From the NCBI GenBank assembly GCA_026387775.1, contig JAPLLC010000092.1, positions 1 to 52,224 of the forward strand: 52,224 nucleotides of DNA, in the 5' to 3' direction. The stretch comes from Candidatus Methylomirabilota bacterium. Its GTDB lineage: Bacteria; Methylomirabilota; Methylomirabilia; Methylomirabilales; 2-02-FULL-66-22. Shown here piece after piece: positions 1 through 52,224 of this stretch (its first letter is position 1; every line of letters begins with the position of its first letter). The notes under the pieces were generated by a model, which was given only the letters and a program-made list of their open reading frames with translations, searched no databases and was not told the origin of the DNA. A program made the position numbers and the translations under genes.

Positions 1-25
1 CATCGCCCTCGCCCCTCTGCGGTTC

Positions 26-1486
26 TTAGCCCTTCGTCCCCCCGACGGTGAGGTCTTTCACCAGGATGGTCGGCAGGCCGACGCCGACGGGGACCGACTG
101 GCCGTCCTTGCCGCAGGTGCCGATCCCCTCGTCCAGCGCAAAATCGTTTCCCACCATGCCCACGCGCGTGAGGACGTCGGGACCGTTCCCGATCAGCGTC
201 GCCCCCTTGACCGGTCGGGTCACCTTGCCGTCCTCGATGAGATAGGCCTCACTGGTCGAGAAGACGAACTTGCCGCTGGTGATGTCCACCTGCCCGCCGC
301 CGAACGCGACCGCGTACAGCCCGCGCCGGACCGACCGGAGGATCTCCTCCGGGACGTGCGGTCCCGCCAGCATGAACGTGTTGGTCATGCGAGGGAGGGG
401 GTTGTGCGCGTAGCTCTCCCGCCGGCCGTTCCCGGTCGGGGCCATCTTCATCAAGCGGGCGTTCAGCCGGTCCTGGAGATACCCGACCAGCATCCCCTTC
501 TCGATCAGGACGTTCCGCTGCGTGGGCGTCCCCTCGTCGTCCACGTTGAGCGACCCGCGGCGTCCCGGGATCGTCCCGTCGTCCACCACCGTGCACAGCT
601 CCGACGCCACCCGCTGGCCGAGCCGCCCGCTGAAGGCGGAGGTCCCCTTCCGGTTGAAGTCGCCCTCCAGCCCGTGGCCTACCGCCTCGTGCAGCAGGAT
701 CCCGGGCCACCCCGGCCCCAGCACCACGTCCATCGTGCCGGCCGGGGCTTCGTCCGCCGAGAGGTTCACGATGGCCAGCCGCGCGGCCTCGCGCGCGAAG
801 CGGGCGAACCGGTCCCCGTCGAGGAGGGCGGTGAACTCCGCGCGCGCGCCCCCGCCGTAGCTGCCCACTTCCCGTCGCGGCGAGCGCCCGCTCAGATCCT
901 CGGCGATACAGGTCACATGCAGGCGGTGGAGCGGCCGGGCGTCCCCCACCAGGACGCCTTCGGACGTGGCCACCAGGACCAGACGCTGCTCGCTCGCCAC
1001 CGTGGCCATCACCTTCGTGATCCGGGGATCATAGGCCCGGGCGATCCGGTCGATCGCTCCGAGCAGGTCGATCTTGGCCTGGATCGGCACCTCGGTGGGC
1101 GGCGTCTCGACCGGATAGAGATTCCGGGAAACCTTTCCGGTTTCCCGGACCACCACACCCGCCGATCCGGCCGCATCCGCCGCGATGTACCGCGCCTGCT
1201 CCGCCGCCAAGTGCAGGCTGGAGACCGTGATCTCGTCCGAGTAGGCGAACCCGGTCTTCTCCTCTGCCGTGGCCCGGACCCCCACCCCCTGGCTGATGCC
1301 TCTCGCGGCCTGCTTGACGATCCCCTCTTCCAGACCGATCTCCTCGTTCACCCGGTACTCGAAATAGAGGTCGGCATAGTCGATCCGCTTCCCCAGCGCG
1401 GCCCCCAGCGTCTGCTCCAGCGTCCGCTCGGTGAGGCCGAACTTCTCCAGAAAAAACTTCTCCGGCCGCTGCACTTCCGTCGTCAT
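26..1486 (-). CDS. tldD: TldD/PmbA family metalloprotease (TldD)
   Basis: ORF 26..1525; HEAVGHGLEGDF metal-binding motif and C-terminal GxGTCGKDGQSVPVGVG block typical of TldD. Start chosen at MTTEVQRPEKFF. Confidence 0.93.
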   Translation of the reverse strand: MTTEVQRPEKFFLEKFGLTERTLEQTLGAALGKRIDYADLYFEYRVNEEIGLEEGIVKQAARGISQGVGVRATAEEKTGFAYSDEITVSSLHLAAEQARYIAADAAGSAGVVVRETGKVSRNLYPVETPPTEVPIQAKIDLLGAIDRIARAYDPRITKVMATVASEQRLVLVATSEGVLVGDARPLHRLHVTCIAEDLSGRSPRREVGSYGGGARAEFTALLDGDRFARFAREAARLAIVNLSADEAPAGTMDVVLGPGWPGILLHEAVGHGLEGDFNRKGTSAFSGRLGQRVASELCTVVDDGTIPGRRGSLNVDDEGTPTQRNVLIEKGMLVGYLQDRLNARLMKMAPTGNGRRESYAHNPLPRMTNTFMLAGPHVPEEILRSVRRGLYAVAFGGGQVDITSGKFVFSTSEAYLIEDGKVTRPVKGATLIGNGPDVLTRVGMVGNDFALDEGIGTCGKDGQSVPVGVGLPTILVKDLTVGGTKG

Positions 1487-1633
1487 GGCCCACCCTGATC
1501 CGTGCTTCCCATTCCCTAGAGACACCGAAAGCCCTCGATCGTGTCAGAGGGCCTTCCGGTCCGCGCCGATGCTGCGTTCTTACGAATTCAGTCTAGGAGG
1601 CTTACCCTGCCTTGTCAAAGTCATTCCGGGCGC

Positions 1634-2578
1634 TCAGTTCAGCCGGTTGGTGGCGTTTAGCCAGAGATCCCGAATCTCGGCTGGCGAAACGACCGGCTCC
1701 TGGTGCGCACCCTGCGAACCGAAACGATCGGGGCGGAGCAGGTAGAGGGCCGCGGAATCGTCCCACATCAGGGCGTCCTTCCAGGCGGCGCGATTCGTCA
1801 GCAGGAGTGCCCGGATGGTGCCGGGGAGTCCTTTCTGCACGAGCTGTTCGACCATCTCCGGCGTCGGGGCGTAGGGGGGCGTCACGTTCCTCGGGACATC
1901 AACCCACACGGCGAGGCCGGTCGGCCGCAGCGTCTCGTTGATCTGGCGGCAGGCGGCCAGGTCATACCGGCAGTTGAAGCCGGGCGATTTGTCCGCAGGG
2001 ACATCCGCCAGGGGGAGACCCTGAGTGACGACCTGACGGAGCTTCCCGGCCAGCCGCGGCTGGTAGCGGATGAACGAGGTCCAGGGCCCCAGCACGAGGA
2101 CCCGGACGTCGCGGCACGGACCGACGAGGCGCTCCACCTCGTCCGCGAGGACCTGCGGCCGTCCGGGGATGGGGACCGCCACGGCCAGGAACCCGTTCAG
2201 CCGCTCCGCATTGGCGCGGACCTCGGGCAGCCAGGACTCTTTCGATGGCTCTGGAGACGCGGCACCGACGAGGATGGGTATGGGCTGCTCCATATCGGCG
2301 GCGGCGAGCAGATGCGCCACGGCCATCGCGCCGCGTTCCGGAGTCGAGATGCCTTCCGTGGTCACGACCCCGACTACCCGGACCGTGCGGATCAGAGCCG
2401 CGATGGCCCGGAAATCGTCGAGGGCGACATCGGTGTCTACCAGGACGCAGGCGTCCGCGCCGCCGCCGGCTGGCGCGGATGTGCGCACGCCCTGATCCAT
2501 CGCACAGCCGATGAGTACGAACGCCAGGACACCCCCCCAGAGGAAGACCCCTCGGAGATTCGCATGACGGTTTCGCAT
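1634..2578 (-). CDS. nucleoside hydrolase-like lipoprotein
   Basis: DTDVALDDFRAIAAL resembles the N-terminal Asp motif of inosine-uridine nucleoside hydrolases; later FNCRYDLAACRQI; N-terminal hydrophobic signal with lipobox-like LIGC. Confidence 0.65.
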   Translation of the reverse strand: MRNRHANLRGVFLWGGVLAFVLIGCAMDQGVRTSAPAGGGADACVLVDTDVALDDFRAIAALIRTVRVVGVVTTEGISTPERGAMAVAHLLAAADMEQPIPILVGAASPEPSKESWLPEVRANAERLNGFLAVAVPIPGRPQVLADEVERLVGPCRDVRVLVLGPWTSFIRYQPRLAGKLRQVVTQGLPLADVPADKSPGFNCRYDLAACRQINETLRPTGLAVWVDVPRNVTPPYAPTPEMVEQLVQKGLPGTIRALLLTNRAAWKDALMWDDSAALYLLRPDRFGSQGAHQEPVVSPAEIRDLWLNATNRLN

Positions 2579-2597
2579 TTTTGCATCCTCCCTTTTC

Positions 2598-3509
2598 CTA
2601 GCGTTCGTTCGGGCGCAGGGCGGCTGCGTCCAGCGCCCGCTGAAGGCGGAGCGTGTTCTCCCGCTCCCGGCGCTTGGCATCAAGATATTCCGCCTTCTCC
2701 ATGTCATGGAGTTGTGTAGGATAGCGTTCCATCAGATCGTACACCGCGTTGGTGGATGCCTCGAATCGCTGAGCGACTGGGACGGATTCGAAGTCCAGGA
2801 AGGCCTCGAAGGCGAGGTAGTAGCGCATGGCGCTGCGTTCGACCAACCCCCTGAACCCCTTCACGTATCGCGGTGATGTGGCCGGCCCGGTGTCTTCTCG
2901 GCTGAAGCCGACCCTGTTCCACCCCACCGTGGCAAGGTAGATGGCGGTCATCACTCTGGTCACGACGCTCGGCACATAGGATGAGCGGAGGGCAACCACC
3001 GTCCTGCCGTCCACACCGGCAGCCTCAAGCTCAAACCGGTGGGCCCTGGTCCCGAAGAGTCCCTTGGGAGCGCTGAGCGCGACGGACAAGAAGCCGGGCT
3101 CCGCCGCGTGCACGGCGAATTGGTACATCTGCGGCGATGCCTTTTCGGGGGTTTGGTAGTACTTCCGCCCGAGATAAAGCGTGAGGAGGGTCTCGTGGGG
3201 TTGCGTCTGGAAGGTGCACGCCTTCACATTCAAGTGCAGGGAGGCAAACTCACACCAGGAAGCGGGGCTGCTCAGAACTGCCTTGACCGCCTCGACGGGG
3301 TGTTCGATGATGCCGTACACCTCGGCGGACACCTGATCGTCCCGATCCTCCGACTGAACGCTGAGGGGGACACCAAAGGGGCCGCCCTGTGCAAGATCGC
3401 GGAGTTCCCGATACTGGTTCCGGAGCCGCGCGGCGTTGCCCTCGCCGCCCCAAGCCGTGAGAGGAAGCCCGGCCAGTAGGGTCACCAGGAGAATCGATAG
3501 CGACCCCAT
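2598..3509 (-). CDS. START/SRPBCC-like exported protein
   Basis: Signal peptide MGSLSILLVTLLAGLPLTAWG; internal region VEAVKAVLSSPASWCEF resembles START-like lipid-binding folds. Confidence 0.55.
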   Translation of the reverse strand: MGSLSILLVTLLAGLPLTAWGGEGNAARLRNQYRELRDLAQGGPFGVPLSVQSEDRDDQVSAEVYGIIEHPVEAVKAVLSSPASWCEFASLHLNVKACTFQTQPHETLLTLYLGRKYYQTPEKASPQMYQFAVHAAEPGFLSVALSAPKGLFGTRAHRFELEAAGVDGRTVVALRSSYVPSVVTRVMTAIYLATVGWNRVGFSREDTGPATSPRYVKGFRGLVERSAMRYYLAFEAFLDFESVPVAQRFEASTNAVYDLMERYPTQLHDMEKAEYLDAKRRERENTLRLQRALDAAALRPNER

Positions 3510-3787
3510 AATGCGGAACTCCAGTCTCCGAAGGCCCCCTTCTTGTTTTCGAATACTTGTACCACAACCCTCCTGCCTCGGCAACGAACTCGCCTCGCTT
3601 TGCGCTGGATCACATGTGGGCACCAGGAAGATCGGGCGTCACGGAACCAAGGCTTCCCGGTGGCCGCCCAGCGCGCCGTCCGACGCTGCGCGCATGGCCT
3701 CGGACGCACTGCCGTAATGCCGGCCCAGGAGTCGGAACCGAGCTCATCAGGAACGGTGAGCCACTCGCCCGTGAATACTGCGGTCCG

Positions 3788-3901
3788 TTACGAGCTGCTT
3801 GGCTTTTGTTTGTCCCGTTTCTCCTTTGTTTTTTGGGTCCGCTTATCTGCCACCTGCTTCTGACTCTTGTTCTTGTCCTTCTTGCCGCCTTTGTCTCCCA
3901 T
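3788..3901 (-). CDS. 37-aa lysine-rich small protein (MGDKGGKKDKNKSQKQVADKRTQKTKEKRDKQKPSSS)
   Basis: Manual translation; ATG preceded by AGGAGAGGAG ribosome-binding site; too short for the ORF track. Confidence 0.7.
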   Translation of the reverse strand: MGDKGGKKDKNKSQKQVADKRTQKTKEKRDKQKPSSS

Positions 3902-4049
3902 GGTGAGTCTCCTCTCCTGGTGTGGGACATCGTCTTGCCGTGACTCGATCAATCGGCGTCGCGAGTGCCACGCGACGATGCCCTCGTTAGGTGTTCGTTG
4001 ATCCCGGGCGCGCGTCCCGTGCGGCCCCCAACCGGAGCCCGAACTGAGG

Positions 4050-4451
4050 CTAGTTCCACCGCGGATTATCCGGCATGCGGTCGATGTGCGTCCGCAGGAG
4101 GGTCAGGAAGGGGACGCGGAGGGTCTGCAGGTACGCCACTGCGCGGGGATTATCCTGATACTCGACAAACGGGTGGGAGTGGTACTCGACGGTGCCGCCG
4201 GCGATCCGGGTGCCCACGAGGCCGATGGGGTGGCCGCCGGCGCCGATGAGGGCATTGAGCTTGCTGAGGGGGTCGTCGTCGATCGCAAAGACAAACTGGG
4301 TGACGTCGTGGTTGACCACCGCGATGGCGGCCAGGGCGAGGCCCCTAGCCCGCGCCTGTAACTCGACGATGAGTTCGGGGGTAGATCGCGGGGACCGCGC
4401 AGGCCACCGGGAAGCCGGCGCGACCTCCTCGGGGATGCCTCCATTTGTCAT
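4050..4451 (-). CDS. hypothetical protein
   Basis: 133-aa ORF with ordinary composition and no family recognised. Confidence 0.4.
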   Translation of the reverse strand: MTNGGIPEEVAPASRWPARSPRSTPELIVELQARARGLALAAIAVVNHDVTQFVFAIDDDPLSKLNALIGAGGHPIGLVGTRIAGGTVEYHSHPFVEYQDNPRAVAYLQTLRVPFLTLLRTHIDRMPDNPRWN

Positions 4452-4506
4452 GCGGAGAGAATAGCACGCTAAGGCGAGGAAACCTATGAGAGCATTTCAA
4501 AATAGT

Positions 4507-4932
4507 TCACCGGCGCTTTCTCTTGGCGGCTTTTTCCAGTGCATCGATCTCAGGCAAGGCGGCCGCGGCAATGTGAAAAGCATCGAGCGATGCGGGCGCG
4601 CCGCAATACAGGAATGAGTGCAGGCATAGCTCGCGAATTTCCGTTGTGGTCACGCCGTTGCGAATCGCACCGCGCAGGTGAATCCTGAGCTCGTTGGGAC
4701 GATTGAGCGCAATACACTGCGCCAGCGACACCAAGCTGCGGTCACGGAGCGAGAGTCCCGGCCGCGTCCACACGCTGCCCCAGGCAAACTCGGTGGCCAG
4801 TTCCTGAAACGGCATGCTGAAATCATCCGGGTTCTTGAATGATCTCTCCACGTAATCCTCGCCCAGCACCTTCTTGCGCATGGCCAGGCCCGCTTTGAAC
4901 GCTTTGCTTGGTGGGTTCTTCTTGGCGCGCAT
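4507..4932 (-). CDS. carboxymuconolactone decarboxylase family protein
   Basis: GLSLRDRSLVSLAQCIALNRPNELRIHLRGAIRNGVTTTEIRELCLHSFLYCGAPASLDAF matches the CMD domain pattern. Confidence 0.88.
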   Translation of the reverse strand: MRAKKNPPSKAFKAGLAMRKKVLGEDYVERSFKNPDDFSMPFQELATEFAWGSVWTRPGLSLRDRSLVSLAQCIALNRPNELRIHLRGAIRNGVTTTEIRELCLHSFLYCGAPASLDAFHIAAAALPEIDALEKAAKRKRR

Positions 4933-4994
4933 TGGCTTCCTCCTCTGATTTCGAGGTCCTCGGGGGTGATGCCCGCCATCCGAACGACGGCGCC

Positions 4995-5654
4995 TCATTT
5001 CCCGAACAGGGACTTGATGTGCAACAGACATGGCTCCGGGCTGGAGAGGACCGGTTTGCCCGTCCGCTCCCGGATCTTGTCCTCCACGCGTGCCATGGAT
5101 GCCTGCGCAAGGACGAAGACGTCGGAGCGGTGCGCAATCTTGGCGGCCGTCTCGATGATCATCTCGTCGTGTCGCTCGGGCTGCCCTTGCCTGAGGATCT
5201 GATAGGCGCCCTCCGCGAGACCGTCCACCACCTCCACCTCCTTCCCGATTCTCGCGGCCTGCTGCCGGATGAGCCTGACCGTCGGATCGAGCGTTGTCGG
5301 GAGTGTCGCAAGCACGCCCACCCTGCGTGCCGACCGCACGGCTTCGGCGGCCATGGGCTCGTCGATCCTGAGCAGGGGGACGGTATCGATGGTGAGTCTC
5401 CCGAGGTCAACGACTTCACCCGCGGAGGAACACGTCAAAAGGATCAGATCGGGACGCATCGATTCCGCAGCCGCGAAGTAGTGCAGCAAGCGCTTTGTCA
5501 CCCCGGGTGTCACCTTCCCGGCGGCGACGATGTCGGGGATGACGCTGTCATCAACGATATTGATGAGCCGAACGTCGGGAAGGACCTTCCTGAACTGCTT
5601 GTTGAGGTCCTCGACGTTGCCTCGACTGGTATAGACTGCTACAACAGCCCTCAT
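4995..5654 (-). CDS. aspartate/glutamate racemase family protein
   Basis: LILLTCSSAGEV and VGVLATLPTTLDPTVRLI blocks; racemase fold with Cys motif. Confidence 0.8.
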   Translation of the reverse strand: MRAVVAVYTSRGNVEDLNKQFRKVLPDVRLINIVDDSVIPDIVAAGKVTPGVTKRLLHYFAAAESMRPDLILLTCSSAGEVVDLGRLTIDTVPLLRIDEPMAAEAVRSARRVGVLATLPTTLDPTVRLIRQQAARIGKEVEVVDGLAEGAYQILRQGQPERHDEMIIETAAKIAHRSDVFVLAQASMARVEDKIRERTGKPVLSSPEPCLLHIKSLFGK

Positions 5655-5829
5655 GGATTCTGCCTCCTCTCCTGCTTCGTGGCTCTCCGATTGACGCAGA
5701 GGGAAGAGCAAAGTAAAGTACCGAGCTTCGACGACGCATCACTGTGGCCGACTCCTTTACACTTCATGACCCGGGTGTTGGGTCTCCCCTCGATGCCCGC
5801 AAGAACCAACTGCTAACAGGAGGTACGCG

Positions 5830-6573
5830 ATGCTGACCGCAGCACAGATCGAGGAACTGAAGCAATTCGACACCCCCACTATATCCAACGCCATCGAGTT
5901 CTTCGGGGTCCGGCCGCGGACCGAAGGGTGTATGAAGCCGGCGATCCGGAAGGTGTTCGACAACGGCCGGCGGGTCGTGGGGTACGCCGTCACCGCCAAG
6001 ATTTCGGCCACGGCGCCCCCGACGGAGCAGCAGAAGCCCCTGGCGAAGGCCTACTACGCCCGGGTCAAGGCCGCCCCCAAACCGACCGTGACGGTGCTCC
6101 AGGATCTGGATCCCGAACCGACGGGGTCGTTCTGGGGAGAAGTGCAGGTCTCCATCCACCGGTCCCTCGGCTGCGTCGGGGTCGTCACCAACGGCGGGGT
6201 CCGGGACCTTGACGAGGTGAAGAGCCTCGACTTCGAATACTTCTCGAGCTGCCTCCTCGTGTCCCACGCCTACATTCACCTCGACGCCGTCGACTGCCCG
6301 GTCGAAGTTGGGGGCCTCACGGTCCGGCCCGGCGACCTGCTGCACGCCGACATCCACGGGGTCGCCGTCATCCCGGCCGCCGTGGCGCCCTTCCTCGCCG
6401 AGGCATGCCGGGCCGCTCAGGACGCCGAAGTCCCGGTGATCGGCAACTGCCGGGATCACTTCACGGCGGGAGACGTCGACCTCGACCGCCTCTCGGAATG
6501 GCGGGCGGAGATGATCGCCCGGCGGGGGAAGGCTCTGGAGAAGTTCTCCGGCCTGCTCGCGAAGGGGCGCTGA
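5830..6573 (+). CDS. RraA family protein (HMG/CHA aldolase-like)
   Basis: LKQFDTPTISNAIEFFG, LGCVGVVTNGGVRDLDEV, VRPGDLLHADIHGVAVIP motifs of the RraA family. Confidence 0.9.
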   Translation: MLTAAQIEELKQFDTPTISNAIEFFGVRPRTEGCMKPAIRKVFDNGRRVVGYAVTAKISATAPPTEQQKPLAKAYYARVKAAPKPTVTVLQDLDPEPTGSFWGEVQVSIHRSLGCVGVVTNGGVRDLDEVKSLDFEYFSSCLLVSHAYIHLDAVDCPVEVGGLTVRPGDLLHADIHGVAVIPAAVAPFLAEACRAAQDAEVPVIGNCRDHFTAGDVDLDRLSEWRAEMIARRGKALEKFSGLLAKGR

Positions 6574-6590
6574 GGATCCGTCGACCGACA

Positions 6591-6626
6591 GCGGGATCTT
6601 CCCGGTGCGACGAGGGAGGATCCCGC
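6591..6626. terminator. possible hairpin between convergent genes
   Basis: Inverted repeat GCGGGATC (6591-6598) / GATCCCGC (6619-6626) between RraA and SDR stops; no clear T-tract. Confidence 0.3.
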
Positions 6627-6639
6627 GCCATTTAGCAGA

Positions 6640-7536
6640 CTATTCGAGTGTGACGCCCCTGTCGTCGTGGGGAATGCCGAGGATCTCCAGATCGTGCACC
6701 AGCGACCGAACCTCATCCTCGGGGCTGACCAGTGGCGGCATCTCTCGTGTCAGCGGTCGGAGCCAGACATTCAAGGTGTGCCCGCCGTCCACCACGATGT
6801 CGCGGCCGGTGACGTAATTGGAGGCGTCCGAGGCCAGATAGACGAGCGTCCCGCAGAGATCCTCGGGCCGCTCGTGCCAGCCCATCGGATGGAGCGAGCG
6901 GATCAGCTCTCGGTTCTCCTCGGAGTCCGTCCGCCTGGCCGGCGAGAGCGTGTAGGAGGGGCTGATGCAGTTGACGTTGATGTTGTACTTGCCCCACTCC
7001 GCCGCGAGCCGCTTGGTGAGCATCACGACGCCGGCTTTGGCCGAGCAGTAGGCGACCGCGGCATTGGCGATGCTCGCCGACATCGACGCCATGTTGACGA
7101 TCTTGCCGCGGCCCCTCTGCCTCATGGCACGGGCCTCGGCCTTGCAGCTCACAAAGATCGCCCGGAGCGCCAGATTCATGATGAAGTCCCACTCTTCGAG
7201 CGGGAACTCCTCGGCCGGCGGGGGCGTCACATAGCGGCCACCGGCCCAGGCGTTGTTGACCGCGACGTCGAGGCCGCCCAATTCGGCCACCGTGGCGGTC
7301 ACGAGCGCTTCGACCTCTTCCGGCCGCGTGACGTCGGTTTTCACGAAGACGGATCGTCTCCCGAGGGCAACGATCTCGTCGGCAACGTGCCGGCCCGTTC
7401 GCTCGTTGATGTCCGCCACGGCGACGTCGGCGCCGGCTTCGGCCAGGGCAAGAGCGTAGGCCCGACCGATGCCCTGTCCGGCGCCGGTCACGAGCGCAAC
7501 CTTCCCGTCCAGCTTGAAGAGATCCAGGACACTCAC
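6640..7536 (-). CDS. SDR family oxidoreductase
   Basis: GKVALVTGAGQGIGRAYA, NNAWAGG, YCSAKAG motifs. Confidence 0.95.
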   Translation of the reverse strand: MSVLDLFKLDGKVALVTGAGQGIGRAYALALAEAGADVAVADINERTGRHVADEIVALGRRSVFVKTDVTRPEEVEALVTATVAELGGLDVAVNNAWAGGRYVTPPPAEEFPLEEWDFIMNLALRAIFVSCKAEARAMRQRGRGKIVNMASMSASIANAAVAYCSAKAGVVMLTKRLAAEWGKYNINVNCISPSYTLSPARRTDSEENRELIRSLHPMGWHERPEDLCGTLVYLASDASNYVTGRDIVVDGGHTLNVWLRPLTREMPPLVSPEDEVRSLVHDLEILGIPHDDRGVTLE

Positions 7537-7582
7537 GGTCTACCTCCGGTACTCCGTCGGCACACTCCCGCGACAGGAAGGG

Positions 7583-8563
7583 CTATCCCTTGGCTTTGAG
7601 CGCTACCCTAGCCGCCTCGCATACCGCCTCTGCCGTGAGGCCGTACTGCGGGAAGATCTCCTCCAGGGGCCCCGAAGTCCCGAACTCGTCGCGGATGCCG
7701 ACCCTGCGCAGAGGAACAGGACACGCCTCGCCCAGGACCTCCGCCACCGCACCGCCTAGCCCTCCCAGGACCGTGTGATTCTCCGCGGTCACGACAGCCC
7801 CGGTGCGCCCGGCGCGAGCGGTGATCATCCCGGCGTCGAGCGGTTTGATCGTGGACACATTGACCACGTCGGCCGCGATGCCCTCATTCGCCAGGGTCTC
7901 CGCCGCCTGAAGACAGCGCGAGACCATCAAGCCGGAGCCGATCAGGGTGACGTCGCGCCCCTCGCGGAGCAGCGCCGCCTTGCCGAGCCGGAACGTGTAA
8001 CCGTCCGGGGAGACTCGGGGGCACGGTCCCCCGATGTCGCCCCGGACCATCCGGAAATAGACCGGGCCCCGGTGGGCCACGACGGCGGCTAGCGCCTGCT
8101 GCATCTCCAGCGCGTCCGCCGGCTCCACCACCGTCAGATTGGGGATCGACCGCATCACGGCCAGGTCCGAAATCATCTGATGGGTGGCGCCCGTGTTCGG
8201 GCTGGTGAGACCGGCGTACAGACCGCAGACCTTCACGTTCATATCGGCATAGGCCACCTGGATGGTCACCTGGTCGAGCGCCCGGCGCGCCGAGAAGCAG
8301 GCAAAGAGCGGGACAATCGGCACAAACCCCATCCTCGCGAGACCCGCCGCGAAGCTCACGGCGTTCTGCTCGGCGATCCCGAGATCGATGAACCGCTCCG
8401 GAAATGCCCGGGCGAAGCTCACGGCGGCCGTGGGCATGGCTGTCTGGCAATCCAGGACAACCACATCCGGGTTGGCCTGCCCGACCGCGACCAGCGCCTC
8501 ACCGAAGAGCTGCCGGATATCGCCCTGGGCGACCCCATACATGGCGAGATTGACCGCGCTCAT
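7583..8563 (-). CDS. transketolase C-terminal subunit (Pyr + C domains)
   Basis: ORF from MSAVNLAMYGVAQGDIRQLFGEALV; FIDLGIAEQNAVSFAAGLA and C-terminal transketolase blocks; ATGA overlap with the upstream subunit. Confidence 0.92.
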   Translation of the reverse strand: MSAVNLAMYGVAQGDIRQLFGEALVAVGQANPDVVVLDCQTAMPTAAVSFARAFPERFIDLGIAEQNAVSFAAGLARMGFVPIVPLFACFSARRALDQVTIQVAYADMNVKVCGLYAGLTSPNTGATHQMISDLAVMRSIPNLTVVEPADALEMQQALAAVVAHRGPVYFRMVRGDIGGPCPRVSPDGYTFRLGKAALLREGRDVTLIGSGLMVSRCLQAAETLANEGIAADVVNVSTIKPLDAGMITARAGRTGAVVTAENHTVLGGLGGAVAEVLGEACPVPLRRVGIRDEFGTSGPLEEIFPQYGLTAEAVCEAARVALKAKG

Positions 8564-9462
8564 CGCGTCACCTCCGCCAGCGCCGCCTGGTACTGGTCGG
8601 CCGTCAGGTGTCCGGCGTGCCAGCCGTCGCTGGCCTCCATGAAAGATACCCCCTTCCCCTTTACCGTGTGAGCGAGGATCAGGCGGGGCTTGCCCGGGGC
8701 GGTCTCCGGTCGCCGAGCGGTCTCCAGCGCGTTGATCACGGCAGGCAGGTCGTGGCCGTCCACCTCCACGACGTGCCAGCCGAAGGCCGCCCACTTGGCC
8801 CCGAAGGGGTCGAGGGTCATCACGCAGTTCCGCGGGCCGGTCACAAAGCGATTGTTGTCGTCCACGATGGCCACCAAGTTGTCGAGGCCGAAGTGGGCGG
8901 CGGCCATGGCGGCCTCCCAGGTCTGTCCGGCGGTGCACTCGCCGTCGGAAAGCACCGCGAACACCCCCACGGGCGGCCCCCCTTCGCGCTGCGCCCGATA
9001 GCGGCCCCCCCATGCCATCCCCGCTCCCGCCGACAGGCCCATCCCCAAGGAGCCCGTGGGAATCTCGGCCCCGGGGGTGTCCATGTTGACATGCTCCTGC
9101 AGTATGCTGTGCGGGCGGTTGAACGAGTCGAAGAGCCGCTCGCGGGGGAAGAAGCCTCGCCAGGCCATGGCCACGTACATGGCAGCGGACGCATGTCCTT
9201 TGGACAAGAGGAACCGATCGCGGGCCGACCACCCGGGATTCGACGGGTCGAGTCGCAAGATGCGAAAGAAGAGGACGGCCAGGAGCTCGACCAGTGAAAG
9301 CTCGCCGCCGAGATGGCTCGACTGGGTGCCGGAGTGCCGGGTGAGGTCAAGGAGATCCTTGCGGAATTCGCGACAGAGCCATTGGAGCGCCCCAAGCTCC
9401 GCCGGTACAGGAACTGAACCGGGTGCATACTGGCCGTCCGGGAGGCGCTGGCAGCTTGCCAT
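8560..9462 (-). CDS. transketolase N-terminal subunit (ThDP-binding)
   Basis: GGELSLVELLAVLFF, LSKGHASAAMYVAMA, GSLGMGLSAGAGMAWGGR, LSDGECTAGQTWEAAMAAAHF motifs. Confidence 0.92.
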   Translation of the reverse strand: MASCQRLPDGQYAPGSVPVPAELGALQWLCREFRKDLLDLTRHSGTQSSHLGGELSLVELLAVLFFRILRLDPSNPGWSARDRFLLSKGHASAAMYVAMAWRGFFPRERLFDSFNRPHSILQEHVNMDTPGAEIPTGSLGMGLSAGAGMAWGGRYRAQREGGPPVGVFAVLSDGECTAGQTWEAAMAAAHFGLDNLVAIVDDNNRFVTGPRNCVMTLDPFGAKWAAFGWHVVEVDGHDLPAVINALETARRPETAPGKPRLILAHTVKGKGVSFMEASDGWHAGHLTADQYQAALAEVTR

Positions 9463-9509
9463 GGGACTCCTTAGGCGATCCCCGCCCGGGCCGTGCAACC
9501 GCGACGCTG

Positions 9510-10382
9510 CTACGGTCGCCAGTCGGGATCGATGAAGAAGGGCTGGCTCCAGGCGCTGCCCATCTGGGCGTCCACCACCTCGATCCGGACGTAGGGATCC
9601 CCGGGTCGCGGGGTGTACTCCGCCTGCATCAAGGCGTCCCCGCGTACGCGGGAGGCGGGGTTCGGGTCGCCGGTCATGAACCGGATCTCGATGGCCGGCG
9701 AGCACCAGACCTTGATGGTGTCTCCGACCACCTCGAACTTCTGGAAGTGAGGTCCGGTCGAGGAGTAGAAGTTCCCCGCCTTCAGGTTCGCCAGAACGTC
9801 TTCCGGGGTCAACTGATCCGCGTTCACCACCACCCAGGCCTTCCCCCCCTGGTACGGGATCCGGTGAGCGTCGTCGGCGGCGACCCCCCAGACCCTCACC
9901 CCGCTCCGGAGGAGCTGATCCCAATACTGCAGGGCAAAGCCGTTGTACTCGAGGTAGCTGCACACCACGTTGAGGATCTCGACGGCCGCATACCGGTGGA
10001 GGCCGAGACAGCGCTCCAGGCCAAAGGCGGACCAGTTCGGGTGCGCCAGGATGGCGAGCCCGCCCTGGTCGTTGATGGCGTCGATGGTCTGCTGGTGGTC
10101 GGTAAACGGCTCGACCAGACCCTTGAGATCGAGCCCCACGATGTGATCTCGGCCGCACACGGTGACCTCGTCCGAGGACAGGGCCAGGAAGGCCGGCGTC
10201 GTGAATTGGCTCAGGTCGGTGAAGACATCGTGGTCCGTCACCGCCAGGAACGCGTAGCCGCGATCCCGGTAATAGGCCACGACCTGCTCCGGCGGCCATT
10301 CGCCGTCCGAGAGATTCGAATGGGTGTGGGTGTTGCCGCGATACCACTGGGGCAGGTTCCGATACGGATTCCTGATCTTCAT
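9510..10382 (-). CDS. PHP domain-containing protein (copy 1)
   Basis: GNTHTHSNLSDGEWP, LAVTDHDVF, LAILAHPNW metal-binding motifs of PHP phosphoesterases. Confidence 0.88.
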   Translation of the reverse strand: MKIRNPYRNLPQWYRGNTHTHSNLSDGEWPPEQVVAYYRDRGYAFLAVTDHDVFTDLSQFTTPAFLALSSDEVTVCGRDHIVGLDLKGLVEPFTDHQQTIDAINDQGGLAILAHPNWSAFGLERCLGLHRYAAVEILNVVCSYLEYNGFALQYWDQLLRSGVRVWGVAADDAHRIPYQGGKAWVVVNADQLTPEDVLANLKAGNFYSSTGPHFQKFEVVGDTIKVWCSPAIEIRFMTGDPNPASRVRGDALMQAEYTPRPGDPYVRIEVVDAQMGSAWSQPFFIDPDWRP

Positions 10383-11068
10383 GCCAGCGTGTCTCCCGTG
10401 CTCGGGTTCTCCTTCACGACCACTTCCCCCTTGATCGTCAAGGTCAGGTCGTCCAGCGTCCCCACCTTCCAGGTGGCCCGTTCCAGTCCCGGGACCTCGC
10501 GCCCCCGCTCCACCGCCACGACCGGCATGCCGGCCGCGTGCGCCGCCGCGACGCCGGACGGACTGTCCTCGATGACCAGGCAGGCGGCCGGAGACAGCTT
10601 CAGCAGGCGAGCGGCAGCCAAGAACGGGTCCGGCGCCGGCTTGGCATGGCTGTAATCCTCGGCCGTGACGATCACGTGAAAGCTCTGCGTCATGACGGCG
10701 CGCCACAGGATTCCCTCGACCTCCAGCCGCCGGGAGCCCGTGGCGATGGCGAGATGGGTTCCCTCGGGGATCCGCCGCAAGAACCGGCCGGCATCCGTGA
10801 ATGGCTGCACCTCATCCAGTCGCTCTTCATACAGCACGTTGCGCCGCGCGATGACCCGCGGGCCGTCGGCCTCGAAGCGCGCGCCCAGGATGTCGCGCAG
10901 ACCGGCCTCCTCGGTCCGGCCGAGCCAGCAACGCGTGAAGTCGTCCCAGGTGAGCGTGACGCCGAGTTCCGCCAGCGCCTGGGCCCCCGCGCGGAACCGG
11001 ACCGGCTCGCTGTCAAACAAGACGCCGTCGAAATCGAACAACACGGCCTTGATCAGGAAGGGATTCAT
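10379..11068 (-). CDS. HAD superfamily hydrolase (phosphatase/phosphoglucomutase-like)
   Basis: KAVLFDFDGVLFDSEPVRF, HAKPAPDPFLAAA, CLVIEDSPSGVAAAHAAGM; ATGA overlap with PHP copy 1. Confidence 0.92.
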   Translation of the reverse strand: MNPFLIKAVLFDFDGVLFDSEPVRFRAGAQALAELGVTLTWDDFTRCWLGRTEEAGLRDILGARFEADGPRVIARRNVLYEERLDEVQPFTDAGRFLRRIPEGTHLAIATGSRRLEVEGILWRAVMTQSFHVIVTAEDYSHAKPAPDPFLAAARLLKLSPAACLVIEDSPSGVAAAHAAGMPVVAVERGREVPGLERATWKVGTLDDLTLTIKGEVVVKENPSTGDTLA

Positions 11069-11099
11069 GCGCGCCTCCGCCACGAGAGACCGGTGGATG

Positions 11100-11129
11100 T
11101 CGTCATCATCTGTGGATAGATGATGACGA
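11100..11129. repeat. inverted repeat upstream of HAD gene
   Basis: TCGTCATCATC-TGTGGATA-GATGATGACGA, 11-bp arms, 8-nt loop. Confidence 0.7.
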
Positions 11130-11235
11130 ACGTTTCGCCGGAGGTCAAGTCGGGAGTGTTGGGAGTGTTGGGCCTCCCCCAGCCGGCAGGAAAGTAGGTC
11201 ACCCCCTTCAGCCAAGACCGGGCAGAGGTGCTCCT

Positions 11236-11316
11236 CTCCTGCTCGGGACGGATCGTCGAAATCACCATCCAGTAGAACGGAAACGCGATCAGGAGCGCCG
11301 AGAGGCCCTGCCTCAC
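11236..11316 (-). pseudogene. relic of a third MalG-type ABC permease (N-terminus only)
   Basis: GTG start overlapping the permease stop (GTGA); translation VRQGLSALLIAFPFYWMVISTIRPEQE resembles MalG-type TM1; no recognisable permease after that. Confidence 0.65.
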
Positions 11317-12140
11317 TTCGGTGAGGTGAAGGTGAAGGCCCGTATGATGTGCCGCTGCGCGGCCAGGAAGGTGAGGATCATGGGGACGACGACGAACATG
11401 TTGCCCGCCATGATGATGTGCCAGCGCGAGCCGGTCCCCTCCTCGCGGAGCAGCGCCACGCCGAGCGGCAGGGTCCGGACCGCCTCGTCGGTGGTCATCA
11501 CCAGCGGCCAGAAGTAATCGTTCCAGTGGTACACGACGCTGAAGAGCGAGAAGGCGATGATGGTCGGCTTGGCGATGGGCACCAGGATGCGGAAGATGAT
11601 CTGCAGGACGTTGGCCCCGTCGATGCGCGCGGCGTCCAAGATGTCGTCGCTGATGCCGTTGAAGGCCTCGCGGATGAGGAACGTCCCCAAGGCGGAGGTG
11701 GCATAGGGCAGGATGATGGCCGCGTAGGTGTTCAGAAGGCCCACCTTGGCGAGCATGATGTAGATGGGAATGAAGCGGATCTGCGGCGGAACCATGAGGC
11801 AGGCGACGACCAGGAAGAAGCAGAGGTCGCGCCCCGGGAACTCGAGCTTGCTGAAGGCGTAGGCCGCCAGGCAGCCCAGGAAGAGCTGGAGGATCAGAAT
11901 GCCGAAGGTGGTGATGACGTTGTTCAGCAGGTAGCGCGGAAACGGACCGGACTGCCATGCCTGGACATAGTTCTCCCAGTGGGGCGGGAGGGGCAGGAGG
12001 CTGGGCGGGAACTGGAGGACGCCCGCCAGGTCCTTCAGCGACGTGGTGGCGATCCAGAAGTACGGGAACACCTCGACCAAGGCGACGATGCCCAAGAGGG
12101 CGATTGCCAGAACGCGGAGTGCTGGGTTTCGGCTCGTCAT
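11313..12140 (-). CDS. carbohydrate ABC transporter permease (MalG-like)
   Basis: Multi-TM; EAFNGISDDILDAARIDGANVLQIIFRILVPIAKP matches the EAA loop. Confidence 0.93.
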   Translation of the reverse strand: MTSRNPALRVLAIALLGIVALVEVFPYFWIATTSLKDLAGVLQFPPSLLPLPPHWENYVQAWQSGPFPRYLLNNVITTFGILILQLFLGCLAAYAFSKLEFPGRDLCFFLVVACLMVPPQIRFIPIYIMLAKVGLLNTYAAIILPYATSALGTFLIREAFNGISDDILDAARIDGANVLQIIFRILVPIAKPTIIAFSLFSVVYHWNDYFWPLVMTTDEAVRTLPLGVALLREEGTGSRWHIIMAGNMFVVVPMILTFLAAQRHIIRAFTFTSPK

Positions 12141-12158
12141 GGATCGTCCCCGCTTTCG

Positions 12159-13064
12159 CTACCCTACCTGGGTATAGTGCACCTTCCGCTGGAAGACGCG
12201 GTGCTGCACATAGGTGAGCGTCAGGATCAGAGCGAAGCAGATAACGACCGCCGCCGAGGCGCGACCGATGCGGAAGTAGTGGAACGCCTGCTCGTAGATG
12301 TAGAAGACGTAGATGCTGGTGGCGTGGACCGGCCCGCCCTGGGTCATGATGTTGACGATGTCGAAGCCCTGGAAGGTGGCGATGGTCAGCGTGATGAACA
12401 GGAAGACGGTCGTGGGGGCGAGCAGGGGCCAGGTGATGTACCGGAACTGGTGCCAGGCGCTGGCCCCGTCCAGGGAGGCGGCCTCGTAGTAGTCCTGGCT
12501 GATGTTCTGGAGGCCGGCCAGGAAGATGATCATCGGATAGCCGATGACCTTCCAGACGGTGACGCCTACCAGGCTCCAGAGGGCGAGGCGGTGGTTCCCC
12601 AGCCAGTCCACCGGCGGGACGCCGAGGAAGCCGGCGACATAGTTCACCAGCCCATACTGCGGGTCCAGCATCCAGATCCAGAGCAGCGAGACGGCCACCC
12701 AGGAGACGATGTAGGAGGTGAAGATGCAAGCCTGGAAGAGGCTGCTCAGCGCCGTCCGGTTGTTCAGGAGCAGGGCCAGGGCCAGGCCGATCCCCATGGC
12801 CAGGACGACGACGCCCACCGAGTAGGCCAGGGTGTTTCCCAGCACCTCCTGGAACTCCGCGGCCTCGAGCAGCTCCCGGTAGTTCGTGAGTCCGATGAAG
12901 CGCTTGGGCTGCAGCATGTCCCAGGCGAAGAAGCTGAGGTAGAAGGAATAGACGACAGGGTAGATGTAGAAGGCGCTGAAAAAGGCCATCGAGGGCAGGA
13001 TGAGGGCGTAGCCAAGCAGGGTCTGTCGCCGCATCGATCGGGGGCGTCTCATGAGCAGTGGCAT
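12159..13064 (-). CDS. carbohydrate ABC transporter permease (MalF/UgpA-like)
   Basis: Multi-TM; GLQNISQDYYEAASLDGASAWHQFRYITWPLLAP EAA loop. Confidence 0.93.
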   Translation of the reverse strand: MPLLMRRPRSMRRQTLLGYALILPSMAFFSAFYIYPVVYSFYLSFFAWDMLQPKRFIGLTNYRELLEAAEFQEVLGNTLAYSVGVVVLAMGIGLALALLLNNRTALSSLFQACIFTSYIVSWVAVSLLWIWMLDPQYGLVNYVAGFLGVPPVDWLGNHRLALWSLVGVTVWKVIGYPMIIFLAGLQNISQDYYEAASLDGASAWHQFRYITWPLLAPTTVFLFITLTIATFQGFDIVNIMTQGGPVHATSIYVFYIYEQAFHYFRIGRASAAVVICFALILTLTYVQHRVFQRKVHYTQVG

Positions 13065-13131
13065 CCTCGGAAGAGGGGCGGGGCACGCCGGCCGGCGCGC
13101 CCCGCCGCGTTCTCGGAACCGTCGGGGCGGG

Positions 13132-14421
13132 CTACTTCCCCGCCAGGATGTCGTTGGCCGCCTTCTCGGCGGCGGCCATGGTCTCGTCCACCGTCTTGAG
13201 GCCGATCACCGGGGCCTCCAGGTTCGGCTGGATGACCTCGCGCTGGATCCGGATGAGGGCCGGGGTGAAGGGCATCCGCTGGGCGTACTTGAGCTGATCG
13301 TAGGCCACCTGGTAGTTCGGGTTGGCCTGGTAGAACTTCTGCATCTCGGGGGACTTGATGGCCGGCTCGCTGGTGCAGATGTAGCCGGTGTTCTGCGACC
13401 AGTGGATGGCCTGGGCGGGCTCGGACATCCACTTGATGAAGGCCCAGCCCGCCTCCTTCTGGGCCGGCGTGGCGTCCTTGATCATGACGAAGAAGGTGCC
13501 GCCCGTGGGGGCCGCGAACTGCTCCTTCTTGGGCAGGAAGGCAGTGCCCATCTTGAACTTCACGTTCTCGGTCAGGTAGTTCACGAAGGCGGTGGAGGTG
13601 AAGATCATGGCCGCCTTCTGGGTGATGAAGTCGGTGTTGGTCACCTCCCAGGCGTTGTAGTCCTTGCCCCCGGGCCGCTTCATGATCTTGTGCTTGTTGA
13701 CCATGTCCACCCAGTACTGGAGCGCCTCGCCCCCCTTCTGGCGGAAGGCCGCCTGCTTCCCGTCGGCGCTGAGCAGCGAGCCGCCGGCCTGATACAGCAG
13801 CCCGTGCCAGAACCACCAGTCCACCGGCACCTCGAAGCCCCAGGTCTTGACGTCGTTCCCCTCGCGCACCGTGAGCTTGGCGGCCGCGTCCCGCAGTTCG
13901 TCCCAGGAGGTGGGGACCTTCACGCCCTTCGCATCCAGCAGGTCCTTGTTGTAGTACATGACCGGCATGCTACGGTTGAAGGGGATGGCGAAGAGGGGCA
14001 CCGACTTGCCGAAATAGTCGAAGTAGCCATGCTGCGACAGGGGCTGGACGAACTCCTCGGTCTTGACCCCCGTGGACTTCACGTAGGGCTCCAGGTTCTC
14101 GAACATCCCGCCCTGCCACAGATCCGGCATGGCCTCGCCGATGACGTGGAAGATGGTGGGGGCCGTCTTGGTAGTGATGGCCGCCCGGATCTTGGCCAGG
14201 GCCTGGAAGTAGTCCCCCTGGAAGGAGCCGTCGATGCGGTACTTGGTCTGGCTGCCGTTGAACTTCTTGACCATGTCCTCGGTGACCTGGCGGACCTTGC
14301 CCCCATAGGAGTACCAGAAGGTGGCCGTGATCGGCTCGCCCGCCCAGGCGGGTCCCATCATCGTCAGGCACACCAGGGTAGCCAGCACACACCCCAGCAG
14401 TCTTCGCGTCTTCATGCTCAT
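13132..14421 (-). CDS. extracellular sugar-binding protein of ABC transporter
   Basis: Signal peptide MKTRRLLGCVLATLVCLTMMGPAWA; ITATFWYSYGGKVRQVTEDMVKKFNGS; family 1 solute-binding pattern. Confidence 0.92.
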   Translation of the reverse strand: MSMKTRRLLGCVLATLVCLTMMGPAWAGEPITATFWYSYGGKVRQVTEDMVKKFNGSQTKYRIDGSFQGDYFQALAKIRAAITTKTAPTIFHVIGEAMPDLWQGGMFENLEPYVKSTGVKTEEFVQPLSQHGYFDYFGKSVPLFAIPFNRSMPVMYYNKDLLDAKGVKVPTSWDELRDAAAKLTVREGNDVKTWGFEVPVDWWFWHGLLYQAGGSLLSADGKQAAFRQKGGEALQYWVDMVNKHKIMKRPGGKDYNAWEVTNTDFITQKAAMIFTSTAFVNYLTENVKFKMGTAFLPKKEQFAAPTGGTFFVMIKDATPAQKEAGWAFIKWMSEPAQAIHWSQNTGYICTSEPAIKSPEMQKFYQANPNYQVAYDQLKYAQRMPFTPALIRIQREVIQPNLEAPVIGLKTVDETMAAAEKAANDILAGK

Positions 14422-14568
14422 GCCTCCGTTACGGTTCGACCGCATCATTAGGCCGTCTTGCCGAGGGGCGACGTCGCCCCCGTTGGAACCGGGCTGTCTC
14501 TGGGCGAGTCTCACCTCCCCTCGACGGCCTTGGAGACCCAGACCTCCGCACTGGCGCCTCGCCGCATC

Positions 14569-15444
14569 TCAGGGCCGCCAGTCGGGATCGAGGAAGAAGG
14601 GCTGGCTCCAGGCTGTCTGCATCTGCGCATCCACGACCTCGATCCGGACGTACGCCTCCCCGGGCCGCGGCGTGTATTCGGCCTCCGTCAGGGCGTCACC
14701 ACGGAGACGCAAGGCGGGATTCACGGCCCCCGTCATGAAGCGGACCTCCACCGCCGGCGAGCACCAGGCCTTGATCGTGCCGGCGTCGACCTCGAACCGC
14801 TGGAAGGTGGGGCCGGTCGAGGCATAGAAGTTCCCGCTGCGGATATTGCACACGATCCCCTCCGCCGTCAAGGCCTCTGCGTTCACCATGATCCAGGCCT
14901 TCGCCCCCTGGTAGGGGATCCGGTGGGCATCGTCGGCGGCGACTCCCCACACCCGCACCCCCCGCCGCAGGAGCTGGTCCCACCAGGAGAGGGCATAGCC
15001 GTTGTACTCCAGGTAGTTGCACACCCCATTCAGGATCTCGATCGCCTGGTACCCCTGCCACGCCAGACACTGCTCCACGGTGAGCCATGACCAGTTGGGA
15101 TGGGCGAGGATGGCGAGCCCGCCCTGCGCGGCGATTGCGTCGAGTGTCCGCTGGTGATCGTTGCTGAAGGGCTCCACCACTCCATGGAGACGGAGACCCA
15201 CGATGTGGTCTCGCCCGCGCACGGTCACCTCGTCCGCGGCGAGACCCACGAAGTCCGGTGTGCTGAACGGGGCGAGGTCGGTGAACACGTCATGGTCCGT
15301 CATCGCCAGAAACGCGTAGCCGCGATCCCGGTAGTAGGCCACCACCTGCTCCAGCGGCCATTCGCCGTCCGAGAGCGTCGAGTGGGTGTGCGTGTTGCCT
15401 CGAAACCACTGGGGGTGGTTCCGATACGGATTCCGGATCTTCAT
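14569..15444 (-). CDS. PHP domain-containing protein (copy 2)
   Basis: Closely similar to copy 1 end to end (MKIRNPYRN...DPDWRP). Confidence 0.88.
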   Translation of the reverse strand: MKIRNPYRNHPQWFRGNTHTHSTLSDGEWPLEQVVAYYRDRGYAFLAMTDHDVFTDLAPFSTPDFVGLAADEVTVRGRDHIVGLRLHGVVEPFSNDHQRTLDAIAAQGGLAILAHPNWSWLTVEQCLAWQGYQAIEILNGVCNYLEYNGYALSWWDQLLRRGVRVWGVAADDAHRIPYQGAKAWIMVNAEALTAEGIVCNIRSGNFYASTGPTFQRFEVDAGTIKAWCSPAVEVRFMTGAVNPALRLRGDALTEAEYTPRPGEAYVRIEVVDAQMQTAWSQPFFLDPDWRP

Positions 15445-15503
15445 GATTCCTCCAGCACCCCATCAAAGTCGAAGAGGATCGCCCGGACCCTCGAATCATT
15501 CAC
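15441..15503 (-). pseudogene. HAD hydrolase N-terminal remnant
   Basis: GTG-initiated VNDSRVRAILFDFDGVLEES* retains HAD motif I and the ATGA junction to the downstream PHP gene, as in the intact HAD-PHP pair. Confidence 0.75.
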
Positions 15504-15563
15504 GCCCGCTTCCCCCCATTCCTCCTGACAATCATCTGTAGCGTTCGCAGTCACCGTCGTGCT

Positions 15564-15585
15564 TGATATGTCATATGGTATATCA
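15564..15585. promoter_or_regulatory. palindromic operator candidate in divergent intergenic region
   Basis: TGATAT-GT-CATATG-GT-ATATCA, palindromic except two mismatched pairs, between oppositely oriented operons. Confidence 0.55.
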
Positions 15586-15704
15586 GATGGCATATTGCTC
15601 ACAACCCAAATCTCTGTTAAACTTGATTTTACAGCTTGTCACCCCCGACGCGGCAGCCAAGAGTCGACGTCGAATTTCTCGGTCTCCTCTTCCAGGAGGC
15701 ACGT

Positions 15705-16772
15705 ATGGCCATCGTCACCATCGTTGGCGCCGGCTTCATGGGCTCGGCCACGGCCTGGCCCCTCGCCGACAACGGTCACACCGTCCGGCTGGTGGGAACC
15801 CACCTGGACGCCGAGATCATCACGCAGTGCAAAGAGAGGCGGTTTCACCCCAAACTCCAGCGCGAGCTTCCCCCCGGCGTCCAGCCGTACCACGCCGAGG
15901 AAATCACACAGGCCATCGAGGGGGCGGAGATCATCCTCAGCGGCGTGAACTCCTCAGGGGTCCGCTGGATCGGCCAAACGCTCGGGCCGCTTCTCCGTCC
16001 GGAGCACCTTCTGATCGCCATCACCAAGGGGCTGGACCTGGATGCGAGCGGGGATCTCAAGATCCTCCCGGATGTTCTCCGGGACGAGCTGCCCGAAAAT
16101 ATCCGCAACCAGGTGCGGCTGGCCGCCATCGGCGGCCCGTGCATCGCGGGCGAGCTTGCCGGCCGCCGCCAGACCTGCGTGACCTTCGGGTGCCGCGACC
16201 AGGCGGCCGTGGAACGGCTCGCCACGGCGTTCCGGACCCCCTACTATCATGTCTGGACCACGACCGATCTGGTGGGACTGGAGTACTGCGCCGCCCTGAA
16301 GAATGCTTACACCGTGGGGGTGGCCCTGGCCTTCGGGCTCTTGGAGAAATCGGGGGGTACGGACACGGCCGGGGCCCACATGCACAATCTGGCCGCGGCC
16401 TGTTACGGTCAGGCGTGCACCGAGATGGAGCAATTCCTCCGTATCGTGGGGGCCACCCGGTATTTCGCCTTCGGCTTGCCGGGGGCCGGCGACCTCTATG
16501 TGACCTGCGTGGGGGGGCGAACCATCCGGCTGGGGACCCTGCTGGGCAAGGGGCACTCGATTGCCGAGGCTCGCGCCATCCTGGCCGGCCTCACTCTGGA
16601 GGGGGCCGCGATCATCGAAATCATGGGACAGGCCCTCCCCCGTCTCGAGGCCCGCGGGCTGGTAGGGCCGGGCGACCTCCCGCTCCTCCGGGCACTGATT
16701 GCCGTTATCGTCCATGGACAGCCCCTTCAGCTCCGCTTGGACGCGTTCTTCGGTGGGGGAGGCCGTGTCTAA
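15705..16772 (+). CDS. NAD(P)-dependent glycerol-3-phosphate dehydrogenase-like protein
   Basis: MAIVTIVGAGFMGSATAWPLADNGHTVRLVG Rossmann motif; LKNAYTVGVALAFGL and FGLPGAGDLYVTC match GpsA-like signatures; TCCAGGAGGCACGT upstream of ATG. Confidence 0.88.
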   Translation: MAIVTIVGAGFMGSATAWPLADNGHTVRLVGTHLDAEIITQCKERRFHPKLQRELPPGVQPYHAEEITQAIEGAEIILSGVNSSGVRWIGQTLGPLLRPEHLLIAITKGLDLDASGDLKILPDVLRDELPENIRNQVRLAAIGGPCIAGELAGRRQTCVTFGCRDQAAVERLATAFRTPYYHVWTTTDLVGLEYCAALKNAYTVGVALAFGLLEKSGGTDTAGAHMHNLAAACYGQACTEMEQFLRIVGATRYFAFGLPGAGDLYVTCVGGRTIRLGTLLGKGHSIAEARAILAGLTLEGAAIIEIMGQALPRLEARGLVGPGDLPLLRALIAVIVHGQPLQLRLDAFFGGGGRV

Positions 16773-17847
16773 TCGCGGCACACACGACTACTCGGGTTTT
16801 CGGGCTGGAGCCACCCTCTTGACCGAGGCCCTGCGAGGGCCGTCGACACGCGTCCCGGTCTTCGCGCAGATGCATGAATTCGTGGCGGCCGAGCTCGGCA
16901 TCCCTCGCCGCGATTTCTTCACTCGCCCGGACATCTCGGTGCCCGCCATCCTGGAGGTGGAGACTCGGTATGGATTGGATGTCGCCTCCGTCACCTACGA
17001 CGTCTACAACATCGAGGCCGAGGCGCTCGGACAACCGATCCGGTGGACCGAGAGCGGGATGCCCGATCTCGATCGGAATGCACCTCGCATCCGAAACAAG
17101 GAAGACCTCACGCGGATCCGGACGCCTGATTTCGACGCTGTGCCTGCCTGCCGGCGCGTCCTCGCGATGCACGCCCTCTTCCGGAGTCTGACCGGGATCG
17201 AGCCGGGGCTCAGCTTCTGTGCCCCCTTTACGCTCGCCACCAACCTGCGCGGGATCGAGCAGCTTCTGCTCGACATCTATGCCGAGCCGGATTTTGCCCG
17301 GGAGCTGCTTCACCGCCTCACCGAGGAGGTGTTGGCCCCCTGGATTCTCCACCAGAAGCGGCACTTTCCGCAGGCGAGAGGGGTATCGGGCGTGGACGCC
17401 ACGGCCTCGCTGCCCATCGTGAATCTTGCGATCCTGCGCGACTGGGCCGCTCCCTTCATCCTGCGGCTGCGCGAGCTGTGCGGTCCCGAGATCGCCGTGG
17501 TCAACTGGGTGGGGGAGCGGTATCTTCCCCGCCCGGCCGACATGCTCGATCTCAAGCTCGCCGTGGGGTCGGGAGTCCTCTGGGGGCAGGATCCGGACGT
17601 CGCGGAGCTGGGACCGGACTTCTACAAGACGTACGCCGACGCGCACGATGTCCCGCTGATCCTGGGGGTGGGGGCCGCCCGTCTGGCCGAGGACACCCCC
17701 GAGCAGATCGCGCACCATGTGCGCCGCTATGTCGAGGCTGGAAGCCGCGGAGGGCGATTCGCACTCTACCTCTGCAATCTCGGGGCGACCACGCCGCCGG
17801 AGAACCTGCGGGCCGCGGTGGCCGCCGCCCATGGCGACCCGATCTAG
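16765..17847 (+). CDS. uroporphyrinogen decarboxylase (URO-D) family protein
   Basis: ORF 16699..17847; GTG start at 16765 gives a short overlap with the GpsA-like gene. PVFAQMHEF and VGSGVLWGQDPDVAELGPDF fit UroD-fold proteins. Confidence 0.7.
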   Translation: MSNRGTHDYSGFRAGATLLTEALRGPSTRVPVFAQMHEFVAAELGIPRRDFFTRPDISVPAILEVETRYGLDVASVTYDVYNIEAEALGQPIRWTESGMPDLDRNAPRIRNKEDLTRIRTPDFDAVPACRRVLAMHALFRSLTGIEPGLSFCAPFTLATNLRGIEQLLLDIYAEPDFARELLHRLTEEVLAPWILHQKRHFPQARGVSGVDATASLPIVNLAILRDWAAPFILRLRELCGPEIAVVNWVGERYLPRPADMLDLKLAVGSGVLWGQDPDVAELGPDFYKTYADAHDVPLILGVGAARLAEDTPEQIAHHVRRYVEAGSRGGRFALYLCNLGATTPPENLRAAVAAAHGDPI

Positions 17848-17934
17848 CGCCCCCCTGCCCGGCAGGGAGACACCTGGACCGGCGGACAGGGCGAGAGTCA
17901 TGGACTCGGCGTCGTCCTGGAGGGAGATACTGAC

Positions 17935-18567
17935 ATGCTGCGAGAGGATGCGTACGCTCGTCTGAAACAGAGTCTCTTCACCAGCGCGCTCAAGCCGGGC
18001 CAGCTCGTGTCACAGAAAGAACTCGCAGAGCTGATCGACTGCCCCCTCGGCCCCACACGCGAAGCCATCCAGCGGCTGGCCGCCGAATCCCTGCTGCGCG
18101 TCGTCCCCCAGCGGGGCATCGTGATCAACGACATCACCCTCGAATTCATCCGCGAGGTGTTCCAACTGCGCAGCATAATCGAGCGGGAAGCGGCGCGCGC
18201 CTTCTTCGAGAAGGCGCCCCGCAGCGAGATCGCCGGTCTGAAGGCTGAGCACCAGACCATCCTTGGCCAAGCACAGAAGGGGATCTCCAAGCCGCTCCTC
18301 ACCGATGCGCTCCACCTCGACTGGCGCTTTCACGACACGATCGTGGCCGCGCTGCACAACGCGCTGGTCGCGGAGATCTACCGCGTCAACAGCGATCGCC
18401 TCCGCCTCATCCAGTCCAAGCGCGGCTACGTGGCCGATCGCCTGCTGTCCGCCATGCACGAGCACATCGCCATCCTCGACGCCGGTGTGGCAAAGGGCCC
18501 CGAGGGCGCTACCGCCGCGATGGACCGCCACCTCGCCGAATCCCGCCGCTGGGCGCTCCACGTCTGA
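17935..18567 (+). CDS. GntR family transcriptional regulator (FCD domain)
   Basis: N-terminal wHTH LVSQKELAELIDCPLGPTREAIQRLAAESLLRVVPQRGIVI; FCD-like LDWRFHDTIVAALHN. Confidence 0.92.
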   Translation: MLREDAYARLKQSLFTSALKPGQLVSQKELAELIDCPLGPTREAIQRLAAESLLRVVPQRGIVINDITLEFIREVFQLRSIIEREAARAFFEKAPRSEIAGLKAEHQTILGQAQKGISKPLLTDALHLDWRFHDTIVAALHNALVAEIYRVNSDRLRLIQSKRGYVADRLLSAMHEHIAILDAGVAKGPEGATAAMDRHLAESRRWALHV

Positions 18568-18595
18568 CCGCCGCCGGCACGCCTCTGAATCAGAA

Positions 18596-19720
18596 TCAGA
18601 GCGACACCCAGCGGCGCTCGCGGACGGCCGTCTCGACGCCGTCCACCACCTTCTGTGCCTCCGCGCCGTCGTGAAACGTCGGGTAGTCCTGCGTCTCGCC
18701 GCGGATCGCCCCGAGAAAAGCCACCTCCTGGTCCCACTTGTAGCCCAAGAATGGATCGTCCATGCGAGGATTCCGGGGCGATCCGGGGTACTTGGCCAGG
18801 TCGAACGGGACCTCGGCCCGGGCCCACTGCTGCGTCCGCGTCATGGCCGGGCCGAGGCTGATCTGGAGTTCGAAGGGATGGATCAGCTCGTAGATCGCCG
18901 CGCCCCCGCTGCCGTGGATCTCCACACTCTGATAGTTCGCCCGACCGCTTCCGCCCCGGCCGGCCACGGCTCGGTTGAGGTCGAACGTCCCGATGGCCCC
19001 GTTGACAAACTCGGCGGCAAACACGCAGGCGTCCTCGGCGTCCACCGGCACCCGCCCGCCGCCAGCGGGATCGGGCCGCTCACGGACGTACAGCCGGTTC
19101 GCGCCGCTCACCGCCGCGATGTCTCCCAGGAGGTAGCGGGCAGAGTCGATCCCATGGGAGCCCATGTCCGCCAGGACCCCCGCCCCCGCCCGCTTGCGGT
19201 CGTTCCGCCAGACCATCGGCGTGGCCGGGTCCAGCATCAGGTCCGTGAGGTGAGAGAGCCGCCAGTGACGGATCTCGCCGAAGTGCCCCTCGCCCACGAG
19301 GCGCTTCAAATAGCGCAGTGCGGGGACGAAGCGGAAGGTGAAGGCCACCATGCACACCATCCCACCCCGCTCCGCGGCGAGCTCCAGCTCCCGCGCCTCG
19401 GCGTACTGGAGCCCCAGCGGCTTCTCGCAGAGGATGTGCTTCTTGGCCGCGACGGCCGCCCGGGCCACCGTCGCGGTGAGCCCGCTCGGCGGGCAGATCA
19501 CCACCGCCTCCACCTCCGGATCGGCGAGCAATCCTTGCCAGTCGTTATGAACCCGGGGGATGCCCCACTCTCCGGCAAACGCCCTTGCCCTCTCCTCGCG
19601 GCGGGAGGCGACCGCCACCACCTCGCAGATCTCCGAGCACAGCTTCAGGGAAGGGAGGTGCACCAGACCGGCGATGCGTCCCGCCCCGATGATCCCGACC
19701 CGGATCTTCGCGCGTCTCAT
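18596..19720 (-). CDS. Gfo/Idh/MocA family oxidoreductase
   Basis: IRVGIIGAGRIAGLVHLPSL, CEKPLGLQYAEARELELAAE motifs. Confidence 0.94.
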   Translation of the reverse strand: MRRAKIRVGIIGAGRIAGLVHLPSLKLCSEICEVVAVASRREERARAFAGEWGIPRVHNDWQGLLADPEVEAVVICPPSGLTATVARAAVAAKKHILCEKPLGLQYAEARELELAAERGGMVCMVAFTFRFVPALRYLKRLVGEGHFGEIRHWRLSHLTDLMLDPATPMVWRNDRKRAGAGVLADMGSHGIDSARYLLGDIAAVSGANRLYVRERPDPAGGGRVPVDAEDACVFAAEFVNGAIGTFDLNRAVAGRGGSGRANYQSVEIHGSGGAAIYELIHPFELQISLGPAMTRTQQWARAEVPFDLAKYPGSPRNPRMDDPFLGYKWDQEVAFLGAIRGETQDYPTFHDGAEAQKVVDGVETAVRERRWVSL

Positions 19721-19724
19721 CGAG

Positions 19725-20676
19725 CTACCTCCCGCCCCCTTGGGCGATCAACCGTTCCACCTCGTCGCGGCTGGGCAGGGAGGGCTGCGCCCCGGCGCGC
19801 GTCACGGCCATCGCCCCGCACCCATTCGCAAATCGCACCGCCTCGCGGAGCCCGAGCCCCTCGAGCAGGGCCGCCGCGAGGCCGCCCACGAAGGCGTCCC
19901 CCGCCGCCGTGGTGTCCACCGCCGACACCGGAAAGCTCGGGACGTGGTGGGCGCCGTCCTGGTCCACGATCAGGGACCCCTCGCCGCCGAGCGTCAGGAT
20001 GATGGTCCGGGGACCGAGCCGCCGGAGCCGCCGACCGACCTCGTCCCAGTCGGTCACCGCCTCCGGGTCCGCCCCGGCGAAGAGCGCCGCCTCCACCTGG
20101 TTGGGGACGAACAGGTCCACGTCCCCGAAGCACGCCTCGTCCCCCGACCGGTGCGGCGCGGGATTCAGGATGACCCGGGCCCCGGCCCGCTTGGCCGCCC
20201 GGACGGCCCGCGCGATGACCGGCGGCGGCGCCTCCAGGTTCAGGACCAGCAGTCGGCAGCCCGCCACCGCACGCTCCGCCTCCGCCACCGCAGCCTCCTC
20301 CCAGGCCAGGTTCGCCCCGGGCGCCACCACGATGGCATTCTGCCCGTCGGCGGCGACGGAGATCAATGCCACGCCGGTCGCGGCGGACACGCGCCGCACG
20401 CCGGTCGTCTCGACCCCCGCCGCCTCCAGCGTCCCGAGCAGCTCGTCGCCGAACGCGTCCGCTCCCACCTGCCCGACCATCGCCACGGAGGCACCCAGCC
20501 GGCTGGCGGCCACCGCCTGGTTCGACCCCTTGCCGCCGGGGAACCTGGTCACCGCTCCGCCATGGACCGTCTCTCCGGGGCGGGGAATGTGGGGAACCTG
20601 CACCACCAGGGGGAATGTGGGGAACCTGCACCACCAGATCCATGTTGATCCCGCCGATCACGCAGATGTCACGCAT
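19725..20676 (-). pseudogene. PfkB family carbohydrate kinase (ribokinase-like), frameshifted
   Basis: MRDICVIGGINMDLVVQVPHIP in one frame, RPGETVHGGAVTRFPGGKGSNQAVAASRLG...DTTAAGDAFVGG in another, separated by a 28-bp duplication. Confidence 0.9.
20582..20637. repeat. perfect 28-bp tandem duplication
   Basis: GGGGAATGTGGGGAACCTGCACCACCAG at 20582-20609 and 20610-20637. Confidence 0.99.
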
Positions 20677-20681
20677 CTTCC

Positions 20682-20713
20682 CCTCTTCTCCTCTGCCCCT
20701 CTGCTCCTCTGCT
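20682..20713. repeat. octamer tandem repeat (about 4 units)
   Basis: CCTCTTCT CCTCTGCC CCTCTGCT CCTCTGCT directly upstream of the kinase start. Confidence 0.85.
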
Positions 20714-20873
20714 CCGATCGCTGTCTCTGTCGTTTTTTCATACCACACCCCTTCCCGCATCGCAATCCGGCTCGCGGTCCGGTACGGAAAACCCTTTGAC
20801 AGGCCTGTCGGTCAGCATCTAGATTGAGGCGCGACCTGAGTAGTATATGGCCTCTCAACCGGAGGATCCTGCG

Positions 20874-22406
20874 ATGCGCATCTGCACCCGCCGCACCTTC
20901 CTGACACTGCTCGCCGCGAGCTTGCTGCTCCTGACGTCCCTCCCATCGCTCCACGCCGCGGCGCCGGCAGAGCGCTCGGCTCGCATCACGATCCTGCAGC
21001 TCAACGACCTCTACGACATCCTGCCGGTCGAGAAGGGAAAGAAGGGGGGCTTGTCCCGGATCGCCACGCTGCGCGACCGCATCGCCGGGGAATCGCCGTC
21101 TGCCCTGCTCGTCCTGGCAGGCGACTTCCTCTCCCCGTCCACCATGTCCAGCATGTTTCAAGGCCGCCAGATGGTGGCCACCCTCAATGCCGCCGGCGTC
21201 GACCTGGTCACCTTCGGCAATCACGAGTTCGACTTCGGCCCGGAGATCACCCGCCAACGAATGCAGGAGTCCCGCTTCACCTGGGTCTCCAGCAACGTGC
21301 TGGACCCCGCCACGGGTCTCCCCTTCGCCGACGCCGTCTCCTTCGTCCTGCGGGATTTCGACGGCATCCGCGTGGCCTTCATCGGGCTCACGACGCCCGA
21401 GACTCAGACCCTGTCGAAAGGCGGCAGGAGCCTGAAGTTCCTCGACCCCATCCTGGCCGCGAAGGCGGTCGTGGCCCACGCGAAGCGGGCCAAGGCCGAT
21501 CTCGTCGTCGCCCTGACCCACCAGGCCATGGCGGACGACAAAGCCCTCGCCGCCGCGGTCCCGGAGATCGACCTGATCCTCGGCGGGCACGAGCACGATC
21601 CGCTGGACGCCAAGGTGGGAAAGACGCTCATCCTCAAGACCGGCTCCGAGGCGGTCGCCCTCGGCCGCATCGATCTTCTGGCCAGCGTCGGCAAGGGCGG
21701 CCGTCGGGTCGAGACGAAGTGGGAGCTGATCGCCGTCACGGATGAGATCCCCGAGAAGCCCGAAGTGGCGGCCCTGGTCAAGCGATACGAGGGGCTCACG
21801 GCGGCCCAGCTCAATCTGGTGGCGGGTGCGACCTCCGTCCCGCTCGACACGCGGAACGAGATCGTCCGGGTGCGAGAGTCTCCGGTGGGGAACCTGATCG
21901 CCGATCTCTTGCGCGAGGCGGTGCAGGCGGACATCGCGCTGGTGAACGGCGGAGGCATCCGGGGGAACGCGGTCACGCCGGCAGGCTCTCTCACCCGAGG
22001 CGATGTCCTGAGAATCCTCCCGTTCGCCAACAAGATCGTGAAACTCGACGTGACCGGCGCGACGCTCCGGGCGGCCCTGGAGAATGGCCGGAGCCAGATC
22101 GAGACCACCGCCGGCCGCTTTCCCCAGGTCTCGGGCCTCCGCTTCACGTTCGACCCGAAGAAGCCGGCGGGATACCGGCTCGTCGCCGTCACGGTGGGCG
22201 ATCGGCCGCTCGACCCCGCCGCCCGCTACACGCTGGCAACCTTCGAGTTTCTACTGGGAGGCGGCGACGGGTACGCCATGCTGAAGGAGGGCAAGGTGCT
22301 GGTGAATGCCCAGAGCGGCCCCATGGACTCGGACCTCGTCCTGGAGCGCCTGAAGGCCGGCCCTATTTCGCCCGCGACCGACGGCCGCATCCAGGTGGCG
22401 CCATGA
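20874..22406 (+). CDS. 5'-nucleotidase/UshA-like metallophosphatase, exported
   Basis: ITILQLNDLYDIL, FGNHEFDFG, GGHEHD, NGGGIRGN motifs; signal peptide. Confidence 0.9.
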   Translation: MRICTRRTFLTLLAASLLLLTSLPSLHAAAPAERSARITILQLNDLYDILPVEKGKKGGLSRIATLRDRIAGESPSALLVLAGDFLSPSTMSSMFQGRQMVATLNAAGVDLVTFGNHEFDFGPEITRQRMQESRFTWVSSNVLDPATGLPFADAVSFVLRDFDGIRVAFIGLTTPETQTLSKGGRSLKFLDPILAAKAVVAHAKRAKADLVVALTHQAMADDKALAAAVPEIDLILGGHEHDPLDAKVGKTLILKTGSEAVALGRIDLLASVGKGGRRVETKWELIAVTDEIPEKPEVAALVKRYEGLTAAQLNLVAGATSVPLDTRNEIVRVRESPVGNLIADLLREAVQADIALVNGGGIRGNAVTPAGSLTRGDVLRILPFANKIVKLDVTGATLRAALENGRSQIETTAGRFPQVSGLRFTFDPKKPAGYRLVAVTVGDRPLDPAARYTLATFEFLLGGGDGYAMLKEGKVLVNAQSGPMDSDLVLERLKAGPISPATDGRIQVAP

Positions 22407-23443
22407 CGAGCCTCTCGGACGCTCCCAAGAAGGTGCGGGAGGTCTACCGGGGCCGGGTGGTGAGGCTGGATGTGGAGACCGTGACGCTCCCCAACGGCGC
22501 CACGGTGGAGCTGGAGATCATCCGACACCAGGGCGCCGCCGCGGTCGTCCCCTTGAAGGACGACGACACCGTGTTCCTCATCCGGCAGTACCGGCACGCC
22601 ACCGGCGGGTACATCTACGAGATCCCCGCCGGAAAGCTCGACCCGGGGGAGGAGCCGCGCCACTGCGCGGCTCGCGAACTGGAGGAGGAGATCGGCTATC
22701 GCGCCTCGTCCCTCACCCACCTCCTCACCTTCTTCACCACCCCGGGGTTCACCGATGAGGTGATCCACATCTTCCTGGCCACCGGGCTTCTCCCCGGCAC
22801 GCAGCACCTCGAACAGGACGAGGTGCTGGAGGTGGTCGAGATGTCGCTCGACGCGGCCCTCGCAAAGATCAACGACGGCACCATCCGGGACGGCAAGACC
22901 ATCGTCGGTCTGCAGGCCGCCTATCTGCGTCGCACGCCGCCGGCAGGCTCGCTGACGGCGCCGGCCATTCGCACCCTGGAGCCGACCGATCGGGACGCGG
23001 CCCTCGCGGCGATCAACACCGCCGCGCGCTGGTACCGAGAGTTCCTGCCGGCAGGCGAGTACCACGACCCCGAGATGTCGGCGGCGCAGTGGGAGGCCGA
23101 GGCACGGCGGCTGACCTGGTACGGGGCTTACGTGGAGGGGCGCCTGGTCGGCGTGATGGGGCTGGAGTACGTCCAGGACGCCGCCCTCCTGCGGCACGCT
23201 TACATCCTGCCCGAGTCGCAGCGCCAGGGGATCGGGTCCACGCTGCGCGAGCACCTGGAGTCGCGGGTTCAGGGAGTCTCGCGGATCATCGTGGGAACCT
23301 ACGCGGGAAACTACAAGGCCCGAAGAAGTTTGGAGAAGGCTGGATACACGCAGTCGGCCGATTCCGAAGCCATCCTGCGCGCCTATTACAATATCCCCGA
23401 GGACCGGCTGCGGACCTCAGTCGCGTACGAGAAGCCTCTCTAG
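22403..23443 (+). CDS. NUDIX hydrolase-GNAT N-acetyltransferase fusion
   Basis: NUDIX box GKLDPGEEPRHCAARELEEEIGY; C-terminal GNAT AYILPESQRQGIGSTLREHLE; ATGA overlap with upstream gene. Confidence 0.88.
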   Translation: MTSLSDAPKKVREVYRGRVVRLDVETVTLPNGATVELEIIRHQGAAAVVPLKDDDTVFLIRQYRHATGGYIYEIPAGKLDPGEEPRHCAARELEEEIGYRASSLTHLLTFFTTPGFTDEVIHIFLATGLLPGTQHLEQDEVLEVVEMSLDAALAKINDGTIRDGKTIVGLQAAYLRRTPPAGSLTAPAIRTLEPTDRDAALAAINTAARWYREFLPAGEYHDPEMSAAQWEAEARRLTWYGAYVEGRLVGVMGLEYVQDAALLRHAYILPESQRQGIGSTLREHLESRVQGVSRIIVGTYAGNYKARRSLEKAGYTQSADSEAILRAYYNIPEDRLRTSVAYEKPL

Positions 23444-23493
23444 CCCCGCCGTTGTTGGTCATGGCTACAGAAACGTTCGGAGAAAAGCAAAGC

Positions 23494-23527
23494 GCCGATC
23501 GGGCTTCCGATCGGCCCTTTGTTGTCT
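23494..23527 (+). terminator. intrinsic terminator candidate
   Basis: Perfect 9-bp stem GCCGATCGG-GCTT-CCGATCGGC followed by CCTTTGTTGTCTTT. Confidence 0.75.
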
Positions 23528-23559
23528 TTCGTTCGCGAGCGCTTGTCCGCTTCCCTACC

Positions 23560-24999
23560 CTACCGCGGGGAGCCTGAGCGTCCGCCGAACGCTGGACGGC
23601 TCGCCCCCTCGCGCCGGAACCCTCCCGCGGCGGGCCGACTCGTGCTCTGCCGCAGCCAGGCCAGTCCCGCCCCCTCGCGTTTCGGGCCGGCGGAACGCGT
23701 CGGCTGCGCGCCCCGAGGGGCCCACGTCGGTTTCCCGTCGGCCGAACGCGACGGGACTCCCTGCGCGCCGCGCCGTTCGGCGTTGACCTTCGCCCGGCTG
23801 CGCTCGTCCGACTTCCGCGCCCGGATGGCGGCGATGCGCTCGGCGATCGGAATCTCCAGCCGCTCGGCGGGCCGCTTCGCGTAGTCGAACCCGGTAAGCG
23901 TCTCGCGCGGCAGGCGCTTCCCGATGTGCCGTTCGATGGCGCGCAGCTCGCCCTCCTCCTCCGGAGAGACGAAGGTGTAGGCATCGCCCGTGGCCTCGGC
24001 CCGGGCCGTGCGCCCGACCCGGTGGATGTAATCCTCGGGCAGATGGGGGACATCGAAGTTCACGACGAGACCCAGCGCCTCCACATCAATGCCCCGCGCC
24101 GCGATGTCCGTGGCGACCAGGACTTGGAAGCGGCCTTTCTTGAAGCCGAGGAGCGCCTCTGTCCGCTGCGCCTGGCTGCGATTGCCGTGGATGCGGGCGC
24201 AGGCGACGCCGCGCCGCTCCAGGAAGTCGGCCAGCCGGTTGGCCCGATGTTTGGTCCGCGTGAAGGCCAGGACGGTCTTCGGCGAGCCCTTCTGCAAGAG
24301 CTCCACCAGCAGGTGCGATTTCAGGTCGTGGGAGACCGGGTACACCGTGTGGGTCACCCCGATTGCCGGCGCGGACTTGCGCTCGATGTTCAGGGCGACG
24401 GGGTTCTTCAGCATGACGTTGGCCAGGTCCACGATGGGAGCCGGCAGCGTCGCCGAGAAGAGGAGCGTCCGGCGCTCCTTGGGCAGCCGCTGGAGGATAC
24501 GGCGGACGTCCGGCAGGAAGCCCATGTCGAGCATACGATCCGCCTCGTCCAGCACCAGATACTCGACCCCGTTGAGCCGCGCGTAGGGGTACTGGAGGTG
24601 GTCCAGGAGCCGGCCGGGGGTCGCGACGAGCACATCCACACCCTTCCGGAATGCTTGCTCCTGCGGTCCCATGGCAACGCCTCCGTAGATCGCCGCCCCC
24701 GTGATGCCGGTCTGCCCGGCGAGCTCGCGCAGGTGCTCCGTGATCTGGGCCGCCAGCTCCCGAGTGGGGGCCACGACCAGCGCTCGAATTGTCCCCCGGC
24801 GCTTGCCCATCAAATCGTGGAGGATCGGCAGGAGGAACGCGGCGGTCTTCCCGCTGCCCGTCATGGCGGTGGCCAGGACGTCCCGACCCTGCATCAGGGG
24901 CGGGATCGCCGCCTGCTGGATCGGCGTGGGATGCTCGAATCCCATCCGCTGGGTGGCCTTCAACAGTTCTGCATTGAGTCCGAGTTCTACAAACGACAT
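23560..24999 (-). CDS. DEAD/DEAH-box RNA helicase (RhlE-like)
   Basis: TAMTGSGKTAAF, PTRELAAQI, VLDEADRMLDMGF, FSATLP, HRVGRTAR motifs. Confidence 0.96.
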   Translation of the reverse strand: MSFVELGLNAELLKATQRMGFEHPTPIQQAAIPPLMQGRDVLATAMTGSGKTAAFLLPILHDLMGKRRGTIRALVVAPTRELAAQITEHLRELAGQTGITGAAIYGGVAMGPQEQAFRKGVDVLVATPGRLLDHLQYPYARLNGVEYLVLDEADRMLDMGFLPDVRRILQRLPKERRTLLFSATLPAPIVDLANVMLKNPVALNIERKSAPAIGVTHTVYPVSHDLKSHLLVELLQKGSPKTVLAFTRTKHRANRLADFLERRGVACARIHGNRSQAQRTEALLGFKKGRFQVLVATDIAARGIDVEALGLVVNFDVPHLPEDYIHRVGRTARAEATGDAYTFVSPEEEGELRAIERHIGKRLPRETLTGFDYAKRPAERLEIPIAERIAAIRARKSDERSRAKVNAERRGAQGVPSRSADGKPTWAPRGAQPTRSAGPKREGAGLAWLRQSTSRPAAGGFRREGASRPAFGGRSGSPR

Positions 25000-25372
25000 G
25001 CGTCTCCCTGTGCTTTCTGCAGACACACCACGACCGCACATGGGTCTGGGGTGACCGCATTTGTTTCCGGCTTGATTTATTGAATGGGGGGGTAACGGTG
25101 GGATCGCCGGAGAGACCGCCGTTCAGGCTCTTAAGCCCTGCCCTACTACGTCCCGCTTCAGGGCCTGAATTCTTCGGCATCCGTTGCGGTGAGGTGCGCA
25201 GAGTAGCACGCGAGGCTCATTTCCCCAAGGGAATTCGGGGAGACAGGCTCGCATCACCTTGGAACTCCTTGAGTTCACGCGCTTTGCTCCGGCAAATTAA
25301 CTTGTGCGGGGAGCGTCATACGGGCGGAATCCCTCCGCCGCAAAGTGGGGATCGAACGCCAGGGCGAGACAG

Positions 25373-25399
25373 AACGGCCCGGCCGAGGGCCGGGCCGTT
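25373..25399 (-). terminator. intrinsic terminator candidate downstream of DUF4139 gene
   Basis: 12-bp perfect stem AACGGCCCGGCC-GAG-GGCCGGGCCGTT, with TT-CTGTCT on the minus strand. Confidence 0.65.
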
Positions 25400-25419
25400 C
25401 ACGACGAATGGGCGATTGC

Positions 25420-26838
25420 CTACCAGCGCATCCGCACCCGGTAGTTCACCGTGATCTTACCGTCCTTGGGAACCTTCACGACGTACTGCAGGGTGTGGGC
25501 CTCGACCTTGTTGTGGGGATGGCTGCTCTTCAGCACTTCCCAATCGCCAGGAACCGGCTCCACAATCGTGACCTCCACCTCCTCCTTCTTGTGGTTGCGC
25601 AGTTCCACGTCCCACTCGGTCTCGTACACGTTCCAGGCGATCTTCTTCCAGTCGCGCTGGGTGCGCTCGCCCACCACGTCGAAGGCCTCGCCCAGCTTGA
25701 TCTTGACCTTCTCGCCCTTCGGCGTGTGGTCGATCGTATCCTCGCCGACGAACTGCAGGCTCTTGTCGGCCGCCGCCTTGTACACCCGCACCGTCCCCTT
25801 GGGGAGCGGGAGACCGAGACGCTGCTGCTCGGTGTTGGCGATCTCCAGGAACACCCCCGCCTTCTGGTTCGAGAGCGGCGTGCCGAGCTGGCTTCTGTAG
25901 TACTGGCTGGCGCCGTAGAAGCGCAGCTCCTTCCGGATCGGGATCTCGGGCGCATCCAGCAGGCTGATCTGCTTGGTCTGGCTGTTTTTGATCGTCGTCC
26001 GCCCCTGCAGCGAATAGAGATGATACTCGAAGAACGACTCCTCCTGGAACTGCGCCGGCGCGGCGGCCCTCTTGGCGGAGGATTCCAGCGCCATCCGCAC
26101 CTCCTGCTTGGTCTGCGCCCGGTTCACATCGCCCGCCACCAGCTTCAGTGCCGCGTCCGGATAGGTCGCCCCGCTCCTGTTGTCGATCGTCACCCAGCCC
26201 GACAGATCGCCCCCGGTGTCCTTCTCGTTCAGGACCACCACGTAGTCGGCCTTCCAGGTGATCCCGGAGGTCAGATACGACGCCTCCACGCGCTGGCGAT
26301 GCGGGATGCCGCTCGCCAGCAGCCAGACCAGGGTCGGCTTCGGGATCAGATTCTCTGGCAGTTCGGGCAGGATCACCCGGCCGGGGTGCCCCAGGTGGAT
26401 CTGGCCGTTGATCTGATAGATGGGGCCGTTGTTGTTGGCGAGCAGGACGGCCTCGATCAGATTGCCGTCCCCGGTCATCAGCTTGACCTTCTTGCCCACG
26501 TACTTGTCCATCAGCTTCTGCGGATTCAACAGGTCGTACTCGTAGTTCTGCTCCAGGATCCGGACGCCCGCGGGATCGGTGAGCGACTTCAGATGCACCG
26601 AGGTGGGATCGATCTGGGAGGCCACGTCCATGAACTTCACCTCGTGCGTCCCGACCGCCAGGTGAAGTTCCCGCACATCCTTCACCAACCCCAGGTTTCC
26701 GTTGTAGATCGTGACTGCCAGATCCTTCTGCTGATCCTGCGTCACCATGCTGCGGCTGGCGACAGCCCCGGCCTCGCCCGCGACTGCCGTGGAGAGCCAC
26801 ACTAGGACGCCCAGGATAACCCCGATCATCTTCCACAT
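25420..26838 (-). CDS. DUF4139 domain-containing protein
   Basis: Signal peptide; VTIYNGNLGLVKDVRELHL and YEVEWDVELRNHKKEEVEVTIVEPVPGDWEVLKSS type blocks typical of this family. Confidence 0.75.
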   Translation of the reverse strand: MWKMIGVILGVLVWLSTAVAGEAGAVASRSMVTQDQQKDLAVTIYNGNLGLVKDVRELHLAVGTHEVKFMDVASQIDPTSVHLKSLTDPAGVRILEQNYEYDLLNPQKLMDKYVGKKVKLMTGDGNLIEAVLLANNNGPIYQINGQIHLGHPGRVILPELPENLIPKPTLVWLLASGIPHRQRVEASYLTSGITWKADYVVVLNEKDTGGDLSGWVTIDNRSGATYPDAALKLVAGDVNRAQTKQEVRMALESSAKRAAAPAQFQEESFFEYHLYSLQGRTTIKNSQTKQISLLDAPEIPIRKELRFYGASQYYRSQLGTPLSNQKAGVFLEIANTEQQRLGLPLPKGTVRVYKAAADKSLQFVGEDTIDHTPKGEKVKIKLGEAFDVVGERTQRDWKKIAWNVYETEWDVELRNHKKEEVEVTIVEPVPGDWEVLKSSHPHNKVEAHTLQYVVKVPKDGKITVNYRVRMRW

Positions 26839-27059
26839 CTGTCTCCCTCCTTGGCTGGGTCGAGTCGTTCCGATCCCCGTCTGCCAGATGAGACCGGGCC
26901 GAGCCAAAGAAGTTCCCAAGAAAGGAGACGTCCGAAGGGCGGAGGGCCACGCGTGAAGATCGGGGTCGTGGTAGGCGTCCGGGGGATTCGGCGGGAGTCG
27001 AGCATAACGAGACAGTCAAGCCTTCACGATGGCCGTTCCTGTCGCTATCGCTCTCCTTC

Positions 27060-28223
27060 TCACTGGCACCGGGCGGCGAGGGCGGCGCGGGCCGCCGAGG
27101 CTTCTCGCAGCCCGGGATATTTCTCCAGGGCTTCGCGGAGAATCCGGCATCCCGAGGCATCCCCCAGGGCCAGGAGGCTCTCCCCCTGGCGATAGAGGGC
27201 CACCGGCGCCCGGCGGTGGTCCGGGTACTGGCTCAGGAACGCGTCGAACGCGGCGGCGGCCTCGGCATGGCGCCGCTCCGCGCGATACCCTTCAGCCAGG
27301 AAGAACTGGGCATCCGGCGCCCGTTTGTCTTTCGGGCGCTGAGCGAGAAAGGTGCGAAAGTGCTCGGTAGCCGCCGGGTAGTTCTGTGCGGCGTACTCCG
27401 TCGCGGCGGCGGAAAAGAGATCGTCCGCGCTTCCGGCGGACACGCCGGCGGCTTCCTTCTCGGCCGCGGGGCCGGCCAGCCTCGCCCGCAGCCCCGATTT
27501 CGCCTTCGCGCCGGGCGGCTCGGGAGTCTGTGACGACCGAAGGGTGGTCGCGGCGGCCGATTCGGACTCCGCCTTCATGGCCTTTTGGATCGGAGCGGCG
27601 GCGGGTGAGCCGGCTTCGTCCCGCACCGGAGGGGTCTCTGGCACGGCAGGCTCCTCTTTCACCGCCGCCGGCGTCTGGCCCCGTTCGGCCGTCAGCGGCG
27701 CGGGGACCGGAGCGGCCGCGGGAGGTTGTGACATCTTCACCGGCGGCGCGGGCGGCGGGGCGATCCGCCGCGCCTCGGCTCGCGGCTCTTCTGCCGTCTT
27801 GTCCGGGAGGGGGGCAGGCGGCGTGACGGGAACAAAGCGCTCCGCCGGAGCCGGCGCGCCGAGGTCTACCGCCTGACGCAGCTCGGGCGAGCGCTGGGAG
27901 ATCCAGACGCCCGCTACTCCCAGCAGGACAAGGGCGGCGGCGTGGAGCGGCAGCTTGAGGCGGAGGGGGAAGACGATCGCCTCAACGGCCCGTCGCCACC
28001 ACGTGGGCCCCTCGATCCGCTCGACGACCCGCGCAGCGAATCCGGGCGACGGCTCTTCGTCCCGGAGGTCGCCCAGTGCCTGCATCGCCTTTCGAAAGGC
28101 CGCCCACTCCAGACGGCAGGCGCGACAGCCGTCCAGATGCTGGCTCAGGGCGGTGAGGGGCGGACCCGACAGCGTGCCGTCATAGAGATCGGTGAAGGCC
28201 TCGCGGGCCTCGTCGCAGGTCAT
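27060..28223 (-). CDS. zinc-finger anti-sigma factor with C-terminal TPR-like repeats
   Basis: MTCDEAREAFTDLYDGTLS...HLDGCRAC zf-HC2; one TM; Pro/Ala-rich linker; FSAAATEYAAQNYPAATEHFRTFLAQRP TPR-like. Confidence 0.8.
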   Translation of the reverse strand: MTCDEAREAFTDLYDGTLSGPPLTALSQHLDGCRACRLEWAAFRKAMQALGDLRDEEPSPGFAARVVERIEGPTWWRRAVEAIVFPLRLKLPLHAAALVLLGVAGVWISQRSPELRQAVDLGAPAPAERFVPVTPPAPLPDKTAEEPRAEARRIAPPPAPPVKMSQPPAAAPVPAPLTAERGQTPAAVKEEPAVPETPPVRDEAGSPAAAPIQKAMKAESESAAATTLRSSQTPEPPGAKAKSGLRARLAGPAAEKEAAGVSAGSADDLFSAAATEYAAQNYPAATEHFRTFLAQRPKDKRAPDAQFFLAEGYRAERRHAEAAAAFDAFLSQYPDHRRAPVALYRQGESLLALGDASGCRILREALEKYPGLREASAARAALAARCQ

Positions 28224-28891
28224 GTCTGGCTCCCCTCCATCAGGTGGGGTCTGAGTCGCGCCTTCAGATCCGTCCGGGCGCGGTGCAGTCGCGATCGGAC
28301 CGTCCCCAGCCCGATCCTCAGGGTCTCCGCAATCTCGTCGTACGACAGCCCCTGGACGTCCCGGAGGATGAGAACCAGCCGATGCTCCTCCGAGAGACGA
28401 GCCAGCTCGCTCTGAATCGTCTGTCTGAGGTCGCGACGCTCCGCGATGGCATCCGGCCCCGGCCCTCCATCCGGGATGCGGTCCAGGACCGACGGGGCAT
28501 CCCCCCCGCGATCGCCGACCGGACCCGGGTCCCACGCCTCCCGCCGCAGGCGCGCAGCCGAGCTGGCGAGATAGTTGAGGCAGTGATGGCTGGCAATGGC
28601 ATACAGCCAGGTGGAAAAGCGCGAGGCGCCCCGAAATCCCCGCAGACCCCGATAGGCTTTGAGGAAGACCTCTTGCGCGATGTCCTCGGCCTCCTGACGG
28701 TCACCCACCATGCGGAGGGCCAGCGTGAACACCCAGCGCTCGTAGCGGCGGACCAGCGCCTCGAAGGCCGCGATGTCCCCCGCCTGAACTCGCTCCACGA
28801 GCCTCCGATCGTCGCCCGCCTCGGCGGACGGCCCAGGATCGGCACGTGCCCGCTCCCTATTTAGACGCCCGCTGTCTTCAAAGGTTCCCAT
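28220..28891 (-). CDS. RNA polymerase ECF sigma factor
   Basis: AFEALVRRYERWVFTLALRMVGDRQEAEDIAQEVFLKAYRGL; region 4 LSYDEIAETLRIGLGTVRSRLHRAR; ATGA overlap with anti-sigma gene. Confidence 0.96.
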   Translation of the reverse strand: MGTFEDSGRLNRERARADPGPSAEAGDDRRLVERVQAGDIAAFEALVRRYERWVFTLALRMVGDRQEAEDIAQEVFLKAYRGLRGFRGASRFSTWLYAIASHHCLNYLASSAARLRREAWDPGPVGDRGGDAPSVLDRIPDGGPGPDAIAERRDLRQTIQSELARLSEEHRLVLILRDVQGLSYDEIAETLRIGLGTVRSRLHRARTDLKARLRPHLMEGSQT

Positions 28892-29032
28892 TGGGGGCGA
28901 ATGATACCACCACTCCGGCCTCTTCCGGCCAGCGAATTCGCGAACCCGTCGGCCCGGTCCCCGTCGGACCGCGGGTCCCGGACTATTTGCTTGCATGCCC
29001 CGCTCCCGTCTGCTAGTGTTCATTCGGTCATT

Positions 29033-29050
29033 TTCGACCAACTGGTCGAA
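29033..29050. promoter_or_regulatory. TetR operator candidate
   Basis: TTCGACCA-AC-TGGTCGAA perfect inverted repeat 30 bp upstream of the tetR start. Confidence 0.6.
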
Positions 29051-29079
29051 TGCGACCAGAAAGACGGGAGACACGGCTC

Positions 29080-29739
29080 ATGGCGCAGGCAGCCGCCAAA
29101 CAGACGCGCACCAATCGCCGCCGGGCTCAGAGCTTCGAGAGCTTGGTCCAGGCGGGGCTGACGGTCATCGGACAGCGTGGCCTCTACGAAACCACGGTCG
29201 AGCACATCACCGAGGCGGCCGATGTCGGCAAGGGGACGTTCTACGCCCACTTCGCCTCCAAAGAGGAGCTGGTGTTCCACCTCGTGCGCCATGGCTTCGA
29301 CGAGTTGATTGCCACGCGGGCGGCAGAGCCCCCGATCAGCGGCGCGCGCGCGCCGGCCGCCCACCTGGCGGCCCTCATCCAGGGGCAGCTCCGAGCGCTG
29401 GGCCGACGCCGGGATCTGATCCTCCTCCTCCACCAGGTCCGCGGCCTCCTGATCTTGCAGCCCGAAGCCCGTCAGCGCCTCCGTCAAGAGTATCGCCGCT
29501 ACGTGCAATTTCTGATGGAAGAATGTCAGCGCGCGCTGGGGAGCCCCCCTCTCGGCCAGGCCCAGGTGCGAGATCTGGCCTGCGCCATCGCGGGCTTCGT
29601 GGCGGGGGCGCTCACGTTCGAGATCCTGGTCCGGGAGAGCCGGGGGGCGGTGCCCGCCCTCGCGCGTCCCGTGAATGCCTTTGCCGCGGGGATCGCCTCG
29701 CACTATCTCCCGCCGCCGTCTCGCGCGACCGGGACTTGA
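29080..29739 (+). CDS. TetR/AcrR family transcriptional regulator
   Basis: GLTVIGQRGLYETTVEHITEAADVGKGTFYAHFASKEELVFHLV HTH. Confidence 0.95.
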   Translation: MAQAAAKQTRTNRRRAQSFESLVQAGLTVIGQRGLYETTVEHITEAADVGKGTFYAHFASKEELVFHLVRHGFDELIATRAAEPPISGARAPAAHLAALIQGQLRALGRRRDLILLLHQVRGLLILQPEARQRLRQEYRRYVQFLMEECQRALGSPPLGQAQVRDLACAIAGFVAGALTFEILVRESRGAVPALARPVNAFAAGIASHYLPPPSRATGT

Positions 29740-29960
29740 GGCCAGGGAGGGGCTCGTACCTTCCAAGGAGGGGACCGAACAGGAAACGCGAATCGCCCGG
29801 GCCGGGGCGCCGGTCCGCCAGATTTGGTCGCGGTACGTTTTTTCTTGAATTGAGGAACCTTTGCACCTATTCTTACAACCGGTTTGTTTCGTCAGCGATT
29901 TTCGGCAATTTGTAAGCACCCAGGATCAATGTCACCTTCGGTAGCGAAAGGAGGAGTCTG

Positions 29961-30545
29961 ATGCGATTTCGGTCAAGTGTGCGTATTCTCTTCACGGTTG
30001 GACTTCTGGTCGGATCTCTCGCCCTCTTCGGCTGTCCCAAGCGGCCCGAGGTCGGCCAGGCGCCCCCCAGCGCCCCCGGGCCGGGGGCGGTGGTAGCGCC
30101 CGCGGCACCTAGCCCGACGACGGCGCCTCCGGAGGTCCGCGTGCAGCCGCCGGCCGCCACGGCGGTGGTACCGGAGGCTCCCAAGGCCCCGGAGACAGTG
30201 GTCGCGGTGTCTCCCCTCAAGGATGCCTTCTTCGATTTCGACAAGTCCGCCCTGCGGGAGGATCAGAAGGCCGCCCTCAACGAGGACGTGGCCTGGCTGA
30301 AGGGGAATGCCGGGGCGAAGGTCCTGATCGAGGGCCACTGCGACGAGCGGGGCACCGCCGAGTATAACCTGGGCCTGGGCGAGCGCCGGGCCAAGGCGGT
30401 GAAGGATTACCTCATCGCGGCGGGCGTGGCGGCCGATCGGATCTCGATCATCAGCTACGGCAAGGAGCGCCCCTTCGTCCTCGGCCACGACGAGAGCGCG
30501 TGGAAGTGGAATCGCCGGGGGCACTTCGTCCTCCAGGGGAAGTAG
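29961..30545 (+). CDS. pal: peptidoglycan-associated lipoprotein (OmpA-like)
   Basis: Lipobox LALFGC; FFDFDKSALREDQ, IEGHCDERGTAEYNLGLGERRA, ISYGKERP. Confidence 0.95.
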   Translation: MRFRSSVRILFTVGLLVGSLALFGCPKRPEVGQAPPSAPGPGAVVAPAAPSPTTAPPEVRVQPPAATAVVPEAPKAPETVVAVSPLKDAFFDFDKSALREDQKAALNEDVAWLKGNAGAKVLIEGHCDERGTAEYNLGLGERRAKAVKDYLIAAGVAADRISIISYGKERPFVLGHDESAWKWNRRGHFVLQGK

Positions 30546-30574
30546 GCAACGCTTTTCGGACCCCAGTCGACTCA

Positions 30575-30613
30575 CGCCGCCTGCCCTTTCATCCGGGGCA
30601 GGCGGCGTTTTTT
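30575..30613 (+). terminator. intrinsic terminator after pal
   Basis: CGCCGCCTGCCC ... GGGCAGGCGGCG followed by TTTTTT. Confidence 0.92.
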
Positions 30614-30699
30614 CGTTCCACGGAACGGCCGTTCGCCGGCGATTCACACCTCGCACCCGCCAGCTGATTCGTGGCCGTCTGAAGACGATTCGCGGTCCG

Positions 30700-31060
30700 C
30701 TGGATCCCTCCAAGTCTGGATCGAGAATGACCGCGTAGAGATCCGGCCCGCCGACCGGGTGGGGGGAAGGGGCTTTTCGAGACGGACGAGCGCCTGCTCG
30801 CCGAGACGCACAGGAACGCGGTCGTGGCCGGCATCGGCCCGGCGGGGGAGAAGCTGTCCCGCATGGCCTGCGTGATATTCGAAGGGCGCTACGCCCGCTC
30901 CGCCGGCCGCACCGGCATGGGCGCCGTGATGGGCTCCAAGAACCTGAAGGCGGTGCTGGTCCGAGGCACCGGCGGCGTCGCCGTGGCCGACTGGACGGGA
31001 TTGATGAAGCGGGCCGCCGCTTACGGGGACGTGGAATGGCTGGACTACTGCACCGGAAGG
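30700..31060 (+). pseudogene. aldehyde:ferredoxin oxidoreductase N-terminal domain fragment
   Basis: [15 protein letters not shown] then, after a frameshift near 30760, [67 protein letters not shown]. No C-terminal part present. Confidence 0.82.
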
Positions 31061-31061
31061 G

Positions 31062-31286
31062 CTAGGCGATTTCCTCCATGGAGATGACCTGGCATTTGTT
31101 GATAGCCAGGAAGCCTTGGCGGCTCGAGTCCTCCCCTTCGGCGGAAGCCTCGGTCAGGGCGAAGAAATCTCCCTTCATGTTCAGGGCGTCCAACGTTCGG
31201 ATGTTCTTGGGCTTGCTCATCTTCCCGACCAGCACGCCCGCCAGTGTGACCACTCTGACCTTGACCGAGGTCTCGTCAATCGGCAT
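31062..31286 (-). CDS. small conserved-looking protein (74 aa)
   Basis: [47 protein letters not shown]...; ATG preceded by AGGGAGGAC. Confidence 0.65.
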
Positions 31287-31406
31287 CGTGTCCTCCCTGA
31301 GGTCGTCAAGCGCCCGCCAACACTCTGGTTTCAGACATCCCATACCACCGCGCCAGGAATCTGTCAACCCCTTTAGCGCGGCGAGGCCGCTTGCAGTGAG
31401 GTCGCT

Positions 31407-32408
31407 GTGGGCGACGTGACGGTCGTGACCGGCGGAACGGGCTTCGTCGGCGCGGCGGTTGTTCGCCACTTGGTGGCGGGCGGCCATCACGTGCGCGTGC
31501 TGGTGCGTCCGCGAAGCGACCGACGCCTGCTTGGTGACCTCCCCATCGAGATCGCGGACGGGGACATCACCGAGCCTATCTCCCTCCGACGCTGTCTCAG
31601 GGACTGCCGGCGTCTTTTCCACGTCGCGGCCCTCTACAGTCTGTGGGCCAGGGATCGCCGCCAGTTCTACGAGGTCAATGTCGAGGGAACCCGTCGCGTC
31701 CTGGCCGCGGCGGCCGAAGCGGGCGTCTCCCGCGTAGTGTACACGAGCACGGTGGGCGCCCTGGGGATCCCGTCGGACGGCAGTCCCGGCACCGAAGAGA
31801 CACCGGTGAGCCTCGCCGATATGGCGGGGGATTATAAGCGATCCAAGTTCCTGGCGGAGGAAGTGGCTCGCGAGTCCGCGCGTCAGGGTCTGCCGGTGGT
31901 CATCGTCAATCCCAGCACGCCGATCGGCCCCGGCGATATCAAACCCACGCCCACCGGACAGATGGTCGTGGACTTCCTGCGGGGCAAGATGTGGGCGTAC
32001 CTGGATACCGGGCTGAACTTGGTGGATGTGGACGACGTGGCCGCCGGGCACCTTCTGGCGGCCGAGCGGGGCATCGTGGGAGAGCGGTACATCCTCGGCG
32101 GGCGAAACCTGACCCTGCGCGAAATCTTCGAGGCCCTGGGCCGGATCGCAGGCATACGACCGCCCCGCATCAAGGTATCTGCCGGGCTGATCCTGCCCAT
32201 CGCATGGCTGTCCGAACGGATCGCCGACCACCTCACGGGCCGGCCTCCCGCGGTCCCGATGGACGCGGTCCGCATGGCGCGGAAGCGGATGTTCTTCGAC
32301 GGCGGGAAGGCCGTGCGGCAACTGGGCATGCCCCAATCTCCGGTGGAGGACGCCCTCGCCCGAGCCGTGCGCTGGTTCCAGGCCAACGGCTACGCCCCCG
32401 CGCCCTGA
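31407..32408 (+). CDS. hpnA: hopanoid-associated sugar epimerase HpnA
   Basis: TVVTGGTGFVGAAVVRHLVAGGHHVRVLVRP; GDYKRSKFLAEEVA; close neighbour of hpnH/shc. Confidence 0.9.
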   Translation: MGDVTVVTGGTGFVGAAVVRHLVAGGHHVRVLVRPRSDRRLLGDLPIEIADGDITEPISLRRCLRDCRRLFHVAALYSLWARDRRQFYEVNVEGTRRVLAAAAEAGVSRVVYTSTVGALGIPSDGSPGTEETPVSLADMAGDYKRSKFLAEEVARESARQGLPVVIVNPSTPIGPGDIKPTPTGQMVVDFLRGKMWAYLDTGLNLVDVDDVAAGHLLAAERGIVGERYILGGRNLTLREIFEALGRIAGIRPPRIKVSAGLILPIAWLSERIADHLTGRPPAVPMDAVRMARKRMFFDGGKAVRQLGMPQSPVEDALARAVRWFQANGYAPAP

Positions 32409-32437
32409 CCGCCGCAGCCGACGATTGAACGGTTCTG

Positions 32438-33253
32438 ATGGATATGCGTACCTTGCCGCGATTACTGCTTGGCAGCCTGTTGTTACGGCCATATGTTTAT
32501 GCGTTCCTTGTTCTACACTTGGCTGGGGCGAGCGCGCTTCTGGGGTGGTCGAGGACTCTCGCGTTCACCCTCATCACCTGGGGCGTCGCCTTCCTGGCCG
32601 AGGCCAGTTCGATAAGGACAGGATTCCCGTTTGGGTGGTATTATTACATCCCGACGACTGCAGACAGGGAGCTGTGGATCGCGGGGGTGCCGTTCTTCGA
32701 CTCCCTGTCGTTTCCGTTTCTCCTGGTCTCCAGCTATGGGCTGGCGTGGCTGCTCCTCTCCGAGAAGGCCGCTCGGGGCCCCGAAGCGGGCGAAGGGGGA
32801 TGGCCGCGGCCGGCGCGGCTCATGCACCTCGCCGTGGCGACGTTTCTGTTCGTGCTGGCTGACGTCGTGATCGATCCGGTGGCCCTGCGGGGCGACCGCT
32901 GGTTCTTGGGACAGATCTACGGCTACCCTGAACCGGGCGTGTATTTCGGCGTGCCCCTGGCGAATTTTCTTGGCTGGGGCGTGGTCGGTGCCGTCGCGAC
33001 TGCCCTGTACCACGCCTGGGAGGGGCGGCAGCCACCGCTCCGGGCGGTCGGATTCCAAGGGTGCGCGCTGCTGTGTCCGGGTCTGTACTTCATCGTCCTG
33101 GCCTTCAACCTGACGGTGACCTTTGTTCTCGGGGAGTGGTGGTTGGGTGTGTGCGGCCTGATGCTGTCGCTCTTGGTGGTCGCCTGGATGGTCCGGGCCC
33201 GGACAGGGCCGGGAGCCGTGCTGGCGAGGCCGCAAGGGGAGGGGGTTTCCTGA
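32438..33253 (+). CDS. carotenoid biosynthesis protein (CruF/DUF422-like membrane protein)
   Basis: RTGFPFGWYYYIPT, FLFVLADVVIDPVALRGDRWFLGQIYGYPEPGVYFGVPLANFLGW. Confidence 0.8.
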   Translation: MDMRTLPRLLLGSLLLRPYVYAFLVLHLAGASALLGWSRTLAFTLITWGVAFLAEASSIRTGFPFGWYYYIPTTADRELWIAGVPFFDSLSFPFLLVSSYGLAWLLLSEKAARGPEAGEGGWPRPARLMHLAVATFLFVLADVVIDPVALRGDRWFLGQIYGYPEPGVYFGVPLANFLGWGVVGAVATALYHAWEGRQPPLRAVGFQGCALLCPGLYFIVLAFNLTVTFVLGEWWLGVCGLMLSLLVVAWMVRARTGPGAVLARPQGEGVS

Positions 33254-34254
33254 TGAGGTTTCCTTGGCAATTGCAGTGGACGCTGACCAAATATATCGTG
33301 GGCAATGCCCTGCGCGGAAAGAAGCGCTACCCGCTCGTCTTGATGCTCGAACCGACCCACCTGTGCAATCTTGCCTGCGAGGGGTGCGGGAAGATCCGGG
33401 AGTTCGAGAGCACCATCCGGGACATGCTGTCGGTCGAGACCTGTCTCAAGGCCGTGGAGGATTGCGGCGCCCCGATCGTCTCCATCTGCGGCGGGGAGCC
33501 GACCATCTATCCCCACCTAGGCGAGCTGGTGGACGAGCTGCTCAAGCGCAAGAAGTTCCTCTACATCTGCACCAACGCGATCAAACTGGAGAAGTTCCTT
33601 CGCCAGTGGAAGCCCAGCCCGTACCTGACGATCAACATCTCCATGGACGGCCTGGAGCCCACCCACGACCTGATCCGATCCCGCAAGGGGCTGTACCAGA
33701 TCGACATCCGTATGATCAAGCTGGCCAAGTCTCTTGGCTTTCGGGTGGTTACCAACACGACCATCTACAAGGAGACCAAGCTTGAGGAGATCGAGCAGCT
33801 CTTCTCCGAGTTGGCCGGGATCGGTGTGGACGGCTTTCTGGTGACCCCCGGCTACGAGTACACGATCCTCAAGGGGCGCGATATCTTCCTGGAGAAGCAG
33901 CAGACGCACGAGAAGTTTGAGCACATCTGGGAGATGTCCAAGCGGTACCGCATCCTCAGTACCCCCATGTATCTCCGCTTTCTCAAAGGCGAGCGGGATC
34001 TCAAGTGCTCTCCCTGGGGAGGGCCGAACTACAATCCCCAGGGCTGGAAGGGGCCCTGTTATCTGATCACGGACGCCCACTACAAGACCTACGACGAGTT
34101 GATGGCCCGGACCGACTGGGAAACATTCGAGAACAAGCGCGATCCGCGCTGCGCGAACTGCATGATGCATAGCGGCTTCGAACACACCGTGGTCCGTGAG
34201 ATAGGCAAGAGCTGGAAGGACCTGTGGGAGATGCTGCGCTGGAACCTCGCCTGA
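33253..34254 (+). CDS. hpnH: adenosyl-hopene transferase HpnH (radical SAM)
   Basis: CNLACEGCGKIREF radical SAM cluster; hopanoid gene context; TGATG overlap with upstream gene. Confidence 0.95.
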   Translation: MRFPWQLQWTLTKYIVGNALRGKKRYPLVLMLEPTHLCNLACEGCGKIREFESTIRDMLSVETCLKAVEDCGAPIVSICGGEPTIYPHLGELVDELLKRKKFLYICTNAIKLEKFLRQWKPSPYLTINISMDGLEPTHDLIRSRKGLYQIDIRMIKLAKSLGFRVVTNTTIYKETKLEEIEQLFSELAGIGVDGFLVTPGYEYTILKGRDIFLEKQQTHEKFEHIWEMSKRYRILSTPMYLRFLKGERDLKCSPWGGPNYNPQGWKGPCYLITDAHYKTYDELMARTDWETFENKRDPRCANCMMHSGFEHTVVREIGKSWKDLWEMLRWNLA

Positions 34255-34267
34255 CCCCGGAGACATC

Positions 34268-36259
34268 ATGACCCCTCGATCCCTGCGTGCCCCTCGCCCC
34301 CAGGACACCCTGCAGGCGGCGGCGCTTGATCAAGCCCTCCAGCGCGGCGTGGAGGCACTACTCTCCCGGCAGGATCCGGCCGGCTTCTGGGTCCACGAGC
34401 TGGAGGCGGACGCCACCATCACCTCGGAACACCTCCTACTCCGGCGCTGGCTGGGAATGGCCGACGAGGCCCGGGAGGCCAAGGCGATCCGGCACCTGCT
34501 CTCCCTCCAGCTCCCCGATGGCGGCTGGCCTATCTACGCCCATGGGCCGGCCAACATCAGCGCCACCGTCAAGGCCTACTTCGCCCTCAAGATGGCCGGC
34601 ATCCCGGCGACCCATCCGGCGCTCGTCCGGGCGTGTCGCCGGGTGCAGGATCTGGGCGGGATCACCCAGGTCAACATCTTCACCCGGATCCTCCTCGCCA
34701 TGTTCGGCGAGCTCGACTGGAAAGGCGTGCCCTGCATGCCCGTCGAGATCATGCTCTTGCCCCGCTGGTTCTATTTTAACCTGTACGAGATCTCCTACTG
34801 GTCCCGGACGGTCCTGGTCCCGCTCCTGATCATCTTCGCCCACCGCCCGGTGCGGCCTGTCCCGGAGCATGCGCGGCTCGACGAGCTCTATCTGGTTCCC
34901 CGGGAGGAGGCGGACATCTCCTTCCCGCGGGACCCCGAGTTCTTCACCTGGCGGAACTTCTTCCTGGTGGTGGATCGCTGCTTGCGCATCCACGACCGCC
35001 TCGTCCGCCAGCCGTTCCGACAGCGGGCGATCCGCACCGCGGAACGCTGGATGCTGGAGCGGATGCAGGGGGAAGGCGGCCTGGGGGGTATCTTCCCCGC
35101 CATGTCGAACGCCGTGGTCGCCCTGACCTGTCTCGGGTATTCGATCGATTCGCCGGAAGTCCGACGGGGACTGGCCTCCATCGAGGCGCTCACCATCGAA
35201 ACGCCCGAGACTTTCCGCGTCCAGCCCTGCCTCTCTCCCATCTGGGACACCGCCCTCACCATCAGTGCGCTGATCGATGCGGGCCTCGCGCCCGACCATC
35301 CCGCCCTCGTGCAGGCCGGCCTCTGGCTGCTCGACCGGCAGACCCGATGCCCGGGGGACTGGCGGCTGAAGGCGCCGGGAGTCCCGCCGGGCGGATGGGC
35401 CTTCCAGTTCGAGAACGAGTATTACCCCGACGTGGACGACTCGGCCGTCGTCCTGATGTCCCTGCGAAAGATCCGCATGCCCGACGAAGAGGCCAAGACG
35501 CGGGCCGTCGCCCGGGGCCTCAACTGGATCCTGGCCCTGCAGGGGAGCGACGGCGGATGGGGGGCCTACGACAAGGACAACAACCGGCTGATCTTCAACA
35601 AGATTCCCTTTGCCGACCACGGCGCCCTGATGGATCCCAGCACCGAGGATTTGGCCGGCCGCGTCCTGGAGGCGCTAGGGTACCTGGGGTTCCGAACGGA
35701 CGAGCCGGCGGCGGCGCGGGCTACCGCACTCATCAAAGCCCGACAGCAGCCGGACGGGTCGTGGTACGGGCGCTGGGGAGTGAACTACCTCTACGGCACA
35801 TGGTCCGTCCTGGCCGGGCTCCGCTCCATCGGCGAGGACATGAGCCAGCCGTACATCCGCAAAGCCGTCGCCTGGCTCTTCAGCCGCCAGAATCCGGATG
35901 GGGGCGGGGGCGAGTCCTGCTTCTCCTACGACGACTCCCGGACCGCTGGGATGGGCAAGTCCACGGCGTCTCAGACCGCCTGGGCGCTCCTGGCGTTGCT
36001 CCATGCCGGCGAGGCCGCCCACCCCGCCGTCACCCGCGGCATACAGTTTCTGCAGTCCACCCAGAACGCGGATGGCTTCTGGGACGAAGCCGTGTTCACG
36101 GGGACCGGCTTCCCGCGGGTGTTCTACCTGCGGTACCACGGCTACTGCGCGTTCTTTCCGATCTGGGCGCTGGCCCTCTATCGTCGCTCGCTCGCCGAGA
36201 CCGGCGGCGGCCACCGGTCGCCCGTGGTCCCGCTCCGGCCCTCGGGGACACCCCGGTGA
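34268..36259 (+). CDS. shc: squalene-hopene cyclase
   Basis: DVDDSAVV (DXDD) and repeated QxxxGxW-type motifs (QGSDGGWG, QNPDGGGGE, QNADGFWD). Confidence 0.97.
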   Translation: MTPRSLRAPRPQDTLQAAALDQALQRGVEALLSRQDPAGFWVHELEADATITSEHLLLRRWLGMADEAREAKAIRHLLSLQLPDGGWPIYAHGPANISATVKAYFALKMAGIPATHPALVRACRRVQDLGGITQVNIFTRILLAMFGELDWKGVPCMPVEIMLLPRWFYFNLYEISYWSRTVLVPLLIIFAHRPVRPVPEHARLDELYLVPREEADISFPRDPEFFTWRNFFLVVDRCLRIHDRLVRQPFRQRAIRTAERWMLERMQGEGGLGGIFPAMSNAVVALTCLGYSIDSPEVRRGLASIEALTIETPETFRVQPCLSPIWDTALTISALIDAGLAPDHPALVQAGLWLLDRQTRCPGDWRLKAPGVPPGGWAFQFENEYYPDVDDSAVVLMSLRKIRMPDEEAKTRAVARGLNWILALQGSDGGWGAYDKDNNRLIFNKIPFADHGALMDPSTEDLAGRVLEALGYLGFRTDEPAAARATALIKARQQPDGSWYGRWGVNYLYGTWSVLAGLRSIGEDMSQPYIRKAVAWLFSRQNPDGGGGESCFSYDDSRTAGMGKSTASQTAWALLALLHAGEAAHPAVTRGIQFLQSTQNADGFWDEAVFTGTGFPRVFYLRYHGYCAFFPIWALALYRRSLAETGGGHRSPVVPLRPSGTPR

Positions 36260-36329
36260 ACACCCCCGACCCGCCGGCGCGCTCCTGTGTAAGCTGCCCG
36301 CGTTTCTCGCGAGCAGCCTCAATCTACCC

Positions 36330-37142
36330 ATGACTTCGCTGGTGATCCTCCTGGTGGCGCTGGCAGAGGAGCGGCGCGCCCTCCAGGGATGCCTGCTGGA
36401 CAGGCGCGGCGGCGTGCTTGACGATCTCCCGCTGGTCCAGGGGCGGCTCGCCGACCGGGATGTCCTGCTCCTCCAGGGAGGCATCGGCCGGGACCGCGCA
36501 CACACAAGCGTCCTGGCGGCGTCGCGACGCTTTCGCTTGCAGGCCGTCTGGTCGCTCGGCTTCGCCGGCGGCCTGGCCGATCGGCTGCGTCCGGGAGACC
36601 TGATCTATCCCGCCGGGCTCCTGGACGACGCGGCTCCCGACGCCCTGCCCCTCCCCCTCGCTCCCCACCACGCCACCGTGACCGCCGCCCTGCGGGACGC
36701 ATCGCTCTCGGTGGACACCGGCCTGCTTCTGACCGTAGATGCGCCCCTGGGGACGCCCGAGGCGAAGCGCGCCGCGCACCTGCGGACGGGGGCGGTCGCC
36801 GTGGACATGGAGACGGCGGGCGCCGCGGCCGCGGCGCAGGAACTCGGCATCCCCTGGACGGCCCTCAAAGCCATCGTAGACGCTGCCGGGAGCCCTCTCC
36901 CCCCGGTCTTGACCAGGTGCACAACTCCGCAAGGAGGGCTCGACCGAGCCGGGCTCCTGGCCGCCAGCCTGGGCGGTCGGCCGGCCTGGCGAGCCCTGAT
37001 CCGGATGGGGTGGGCGAGTCGGCGGGCCGGGCGGAACCTCCGCCGGGGGCTGGAGACCGCCTTCGGCGCGTGGGCCGCCTTGACGCCACCCGAGGTCTCC
37101 AGTACGATGCAGGCCCGCGGCGGCCTGCGGGAGGCCCGTTAG
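36330..37142 (+). CDS. hpnG: hopanoid-associated phosphorylase HpnG-like
   Basis: Nucleoside phosphorylase-like: VWSLGFAGGLADRLRPGDLIYP, VAVDMETAGAAAAA; follows shc. Confidence 0.82.
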   Translation: MTSLVILLVALAEERRALQGCLLDRRGGVLDDLPLVQGRLADRDVLLLQGGIGRDRAHTSVLAASRRFRLQAVWSLGFAGGLADRLRPGDLIYPAGLLDDAAPDALPLPLAPHHATVTAALRDASLSVDTGLLLTVDAPLGTPEAKRAAHLRTGAVAVDMETAGAAAAAQELGIPWTALKAIVDAAGSPLPPVLTRCTTPQGGLDRAGLLAASLGGRPAWRALIRMGWASRRAGRNLRRGLETAFGAWAALTPPEVSSTMQARGGLREAR

Positions 37143-37170
37143 ATTGTCCCATGCCTGAGGGTATCCGCGA

Positions 37171-39666
37171 ATGCCGATTCACCTCGTGATCCACGGCCAC
37201 TTCTACCAGCCGCCCCGTGAGAATCCCTGGACCGGCGCGATCGAGCGGCAGGAGAGCGCGTCGCCGTTTCACGACTGGAACGCCCGCGTCGCACACGAGT
37301 GCTATCTGCCCAACGCGCGCTCCCGCGTCCTCGACGAGCGCGGCCGGATCCAGGACATCGTCAACAACTACGAACGGCTGAGCTGGAACTTCGGCCCCAC
37401 CCTGCTCGCCTGGATATCCGAGGCGGCCCCGGATCTCCTGAAAGTGCTCGTGGCCGCCGATCGCGCCAGCCTGTCGCGCCTGGGCCACGGCAACGCCGTC
37501 GCCCAGGCCTACAACCACATGATCCTCCCCCTCGCCACCCGACGGGATCGGCAGACGCAGATCCGCTGGGCGGTCCGGGAGTTCGCCCACCGCTTCGGCC
37601 GTCCCCCCGAATCCATCTGGATGCCGGAGACGGCCGTGGACGAGACCACCCTCGCGCTCCTGGTCGAGGCGGGCATGCGCTATCTGATCCTCTCGCCGGC
37701 GCAGGCGGCCCGCTGGCGCCCCCTGGGGGGTGAGGCATGGCTCACCTCCGCTCAGGCCGAGCTCGATCCCCGGCGCCCCTACCGCTGGATCCTGCGGGAC
37801 GCCGAGGGACGCCCGCAGGGAGATCGCGGGATCGACCTCTGCTTCTACCATGCCCCCCTCTCGCGCGGCATCAGCTTCCAGCACTACCTGCGGGACGCGA
37901 GCCTCTTGGGCAACCGCATCGCCGAGGCCGCGGCCGGCGCACCGGATGCCCTGATCCTGATCGCGACCGATGGGGAGTCCTTCGGCCATCACGAGAAGTT
38001 CGGCGACATGTGTCTGGCCACACTCTTCAGCCGGGAGGCCCCGCGCCAGGGATTCGAGGTGACGAACCTGGCGGCCTACCTGGAGACGCATCGTCCCGCC
38101 TGGGAGGTGGAGCTCCTGCCGGAGAGCGCCTGGAGCTGCTCGCACGGCGTCGGCCGGTGGCGCGAAGACTGTGGATGCAGCGCCGGCGGGGGCGCGGGCT
38201 GGAATCAGGCCTGGCGCCGGCCGCTCCGCCAGGGGCTGGATCGCCTGCGTGACGCCCTGTCCGCCATCTTTCAGGAGGAGGGATCGCTTCTCTTCCGGGA
38301 TCCCTGGGCAGCCCGGGACGCCTACATCGACCTCCTGCTGGACCGAAGCGAGCCGGCGCGCGACGCCTTCTTCGTGCACTACCAGGCGCGGGGCCTGGAC
38401 CCGGCCGAGCGGGCACGGGCCCTGCGCCTCCTGGAGATGGAGCACCAGGCCATGCTCATGTTCACGAGCTGCGGCTGGTTCTTCTCCGACGTCTCCGGGA
38501 TCGAGACGGTGCAGAACCTCTGCTACGCCGCTCGGGCCATCGAGCTGGCGGCCCCCTTCGCCCCGCTGGACCTGGAGGCGGTCCTCCTGGAAGACCTGAC
38601 TCGGGCCCAGAGTAATCTCGATATGCACAGAAACGGCCGGCAGCTCTGGGAGCGCCGGGTGCGGCCCTCCCGCATGACGCCCGAGGACGCGGTCGCCCGC
38701 CTGCTCGTGGACGGATTACTGGGGCGCGAGCTGGGACCCCAGTTGCGCTATCGGTGGTCGCTCGCCCCCGAACCGGTCCGGCACGACGCGGAGTTTCTCG
38801 TCGCGGGCGTCCGGGCCACCTCCGAGATCACCGGAGAGGTGCGCCACTTCGCGGGGGCCTGCCGGCGAGACGGGCCGTTCGGTTTCCTGGCAGGCATCGC
38901 GCCCTGGCCCTCGCCGGAGGTCTTGTCGAGTTTTGCCGCCGAGGCGAAGGCCGCCCTGGTCCCTGGCGGACCGCAGCTCACCGCCTGGAGCGGCCGGTAC
39001 GCGGCGCGTCTGATTCGCCTGCGCCAGTTCTTGACCGACGAACGCCACGACGTCCTGCGGGAGTTCCTCTCCGGGACCGAGGCCGCCCTCGCCACGGAAG
39101 TGGCCCGGTTGTCCGAACAGGCCCTCCCGGCCGCCGAGGCCATGGCGGACGCTCGCATGCCGCTTCCCGGCTGGCTGGAGGCCATGCTCGAGGCGCACTG
39201 GTCGCATCGGTTTTGCGACGCCGTGGAGGCTCTCGCCGGCGTGGCCAATCCGGCCGCCTATGCGAGCCTCCTGGATCTCGGCGACCGCGCGCGCCATCTG
39301 GGCCTGAATCTCGACCTCTCCGCGGCCTCGGCCTCGTTCGGCCGAACCCTCCTCGGCCGCCTGGAGGCCATCGCGGATGCGGCCGACGCCGACCCCTGGC
39401 AGGATCTGCTGGAGCTGTTCCAGGTCGGAACGCGCCTGGGGCTCGCCCTGCCGGAGCACGCGCTGCAGGACCGCATGTTCGGCGTGTGCCGAATACGGCT
39501 CCCCCGCCTGGTGGAGGAACTCGGAGATGTCCACGATCCCCGCTACGCGGCCGTCTCCGCCATCCTGTCGGTGGCAAGCCGCCTCAACTTCCGTACGGAC
39601 GAGATCCGGGAACGCCTCAGGCCGCTGGAAGAGCCCATCGCCGCCGATCCGGCGTATTGGCCATGA
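37171..39666 (+). CDS. glycoside hydrolase family 57 / DUF3536 protein
   Basis: HLVIHGHFYQPPRENPW, PPESIWMPETAVDETTLALL, LIATDGESFGHHEKFGD. Confidence 0.92.
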   Translation: MPIHLVIHGHFYQPPRENPWTGAIERQESASPFHDWNARVAHECYLPNARSRVLDERGRIQDIVNNYERLSWNFGPTLLAWISEAAPDLLKVLVAADRASLSRLGHGNAVAQAYNHMILPLATRRDRQTQIRWAVREFAHRFGRPPESIWMPETAVDETTLALLVEAGMRYLILSPAQAARWRPLGGEAWLTSAQAELDPRRPYRWILRDAEGRPQGDRGIDLCFYHAPLSRGISFQHYLRDASLLGNRIAEAAAGAPDALILIATDGESFGHHEKFGDMCLATLFSREAPRQGFEVTNLAAYLETHRPAWEVELLPESAWSCSHGVGRWREDCGCSAGGGAGWNQAWRRPLRQGLDRLRDALSAIFQEEGSLLFRDPWAARDAYIDLLLDRSEPARDAFFVHYQARGLDPAERARALRLLEMEHQAMLMFTSCGWFFSDVSGIETVQNLCYAARAIELAAPFAPLDLEAVLLEDLTRAQSNLDMHRNGRQLWERRVRPSRMTPEDAVARLLVDGLLGRELGPQLRYRWSLAPEPVRHDAEFLVAGVRATSEITGEVRHFAGACRRDGPFGFLAGIAPWPSPEVLSSFAAEAKAALVPGGPQLTAWSGRYAARLIRLRQFLTDERHDVLREFLSGTEAALATEVARLSEQALPAAEAMADARMPLPGWLEAMLEAHWSHRFCDAVEALAGVANPAAYASLLDLGDRARHLGLNLDLSAASASFGRTLLGRLEAIADAADADPWQDLLELFQVGTRLGLALPEHALQDRMFGVCRIRLPRLVEELGDVHDPRYAAVSAILSVASRLNFRTDEIRERLRPLEEPIAADPAYWP

Positions 39667-39732
39667 GACGAGCCGGGAACGCGGAGCGCCGCCTGGCGAC
39701 CATCGAACTTCGCAGGCTGAACTGGTCTTGAC

Positions 39733-40359
39733 ATGAGCGGTATTCGACGGAAACTGCAGATCACCTTCATCACCGGCCTCCTGGTCATCGTCCCGATCGC
39801 GGTCCCCGTCTGGGTCTTCTGGGAGTTGCTCAGCTTCGTGGACCGGCTCTTGGCTCCCCTGATCTCGGAGACCTTCCCGCTCTACCTGCCGGGTCTCGGC
39901 CTCTTCGTGGCGATGCTGGTCGTCATCCTGATGGGGATCTTCGCCACCAACGTGGTCGGGCGCCGCATCCTGGGGTGGCTGGACAGCCTGCTCTTCCGGA
40001 TTCCCATCTTCCGGAACGTCTACTCTGCAGTGAAACAGCTCCTGAACGCATTCTCCCCGGACAATCAGGTCGCCTTCAAGGAGTTTGTGGTCGTCCATAA
40101 CCGGGGGACGGGCCACTACTGCTTCGGATTCCTGACGGGCGCCGTGTCACTCCAGCGGGCCAACGGCGAGACGGAGCCGCTCGTGGCCGTGTACGTCCCC
40201 ACCAACCACCTGTACCTTGGCGACATCCTGCTCGCGCGGCGGGAGGACGTCATCTTGACCCGGCTGACCGTCCCCCAGGGTATCCAGATCGTCCTCTCGG
40301 GCGGGATCAGCATTCCCCAGGTGTTGCGCCAGGATCTCCCGGACAGCGGCGGAGGGTAG
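39733..40359 (+). CDS. DUF502 domain-containing membrane protein
   Basis: LQITFITGLLVIVPIAVPVWVFWELL; PIFRNVYSAVKQLLNAFSPDNQVAFKEFVVV. Confidence 0.88.
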   Translation: MSGIRRKLQITFITGLLVIVPIAVPVWVFWELLSFVDRLLAPLISETFPLYLPGLGLFVAMLVVILMGIFATNVVGRRILGWLDSLLFRIPIFRNVYSAVKQLLNAFSPDNQVAFKEFVVVHNRGTGHYCFGFLTGAVSLQRANGETEPLVAVYVPTNHLYLGDILLARREDVILTRLTVPQGIQIVLSGGISIPQVLRQDLPDSGGG

Positions 40360-40386
40360 CCCCCGGGAGCGGCGAAGGAGCGACGC

Positions 40387-41739
40387 ATGGACGGATCGGT
40401 GTTTTCCGGCCTCTGGCTGGAGGCCAGCGTCGTCGGGGCGCTCATCCTCCTGAACGGGTTCTTCGCCGCCTCGGAGATCGCCATGATCTCGGCGCGGCGG
40501 AGCCGGATCCAGCAGCTTGCCGCGACCGGGGACGCCCGCGCCCAGCGCGTCCTCGGCCTGAAGGAGGATCCGGATCGGTTTCTGGCCACGGCCCAGGTCG
40601 GCGTGACCTTCGTCGGCACGTTGGCGTCGGCCGTGGGCGGAGCGATGGCGGTCCGGGCGCTCTCCCCGCTGATCCGGGAGATTCCCGTCTTCTTGGTCCA
40701 AAAGGTCGCCGAGCCGATCGCCCTGGCGATCGTCGTCGTGCTCCTCACCTACGTCACCCTCATCCTGGGAGAGCTCGTGCCCAAGTCCCTGGCGCTGCGC
40801 CACCCGGTCGTCCTGGCCCTCTGGGCCTCGGGACCGCTGGAGCGTCTGGGCAAGGCCACCGCTCCGTTGGTCAGGCTGCTCATCGTCTCCAACCGCTTCA
40901 TCCTCCGCCTCCTGGGCCAGAAGGGCGCCGTGGAGCGCACCTTCGTCTCCGAGGAAGAGGTCAAGCACATGGTCCAGGAGGGGCGGGCCCAGGGGGTCTT
41001 CGACCAGACCGAGCAGGAGCTGATCCACAGCGTCTTCGAGTTCACAGAGGCCTCGGTGAAGGAGGTCATGATCCCGCGCCCCCGCATCCAGGCCATAGAC
41101 GTGGACATGCCCGTGGATCAGGTCCTGGCCCATATCGTCGAAACCGGGAAGTCCCGCTATCCGGTCTACCGCAGTAGCCTGGACGAGGTGCTGGGGATTC
41201 TCTACGACAAGGACCTGTTCCGGCTCCTGGCGGAGAAGAAGCCGATCGTCCTGGCGCAGGTGCTGCGTCCGGCCTTCTTCGCCCCGGATACCGCCCAGGT
41301 GAGCCATCTCCTCAAGACGATGCAGCGGCGCCGGATGCCCATGGCCCTGGTCGTCAACGAGTACGGCGGGCTGGAGGGCCTGGTCACGATCGAGGACCTG
41401 ATCGAGGAGATCGTGGGCGAGATCGAGGACGAGTCCGATCGGGAGACGCAGGCGGTCCGGCGCCTCCGCGACGGCTCCTACATCGTGGACGCCTCCATCA
41501 GCATCCATGACCTGGCCGACCAGCACCATTTGGCGTTTCCGGAATCGGCCGAGTACGAGACCCTGGCTGGATTCGTCCTCGCCCAACTCCAGCGGCTGCC
41601 GCGCGGAGGCGAGATCGTTCAGTTCGAAGGCTGGCGACTGACCATCGTGGACATGGACGGGCGGCGCATCGCCCAACTGAAGATCGAGCGGCGCGACCCG
41701 GAGACGGAGCAGAAGAAGTCCGGCGCGTCTCCGGAGTAG
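40387..41739 (+). CDS. hemolysin-like CNNM/CBS/CorC_HlyC domain protein
   Basis: CNNM TM domain, SVKEVMIPRPRIQAIDVDMPVDQVL CBS repeats, MALVVNEYGGLEGLVTIEDLIEEIVGEIEDE. Confidence 0.95.
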   Translation: MDGSVFSGLWLEASVVGALILLNGFFAASEIAMISARRSRIQQLAATGDARAQRVLGLKEDPDRFLATAQVGVTFVGTLASAVGGAMAVRALSPLIREIPVFLVQKVAEPIALAIVVVLLTYVTLILGELVPKSLALRHPVVLALWASGPLERLGKATAPLVRLLIVSNRFILRLLGQKGAVERTFVSEEEVKHMVQEGRAQGVFDQTEQELIHSVFEFTEASVKEVMIPRPRIQAIDVDMPVDQVLAHIVETGKSRYPVYRSSLDEVLGILYDKDLFRLLAEKKPIVLAQVLRPAFFAPDTAQVSHLLKTMQRRRMPMALVVNEYGGLEGLVTIEDLIEEIVGEIEDESDRETQAVRRLRDGSYIVDASISIHDLADQHHLAFPESAEYETLAGFVLAQLQRLPRGGEIVQFEGWRLTIVDMDGRRIAQLKIERRDPETEQKKSGASPE

Positions 41740-41742
41740 CCG

Positions 41743-44700
41743 ATGCGCTGGATGCGGGCGACCAAGGCCAGGGTGGCTTGCGCCCTGATTCTCGTCCCCT
41801 TCGCCATGCTCGCGCTGGCGGTCCTGGCTCCCGTCGCCGCCATGCAGGTTCCCGCCGTGAGGCGGCAGGTCCACCGCTGGGTGGAAGACCAGCTCTCCCG
41901 ATCCCTTGGGAGAGAGGTCCGGATGGAAGGCGCGGCCATCCGCCCGTGGTGGGGGCGCCTCGACCTCGCGCGGATCCGGGTGGCCGCCGGCGAGACCTTG
42001 GGGGCGGGGACGCTCTTCGAGAGCGAGGCGCTCCGGCTGCACTGGAGCTGGAAGGCGCTGCTCCGGCGCTCCATCGTCCTCGATCGGATCACCCTCGTCC
42101 ACCCCCGGCTCACCCTCCACTCGACCGTGACCTCGGCCGCCGGTACCCCCCTCGTCCGCCCCCGGCTCACCCTCCGCTCGACCGTGACCTCGGCCGCCGG
42201 TACCCGTGACCTGTTCTCGGTGTTCCTCCAGCCCCGCCCCATCGCCATGGACAGGTGGACGCTCGCGATCCACCTGGCGGAGATCGAGAATGGTCTGATC
42301 GCCTGGGGGGCGGACCGAGCCGGCGGGCGGGTCGAGGGACTCTCCGGCACGCTGCGCTGGCCGGAAGATCCTGTCGGGGAACCCGCGATCCTCCTGAGCC
42401 TCCGCGCCGCCCGCCTTCCCCTCCGGATCGGCGATGCCGCGCGGGAGCTCCGGCAGGCGAGCCTGCAGGGCGAGCTGACCTCGCGCGCCCTCGTCGTGAC
42501 CTCGGCGGAGGTCCAGATGGCCGGCGTCCGGCTCACGGCGGCGGGCCATATCCTCGATCCCGGCGGGGCCGCGCGGGCGGATCTGCGCCTGAAGCTCGCC
42601 GCGCCGCTGGCCGCCCTGTTCGGTCTGGCGGGGATCCCAAAGGAGATGGACGGCTCCCTCGACCTCGAGGGACGCCTGGATGGGCCCTGGCCCCGGGTCG
42701 CCTTTCGAGGCGACGGCAAGCTGCGCATCCGGCAGACGGCAAAGGGGGACGACCCTGTGCCCATCTCGGTGCGATGGGCCGCGGGCCGCCTGGAGATCGA
42801 AACGACAGCCCCGGACCGGCCGGGATCGCTCTCGGCCGGGATCGCGCTGCAGCCGGCGACGGGGACCTATGCGGCGCGCCTCACGGTCCGCGGGGCGGAT
42901 CTCGCCGAGCTGACCGGCTTGCCCGCGCTGGCGGCCCATCTGGCCGGCCTCAGCCTACCGGCGAATCTGCGCGGCCGGCTCACCGCCGACGTGGATCTTT
43001 CCGGCCGGGGCGCGGACCTGACGGCCCTGCGGGGGCGCGGCGCCATCCGCGTGGACGGACTCTCAGTCGAGGGGGACATCCCAAGCGGCAGGCTGGAGGC
43101 TCGAGTCGTCGCCACCGCTTCACGCCTCAGCCTGGAGACATTCGCCCTGGAGATTCCGGGCGGGTCCATCCAGGGGAGCGGGAGCATAGGATTTCAGGAC
43201 GGACGCGTGGAGTTGCCCCTCCAGGCCGATCTCCGGGACGTGGGGGCCTTCGCGAGTGGATTCGGCCTCCCTCTGCTGGGGGGGAAGGCCGCGCTGCAGG
43301 GCCGGCTGACGGGCAGCCGGGAGGCTCCCAGATTTCAGGGCCGCCTCACCTGGCAGAATCCCCGCGTCGCCTTGCAGACCTTCGACCAGATCGAGGCCGA
43401 CCTCGATCTGGTCCCCCGCCTGTTCCGGACCTCGCGCCTCGTCGTGCGCGTCGGGTCGACAACCGCCACGCTCCGCGGCAGCGTGGCGGCCCGCGGCAGC
43501 GCCCCCCTTCGCACGCTCAACCTGAAACAGGATCTCGTCCTGGATCTCCAGGGCCAGGTCAACCCGGGCCGGACCGCCGACATCGCCCGCTTCCTCCCGG
43601 ACGACCTGGGGGTGCGCGGCGCCTTCCGGGCCAGCGTGAGGATCGCGGGAACACCGGGCGCGCCGACCGGCGAGGCGGACGTCACCCTGACGAGCCCCGA
43701 GACCTGGGGCGAGCGCTGGCAGCAAGGCACGGTCAGGGTCAAGCTCCTGCCGGACGGCATCGAGCTCGGCCCCCTCCTCTTGCAGCGGGGGACCGAGCGG
43801 GTGAGCGGGGCTCTCCACCTCGGAAAGGGCGGCGGCCTGAAGGGTCGGCTCGTCGGAGCGGGCCTGGAGCTGTCCGGGCTGAACTTCCTCGCGGACAGCC
43901 GGGTGGCGGGGCAGGCAGACATCCAGGCAGACGTACAGGGATCGGCGGGCGAGCTAAAAGTGACCGGCAGCGCCACCTCTGCGGCCCTGCTCTTCCGGGA
44001 CATCCCGCTCGGCCCCGCCGCCGGCGCGTTCAGCATCGCCAAGCAGGGCACGGAGCTGGATCTGACCATCCAGAACGGTGCCCAGCGAATCCGGCTGAAC
44101 CTCGGCCCTCCTCCGGACCGCAGCCTGCGGCTTGACCTGAACCTCGCAAATGCCGATCTGGACCCGATCCTCCGGATACCAGGCGTCGAACCGCTTCGCT
44201 CTTGGCAGGCCCAGGGAACCGGGCGCCTCCTCCTCCGCGGGGCGGCGAGCGACCTGGCGGCGGCCACGGGCGAGGCCACGCTCAGCGCTCTGCGCCTCCG
44301 AAAAGACGAGCAGGTCTGGAATAACCGCAGCCCCGTGGAGCTGTCCTGGCGGGGACAGACGGTCACGCTGCGCCAGATGCAGCTTCGCTCGGGGGAAAAG
44401 GAGGTGGATCTCCGCGGCACGCTGGGAGGCGACGCGGAGAACGATCTCCAGGTGAAGGGCGCCCTGCCGCTGGTGGCCTTGCAGGGGAGGCTCCCGCTCG
44501 TTTCACTTCTGGCGGGTGAGGCGACGGTCAACCTGCGTGTCCGAGGCCCTCTGAGCGCACCCGAACTGCAGGGAGCGCTGGCCGTTGCCGGAGGTCGCCT
44601 CATGCTTCGTGGAATCCCCGCACCCTTCGAAGATCTCCGCGGCACCGCGGAGCTTCAGGGGCAGCGGGTATTCCTGCGCGCCGTCCAGGGCCGCCTGGGC

Positions 44701-45399
44701 GGTGGGAGTTTCCAGGGGTCGGGCGAGCTTGCCCGTGACGGAGGGCGGTGGAGCTTTCGGACCACCTTCCAGGAAGATGGTGGGCGGGCGGAGCATCTCC
44801 TGACCGGATTCTCCAAGGAGAAGGGCGAGGTGACGGGCGCCCTCTCGCTGGGCGGCTCCCTGGCGAGCCACGGGCAGGACGAGGACGGTTTCTGGTCGAA
44901 CCTGGAGGGCAACCTCAAGCTCGTCATGCGGGACGGCCAGATGGGGCGTCAGGCGGTCACGACCAGGATCTTGTCCATCATCAACATCGGGCAGCTTTTC
45001 GACGTCAAGGACCTCGACGTGTCCGCCCAGGGCTTGCCGTACCAGAGGCTCACGGCCGACATCGCGATCAAGCAAGGTGTCGCCCGGACGGAGAACCTCC
45101 TCTTCGAGAGCCGGGCCTTCAACCTGAGCGCGGTCGGAGAGGTGAATCTGGTCGAGGAGACCATCGAGATGAACCTGGCGGTCAGGCCCTTCCAGAATGT
45201 TGACAGGTTCCTCAGCAAGATTCCCCTGGCCGGGTGGCTCCTGGGCGGGAAGGAGAAGAGCGTGGCGGTGAGCTTCTACCGGGTCACCGGGTCCCTCAAG
45301 GATCCCCAGGTAACGTCGCTCCCGGCGAAAAGCCTGGGCCGAAACGCCTTCGGCATCTTCCGCCGCCTGCTTGACATCCCCGAGGCGATCATGCCCTAA
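41743..45399 (+). CDS. YhdP/AsmA-like large envelope protein
   Basis: N-terminal TM anchor, long beta-repeat region, C-terminal FNLSAVGEVNLVEETIEMNLAVRPFQNVDRFLSKIPLAGWLLGG. Confidence 0.82.
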   Translation: MRWMRATKARVACALILVPFAMLALAVLAPVAAMQVPAVRRQVHRWVEDQLSRSLGREVRMEGAAIRPWWGRLDLARIRVAAGETLGAGTLFESEALRLHWSWKALLRRSIVLDRITLVHPRLTLHSTVTSAAGTPLVRPRLTLRSTVTSAAGTRDLFSVFLQPRPIAMDRWTLAIHLAEIENGLIAWGADRAGGRVEGLSGTLRWPEDPVGEPAILLSLRAARLPLRIGDAARELRQASLQGELTSRALVVTSAEVQMAGVRLTAAGHILDPGGAARADLRLKLAAPLAALFGLAGIPKEMDGSLDLEGRLDGPWPRVAFRGDGKLRIRQTAKGDDPVPISVRWAAGRLEIETTAPDRPGSLSAGIALQPATGTYAARLTVRGADLAELTGLPALAAHLAGLSLPANLRGRLTADVDLSGRGADLTALRGRGAIRVDGLSVEGDIPSGRLEARVVATASRLSLETFALEIPGGSIQGSGSIGFQDGRVELPLQADLRDVGAFASGFGLPLLGGKAALQGRLTGSREAPRFQGRLTWQNPRVALQTFDQIEADLDLVPRLFRTSRLVVRVGSTTATLRGSVAARGSAPLRTLNLKQDLVLDLQGQVNPGRTADIARFLPDDLGVRGAFRASVRIAGTPGAPTGEADVTLTSPETWGERWQQGTVRVKLLPDGIELGPLLLQRGTERVSGALHLGKGGGLKGRLVGAGLELSGLNFLADSRVAGQADIQADVQGSAGELKVTGSATSAALLFRDIPLGPAAGAFSIAKQGTELDLTIQNGAQRIRLNLGPPPDRSLRLDLNLANADLDPILRIPGVEPLRSWQAQGTGRLLLRGAASDLAAATGEATLSALRLRKDEQVWNNRSPVELSWRGQTVTLRQMQLRSGEKEVDLRGTLGGDAENDLQVKGALPLVALQGRLPLVSLLAGEATVNLRVRGPLSAPELQGALAVAGGRLMLRGIPAPFEDLRGTAELQGQRVFLRAVQGRLGGGSFQGSGELARDGGRWSFRTTFQEDGGRAEHLLTGFSKEKGEVTGALSLGGSLASHGQDEDGFWSNLEGNLKLVMRDGQMGRQAVTTRILSIINIGQLFDVKDLDVSAQGLPYQRLTADIAIKQGVARTENLLFESRAFNLSAVGEVNLVEETIEMNLAVRPFQNVDRFLSKIPLAGWLLGGKEKSVAVSFYRVTGSLKDPQVTSLPAKSLGRNAFGIFRRLLDIPEAIMP
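42094..42207 (+). repeat. 57-bp in-frame tandem repeat (2 copies)
   Basis: LVHPRLTLHSTVTSAAGTP (42094-42150) and LVRPRLTLRSTVTSAAGTR (42151-42207); four nucleotide differences. Confidence 0.97.
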
Positions 45400-45416
45400 C
45401 CCGTGTCGCCCGCTCT

Positions 45417-48400
45417 TCATCCCTGACTCGTAAGCGCATACACCATGTCGCCGACAAAGCGCCGGAACGAGTCGTTCTCGACGAACTGTTTGTAGACCTG
45501 CGTGTCGTCCTTGAGCAAAAGCTGCATCACCTTGCCGAGCGCCAGGTCGTGGGCCATGCGCGCGGTGTGCGGCGTGTTCTCCTTGGCGTTCTGGTAGGCC
45601 TTGTCGGCGGCAACCTTCGGCGCGATGTCGTCGCGGATACGGCGCGCGACGCGGTCGGCGTCCGTGAACAGCGTGCCGAAGTGCTCGTTGAAGGCCTTGA
45701 GGATGTTGCTCAGGCGGTCGAGCTCGGGCTCGGGCTTGCGGCCCCCGCCATCCGCCGGCACGGGCTCGATCTGCGCATCTTCATCCGCCAGCGCGATCTT
45801 CATCACCGCCTTCTTCTCGACGCGGTAGCTGTCCATGTCGATGGCTTCGAGGATGCCCTTGGCGAGGTCCTCCTCCTTCGGCGCGGGCAGCTTGGGGGTG
45901 AGCAGGTTCAGCAGGATCGAGAGCTTCTCCCATTCGCGGTTGGTGTAGGGCATGATCGAGGCGAGAAAGTCGTACGTGCGGCAGAACGCCTTCGCCTTGC
46001 CCTTGAAGTCCACCTGCTGGTCCTCGCCGAGCCTGCCCGTGTAGACCGCCACGCACGCATCAAGGATCGGGTCGAGCTTGTCGCGGTCGGCGCCGCCGAG
46101 GAACAACTCGACGAACTGCTGCACCTGCTCCGGTGAATACACCTGCGCACGATCCAGCGCCGTCTTCAGGTCGTGGAGCTTGTTGGGGTCGGTCTCCTCC
46201 GCGAGCAGTGTCGTGCGGTAGTAGTCCTGGAAGGCGAAGGTAATCGCCTCTGAATTGTTCTGGAAGTCGAGCACGAAGCAGTCGTGCTTCTGCGGATGCG
46301 CACGGTTGAGCCGTGACAGCGTCTGCACCGCCTTGATCCCTGAGAGTGGCTTGTCCACGTACATCGTGTGCAAGAGCGGCTCGTCGTAGCCGGTCTGAAA
46401 CTTGTCCGCGCAGATCAGGAAGCGGTACGGATCGGCCTGGATCTTCTCGGCGATATCGCCGCTCGGAAAACCGTTGAGCGAGGTCTCGCTGACCTTCCCC
46501 CCGCCGTAGTCATGCTCGCCCGAGAACGCGACGATGGCCTTGTATGGGCTCTTGCGTTCCTCCAGATATGCCTTCACCGCATGGAAATACTGGACCGCGC
46601 GCTCGATCCCGCTGCAGACGACCATCGCCCGCGCCTGCCCGCCGATCTTCCCGGGGGCGAGCACCTGCTCGTGGAAGTGATCGATCATGATCTCGGCCTT
46701 GAGCCGGATCGCGTGGTGGTGGCTCTCCACGTACTTGCGGAGCTTCTTGTTCGCCTTCTTGGTATCGAACTCCGGGTCGTCCTCGATCTTCTTGACCAGC
46801 TTGTAATAGCTCTCGACCGGGGTGTAGCTCTTGAGCACGTCAAGGATGAACCGCTCCTCGACCGCCTGCTTCATCGTGTAGCTGTGGAAGGGCCGGTGCT
46901 TGACCTTGCCCTCGGCGTCGGCCGGCAGCGCCTCGCCGAACATCTCCAGCGTCTTGTTCTTGGGCGTGGCGGTGAACGCGAAGTAGCTCGCGTTGGTCAG
47001 CATCTTGCGCGCCGCCATGCGCTGCTCCAACGCCTCGTTCACCGTGTCTTCCGGGTCGGTCTCCGTGTCCTTGCCCTCCGCCGCGTCGCCAAGCGCCTTG
47101 CTCATTGCCGCCGAGGTCTTGCCGCCCTGGCTCGAATGGGCCTCGTCGATGACGATGGCGAAGGTCTTGCCGCCCTCGGTAGCAATCTCGTCGAGGATGA
47201 AGGGAAACTTCTGCACCGTCGAGATAATGATCTTCTTGCCCTGCTCGATGAACTTGCGCAGGTCTCCCGAGTGCTCGGCGTGGCCCACCGTCGCGCCCAC
47301 CTGCATGAACTGCTTGATGGTCCGCTGGATCTGGTCGTCGAGGATGCGCCGGTCGGTGACCACGATCACCGAGTCGAAGATCTCCTTGCCGTCGCGCTTC
47401 AAGCCGATGAGTTGGTGCGCGAGCCAGGCGATGGAGTTCGACTTGCCGCTGCCCGCCGAGTGTTGGACGAGGTAGCGCTTGCCCGCTCCGTGGGCGCGCA
47501 CATCAGCCAGGGCCCTGCGCACCACGCCGAGCTGGTGGTAACGCGGAAAGACCTGGCTGCGTTTCTTCCGGCCCGTCTTCTGGTGCTTGGTCTCGACGAT
47601 CTGGGCGTAGTTCTCGAGGATGTCGGTCAGCCCCGCCGGAGTGAGCACCGCTTTCCAGAGGTAGTCGGTCTTGAGGCCGTTCGGGTTGGGCGGGTTGCCC
47701 GCGCCGTCGTTGTAGCCCTTGTTGAGGGGGAGGAACCACGAGCCCTTGCCCATGAGCACGGTACACATGCGCACCTCGCCGTCGTCCACGGCGAAGTGCA
47801 CCACGCAGCGGCCGAACCCAAACAGCCGCTCGCGCGGGTCGCGGTCGCGGCGGTACTGCTCCACCGCGTCCTCCACCGTCTGCTTGGTGAGGCTGTTCTT
47901 CAGCTCGAACGTGGCGATGGGCAGCCCGTTGATAAACAGGCACAAGTCGAGCGCGCGGCGGGTCTCGTCGGTGCTGTAGGCGAGCTGGCGCGTGACCGAG
48001 AAGCGGTTCAAAGCGTGCAGCGCTTGCGCCTTGGCGTTGCCCTCCGAGGGCGTGCCGTAGAAGAGGTCGAAGTGCACCGGCCCGTGGTCCACGCCCTTGC
48101 GCAGCACATCGATGACGCCGCGCTTCCCGATCTCGGACGAGAGGCGCGCGAGGAATTTGAGCCGGCTGATGTCCTTCGGGTCGCTGGCGGCGGCCAGCGC
48201 CAGCTTCTTGAACGCCTCGGGCTGAGTCGCTCGCAGGAAGGCAAAGAGCTGCGCCACGTCGACCGCGTGGGCGCGGTCGTAGTCACGGGCGCTGCCCGCA
48301 AAGTAGCCTGTGCCCCCATACGGCGGACGCGCCTCGGCCTCGACGCCCGGCGTGACGGCCAGGCCGCCTGCCTGCGCCGAACCTCCGGCAGGCAGGTCCG

Positions 48401-48461
48401 TGCCGGTCATGTGGCGCATGATGAGCGTTTCGAGGCCCTTCTCGGAGATGTCGGTGGTCAT
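45417..48461 (-). CDS. hsdR: type I restriction enzyme R subunit
   Basis: MTTDISEKGLETLIMRHMTG start with AGGAGG RBS; ATPase SAGSGKSNSIAWLAHQL, DEAHSSQGGKTS, SRLNRAHPQKHDCFVLDF. Confidence 0.96.
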   Translation of the reverse strand: MTTDISEKGLETLIMRHMTGTDLPAGGSAQAGGLAVTPGVEAEARPPYGGTGYFAGSARDYDRAHAVDVAQLFAFLRATQPEAFKKLALAAASDPKDISRLKFLARLSSEIGKRGVIDVLRKGVDHGPVHFDLFYGTPSEGNAKAQALHALNRFSVTRQLAYSTDETRRALDLCLFINGLPIATFELKNSLTKQTVEDAVEQYRRDRDPRERLFGFGRCVVHFAVDDGEVRMCTVLMGKGSWFLPLNKGYNDGAGNPPNPNGLKTDYLWKAVLTPAGLTDILENYAQIVETKHQKTGRKKRSQVFPRYHQLGVVRRALADVRAHGAGKRYLVQHSAGSGKSNSIAWLAHQLIGLKRDGKEIFDSVIVVTDRRILDDQIQRTIKQFMQVGATVGHAEHSGDLRKFIEQGKKIIISTVQKFPFILDEIATEGGKTFAIVIDEAHSSQGGKTSAAMSKALGDAAEGKDTETDPEDTVNEALEQRMAARKMLTNASYFAFTATPKNKTLEMFGEALPADAEGKVKHRPFHSYTMKQAVEERFILDVLKSYTPVESYYKLVKKIEDDPEFDTKKANKKLRKYVESHHHAIRLKAEIMIDHFHEQVLAPGKIGGQARAMVVCSGIERAVQYFHAVKAYLEERKSPYKAIVAFSGEHDYGGGKVSETSLNGFPSGDIAEKIQADPYRFLICADKFQTGYDEPLLHTMYVDKPLSGIKAVQTLSRLNRAHPQKHDCFVLDFQNNSEAITFAFQDYYRTTLLAEETDPNKLHDLKTALDRAQVYSPEQVQQFVELFLGGADRDKLDPILDACVAVYTGRLGEDQQVDFKGKAKAFCRTYDFLASIMPYTNREWEKLSILLNLLTPKLPAPKEEDLAKGILEAIDMDSYRVEKKAVMKIALADEDAQIEPVPADGGGRKPEPELDRLSNILKAFNEHFGTLFTDADRVARRIRDDIAPKVAADKAYQNAKENTPHTARMAHDLALGKVMQLLLKDDTQVYKQFVENDSFRRFVGDMVYALTSQG
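48367..48396. repeat. hairpin repeat embedded in hsdR coding sequence
   Basis: CCTGCCTG...CAGGCAGG 8-bp arms around CGCCGAACCTCCGG. Confidence 0.7.
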
Positions 48462-48733
48462 GCGGACCTCCTCTTGGGTGGAGCGCCGACAGATCCCATC
48501 AAACAACCGTCAAACAACCAGCGGTCATATAACCCGATGAATAACATAGCCTTGCGGCGCAGGCCGATGCAAAGGTCTGTCGCAGGATGATCGTTCATCA
48601 AGCGATCCCCGCCGATTGCTCGGGTTGGGTACGGCATCGCCGTTGTGAACTCATCCGTTCTTCCCCTGGTATGGTCGAGGAGAGGTTCATGGTGGAGTCG
48701 GTCTAACAGGGTGGCTAGTTCCTCCGCGTTCAT
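48458..48733 (-). CDS. 91-aa ORF between hsdS and hsdR, unknown function
   Basis: ATG overlaps hsdS stop (ATGA) and its stop overlaps the hsdR ATG (ATGA). Confidence 0.45.
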   Translation of the reverse strand: MNAEELATLLDRLHHEPLLDHTRGRTDEFTTAMPYPTRAIGGDRLMNDHPATDLCIGLRRKAMLFIGLYDRWLFDGCLMGSVGAPPKRRSA

Positions 48734-50148
48734 TCAGTGGCCTCCTCGTCGGAGTGGTCGGCCTCGTTGCTCAAGTTGGCGGGCTCGTCGGTGGCGGCGG
48801 GTGCGGTTTCCTCGGGCAGCTTGGCCGCCGCCTCGCGCACGTCGAGCTTGCCGGTCACCACATCGGCGATGAGGCGGGTGCGGTATTCGCGGAGGAGTTC
48901 GATCTCGCGTTCGAGGCGGGAGATGGCGGTGAGCAACGGCGCCTGCTCGTCAGCTAGGGAATCAAGTATTGCCTGTTGCTCCGCGAGCGAAGGAAACGGA
49001 ACAGCCAAGTTTGCATACTTGTCAGCACCGATATTCTGAATCGTCGCGGTATTGAACGTTGAGTCTTTCCAGGCAGCGAATGCCCTGCTCTGGGTGAATG
49101 CAAAGAGAAACTCTGGAGACACTAGTCCTCGGTGCGGTCTTGCACGGATCAGGTATCCAGCATGGCAAGCAGCCCCCGTGTCCTTGACAACTAGGAACGC
49201 CTTGCCGACAGTAGCTCCGCTTCTGGCCAACAGTATGTCGCCTGGTTCAACCAGGAAATCACATGCAATACTTGGAGGGAGTGAGCGAAACGTCTCGGCT
49301 TTGAGTGAACCGTCTGCACGAAAGTCAGTGATGCGGATATAGCGCGGCCAGTCGGGGTTTGTGAATTCAGCTGCAGCGTTTGCGCCATAAGTCAGTCGCC
49401 CTTTGATCAGGTGTCTCAACCGCCGTACCCCCCAATGCTGCAGAATGTCGCCGAGCCAGGGGATACCGGAGGGTTTGAGGGGGACGGAGGTCGCCTGCCC
49501 TGAGCCTGTCGAGTGGAGGCCGCGGGTGACGGCGCGGTGGATGATGGCCTGCTTCTGCTCCGTGAGCAGCGCGATCACCTTCCGCTTCGCCCGGATCGCC
49601 CGCTCCAGCCGCCCGTTCGCCCAGTCCAGAAACCGCCCGATTGCAGCTTGCTCTTCAGCCGGAGGCAGGGGCATGTAGGCCCGACTCAACCTTTCGTAGT
49701 CGATGTTCTGACCTTCGCGAATGCCCGTCACGAACAGTGTCAAACTGCTAATGAAGTCGGGCGACTTGAAGAAACGCGAGTAGTAGCCTTGACGCACCTC
49801 TCGTCTCGGTGTGAGGATCGTATAAGCGGGACTGATGATGCCGCGACAGTGCGCGAGCTCGATACCCCCCTCGAATGAACGGAGGCTAATGACGAAGTCA
49901 CCCGTCTCAACAAGCTTGAGAAGGTGGAAGTCCTTCATCGCCGTTACGGTCCGCGCGCCGTAATGATCCTTGCGGACGACGCCCTTGCTTTGTGTTGCTG
50001 CAAGCAAAGGTTCCTCTGGGAAGCCCTTCTGAATTCGTTCATTGAAAAGGAACTTCATGCGGCGTTGGCCCCAATGCCCCGGCACCTTCCCGAGCCACGG
50101 CAATCCCGACTCCTTGTATTTCGGATACGGCCTGAGGTCGGCGATCAT
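48730..50148 (-). CDS. hsdS: type I restriction-modification specificity subunit
   Basis: Two-TRD layout: SGLPWLGKVPGHW, PPAEEQAAIGRFLDWANGRLERAI, SGIPWLGDILQHW, PSLAEQQAILDSL. Confidence 0.95.
   Translation of the reverse strand: MIADLRPYPKYKESGLPWLGKVPGHWGQRRMKFLFNERIQKGFPEEPLLAATQSKGVVRKDHYGARTVTAMKDFHLLKLVETGDFVISLRSFEGGIELAHCRGIISPAYTILTPRREVRQGYYSRFFKSPDFISSLTLFVTGIREGQNIDYERLSRAYMPLPPAEEQAAIGRFLDWANGRLERAIRAKRKVIALLTEQKQAIIHRAVTRGLHSTGSGQATSVPLKPSGIPWLGDILQHWGVRRLRHLIKGRLTYGANAAAEFTNPDWPRYIRITDFRADGSLKAETFRSLPPSIACDFLVEPGDILLARSGATVGKAFLVVKDTGAACHAGYLIRARPHRGLVSPEFLFAFTQSRAFAAWKDSTFNTATIQNIGADKYANLAVPFPSLAEQQAILDSLADEQAPLLTAISRLEREIELLREYRTRLIADVVTGKLDVREAAAKLPEETAPAATDEPANLSNEADHSDEEATE
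49492..49516. repeat. repeat-like insertion within hsdS
   Basis: CGCCTGCCCTGAGCCTGTCGAGTGG, encoding (H)STGSGQA between two conserved hsdS blocks. Confidence 0.55.
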
Positions 50149-50453
50149 GGCTGGCTTTCCCGTTCATCGCTATCCCAGTATTCACGGTAGGCGTTGATGT
50201 AGTCGGCGGTGGCGGCCGGGTTGATATCCCAATAGTGACGGCAGAGATTCTTATACATCCGCAGTACGGGTTCGTGGCCGCAGAAGTCGAGCAGGCGATC
50301 AAGCGTGTGCTCGATGTGCCGAATATCGCGACTGCGGGTGCGCAGGATGTCGTCGACCACTGGCTGGTATTGCTGCGCAGCCTGCTGCTGAAGGTCACGC
50401 AGGCCCCGAGCGAGGCTTCTGATTGCCTGGTACGTGGCGTCGCCGGAATTCAT
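50145..50453 (-). CDS. 102-aa protein of unknown function in hsd operon
   Basis: MNSGDATYQAIRSLARGLRDLQQQAAQQYQPVVDDILRTRSRD...; ATGA overlaps on both sides. Confidence 0.75.
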   Translation of the reverse strand: MNSGDATYQAIRSLARGLRDLQQQAAQQYQPVVDDILRTRSRDIRHIEHTLDRLLDFCGHEPVLRMYKNLCRHYWDINPAATADYINAYREYWDSDERESQP

Positions 50454-51592
50454 TGCCGACCTTCCGGGTTGGGGAGCCGCTTGACCGCCTGCTCCCTGGC
50501 GTGTTCCATCGCCTGATGCAGCCGGGCGCGGAGCAGCGGCAGCGGCGGCAACTCCGTGAGGTACTCGCTGACACGGATGGATTTGGCATCGAGCTGAAGC
50601 AGTTCCACCTGCTCGGCATCGGTGGAGGCGCACAGGATGAGTCCGATCGGCGCTTCCTCGCTGGGAGCGCGTTCGTGTTTGTCCAGCCAGCGCAGGTACA
50701 GCTCCATCTGGCCAACATGCGCGGGCTGGAATGACTCCAGTTTCAATTCGACGGCAATCAGCCTGCGGAGGTAGCGGTGGAAGAAGAGCAGGTCGAGATG
50801 AAAATCGTCCTTGCCTACGCTCATGCGCTTTTGTCGGGCGACGAAGGCGAAGCCGGTGCCCAGCTCCAGCAGGACACCCTCGATCTCGCGCAAGATGGCG
50901 CTCTCGAGGTCGCGCTCGCTGTAGGCTCCCGTGAGTCCCAGCAGATCGAGAAGGTACGGATCGCGAAAGACGATGTCGGGGGTCATGTGTCCGTCGCGCA
51001 GTTGCGCAAGCTCCGCCGAGATGACGGCTTCCGGTTTTCTCGACAACGCGGTGCGCTGGAACAGCATGCCGCCGATCTTCTGCCGGAGCGTGCGCACATC
51101 CCAGCGCTCGATTCGGCACATTTCGGCGTAGAAATCGCGAGCCATCTGATCTTTGATCGGCAGCAGCGCATGAACATGTGACCAGCTCAATTGTTGTGAC
51201 AGCGTCACGACAATGGCCTCATCGGGGAACAACTGCGCGAACTGGATCATGCGGGCAATTTCGGCATAGCTAAAGCCGCGCCCATACTCCGCCGTCAATT
51301 CTCGTGACACGGTCACGAGAATTTGTCTTCCATACGCGGCCCTACCGCCTTGGAGATTCTCATTCAAAAGGCGCCGTCCCACGTGCCAGCAGAGCAACGT
51401 CTGTGTGGAATAGGCTACCGTGGCAATCCGCTGGCGTGCGGACTGGATGAGGCTGCGCAAATCCGAGAGGAGGCCCGCAGCATCAACGACTGCGGGCGTT
51501 TTTGTCTCGACGGCTTGGCTGCGTTGTTTGCGATCCTCTGGCCGTAGCGCGGAGGGCCTGGGCTTTGGGTATGAAGGGGCGGCCTTCTTCAT
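50450..51592 (-). CDS. DUF1016/YhcG-like PD-(D/E)XK nuclease domain protein
   Basis: VAYSTQTLLCWHVGRRLLNE, GRGFSYAEIARMIQFAQLFP, DFHLDLLFFHRYLRRLIAVELKLE, GLILCAS. Confidence 0.92.
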   Translation of the reverse strand: MKKAAPSYPKPRPSALRPEDRKQRSQAVETKTPAVVDAAGLLSDLRSLIQSARQRIATVAYSTQTLLCWHVGRRLLNENLQGGRAAYGRQILVTVSRELTAEYGRGFSYAEIARMIQFAQLFPDEAIVVTLSQQLSWSHVHALLPIKDQMARDFYAEMCRIERWDVRTLRQKIGGMLFQRTALSRKPEAVISAELAQLRDGHMTPDIVFRDPYLLDLLGLTGAYSERDLESAILREIEGVLLELGTGFAFVARQKRMSVGKDDFHLDLLFFHRYLRRLIAVELKLESFQPAHVGQMELYLRWLDKHERAPSEEAPIGLILCASTDAEQVELLQLDAKSIRVSEYLTELPPLPLLRARLHQAMEHAREQAVKRLPNPEGRQ

Positions 51593-52224
51593 GGCTTGGC
51601 GCCCCCTTTCAGCAATCCATCCAGCAGCCCCTCGGCCTCTTTCTCGACGGCGAGGATGTCGGCGCTGATCTCTTCGAGCGTACGCAGCGGCTGCGGTTTG
51701 TAGAAGTGGCGGGTGAAGCTCACCTCGTAGCCGACCTTGGTGGCGTCCTCTTTGATCCAGGCATCGGGCGTGTAGGGCAGCACCTCGCGGCGGATGAAGG
51801 CTTCGATGCCGCCTTCTTCCAGGAGCGGCACCTGCTCGGTGTCGCGCAGGTCGGAGTCGGGCTCATACTCCACGAGGCGTGGAGCACCCTCGCCCCCGGC
51901 CCCTCTCCCAGGGGTAGAGGGGAGCTCGAACAGGCCGCGCAGCGCGTCGGCCTTCGCCTTGCCAGGCTTGTGCACCTTAGCAATAACCGGCGGCGCGGTC
52001 TCGACGCGCCAGCTCACAGCCTTCAGGATCTGCTTCAGGTCGGCGGCGGAGAGCCTGATGCCGGCCTGATCGAGCGCGGCATCCACACGGGCGCGGAAGA
52101 TGTTGTGGTCCTCGAAGAGCTTGTCGCCTAATGCCTCCCGCAACGCCGTAGCCGCATCGACGAGGCGGCCGTCGCGCTCCCAGGTCTTGGGGTCGAGTAG
52201 CTTCTTTTTCTTCTTCTCGGGCAG
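51589..52224 (-). CDS. hsdM: type I restriction-modification M subunit, C-terminal part (5' end outside window)
   Basis: LPEKKKKKLLDPKTWERDGRL...VEYEPDSDLRDTEQVPLLEEGGIEAFIRREVLPYTPDAWI; reading frame continues past 52224. Confidence 0.9.
   Translation of the reverse strand: MPEKKKKKLLDPKTWERDGRLVDAATALREALGDKLFEDHNIFRARVDAALDQAGIRLSAADLKQILKAVSWRVETAPPVIAKVHKPGKAKADALRGLFELPSTPGRGAGGEGAPRLVEYEPDSDLRDTEQVPLLEEGGIEAFIRREVLPYTPDAWIKEDATKVGYEVSFTRHFYKPQPLRTLEEISADILAVEKEAEGLLDGLLKGGAKP
51900..51922. repeat. hairpin repeat embedded in hsdM coding sequence
   Basis: CCCCTCT-CCCAGGGGT-AGAGGGG. Confidence 0.7.

Follow-up and report, generated by a model that had tools for sequence, protein, structure and literature searches.

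Several described type I restriction-modification (R-M) loci carry accessory genes within the hsd operon. In the EPEC RRDM island, hsdM, hsdS and hsdR are accompanied by further defense genes inside the operon, with DarTG2 encoded between hsdS and hsdR and RptR encoded upstream of hsdM, and the hsdS-hsdR joint has already been proposed in that work to be a defense hotspot (PMC12255303). In EcoprrI (PMC12707154, PMC2610378), the type I hsd locus houses a second defense nuclease, PrrC, a tRNA anticodon nuclease with ABC-ATPase motifs, and the Campylobacter jejuni hsd loci with their rlo genes (Miller et al. 2005, as cited in PMC2610378) likewise contain accessory genes. The YhcG/DUF1016 family (COG4804; PADLOC label PDC-S02), for which a site motif E-D-E(I/L/V)K has been described, was found in a 2005 survey to have no conserved neighbors except for a single link to a type I R-M cluster (PMC1189080).

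The stretch of DNA analyzed here, referred to as the window, is an entire contig (C166) of 52,224 nucleotides, and the locus of interest, as judged from its sequence, is a type I R-M operon in the order hsdM–DUF1016(YhcG)–p102–hsdS–hsdR, with all features below given in window coordinates on the minus strand. Domain matches for every subunit (Pfam, PADLOC) bear out the type I R-M assignment made in an earlier sequence-only reading. The six genes counted there, however, reduce to five that are supported, the remaining 91-aa open reading frame (ORF) having no convincing relatives and a coding score at the bottom of the range. A long AsmA-like gene adjoins the operon on the same contig. Like the EPEC island, the locus combines hsdM, hsdS and hsdR with further defense genes inside the operon, but its cargo, DUF1016 and p102, lies between hsdM and hsdS, while the hsdS-hsdR slot holds only a remnant; DarTG is absent from between hsdS and hsdR in the window, and no RptR gene was identified in its operon. 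Like EcoprrI, it places a second putative defense nuclease inside the hsd locus, although PrrC differs from DUF1016, a PD-(D/E)XK protein that is often free-standing, and Pfam and PADLOC scans of the window revealed none of the ABC-ATPase and anticodon-nuclease domains of PrrC/RloC. The rlo genes differ from the genes of the window, and the accessible text of the citing paper describes no DUF1016–p102 pair. The locus is a type I R-M operon with nested defense cargo, a variation on a known type in which p102 is the one uncharacterized component. We assign a probability of roughly 0.7 to the reading that a horizontally acquired type I R-M operon serves here as a chassis offering two slots for cargo, in which DUF1016 would be a second-line nuclease and p102 an adaptor, and the 91-aa ORF does not represent a gene.

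The canonical subunits are readily recognized. HsdS (472 aa, 48730..50148) has two Methylase_S stretches (7e-9) and a PADLOC Specificity_I match (1e-89) spanning residues 5-442, as expected for a specificity subunit with two target recognition domains. HsdR (1014 aa, 45417..48461) matches HSDR_N (1e-18), SWI2_SNF2 (1e-27) and T1R_D3-like (5e-14), as well as TIGR00348 at 1e-57, below the curated cut-off of that model; its translation shows the motifs FELKN, GSGKS and DEAH, in keeping with a PD-(D/E)XK nuclease joined to an SF2 translocase, and its full-length relatives share 67-89% identity. A strong Shine-Dalgarno (SD) sequence, AGGAGG (48467..48472), precedes its start. HsdM is interrupted by the contig end at 52224, leaving the C-terminal 211 residues (51589..52224; PADLOC MTase_I, E=9e-40), which are 65-85% identical to the hsdM C-termini of relatives. 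A second contig of the same assembly, C181, terminates within an hsdM of which ~590 N-terminal codons are present, including the NPPY motif, with 86-90% identity to the hsdM of close relatives in the subfamily. The missing first ~590 codons are probably those located at the end of C181. The final 68 bp of C181 and the opening 68 bp of the window hsdM fragment are only 91% identical; the contigs are likely to adjoin one another, with strain-level differences where they break. The region upstream of hsdM is visible on C181 alone.

The DUF1016/YhcG-family PD-(D/E)XK nuclease gene (380 aa, 50450..51592) matches DUF1016_N (2.8e-38) and YhcG_C (2e-45) in Pfam, both far over the curated cut-offs, and PDC-S02 (7e-118), a label in the PADLOC library of known and candidate defense proteins. 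It thus has the same two domains as the described family, together with catalytic-type residues D267 and E282-L-K284, of which D267 and K284 are invariant and E282 nearly so in 17 sequences. Its AlphaFold model (pLDDT 66) was too poor for a fold search. By analogy with PrrC in EcoprrI, the most likely role of DUF1016 is that of a second line of nuclease defense against phage, which would act alongside restriction or when restriction fails.

The 102-aa protein (p102, 50145..50453) belongs to no known family. One scan of GTDB contigs recovered relatives encoded at 22 loci, with 51-85% identity, 27 invariant columns across 19 sequences, a mean pairwise dN/dS of 0.28 and most variation at the third codon position, a pattern of purifying selection that supports the 102-aa ORF of the earlier reading as a genuine and recurrent gene. 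The protein is nevertheless rare, being found in 5 of 399 genomes of the order of L019, a Burkholderiales locus from Aquabacterium terrae S2, and in 5 of 396 genomes of the phylum to which L017 belongs (Nitrospirota); in the sample of the host's own phylum the window copy is the only one, and no relatives were found in viral contigs or plasmids. An AF2 model predicts four helices (pLDDT 87), and neither a profile search nor a Foldseek fold search against the PDB gave a match. No family model, helix-turn-helix (HTH) families included, scored above its curated cut-off, the weak matches below cut-off being ImpA_N (0.002) and TssA (0.006).

What links p102 to its surroundings is type I R-M. Together with its small size and all-helical fold, this association would suit a transcriptional regulator of the operon comparable to RptR, and at two distant loci (L023 and L094), both lacking DUF1016, p102 indeed sits upstream of hsdM, the position of RptR in the EPEC island (PMC12255303). 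However, most loci encode p102 inside the operon, between DUF1016 and hsdS, and the lack of an HTH family match and of a PDB counterpart in profile and fold searches further argues against a regulatory role, which we consider improbable. More likely, p102 may be a small adaptor in contact with the Hsd complex and not an obligate partner of DUF1016, although a few relatives (L090, L091 and L092) have no hsd gene in view. A bolder version, in which p102 would be an accessory subunit or licensing factor not described before for type I restriction enzymes and would couple the Hsd complex to the nested DUF1016, giving an integrated two-stage defense with a swappable second stage, is rather unlikely.

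All five of the 4-base ATGA sharings that the earlier reading had reported are present on the minus strand, at the positions it gave. Upon gathering homologous hsd loci and counting, for each junction, the relatives with NTGA (that is, ATGA or GTGA), both the gene order and the overlaps proved to be conserved: the hsdM/DUF1016 overlap (51589..51592) recurs in 11 of 12 relatives, the DUF1016/p102 overlap (50450..50453) in 17 of 18 and the p102/hsdS overlap (50145..50148) in all 15, while the ATGA at the end of hsdS (48730..48733) corresponds to the hsdR start of relatives with an empty slot, where NTGA occurs at 5 of 5 hsdS/hsdR joints. The fifth ATGA (48458..48461), read directly from the sequence, is the start of hsdR and is shared with the end of the 91-aa ORF. 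Because the same 4-bp overlaps are conserved at four joint types in relatives, they are not due to chance; four of the five are real gene junctions, whose architecture is ancestral and maintained across related loci, whereas the fifth partner is very probably no gene. Neither are such overlaps unusual, since 7 of 36 codirectional neighbor pairs in one 50-kb stretch of E. coli MG1655 have a 4-bp overlap, and on an Azospira plasmid an unrelated operon, from a different hsd lineage (hsdM-unknown-DUF1016-nucleotidyltransferase-hsdS-hsdR), shows them at 5 of 5 junctions. Tidy overlaps are the norm for operons of this type and are not peculiar to the DUF1016–p102 variant. Their conservation fits translational coupling, but overlaps by themselves are no basis for inferring the tight stoichiometric control that had been read from them.

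The 91-aa ORF (48458..48733) was rejected as a gene. A search of viral contigs, plasmids and the host's own phylum yielded no convincing relatives, no family model scored above its curated cut-off, and in codon score the ORF falls at the very low end of coding sequence, level with the lowest of the hsd genes. The "overlap" with hsdR arises automatically, since hsdR starts with ATGAC and any ORF open in that frame must end there; hsdR begins with ATGA in most relatives. The interval is very probably a non-coding slot remnant followed by the hsdR upstream region. In related loci this slot is variable. At L017, L019, L022 and L024 it is empty, with hsdS directly overlapping hsdR and the 3' end of hsdS bearing a Shine-Dalgarno-like stretch and the start of hsdR. 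Elsewhere it is occupied by SLFN_AlbA_2 proteins (L005, L014 and L018), by DarT-DarG (L007) or by the pair of a UG5 reverse transcriptase and a nitrilase (L011), and L015 retains an apparent deletion scar of an AlbA_2 gene; the DarTG placement of the RRDM type recurs exactly at the hsdS-hsdR joint in two relatives, L007 and a Meiothermus locus (L102). The Shine-Dalgarno-like stretch and ATGA at the end of hsdS serve as the start of hsdR in empty-slot relatives and as that of the SLFN_AlbA_2 or UG5 reverse transcriptase gene in cargo-bearing ones. The window keeps a similar hsdS 3' end (GACGAGGAGGCCACTGAATGA), followed after ~270 bp by a second SD and ATGA that start hsdR. Within the last third of the 91-aa ORF lies a copy (TTGACGGTTGTTTGAT, 48498..48513) of the repeat motif TTGAYGGKT-N2-TTGAT, which was defined after inspection and then searched through 709 kb of collected loci, where its only occurrences are immediately upstream of hsdR, in slots that bear cargo or a scar. 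When the window gap was aligned with the cargo slots of related loci, no overall match reached significance (z 0.2-2.8), and therefore which cargo, if any, was lost cannot be said; only the repeat motif beside hsdR and a short GCGACAGAC stretch, shared with L005 alone, are recognizable in the gap. A search of the slot against Rfam gave no match at E<=1.

Whether DUF1016 and the small proteins are integral to the system, as the sequence-only reading proposed, can be judged from how constant they are among relatives. In favor of subunits held at fixed stoichiometry by ATGA coupling, the overlaps are conserved at nearly every junction, p102 is under purifying selection at 51-85% identity, and the usual order hsdM-DUF1016-p102-hsdS-(slot)-hsdR is common to metagenome-assembled genomes labeled Betaproteobacteria, Nitrospirota, Planctomycetota and others, although the constancy of p102 among these loci carries an ascertainment bias, the loci having been gathered using p102 itself. 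To avoid this bias, plasmids were searched with the HsdR and HsdM of the subfamily. The HsdR relatives so obtained, at 57-82% identity, differ in the content of the hsdM-hsdS slot: those of Aeromonas, Enterobacter and Niallia consist of hsdM-hsdS-hsdR only, with the slot empty, a Meiothermus relative harbors DUF262, a relative on Synechocystis pSYSG harbors DUF433 and PIN-like genes, and a Sphaerotilus relative harbors DUF1016 without p102. Homologous loci without DUF1016 and the small ORFs, the observation that the earlier reading had named as counting against it, therefore exist. Even among the p102 loci, DUF1016 is replaced or decayed next to an intact p102 and hsdS: a divergent DUF1016 paralogue stands beside fragments of the original at L006, L009 and L016, an insertion splits DUF1016 at L018, p102 being kept in all four, and DUF1016 is lost from the p102 locus L015. 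In a tree of 66 DUF1016 sequences, well-supported branches carry at least 11 changes of hsd linkage, an approximate count given that the embedded and alone labels derive from 1.5-kb flanks and single-round phmmer; one clade of 19 rows (support 99), which includes the window, is wholly hsd-embedded and does not follow taxonomy. The link between DUF1016 and hsd is thus recurrent in several lineages, updating the single-cluster picture of 2005. Because relatives lack both genes, DUF1016 is replaced or decayed, and hsd linkage has changed so often, DUF1016 and p102 are best described, as far as comparative sequence evidence goes, as recurrent cargo of a mobile operon and not as its defining subunits. 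The earlier proposal is borne out in that DUF1016 and p102 are real, recurrent genes with a fixed place in a set of operons from several phyla, but with a 91-aa ORF that has no relatives and overlaps that are just as regular in hsd operons carrying other cargo, the integral-subunit interpretation as such is quite unlikely.

That DUF1016 entered hsd operons repeatedly and independently also speaks for a guardian of the PrrC type, in which the Hsd complex would silence DUF1016, possibly via p102, until phage anti-restriction proteins free the nuclease and the infected cell is killed or arrested. The nested position and coupled expression parallel those of EcoprrI/PrrC (PMC12707154, PMC2610378). 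Conversely, DUF1016 is also free-standing, as in yhcG of E. coli K-12 and at 21 of 30 sampled Burkholderiales loci, and silencing by Hsd therefore cannot be general; moreover, some hsd-DUF1016 operons lack p102. We regard this mechanism as possible but doubtful. The adjacency and coupling of DUF1016 and p102 might alternatively reflect a toxin-antitoxin-like pair merely hitch-hiking in the operon, and the slot does elsewhere hold genes of toxin-antitoxin type (DUF433-PIN on pSYSG, and the nucleotidyltransferase gene beside DUF1016 in Azospira). Yet each of the two is found without the other, and p102 is retained at the three loci where DUF1016 was replaced (L006, L009 and L016), making such a pair an improbable explanation.

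As to the origin of the operon that carries this cargo, three of its genes have in-frame inserts that are absent from all aligned relatives: a repeat-derived insert of 8 residues net in hsdM (51886..51924), another of 7 residues net in hsdS (49494..49512) and a 10-residue insert, LPAGGSAQAG, in hsdR (48363..48392). The first two of these look like dispersed repeats, yet each is single-copy in this genome. For the hsdS repeat, a search allowing two mismatches gave no second copy in the host genome but nine copies in the genome of L007 (G097); for the hsdM repeat, the host has no further copy even at three mismatches, a looser core pattern of its class occurring 29 times in G096, 62 times in G099, 7 times in G097 and not at all in the host. 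The GC content of the operon is ~61-64%, as opposed to ~67% for most of the window. The single-copy repeat-derived inserts and the lower GC suggest a foreign source, and the operon was probably acquired horizontally from another lineage. Contamination of the assembly, estimated at 6%, offers the alternative that the contig itself is foreign; against it, the operon adjoins the AsmA-like gene on the same contig.

Our results suggest the following working model for this probably acquired operon. As inferred from the family, HsdM2S would methylate DNA and HsdR2M2S would restrict unmethylated DNA. The hsdM-hsdS slot carries the DUF1016/YhcG PD-(D/E)XK nuclease gene and p102, and the hsdS-hsdR slot appears to be empty except for remnant DNA. 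Every gene start up to hsdS falls within the stop codon of the preceding gene, and therefore ribosomes ending one gene probably restart on the next; fresh cargo arriving at such a stop-start joint would inherit co-expression. DUF1016 would then act as a second-line nuclease, and p102 may face the Hsd complex as an adaptor.

These observations present type I R-M operons as a chassis, in which the stop-start joints that appear to couple translation are also the sites where cargo is found, so that a new gene would be co-expressed at once. Within the five-gene operon, they single out p102 as a strongly conserved protein family.

The HsdM and HsdR subfamily of the window also occurs with other cargo, as in a Meiothermus plasmid (L102:1655-13512) and in Synechocystis pSYSG (L106:1-8622), where both the hsdM-hsdS and the hsdS-hsdR slots are occupied by other defence or toxin genes, namely DUF262, DarTG, AAA and DUF4276 in the former and PIN/DUF433, nucleotidyltransferase, zeta toxin and DarTG in the latter. 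In a further relative (L011:5705-8637), the hsdS-hsdR interval contains a UG5-type reverse transcriptase (PADLOC RT_UG5_small) and, as a separate gene, a nitrilase, and this nested cargo is joined to hsdS through an ATGA overlap. Short overlaps link the genes of L094:8123-16305 in a chain, in which a distant p102 precedes hsdM-hsdS-hsdR; inspection by eye places a RadC-like and a DarT-like gene after them.

Three relative loci, not all with the same cargo, have in common paired TTGAYGGGTA-N-TTGAT repeats between the cargo genes and hsdR (L005:13156 and 13244; L007:11676 and 11764; L018:17191 and 17280), spaced 88-89 bp within each pair, which may constitute an hsdR promoter element or a recombination site.

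On another contig of the host assembly, hsdM is interrupted by the contig end (G000 C181:30000-40682, L107), and the window is probably its continuation. In the stretch upstream of this hsdM, reading by eye picked out a gene that resembles cysteine synthase, together with a small ORF similar to YoeB/RelE. Elsewhere in the window, a long AsmA-like gene (41743-45399) carries close to its N-terminus two side-by-side copies of an in-frame repeat of ~18 residues, LVxPRLTLxSTVTSAAGT (42100-42240), also recognized by eye.

Short in-frame inserts without counterpart in the relatives are present in the window's hsdM (51886-51924), hsdS (49494-49512) and hsdR (48363-48392). No second copy of the hsdM and hsdS inserts was found in the host genome, and repeats resembling these two are multi-copy in the genomes of some relatives (G096, G097 and G099). 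The inserts serve as a tracer of the probable horizontal transfer.
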